Shown one piece after another: positions 1 through 14,408 of a stretch of DNA of 14,408 nucleotides. The notes under the pieces are model-generated. The model made no database searches. It worked only from the letters and a program-made list of their open reading frames with translations, and was not told the origin of the DNA. The translations under genes and the position numbers were made by a program. This stretch comes from an uncultured Phycisphaerales bacterium. Lineage in GTDB: Bacteria > Planctomycetota > Phycisphaerae > Sedimentisphaerales > Anaerobacaceae. The stretch's first letter is position 1. The number at the start of each line of letters is the position of its first letter. The stretch spans positions 1 through 14,408 of the forward strand of contig CALEZT010000254.1 of the NCBI GenBank assembly GCA_937927975.1. The letters are read 5' to 3'.

Positions 1-41
1 ACAAGCACGATACAGCCGCCGAGCAGGCTCGCCTTCTTCAT
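1..41 (-). CDS. 5' end of an unidentified gene with a signal-peptide-like start (partial)
   Basis: Only the first 13 codons are in the window, reading MKKASLLGGCIVL, and the frame stays open to the edge. Two lysines followed by a hydrophobic run look like the start of a Sec signal peptide. The Cys at position 10 sits in a lipobox-like LGGC, but it is very close to the N-terminus, so a lipoprotein is uncertain. The start is well supported: GAGGAG lies 6 bases upstream of the ATG. The ATG also overlaps the TGA stop of the preceding gene by four bases (ATGA), a typical sign of translational coupling in an operon. The function cannot be told. The context suggests another exported enzyme of the same polysaccharide-degradation cluster. 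Confidence 0.72.
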   Translation of the reverse strand, partial: MKKASLLGGCIVL

Positions 42-3000
42 GGTGCTCTCCTCAATCCTTCCCATTGAACCACCCAGCTTCCGTCATCCGGGAAGCCAGG
101 GGCGTGTTTGTCCGGGGCTCCGTCCCAGCCCGCGGCCATCATGGCGACCGCGTACAGCAGCCCGCCATTGCCCGGCAGGTAGGGACACGGTCCGCCCAGG
201 TTCACACCGCGTGCGTCATAACGATTCTTGTTGCCTGCTTCCTTGAGCAGGGCTTCCACGGCAATCTCCGGCTCACCCACCCGCGCCGCGGCCATGGCCA
301 TCCACGGGAAATCCCAACCCCAGCAGCGGGTCCAGTCCCAGGCCTGCCAGACCTTGAGCACAGTCCCACGGGCCGTGGAGGGCTCCACGCCTTCCACAGA
401 CGGCAGCATCCCGAGCGCACCGACAGGATCGGGATGCTCCCATGCGCGTTTGCTGTAGGTGTCCTTCCACTCGGCAGAATGAACGAATACGCCATCCACT
501 ACCGGCAACGGGGCAAGACGCCTCCGGACAGAGTCCCAGGAGGATTCCTGGGCAAGGCCCAACCGTTCGCGCCAGCGCTGCGCCTGGTCGAGACCCCAGC
601 GCCAGTAGGCCAGGTCGAACACCGTGTCGCACGTGATTCCCTGCTCACTTGGTGGCATGATCGGCTGCAGATGGCAGATCCCCCGGTCATCACGCGTCGG
701 GAAATCTGCCATGTAGTCAGCGGTCGCAAAGACAATCTCCTGCCATTTCTCGAGTGTTGCCCGAGTCGGCCGCAACCGATATTCCAGTTCGGCAAAGAAG
801 ATCGGATGCGGCTGTTGCCAGTGCAGGACGAAGCTCCCGTCCCACGGGGCTGTCCGGCCTTCCGGGCCAACCTGCTTGCCCCACTTGGCGCCCTTGTAGT
901 CAAACTGACCGGCGAGTTGTCGAGCCACGGGCAGGAACTGCCGATAGCAGTCCAGCGCACGCTCGGCCATGGGCCAGCGATCCCACAATCCGTAGTGTGC
1001 CAGGTGCCACCAGATCATCTCCATGTGAAACTGCCCGCTCCAGAAGTCGATGCCCATGAGCCCGATTTCCGCCGAGGGCCAGCTCCCGGCGGACTGTGCG
1101 GCCATCTGGTACCGGGAGAGCACGATCCGCCGCTCCAGTTCCTGCCATCGTGGATCTTTGCTTTGCGACAGGTCGATGGCGCCGCCCGTAGTCCAGAAGT
1201 CCCGCCAATGTGCGGCCGCAACTTGCTGTGTCTGGGCAACGGTCGGGCCCGTGTTGTGCCTCTCCGCAGCGAATGAACAAATGAACTCCAGTCGGCCGCT
1301 CGTATCGGCCGACAGAACGAAGCTGTGCCTCTTATCGGAGGACAAAGAATCGGGCCACGGGGCAAAGGAACATCCCTCGGACCACGCAACACCGGCATGA
1401 TATGTCGCGGCATCGGCTTTCCGTTGGATGTCGGCACGACGCTCATTCCGGCGTAGCGAGAATTCACTGGTGTGCGCGTCGGGCCGGTTCCAGTCGCCCA
1501 CCCACGCGGACCGGCTGTCGACGCTCGGATAGGGGAAGTCGAGCACCACCACCAGTTGACCATCCCGCAGCAGCGGCGATTCGGCACAAACGGCGACCAG
1601 ATCCAAGTTCGGATGGACGCAGGTCTCAATAGAGATGGGGTGCCCATCCACTTCGAAATGACTGGTGTGTAGCCCGGACCACAGATCGTATCTTCTGACG
1701 ATACGCTGCACGTCTTCTGCCTTCAGTTCGCCTCCCTCAGTGCGCATCAGGCGCACTCGTCCCAGATTGATGGGATGAGGATTTCGGAACATCCAGCCGT
1801 CGAGTTCTCTGCGTTCGGCCGCGATGTGCATGGGACCTGTGATCCGCCCCTTCTCCACGGTTCCCGTCGCCGGCACATCCGCAGCAGTGCATCCGGGGGG
1901 CAGCGGCGCCGAATGCCACGCCCAGTGCGACAATGTGCTGCCCCCGAATGTCTGCAGACCCGTCCCATCCGCATTGAAACAGAACTCACCGTTGCCGAGG
2001 GGAATCTGTCCGCGCAGGTCGTTCCACTCGATGTTGTGTCGAGTGACGAGAGCATGACGGTCGATTCGCGGATCGGCTGCAGCAATCGCACCGGATACGA
2101 GGAGATTGTCGAATCGGGCCGGATGCAGGCCGCATCCCACGCCGGCAAGTCCGCAGGTGTAGGTCCGGTCGATCACATCTGCTACGGTCTGGTCATCAAT
2201 GACTCCCACAATGTGTGCGCCGGTGCAGCGAAGTTCGAGCTTGTGCCACCCGGTGGCGGGGCCGGCGACCCGGCCTGCCGCCAGACTGGAAGAGCCGGTC
2301 AGCAATGCCCAACGACCATCGGCGCACAATCGAAGCGTATATCCCGGCGGATGAGGGGCTTTGAAATGATCGAACGTGGAACCGGGATGGAACCGTGCAA
2401 CAACCGCCACATAAGCCATGGCATTTGGATCTGTCGCGGGGCCGGGCTGGGCTTCCAGGGCCACCTCGACGCTGACGGCAACATCTCCCCAGCCCGGATC
2501 ACCCAGTACGGTGCTGGCATATCGCATGGCAGCCCAGTCAATCCCGGGCTGGTGAATTTGCTGACGGAGACACTGACCGCCATCCTCGCGCCGAGCGACC
2601 TCAAAGGCGCCCCCGCAGTCGCTCAGGTAGCGAGGGGTCGCACCGACCCGATACGAATCGAAGTCCTCACGATACGGCGAGGGGAATGGCCTTGCTGGCG
2701 GGCTGGTCGCATGGCCCTTTCGCTGCCCGGTCGTGGTCGTAAGCGAGTAGATGGCGTTCGGATCCACACGCACGGCAAACACGCCTTCAACCGGCAAGAG
2801 GTTTGGGTCCTGGACGAACTGCTCAGACGCGCTCGATCTCCACAGATGGAGCCTGTTGAACTTGAAGCCATCCGCCGCCTGCAGGGCCAGGTGCTGTGGC
2901 CCGTTGGCACCGTATGTTTCGATGATGACCGACACGTCCTTTCCGTCCGGCGAAGCAAGAGCCACCACGCTGCCTCCCTTGGGCAGCCTTCTACACGCGT

Positions 3001-4168
3001 CCTCCAGGTAGTGCCAGCCGGGTTGGGCGAACTGCGTCGTGTGCGCGACGGCCCAGAGTTCCGGCTGCACCTCGAACGCACCGGACCAAGGCGTGTTGGC
3101 CGTGATCACGCCCGACTGTGGGGCCGTGAAGCTGTCATGATAGGCCGTCACCAGACTCCAGAATTCCGTCTTGGTCAGGCGGTTTTCGATGAAGTTGCGG
3201 TTGATCTTCTGTGCCCGACGACCCCGGATCGGCCGCATTGTCTCCCAGGTCCACTCCCCGTCCTCCGACGACCAGAGCCGCTTGCCGGCAGCCTGGAAAT
3301 CCAGCGAGGACTTCGGTGTCTGCCCATGCGCGTAATGGACACCGAAGACCTCGATGGCCGCCGCCAGTTCGGGGTCCTTTGCCGCGGCCTCCGTGATGCT
3401 CCACATTCGCTGCGGGGGGCCGTTAAGGTCCGCCGCGACGATGCGAACCCGCTGGAGTCCATGCTCATCGAGCGTTCGTCGCAGGAGTTTGATGTAGCCG
3501 GCATCGAACTCCTGCTCATTCAGTATCCCGACGTAATCGAATTCGAGGCCATGAAACCGCTTCATGCCCAGAAGGTAGGACGCAATGTAATCGGCCCCGT
3601 CCTGGGAGAAGAACCTGCCGTTGCCGATCCAGCCGGGGGCGCCCCAGGCAAGACAGTCGAGAATGATCTGGGGATTGCGCTTGCGGGCTTCTTGGGCCAG
3701 CCACCATTCGTAACCGCGTTCGAAATACTCCCGTTTGGGGTGGAGGAATTCTTCCCGGGTGCGGGCATGGCTCGGCTCGGTGCCATCCGTCGAGTTGATG
3801 TCGCCCCCGATCTCGACTTTCAGGTGCTGGAATGCCGCTCCATAGGCGGGCTTGAACAGATAATCGAGTATCTGGCTGCGGATCGGCTCTGGGTAGTCGA
3901 TCAGCAGCCGAGAGGATGCCCCGGCGCTGACCGCTCCGATGCCCTCGAAGACCGCCCCGGCGTCGCCCGGATGGAGTCGGAGTATTAGATCGTTTCCCTC
4001 CGCCGGGTTGCCGGACAATGGCCCGGTGGGATCGGCTTGCAGCGCGGCACACAGGCATAGAACAACGCCGATCGTCACGCAACGCCGTCCAGGACTTCGC
4101 GACACTTGGATTCGGTGACAGCCAGTCGGTGGATACCGCACGGTTGCTTCGGAGTCTGTTTGCGGCAT
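38..4168 (-). CDS. GH59 galactocerebrosidase-like module fused to an (alpha/alpha)6-barrel glycosidase
   Basis: About 1376 residues from the chosen ATG. A Sec signal peptide (hydrophobic stretch about residues 31-44, predicted cut after LQA) follows an unusually long n-region. Residues 73-330 match the GH59 beta-galactosidase barrel: FEGIGAVSAG, RSQILDYLFKP, LKVEIGGD, DGTEPSH and RGYEWWLAQEA are classic galactocerebrosidase motifs. The acid/base Glu is about E218 (ILNEQ) and the nucleophile about E302 (WSSEDG); both are present. A beta-sandwich follows, then a lectin-like domain (about 498-693, ending FDNLLVSG) as in GALC. Residues 703-1376 are a second enzyme: IPLGNGEF, GLQTFGG and WAWH, then a helical barrel with FWSGQFHMEMIWWH, whose E1050 aligns in style with the GH65/GH95-type catalytic Glu. 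That part resembles unclassified GH65-like proteins. The start is uncertain: ATG 4210 has a better-spaced AAGGGG, and GTG 4105 would give a compact signal peptide. Confidence 0.9.
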   Translation of the reverse strand: MPQTDSEATVRYPPTGCHRIQVSRSPGRRCVTIGVVLCLCAALQADPTGPLSGNPAEGNDLILRLHPGDAGAVFEGIGAVSAGASSRLLIDYPEPIRSQILDYLFKPAYGAAFQHLKVEIGGDINSTDGTEPSHARTREEFLHPKREYFERGYEWWLAQEARKRNPQIILDCLAWGAPGWIGNGRFFSQDGADYIASYLLGMKRFHGLEFDYVGILNEQEFDAGYIKLLRRTLDEHGLQRVRIVAADLNGPPQRMWSITEAAAKDPELAAAIEVFGVHYAHGQTPKSSLDFQAAGKRLWSSEDGEWTWETMRPIRGRRAQKINRNFIENRLTKTEFWSLVTAYHDSFTAPQSGVITANTPWSGAFEVQPELWAVAHTTQFAQPGWHYLEDACRRLPKGGSVVALASPDGKDVSVIIETYGANGPQHLALQAADGFKFNRLHLWRSSASEQFVQDPNLLPVEGVFAVRVDPNAIYSLTTTTGQRKGHATSPPARPFPSPYREDFDSYRVGATPRYLSDCGGAFEVARREDGGQCLRQQIHQPGIDWAAMRYASTVLGDPGWGDVAVSVEVALEAQPGPATDPNAMAYVAVVARFHPGSTFDHFKAPHPPGYTLRLCADGRWALLTGSSSLAAGRVAGPATGWHKLELRCTGAHIVGVIDDQTVADVIDRTYTCGLAGVGCGLHPARFDNLLVSGAIAAADPRIDRHALVTRHNIEWNDLRGQIPLGNGEFCFNADGTGLQTFGGSTLSHWAWHSAPLPPGCTAADVPATGTVEKGRITGPMHIAAERRELDGWMFRNPHPINLGRVRLMRTEGGELKAEDVQRIVRRYDLWSGLHTSHFEVDGHPISIETCVHPNLDLVAVCAESPLLRDGQLVVVLDFPYPSVDSRSAWVGDWNRPDAHTSEFSLRRNERRADIQRKADAATYHAGVAWSEGCSFAPWPDSLSSDKRHSFVLSADTSGRLEFICSFAAERHNTGPTVAQTQQVAAAHWRDFWTTGGAIDLSQSKDPRWQELERRIVLSRYQMAAQSAGSWPSAEIGLMGIDFWSGQFHMEMIWWHLAHYGLWDRWPMAERALDCYRQFLPVARQLAGQFDYKGAKWGKQVGPEGRTAPWDGSFVLHWQQPHPIFFAELEYRLRPTRATLEKWQEIVFATADYMADFPTRDDRGICHLQPIMPPSEQGITCDTVFDLAYWRWGLDQAQRWRERLGLAQESSWDSVRRRLAPLPVVDGVFVHSAEWKDTYSKRAWEHPDPVGALGMLPSVEGVEPSTARGTVLKVWQAWDWTRCWGWDFPWMAMAAARVGEPEIAVEALLKEAGNKNRYDARGVNLGGPCPYLPGNGGLLYAVAMMAAGWDGAPDKHAPGFPDDGSWVVQWEGLRRAP

Positions 4169-4432
4169 GGTCCTTGCTTGCTCCTCAATACAGCGGTCTG
4201 CTATTCTCATACGGCCAAGCCCCTTGAACAAGCCCCCTATCTTGCGGCGAATGCGATCTTCCACGGCACCGTACGACTGGCCGGGCTATCCAGCCTGACG
4301 CGAAGGTTCGTTCCATCTGGATCTGCATCGCATCCATTCTGATCTCCCTGTCTTGTGCACGGACACCCGCAATGAAGCATTCTCTATGGATACCCCATGT
4401 GGTTTGGGCCTCATTGTAACGACCTGCGTGCA
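4169..4432. other. 264-base intergenic gap, the largest in the cluster
   Basis: This gap separates the GH127/SGNH gene from the GH59 fusion gene. All other junctions in the window are 41 bases or less. I see no clear sigma-70 promoter pair, no strong hairpin followed by a T-run and no RNA gene. A minus-strand reading frame of 83 codons crosses it (4185-4436) but has no recognisable motif. Part of the gap may be the true N-terminus of the GH59 protein if translation starts at 4210. It remains the best candidate site for an internal promoter or mRNA processing. Confidence 0.6.
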
Positions 4433-7400
4433 TCATGGGAACAAAGCCATCAGGCTGTCCGCAAAGATTGCCATGCCACGCGCATCGGGATGGTTGGCGG
4501 CATTGACCATCAGAGTCGAAAAGGGGATGCCTTGACGCCAGAGCCGCCCATATCGTTCCGCGGCATCCGCCAAGGCTACACCATGAGCGGCGGTAAAACG
4601 ACGCACCATGCCGACATAGGCGCGGGGGTCTTTGTCAATGTCCCGTTCGCGCGGCAGGGCCATGAAGCTGTTGTAATGGGGTGTCAGGATGATCCATTCC
4701 GCACCGATGCGATGGAACTCGGCCAAGACTCTGCAATAGCCAGCCTCGATGCGGGCCGGATCAACAGGACCGTCATTGACGAACTCCGAAACAACCAGAT
4801 CAGGACGCACACCCAGTACGGTTTCGGAGAAATTGCGGATATGCCCAGATGGCGCCTCCAGAAAGTCCAGCGAATTGTGGGCGCCCCAGCCGACGGTCAC
4901 CAATCTGATCTTCGCCTTGGGAAAACGCCCCTGCAACCGACGGACAAACTGCGCCTGCCATTGGTCCTCGCCGAGATAACCCTCCGTGACGCTGTCCCCC
5001 CAAGCCACCAAGGTCAACGGTTGCCCTTTGCGCAGCTTGGCCAGCGTCTTTGGCAGTAGCCGCTCAGCCGGTGTGGGCGAAGCCTGAGAGGCTTCAGGGA
5101 AAGCCGTAACGAGAATGGGAAACAGGTTGTCCGCCGTCAGACCGGTAAGATGGGCCGGCAACCAGAGATTCGCCAGTCGTCTTTCGCCAGGCAGCAACTC
5201 CGGCGGATGAGGTGTCGCGAGATGGGGATGACCCTGGCGCAGCACCAAGTGGTTCTGCACCGTGAGTGCAAGAGAATCGATCCGACGGGTCATGAAACGA
5301 TAGCTGACCAGTACGGATTGATCCGAACCGATGCTTCCCTCCCGCAACCGGCCAAGGCCCCCCCATTCCAGATCGACTTTGAAATCCTTGTCCGACGCGA
5401 ATTCTCTGGTCTGGTCCGCACTGGTCACCCGCACGCTGCCCGGCACAAGCGCCAACCGCGAGGTGTATAGCCCGTCCTCCAGGCAGCGGAGTTGTCGGCG
5501 CGCCCAACCAGGTTGATCCGGTTTCCATTCCTCCAGGGATGCGTAAGGTTCGTTGACGACCGCAACCGGCGCCGGCGGTTCGATGTGAACGATGCGACAG
5601 ATCTCTTGAGATGCCCCGTCTACGCCTGCAACCCTGGCTTCGACCGCCCAATCACCGACAAGCTGCAGTTCCACTGGCGAAGAGACCTTACCAGGCTGGA
5701 GGTCGTGTCCCACCTCAGACGCGAATTTGGGGATGCGGGGACATTCCTGCAAATCAGGACACATCAAACGCCATGTCTCAGTTGGATACATCTGACGCAG
5801 AAACAGGGGCTGTGGCAACCATACTCGGAACAGATTCTCACTGCTCCAGCCATTTCCCGCTGACGCATAGTCGCACAACGTCAAATGGCTCTTGTAATGA
5901 CCAAAATAGTGGGTGGGACGCACCTCAAAGGGGGCATCGAAAGCCATCCAGATTTCCTCAGGTTTGGACGGACTCGGTCTCAAGGCGACAAAGCCGTCCT
6001 CGTCTGTCACCAACCGCACGGCAAGATTCTCCGGCTTGGCCAGGCGGTCGTCGAGTGCGAGCACAATGGGACCTCGCATGATCGCCAGTTGTGGCGCGCC
6101 GCTGGGGGCCGGCACGGCACGCCCCCGCAGGTCCAGCGTGAGAATCACCTTGTCGCCAGGAGACCACTCGCGAGTCACCTCTGCATAACTGCCTGGTTTG
6201 CAGACAATGGGCTGACCATTGATGGTCAATGACGTACGCTGGCTCCAGCCCGGAATCCGGAGACTCAAAGTGAACCTCGTTTTCACCGCAGGTGAAACGG
6301 TGAGCACGATTTCGTTGCCGACAGGATAATCGGTTTTCTGGATAACTTCGACACCGACGCCGTTCGCCAGCGTCAAGGTGGCACTGCCGGGAGAATAGAG
6401 GTTAACGACCAAACCCTCCTCGCTTTCCATGACGGCCCAGCGCGGGGTCAGAAGCAGGCCACGCGGGCCGTTGGCCACACAGCAACTGAGCTGGACATCG
6501 CTGTGCTGATAGTGACTGGGCACACGCTGACCGGCCAAGGGCGAGAAATAGGCCCACCAGGCACCGTCGGGAGTCATCGCACTGGTCAAAGCATTGTAGA
6601 GGGACACCTCCAATTCATCGGCCCAGAGTGGATCGCCGGTGAGACGCAGCAGTTGATAACACAGTTTCATCCATGTGACGGTGACGCAGGTTTCCGTAGG
6701 CTGCTCGAGACTCTCTGTCTGGACCCGCGTGCCCTCGCACCAGAGTTCCTGGTTGGAGCCCGAGCCGTGGATCATCAGTTCGTTGCGGCGGATGCTCTGG
6801 GCAAAGGCGACAACTGCGTCGAGATATCGGCGCTGCCCCGTGATACGGTACATTTCGCAGACACCTTCAAAACAGGACATCATCTCGTAAGCCTTGCGGG
6901 CACCGATTTGCGTCGGCGGGGTCCCGCCAAGTCCCTTTTCGAGCAACTGGGAACCGTTCGCAAAGAACTTGTTGGGCTTGCTCCATTTGTTCACAATATC
7001 GTTGGCCAGTTCAAGATAGCGACCATCACCCGTACGCTGATAGAGCAACGCGATCGGTTCGAGTATCGAACTGGATGGTAGTCCTTTGAGTACGTCAATG
7101 CCGTTCTCCGTCAGATTGAACCGACCCGGCGGCGCTTCTTTCAACAGATGATCAGCGAGCCTCCTGGCGGCCGTCAGTGCCTGCCTATCGCCGGTCAGGT
7201 CATAATGGGCCCGCAATCCCAGCAAAGTGTACTTACGGCCCCAGACATCCCAGATGCCCAGATGGCACTCCGGCTTGTAGGTGCCGATGTAGCCGTCCGG
7301 GGTCTGTGTCGCCACCAGTGCCTCAATGCCGCGATCCAGCACTTTCCGGTGGGCGTCGGTCGGCTGATAGGCATAGCCCAACGCCGCAGAGGTAAACCAC

Positions 7401-7672
7401 TTACCCCAGTATTCACACCGCCAATGGCCACTGTTCTCCTCGGTACGGTCACGAAAGGGCTTGATGATCCGCGCCAGATCCTGAACCATGACGTGATGGT
7501 GGAGCGATACCTCCAGTTTCCGTCCCAGCCAACCGCTCACCTGAACCGTGCCCGGCGGCGCGGGAGCCAAGACATCTTGGACCGTCTGGGTCGCAGTGGC
7601 AACACAACAGAGACCGAGGACCAATACCATCGCGAATTGTACGTTGATCCGTTTCCTATCATCTCGATTCAT
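4433..7672 (-). CDS. GH127-like (DUF1680) beta-L-arabinofuranosidase fused to SGNH/GDSL esterase
   Basis: 1079 residues from the ATG. A Sec signal (hydrophobic stretch about residues 12-28) is followed by a GH127/DUF1680 helical barrel and beta-sandwich to about residue 650. Known family members are zinc-dependent retaining beta-L-arabinofuranosidases with a cysteine nucleophile. The expected ligands are visible as E327/C329 (ETC) and the pair C397-C398 (SCCVANG), and E313 is the likely acid/base. After a beta-rich linker (about 712-865) the last 200 residues form an SGNH hydrolase: GDS at S894, the block II Gly in VGWG, N966 in VNDG, and H1061 in ANHPDARG. It would deacylate sugars. The Asp of the usual DxxH is not at its normal place. 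An ATG start is chosen because GAGGA lies 5 bases upstream. GTG 7684, overlapping the upstream stop as GTGA with AGGA 7 bases before it, is equally possible (1083 residues). Confidence 0.9.
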   Translation of the reverse strand: MNRDDRKRINVQFAMVLVLGLCCVATATQTVQDVLAPAPPGTVQVSGWLGRKLEVSLHHHVMVQDLARIIKPFRDRTEENSGHWRCEYWGKWFTSAALGYAYQPTDAHRKVLDRGIEALVATQTPDGYIGTYKPECHLGIWDVWGRKYTLLGLRAHYDLTGDRQALTAARRLADHLLKEAPPGRFNLTENGIDVLKGLPSSSILEPIALLYQRTGDGRYLELANDIVNKWSKPNKFFANGSQLLEKGLGGTPPTQIGARKAYEMMSCFEGVCEMYRITGQRRYLDAVVAFAQSIRRNELMIHGSGSNQELWCEGTRVQTESLEQPTETCVTVTWMKLCYQLLRLTGDPLWADELEVSLYNALTSAMTPDGAWWAYFSPLAGQRVPSHYQHSDVQLSCCVANGPRGLLLTPRWAVMESEEGLVVNLYSPGSATLTLANGVGVEVIQKTDYPVGNEIVLTVSPAVKTRFTLSLRIPGWSQRTSLTINGQPIVCKPGSYAEVTREWSPGDKVILTLDLRGRAVPAPSGAPQLAIMRGPIVLALDDRLAKPENLAVRLVTDEDGFVALRPSPSKPEEIWMAFDAPFEVRPTHYFGHYKSHLTLCDYASAGNGWSSENLFRVWLPQPLFLRQMYPTETWRLMCPDLQECPRIPKFASEVGHDLQPGKVSSPVELQLVGDWAVEARVAGVDGASQEICRIVHIEPPAPVAVVNEPYASLEEWKPDQPGWARRQLRCLEDGLYTSRLALVPGSVRVTSADQTREFASDKDFKVDLEWGGLGRLREGSIGSDQSVLVSYRFMTRRIDSLALTVQNHLVLRQGHPHLATPHPPELLPGERRLANLWLPAHLTGLTADNLFPILVTAFPEASQASPTPAERLLPKTLAKLRKGQPLTLVAWGDSVTEGYLGEDQWQAQFVRRLQGRFPKAKIRLVTVGWGAHNSLDFLEAPSGHIRNFSETVLGVRPDLVVSEFVNDGPVDPARIEAGYCRVLAEFHRIGAEWIILTPHYNSFMALPRERDIDKDPRAYVGMVRRFTAAHGVALADAAERYGRLWRQGIPFSTLMVNAANHPDARGMAIFADSLMALFP

Positions 7673-7677
7673 GGAAA

Positions 7678-7684
7678 TCCTCAC
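7678..7684 (-). promoter_or_regulatory. Ribosome binding site containing the upstream stop codon
   Basis: Read on the minus strand, GTGAGGATTTCCATG joins the sulfatase to the GH127/SGNH gene. The TGA stop is part of the GAGGA Shine-Dalgarno sequence, 5 bases before ATG 7672. The same bases offer a GTG start that overlaps the stop. Either reading implies translational coupling. Confidence 0.6.
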
Positions 7685-9225
7685 ACCCTTTTCCTGTTCA
7701 CCAGTTCGATCGGCAGGCCCGGGAAGCCTTCGGCCTGGACATCCTGCGGCCAGGAACCGTCAGGCATTTGATAGAGCGGGTCCAACTGTTTCGCATCCGG
7801 AGCGCCGCTATAGCCAAATCGACGACGCCACTGATCCGTCAACTGCTCCATCTTCTGCCGCAACGATCGCGCCTTCGGCTGGTCATACAGGTTGTTCAAC
7901 TGATAGGGGTCGTCACGACGGTCATAGAGAACGCGCACCGGGTCGGTTCTGAAGGTCACTTTGCCATCTTCGCCATGCGCGAAATGGCGGAGTTCCCCAC
8001 AGCCATAGGTAACGTCCCGAGTGTACACACCGTGCCATGAGGGATTGTAGAAAAACAGCGGCTGGGATGCCACTGCGTCATCGTCTCCAGACCGGATCGC
8101 ATGCGCCAGGTTCTGTCCGTGCAGTCCGGCAGGGACCGGCAATCCCATCAAGCCCAGCAGAGTCGGCATCATGTCCATGGCGCCCAGCAGCAGGTCACTC
8201 GTTCGCCTCCCCGGTAATCCGCCCGGCCAGCGCAGCACAAAGGGAATCCGTGTCGAGGTATCCTCGGGATGATCCTTGGCAACGTGGTAGCCATAGGAGG
8301 CCAGGTTGTCACCATGGTCCGAGGTATATACCACCAGCGTATTGCCCTCGAGCCCCTTCTCACGCAGTATGTCCAGCAACCAGCCAAATGCGCGGTCCAC
8401 ACCACTGCACATCGCATAGTAACCATGGTAGGCTTCCCGCAAATGGGGATGTTCCCGGGCACTGGGGCGTAACCGAATCTTCTGCGGATCGTACAGTGCC
8501 ATCAGTTCAGGGAGCGTATCGTACTTGTAGATCAGTGAATCCCGGTGCAAACCCCAGTCATGTGGAGGATGCCAAGAGACAAACAGGGCAAATGGCTCAT
8601 CCGCACGGGCCTGATCGAGAAACGACAGCGCCTGACGGGTCTGACCGTACACCTCCCATTCATCGAAGAAGACTTTCTCACCGGCCTCGTTCCAATAGTA
8701 GCATTTGCCGGGCCTGAAATCCACATGGCAGTTGTTGGAAGCAAAGAGGTCGTCGAAACCGAAGCGGGCCGCACCCGCTGGGATGGGCCGATTCCGGTCG
8801 CCGCCCAGCAAGTGCCACTTGCCCACGTATCCGGTGCGATACCCGGCCTCTTGGAGGACCTGCCCGAAGGTCTTTCCGTTATTGATCAGCAGTGGGCGGT
8901 CGTTGGTATACGCACCAGTGTAGAGCGGATGCCGGCCGGTCAGCAACATACCGCGGAAGGGGGTGCACACCGGACTACTCGAGACACAGTGGTCGAACCG
9001 GACGCCCTCGCCGGCGAAACGGTCCAGGTTGGGCGTAAGAATCTGTTCGTTCCCATAGCAACCCAACATGTCGCGTGACTGCTGATCCGAAAAGACCAAC
9101 AGCAGATTGGGACGTTTCCGGGGGATCGCATTACTGGGTCCGGCCGAACGGCAGTCGCCAACGAGCGGACTACTTGCCATGGCGGCTGTTGCGCCCAGGA
9201 ATTCCCTACGTGTCATTCGCGTCAT
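7681..9225 (-). CDS. Tat-exported formylglycine-dependent sulfatase (S1 family)
   Basis: 514 residues from ATG 9225. The N-terminus has a twin-arginine signal (TRREFLGATAA, R6-R7), so export is folded and Tat-dependent. The core is an arylsulfatase-type alkaline-phosphatase fold: metal ligand D47 in FSDQQ, the modification motif C87-T-P-F-R91 followed by GMLLTG, GKWH at 135-138, WHPPH around 218-222, SDHGD at 302-306 and K317 in VAKDH. Cys87 would be converted to formylglycine by a maturase (anSME or FGE), not seen here. The motif has Phe where the textbook signature has Ser, which is known in some polysaccharide sulfatase subfamilies. The substrate is a sulfate ester, presumably on the sugar chain handled by the neighbouring glycosidases. 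The start is set by a perfect AGGAGGT 6 bases upstream; the in-frame extension to 9423 only shadows the upstream gene. Confidence 0.93.
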   Translation of the reverse strand: MTRMTRREFLGATAAMASSPLVGDCRSAGPSNAIPRKRPNLLLVFSDQQSRDMLGCYGNEQILTPNLDRFAGEGVRFDHCVSSSPVCTPFRGMLLTGRHPLYTGAYTNDRPLLINNGKTFGQVLQEAGYRTGYVGKWHLLGGDRNRPIPAGAARFGFDDLFASNNCHVDFRPGKCYYWNEAGEKVFFDEWEVYGQTRQALSFLDQARADEPFALFVSWHPPHDWGLHRDSLIYKYDTLPELMALYDPQKIRLRPSAREHPHLREAYHGYYAMCSGVDRAFGWLLDILREKGLEGNTLVVYTSDHGDNLASYGYHVAKDHPEDTSTRIPFVLRWPGGLPGRRTSDLLLGAMDMMPTLLGLMGLPVPAGLHGQNLAHAIRSGDDDAVASQPLFFYNPSWHGVYTRDVTYGCGELRHFAHGEDGKVTFRTDPVRVLYDRRDDPYQLNNLYDQPKARSLRQKMEQLTDQWRRRFGYSGAPDAKQLDPLYQMPDGSWPQDVQAEGFPGLPIELVNRKRV

Positions 9226-9231
9226 CGTTGT

Positions 9232-9239
9232 ACCTCCTA
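9232..9239 (-). promoter_or_regulatory. Strong Shine-Dalgarno overlapping a stop codon
   Basis: On the minus strand the sequence ATAGGAGGTACAACGATG links two genes. The TAG stop of the GH106-like gene overlaps the full AGGAGGT of the sulfatase, with a 6-base spacer to ATG 9225. This fixes the sulfatase start and suggests that terminating ribosomes re-initiate. Confidence 0.8.
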
Positions 9240-12011
9240 TGTGTCTGGATGACTCTTCTCCAAGGGCGCAACCAGGAACATGGACTTCACCGGTTCGAGC
9301 ACGAGCCGGAATCTGGTTATCGTCTGTCCGTGTTCGGTCAGATAGTCGCATGCCCGTGTTGCCATGGCGCCGGTGTGTGGATCCCACTGCTGTAACGCCC
9401 GCCAACCGCGCAGCCGGACCCAAGTGTCCACCCGCTCATCGCTTGAGTTGGCGAAATAGTACAGGTGAGTTCCGTCTTTGACTTTGTGCAGATAGGACAA
9501 CATGCCGCCACCGGCATCAATGCGGGGCGAGTCCTCGAAGCTGACATCGGCGACTGGCGTCGCATCATCCAAGATGACCTGCAAGGTCGCAATAGTGGGT
9601 CTACGCGCGAAATACGCTCTTCCACCTTGGGGGTGCCGATTGATCTGGAACGACTGAAGGCTCTCGTCTATGTCGACACAGGGGATGTCCTTGATCACCC
9701 ACCATTGGCCATGGACCTTCTTGTGCGGACGCAAACGGTTCTTATCAGGCCAGAATTGCCACATGTTACTATTGGCGCCATCCTCGGAGGCGCGGAACAC
9801 CAGACCGGTGGGGGCTTCGGCCGTGCTGAGATTCGCCTCAATGACATAGTCCGTCCACTCGGACCCGCCACGGGCTTGCATCGCACTGTTGTCAGTAACC
9901 ACCAACCAGCCATCCCGAATGGCGGCGTTGTTGGTATTGATCCACTGATCAAGCCCGCTGCTGAAGTCGTCTGCGAACAGAACCTGGGCATCCCCCGTGG
10001 TGACCTTGATGTCCGAGAGGCATGCCACTTCGGCGCCAATCACACGGAATCCGATGGTCCCCTTGCCGAAACTGTCCTCCTCGGTCACATCCACCAGCAC
10101 GCCCCTGACATAGGTCTTGATGATTGAGCCGGAAATCTCGATGCGAACACGATACGCGGCGTCAGGCGTCTCGGTGACCATGCGCTGCGGTGTGATCCCA
10201 AATATCGCCTCAATGGTAGATTGCACCTCGGCATCCTTTCCAAACTCTGCCGACTTGAATGGCAGTTGTGTCGTGGCCACCACGCGGCCCCCGCTCTCAT
10301 AGAATCGCTGAATCTTCCGCAGGTTGCTCAACGAAATCACCTCCCCCCCGGGAATGATGATGACCGGGTATTGCTCCCAGTTGTCTGCGTTGTTCAGACG
10401 CAGTCTCGCCTCTTCGACACTGCATCGCTCATCAAGGACCTCAGGATGTAGAAAAGTGAAGTCCCGCCGAACACTCCCGGTGAGTCGGTCGCTGATGCCC
10501 AGGTAATCCGCCCACAACGGCGCATCCTTTCCCCAATTGGGCTGTTGCAGACCCGGCACATCGAACCGATAGGCCGCCTGCAGCGCCACGACCGGGTACA
10601 GGATGCCAACGTCGGCCACATGGCGACCGCCCTGCAGCATGAGGCTGCACCGCCCTACGAACCGGTTGTAGGCGGGCAGTTCCGCACCCAAACGTCGATT
10701 GCGATGCGAAATCTCCGGCGGGATGTGCATCGCGTTCGGGTCGTACCACATGCCGTGGGGGATCATCAGGTTGGCACCCCGGACATATAACTCCATGGCC
10801 GACCGATAGAGCATTGCGGTATCCACGCTGGCATCAGGGTAGTTGCCGTAGATCTCCACCGCGGTGACCGGGCGGTCATACGTAAAGGCGGCGGAGATGG
10901 GCAGTTTGAAGCCGGCACGGCCGTGACCATAATAGTGGATCGAATCGAGCAGAGGAATGTCACAGTGCCTGTAGAATTTGATATTGTCGCCGCTGACTTC
11001 CACCGGTTGCGGCTCGTAATTCCCCGCCGGGTGACCCGAAACCTGGATCCCATGCGCGCCGCACCACTCGTGAATCGTTCGCACGAAGCCTTCCGACATC
11101 AGTTCGGCTCGCAGACCAAAGAAGGCGACCCGCGCAGCCTCCGTGTCCTGCCCAATGTCATACCAGAGGGCCGGATAGAGCAGCGCCGGATCCTCGCCGT
11201 ACTTTTCCTTGAATTTCCGGTTGAAGCTTGTCGTCCAGGTGCGACCTCCGGAGGTATAGACCATGGCGGCGTCATCAAAGAACGACTGGACGATGGTCCT
11301 GCCAAAATAGCCACCAAAACGTTTTGCGAATTCATCGTAGGTGAGGGACATCCAACGCCTTACGGCCTCGGCATCCAGGTAATCGACGAGCTGCCCTTCC
11401 GTCACACAGACGAAGAACATCACCTTCCAGGTGCCGCCCGGCGCCTCCCAGCGCAGTGTGTCATCCTGGATGAATCCGGCAAGGTCAATCCGCCGCTGCG
11501 TTTCGGTCTCCATCGCCACGGCAGCCATAAGCGTCCCCTCTGGCACTGGCCGTACCATCGTCAGCGGTCCGACAATCTCAGCTTCCACTTTACGAAGATT
11601 CTTGAGCATGCAATCGGGATACTGTTCGGCCAGACGCCCACCGGCCGTACCCGTGGGAAAGTTGATGTCGTCGTAGAAGACCACCTTCAGTCCGAGTTGT
11701 TCGGCCGCCTCCAACATCAGGCGGTACCGGTCGAAGTACGCTTCCGTAAGATATTCCGGGCGTGCCGAGCGTAGGGTCAAAGGTGCAAAGCCGCCAAAAC
11801 CGCACTTATCGCGCATGGCCTGGATCTGCTCTCTCAAGACATCTGGCTCCAGTGGCGCATTGAGCCAGTAGAGCGGCCGTGAACGATACTGCATCGGTGG
11901 ATTCTCGAACCGGGCGGCCATATCTTCGGGCATCCCGGCGACACGTAGCGGGTGTGCGAGAACCGATAGCAGGACCGAAAGAGTGAACCGTGAAATCGCC
12001 TTCACGTTCAT
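9237..12011 (-). CDS. GH106-like glycoside hydrolase (putative alpha-L-rhamnosidase) with inserted lectin-like domain
   Basis: 924 residues with a Sec signal peptide (hydrophobic about 8-25). The N-terminal barrel resembles GH106: PLYWLNAPLEPDVLREQI and FGGFAPLTL near 47-80, VVFYDDINFPTG near 110-121, SFFDDAAM at 243-250 followed by WTTSFNRKFKEKYG, and VTAVEIYGNYP at 382-392, where E386 is a candidate catalytic acid. MIPHGMWYD at 416-424 and IIIPGGE at 551-557 also fit. Residues about 616-790 are a concanavalin/laminin-G-like insert whose halves appear in swapped order. A C-terminal segment (HKVKDGTHLYYFANSS, LRGW, WDPHTGAM) is typical of the family. GH106 enzymes remove alpha-L-rhamnose, but this substrate is inferred. 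The start has AAAGG 9 bases upstream, with the stop of the preceding gene only 16 bases away. Confidence 0.82.
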   Translation of the reverse strand: MNVKAISRFTLSVLLSVLAHPLRVAGMPEDMAARFENPPMQYRSRPLYWLNAPLEPDVLREQIQAMRDKCGFGGFAPLTLRSARPEYLTEAYFDRYRLMLEAAEQLGLKVVFYDDINFPTGTAGGRLAEQYPDCMLKNLRKVEAEIVGPLTMVRPVPEGTLMAAVAMETETQRRIDLAGFIQDDTLRWEAPGGTWKVMFFVCVTEGQLVDYLDAEAVRRWMSLTYDEFAKRFGGYFGRTIVQSFFDDAAMVYTSGGRTWTTSFNRKFKEKYGEDPALLYPALWYDIGQDTEAARVAFFGLRAELMSEGFVRTIHEWCGAHGIQVSGHPAGNYEPQPVEVSGDNIKFYRHCDIPLLDSIHYYGHGRAGFKLPISAAFTYDRPVTAVEIYGNYPDASVDTAMLYRSAMELYVRGANLMIPHGMWYDPNAMHIPPEISHRNRRLGAELPAYNRFVGRCSLMLQGGRHVADVGILYPVVALQAAYRFDVPGLQQPNWGKDAPLWADYLGISDRLTGSVRRDFTFLHPEVLDERCSVEEARLRLNNADNWEQYPVIIIPGGEVISLSNLRKIQRFYESGGRVVATTQLPFKSAEFGKDAEVQSTIEAIFGITPQRMVTETPDAAYRVRIEISGSIIKTYVRGVLVDVTEEDSFGKGTIGFRVIGAEVACLSDIKVTTGDAQVLFADDFSSGLDQWINTNNAAIRDGWLVVTDNSAMQARGGSEWTDYVIEANLSTAEAPTGLVFRASEDGANSNMWQFWPDKNRLRPHKKVHGQWWVIKDIPCVDIDESLQSFQINRHPQGGRAYFARRPTIATLQVILDDATPVADVSFEDSPRIDAGGGMLSYLHKVKDGTHLYYFANSSDERVDTWVRLRGWRALQQWDPHTGAMATRACDYLTEHGQTITRFRLVLEPVKSMFLVAPLEKSHPDT

Positions 12012-12027
12012 GAACTGCCGCCTTTCT

Positions 12028-13239
12028 TCAAACCACCACCGGCCACTTGAACGTGGATTTCAGCGGGATGTGTCGCCCGGTGCTCTGTGAAGCACGCGCT
12101 GCCGTTATGATTTCCACGACGTGGAGGGCGTGCTCCGGCGTAAACAACGGCTCCTTGCCGGTGACCAGGCACTCGGCGCACAGCGACGCGCCACATTCCC
12201 AGACGTAGTTGTGTTTGGCGTCGGCGTGGCGCTGGAATGTCGGTTCCTGCGCCGTGCTGAGGTCCACCGCGTGTGGGCCCCAGTCGTAGCCGGCCAGTTT
12301 CATCACGCCATTTCTTCCAGTGATAGTAAGGGTATGATGGTTCTGACCGGTATAGGCATGATCTTCGGGATTGAAGTAATTGAAACCACATTCGATGTGC
12401 GAGAAGACGCTATTGCCGTGGTCCAGCAACACCATGGCGTTGTCCTCTGCGGTGACAGTCACCTCTCCCTTGCCATGGATTTGCCTCGTTGGTATGACAG
12501 TACCCGTCATAGCGGTTACGGAACGAGCGGGTCCGAGCAGGCCGGTGAGGAAAGTGAGGTTATACACGCCCAGGTCGGGAAGACTGCCTCCTCCTTCGGT
12601 GTAAAAGAACTCGGCCCAGTTAGGCCCCAAATGGCCGTAACTGGCGTGCGCACCGGCAAGGCGACCGAGGCTGTCCGCCGCCAGCGTTTTCGCCATGAAC
12701 GCAAACTGAGGGCTTTGTACCACCGTGGGTGCGCCCCAAAGCCGCACGCCCTTTTGACGTGCCCGGGCCAGTAGCTCTTGTCCCGCGGTCAGCGAGTTGG
12801 CTATGGGCTTCTCACTCCATATGTGCTTGCCCGCCTCAATGGCCCGTCGGTTCAGGCGCTCGTGCTCCTGCATGTCGGTCAAATTCACAAGAAGATCAAA
12901 GGACGCCCCTGCCAGCATTTGATCAATGTGCGGGTAATGATGGGGGACCCCGAATTTCTTGGCTTGAGACCGAGCCCGCTCGGGGATGATGTCACAGGTA
13001 CTGGTCAATTCCACGAACGTACAGGCCCGCAGATGAGGAAGATAGCACCGAGACACGCTGCCGCAACCAACCACGCCCACCTTAATCTTTCTCTGCACCG
13101 CGGCAGATTGGGCCGAATACCCCTTGAGCGATCCAGCCACCAGCCCCACTCCATACATTGCACTGGCGTGCAGGAAGATGCGGCGATTGATGGGACGCGG
13201 TTGTTTTACGAAGGAAACCCTGCTGTCACTCATGGTCAT
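12028..13239 (-). CDS. Tat-exported Gfo/Idh/MocA family oxidoreductase
   Basis: 403 residues. The N-terminus has a twin-arginine signal (INRRIFLHASA, R19-R20) with a hydrophobic stretch to about residue 38, so the protein is probably exported with its NAD(P) bound, as known for glucose-fructose oxidoreductase. The Rossmann motif VGVVGCGSVS is at 54-63, and the family's EKP motif is at 143-145 (K144 catalytic in relatives). GGGSLPDLGVYNL at 217-229 gives D222-x-x-x-Y226, the arrangement seen in GFOR-like members. The C-terminal beta-sheet half follows. It likely oxidises or transfers hydride on a sugar released or bound by the neighbouring glycosidases; the exact substrate cannot be told. A GH109-type NAD-dependent glycosidase is an alternative. 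Two ATGs are six bases apart; the first has GAGG upstream and the second AAAGG. Confidence 0.92.
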   Translation of the reverse strand: MTMSDSRVSFVKQPRPINRRIFLHASAMYGVGLVAGSLKGYSAQSAAVQRKIKVGVVGCGSVSRCYLPHLRACTFVELTSTCDIIPERARSQAKKFGVPHHYPHIDQMLAGASFDLLVNLTDMQEHERLNRRAIEAGKHIWSEKPIANSLTAGQELLARARQKGVRLWGAPTVVQSPQFAFMAKTLAADSLGRLAGAHASYGHLGPNWAEFFYTEGGGSLPDLGVYNLTFLTGLLGPARSVTAMTGTVIPTRQIHGKGEVTVTAEDNAMVLLDHGNSVFSHIECGFNYFNPEDHAYTGQNHHTLTITGRNGVMKLAGYDWGPHAVDLSTAQEPTFQRHADAKHNYVWECGASLCAECLVTGKEPLFTPEHALHVVEIITAARASQSTGRHIPLKSTFKWPVVV

Positions 13240-13280
13240 ACCTTTCCTCTACGTCCAACATTCTTCTCCAAGGTGTATGC

Positions 13281-14408
13281 TTAGGGCGTAAACGCTAAGT
13301 TGCCGTCAAGTCTGTGCACGCGTTCTTTTCCTGTTGAGGCGCCTTCCACAGCCTTCTCAGACCTGTCATAACCGAACAAGGGACCACCCCAGATGTAACG
13401 ATAAGGATTGACCACCCAAGGCAATGGTCGATTAGGATCGTTGCAGGGACAGAGGTTTGCGGGAACCAATGGGTCCTCCAACGCCAGAGGATGAGACGAT
13501 CCCGGTTGGCCTGTCTCTATTTGCATGGTTCTCCCGCCGTAGCGCACGGTGCACGCGTTGCCAAGCCGGGAATATAGAACCCCCTTGGTCAGCCTGCCAT
13601 CGTGCCAAGCCATATCGATCTCAAAACCACCACGGGCGCGCAGGCCCCGCACCGAGCCCGTCGGCCATTCCCTGGGCAACGCCGGGAGCAGATGGATCTC
13701 GCCGGCATGGCTTTGCAGCAGCATCTCGGCAATGCCGGAGACAGCCCCAAAGTTGCCGTCGATCTGAAACGGCGGGTGGCTGTCAAGAAGATTGGGCAGC
13801 GTCGAGCGCGAAAGCAATAGTCTGAGGTGTCTGTAGGCCTCGGCGCCGTCTTCGAAGCGGGCAAAGAAGTTGATGACCCAGGCGCGACTCCAGCCCGTTC
13901 CGCCCCCGCCGTGGGCGATTCGATGTTCGAGGCTCCGGCGTGCCGCGGCCGCCAGTTTCGGTGTACCGCGCATCGTGATCTGTGAACCCGGATGGAGACC
14001 GAAAAGATGTGACATGTGGCGGTGACCGGGCTCGGGTTCGTCATAGTCCTCGACCCATTCCTGGAGTCGCCCATCCCTGGAACTGATTTGCAGCGGGGCA
14101 AGGCGCGCCAGCGCATCAGTCAATGCACGGCGAAACTCCGCCTCGAAGGTCCCTCGGCCACCGTCCAACACATCGATGGCCTGCACGCAGTGTGTCAGCA
14201 GATCGTGCACGATCATCAAGTCCATCGTGGCGGCGTAGGTGAACATGGAATGGCTGCCGTCCGACTTGCGGAAGGTATTCTCGGGAGAATGCGAAGGACA
14301 CGTAACCAGCTTGCCCGCTACCGGCGTGCCGACGGGCGCTTCCACCAAAAAATGAGACTGTATCAGCGTTACATGGATATTCTCATGACAATGGGTAGTC
14401 CAAGCCGA
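13281..14408 (-). CDS. GH95-type alpha-L-fucosidase/alpha-L-galactosidase, 3' part (partial)
   Basis: The frame is open to the window edge (375 residues visible), and the gene's beginning is outside or lost. From about 14345 downward the protein matches the C-terminal half of the GH95 (alpha/alpha)6 barrel: GKLVTCPSHSPENTF, LQEWVEDYDEPEPGHRHMSHLFGLHPG, GGGGTGWSRAWVINFFARF, LPNLLDSHPPFQIDGNFG and GIAEMLLQSHAGEIHLLPALP. The Glu in SPEN and the Asp in QIDGNFG are the likely equivalents of the catalytic acid and base-assisting Asp. GH95 inverts terminal alpha-1,2-L-fucose or alpha-L-galactose linkages. The last 55 residues (from PCNDPNRPL) do not look like the usual GH95 end. The first 20 codons in the window also do not resemble GH95, and the TTG at 14348 has no ribosome binding site, so I do not treat it as the start. 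Confidence 0.88.
   Translation of the reverse strand, partial: SAWTTHCHENIHVTLIQSHFLVEAPVGTPVAGKLVTCPSHSPENTFRKSDGSHSMFTYAATMDLMIVHDLLTHCVQAIDVLDGGRGTFEAEFRRALTDALARLAPLQISSRDGRLQEWVEDYDEPEPGHRHMSHLFGLHPGSQITMRGTPKLAAAARRSLEHRIAHGGGGTGWSRAWVINFFARFEDGAEAYRHLRLLLSRSTLPNLLDSHPPFQIDGNFGAVSGIAEMLLQSHAGEIHLLPALPREWPTGSVRGLRARGGFEIDMAWHDGRLTKGVLYSRLGNACTVRYGGRTMQIETGQPGSSHPLALEDPLVPANLCPCNDPNRPLPWVVNPYRYIWGGPLFGYDRSEKAVEGASTGKERVHRLDGNLAFTP

Follow-up and report, generated by a model that had tools for sequence, protein, structure and literature searches.

A bacterial gene joining a GH59 enzyme to a member of a large GH65/GH95-fold protein family

The window (the whole stretch of DNA that was analysed, 14,408 nucleotides) carries a gene whose product looks, from its sequence, like a bifunctional enzyme, in which a GH59 enzyme of the common bacterial kind is followed by a member of a large family with the GH65/GH95 fold. 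The fusion looks real and is apparently rare, and the C-terminal module family is of more interest than the fusion itself. The longest minus-strand frame, 38..4264, is open throughout and codes for 1408 amino acids from a GTG, from which residues are numbered. The following features were delineated:

38..4168, minus strand: fusion gene, with its start at the Met33 codon (the longest open frame starts upstream, at GTG 4264)
4031..4168, minus strand: stretch resembling an N-terminal export signal, residues 33-78, in the translation RRC followed by VTIGVVLCLCAALQA
3032..3949, minus strand: GH59 catalytic domain, residues 106-411 (PF02057; GALC 4ccc)
3515..3517, minus strand: predicted GH59 acid/base Glu250 (GALC E182), from the GALC alignment, role as given in the consulted part of PMC4445328
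3263..3265, minus strand: predicted GH59 nucleophile Glu334 (GALC E258), same alignment and source
2726..2989, minus strand: weakly matched GH59 middle domain, residues 426-513 (PF17387)
2093..2611, minus strand: GALC-type lectin domain, residues 552-724 (PF21708)
41..2062, minus strand: C-terminal module, residues 735-1408, with a GH65/GH95-like fold according to profile searches and predicted structure
1268..2062, minus strand: N-terminal beta-sandwich of the module, model residues 1-265, end approximate (secondary structure of the predicted model)
128..1165, minus strand: (alpha/alpha)6 barrel of the module, model residues about 300-645 (predicted model)
1019..1021, minus strand: Glu1082 (module E348), invariant in 80/80 aligned sequences, candidate catalytic base
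644..646, minus strand: Glu1207 (module E473), counterpart of the GH65 general acid in two weak alignments
173..175, minus strand: Pro1364 (module P630), at the site of the GH95 activating Asp, Pro in 79/80 sequences

Met33 is followed by RRC and a hydrophobic run to ALQA, as read from the translation, and the fusion protein is probably secreted.

The GH59 half was compared with Pfam models and with mouse GALC. PF02057 matched residues 106-411 with an E-value of 5.6e-105 (351.3 bits, cut-off 27), PF21708 matched the lectin domain with an E-value of 4.8e-13 (49.9 bits, cut-off 27), and PF17387 reached 23.3 bits on residues 426-513, below its cut-off of 28. The GH59 module with both catalytic Glu residues and the GALC-type lectin domain, described in the first-pass annotation, were thus recovered. 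Mouse GALC (4ccc) aligned to residues 102-724 (E 1.1e-102). According to the consulted part of PMC4445328, GALC E182 is the acid/base and E258 the nucleophile, galactose is contacted by W135, T93, N181, W291 and the lectin residue W524, and W291 is tied to galactose specificity. When the alignment is read against that text, these five contacts are retained as W207, T159, N249, W369 and W577, respectively, S261 is replaced by E337, the loop bearing R380 is absent and the glycine loop near G48 is one residue shorter. Since these five galactose contacts, W291 included, are retained, a beta-galactosidase is the best reading of the GH59 half, though not necessarily a galactosylceramidase. The missing R380 loop and the replaced S261 suggest sugar contacts unlike those of GALC. 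The same annotation had called GH59 a small family best known from animals. This does not hold outside animals: of 7996 candidates scored, 5866 proteins matched GH59 at E<=1e-3, and 398 GH59-encoding stretches were found in a one-genome-per-species prokaryote collection. None of the titles listed in literature searches concerns a bacterial GH59 enzyme, the C-terminal module or a GH59 fusion.

Residues 735-1408 matched no Pfam-A or NCBIfam model at E<=1. An (alpha/alpha)6 barrel of GH65-like type had been foreseen for this half, as had the lack of an assigned activity; the predicted model and these two collections agree. The accompanying proposal of a new family is supported as far as absence from Pfam-A and NCBIfam goes. 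The predicted fold matches GH65, GH95 and GH139 structures, and when the family profile was compared with the sequences of solved structures, the top match had an E-value of 0.038. The family is large: of 7997 proteins scored, 3894 match at E<=1e-3. Most of the 120 relatives listed stand alone, at about 700-800 amino acids, and where a source gives them a name it is 'hypothetical protein', except for one fused protein, P0055. The module was also found joined to a GHL6-type domain (P0027) and to a GH43-type domain (P0094). Matches to PF11875 ('DnaJ-like') in 8 of 46 relatives and in one GH78 protein were taken as spurious. Autotransporter-type PATR repeats (PF12951) occur in module proteins P0161 and P0165 and in neighbours of other modules (L156:13934-18100 and L157:10359-15395), hinting at surface display of some module proteins.

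The Pfam GH65 central domain, PF03632, gave no match at E<=1 in the window protein and E-values of 0.002-0.04, all below cut-off, in module relatives. The GH95 catalytic domain, PF22124, gave no match at E<=1 in the window's module, and, across the 46 sequences of the module-family alignment A1, GH95 is not among the 10 families listed. A wider alignment of 80 sequences was formed from the window, 45 sequences of A1 and 34 from genomes; two of the 36 genome matches were excluded, L109_0 as a poorly aligned fragment and L089_0 as a copy of L088_0. The resulting family profile was compared using HHalign with a GH95 profile of 16 sequences (17 before exclusion of L137, probably in a wrong frame, which left the residue picture unchanged). 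The probability was 94, with an E-value of 8.4e-8 over 589 columns, and fell to 0.23 for a decoy in which the GH95 alignment was reversed. With the 46 A1 sequences the match to GH95 was weak (probability 6.5, E 0.0056), and against GH65, represented by a profile of two sequences, the probability never exceeded 24. Judged by profile-profile comparison, the module is distantly akin to GH95.

Across the 80 sequences, E332, E348 and H353 are invariant. E473 aligns with the general acid of the GH65 P-x-E motif in two alignments, both weak; its column holds Glu in 46/46 sequences of A1 and in 52/80 of the wider alignment, while all 80 have a Glu at some position of the aligned stretch 468-478, a difference that we read as register shifts. 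E473 falls one column off the GH95 acid Glu in the alignment of the 80 sequences with GH95, so that GH65 is the main basis for assigning the acid. In GH95, D766 of AfcA, within the DGNFG motif, activates an Asn base according to the consulted part of PMC12282258. DGNFG lies opposite YLPGNGG of the module family in the profile alignment, and the GH95 Asp is thus replaced by Pro in 79/80 sequences. The Asn pair itself (AfcA N421/N423) lands in an alignment gap of 4 residues near E348. In the model, E348 stands at the start of helix 347-359, close to the segment with the Asn pair, their relative position being ambiguous. The base Glu616 of FjGH65A finds no reliable counterpart in the module with the two-sequence GH65 profile (HHalign probability 24). 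We propose that E348 (Glu1082) is the catalytic base, with E332 as an alternative. Placing the module in GH95 or in GH65 was rejected because the Pfam matches are missing and so is the GH95 Asp.

Other readings of the module were weighed against these data. It may already belong to a CAZy family with a known activity, perhaps a recent one, the domain pairing then being the sole novelty; the size of the family and a fold matched alike by GH65, GH95 and GH139 structures would fit this reading, against which stand the missing Pfam and NCBIfam matches, the poor best match to a solved structure and the 'hypothetical protein' names, and we consider it possible though doubtful. That the module is a dead enzyme, serving as a sugar-binding, targeting domain for the GH59 half, could be argued from the Pro in place of the GH95 activating Asp and from the PF00754 binding-type domain found in many GH59 proteins among those listed. 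The three invariant residues, the Glu always present in the acid stretch and the mostly stand-alone occurrence of the listed relatives speak against this reading, which we find improbable. A phosphorylase, as most bacterial GH65 enzymes are, would use phosphate instead of water and would not need a base. The signal-like leaders described below point to export, where phosphorolysis would presumably be of little use, and we rate a phosphorylase as more improbable still.

The least probable alternative, to which we give hardly any weight, is that two genes were merged by an assembly error. Of 675 matches 120 were listed, and these include a single further GH59-module fusion, P0055, a scarcity that would fit such an error. 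Against it, the frame is open throughout, and P0055, a protein of 1133 amino acids represented by 7 member sequences and 5 listed contigs, shares 93% identity with the window protein over residues 83-1188 and crosses the junction without a gap. An assembly chimera was rejected on the latter ground, and the first-pass annotation was right to treat the frame as one real gene. Residues 1107-1133 of P0055 diverge from the window protein, as they would with a frameshift or a contig end.

The suggested survey of how often the two modules occur together was carried out on the best 79 of the 398 GH59 stretches. With flanks of up to 10 kb included, as far as the contig permitted (many loci are shortened by contig ends), the module was detected in 0/79 loci at E<=1e-10, and by tblastn at E<=1e-15 also in 0/79. 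A recurrent GH59-module partnership was rejected on these counts, leaving room for rarer pairings. The earlier view of the pairing as a unit for two consecutive cleavages is therefore not supported as a recurrent arrangement; for this protein, two consecutive cuts on one substrate by the two halves are plausible. Module and GH59 are both present, unfused, in 6 of the 20 GH59-bearing genomes examined (those of 20 of the 79 loci). With three candidates scored per genome, the module was matched at E<=1e-3 in 24 of 288 genomes belonging to the same phylum as G001 (the Verrucomicrobia genome that contains locus L001), 4 of the 24 being fragments or weak matches. Among 25 relatives compared, 23 have 22-39 signal-like residues before the start of the module, marked here by the RHAL stretch; the remaining two have 88 and 129 residues before it. 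The fusion therefore probably arose within a single lineage, when two pre-existing genes became linked at a domain boundary.

Six closely spaced genes, all on the minus strand, lie in the window. Besides the fusion gene they are:

4433..7684, minus strand: GH127 enzyme with a C-terminal GDSL/SGNH domain (PF07944, PF20736, PF13472)
7681..9423, minus strand: sulfatase, longest frame (PF00884, E 2.2e-52)
9237..12011, minus strand: GH106-like protein (PF17132, E 5.5e-27)
12028..13239, minus strand: Gfo/Idh/MocA oxidoreductase (PF01408)
13281..14408, minus strand: GH95 enzyme, cut by the window end (PF22124, E 1.5e-72)

The GH127-GDSL/SGNH (esterase-like) protein partially matches an aceric acid hydrolase model, with an E-value of 3.3e-40 and 138 bits against a cut-off of 950. 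The sulfatase, whose presence suggests a sulfated substrate, carries a CTPFR motif and has a twin-arginine-like RREFLG start within its longest frame, so that translation probably begins downstream of 9423. The GH106-like protein scores 95 bits against PF17132, where many other matches reach 400-1000 bits, and it may represent a divergent subgroup. Using tblastn at E<=1e-15 on the 79 GH59 and 15 module loci, no match was found for the window's GH106-like, Gfo/Idh and GH95 proteins, one for GH127 and four for the sulfatase, all distant. As a group, the window's gene set does not recur in these loci.

The surroundings of stand-alone modules were scanned in 15 neighbourhoods comprising 58 neighbouring frames (25 families listed of 81). 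The module's own frame was recovered in 13/15, longer opposite-strand frames having been kept in L152 and L154. Among the families listed, GH78 was found in 3 of the 58 frames, GH106 in 2, the rhamnogalacturonase/epimerase-type PF12708 in 2, and pectate lyase, GH88, RhaT and sulfatase in 1 each, alongside housekeeping proteins (two glutamine synthetases and one polyphosphate kinase). By locus, GH78 lies in L149 and L150, GH106 in L150, pectate lyase in L151, a PL4-type protein in L157, GH32 in L158, and RecQ, likewise a housekeeping protein, and BNR in L155. Neighbours were also counted by eye within 10 kb of 37 module places in 25 genomes, leaving out fragments or weak matches in G027, G227, G229 and G280 and merging two pieces in G001; the place in G221 has two internal stops. 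GH88 was present at 6/37 places, for 0.75 expected at random (Poisson, 1.3e-4), and these cases may represent one locus common to related species. GH106 (at least 4/37, 1.55 expected, p 0.07) and GH78 (at least 3/37, 1.45 expected, p 0.18) were not significant. Related species being non-independent and carbohydrate genes tending to cluster, the pectin reading is a lean and not a result.

Our preferred account, held with intermediate confidence, is that of a secreted two-enzyme protein trimming an acidic heteropolysaccharide. A retaining GH59 exo-beta-galactosidase (Glu334 nucleophile, Glu250 acid/base) would be followed by an inverting exo-glycosidase of the GH65/GH95-like family, the two genes having been fused in a single lineage, with the junction falling neatly between domains. 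In the second half, Glu1207 would protonate the leaving group and an invariant Glu, of which Glu1082 is the best candidate, would activate water, a task performed in GH95 by the Asn-Asp pair and in GH65 hydrolases by a Glu. The substrate would be branched, our best guess being a rhamnogalacturonan-like pectin; the GH59 half would take off a capping galactose, and the second half would cleave the sugar beneath or a neighbouring branch. More tentatively, the module family as a whole could be a large GH65/GH95-fold glycoside hydrolase family with a shifted base, an invariant barrel Glu standing in for the GH95/GH139 Asn-Asp dyad and the GH65 Glu, possibly with a pectic specificity new to any family. 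Such an active-site swap, if true, would be a further route to inverting catalysis within one fold. Through the fusion, a family of thousands of proteins to which Pfam and NCBIfam assign no activity becomes easier to test: the GH59 partner probably acts on galactosides, which leaves fewer substrates to try for the module.

Bacterial GH59 proteins are numerous and occur in fusions with several other kinds of glycosidase. From precomputed Pfam domains, GH59 is joined to GH5 (P0212), GH2 (P0219), GH29 (P0299) and GH43 (P0318), and a rescan of P0217 located GH59 and an MGH1-like (alpha/alpha)6-type domain (residues 39-337 and 857-1163), which may be the same architecture arrived at independently. 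These five proteins likewise carry GH59 and a second glycosidase domain in one chain, whereas Pfam assigns their second domains to other families. With mammalian GALC (GH59; 4ccc, 3zr5), the fusion protein shares the GH59 domain, both catalytic Glu residues, the lectin domain and most of the galactose contacts given in the consulted part of PMC4445328; it differs in its missing R380 loop, replaced S261, weak middle domain, extra C-terminal module and bacterial origin. The module is 12% identical to the alpha-1,2-glucosidase FjGH65A (GH65; 7fe3; PMC8626586, consulted in part), without a Pfam GH65 match at E<=1. With the GH95 alpha-L-fucosidases/galactosidases (AfcA 2eac; 8zbv, 2rdy, 4ufc, 7kmq) it shares the two-domain fold and a near full-length profile match, but it has Pro for the activating Asp, and the Asn pair falls in an alignment gap. 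For the GH139 2-O-methyl-alpha-L-fucosidases (9hyq), the consulted part of PMC12282258 proposes an Asn base aided by another Asp, whereas in the module family an invariant Glu lies within or close to the Asn-base region.
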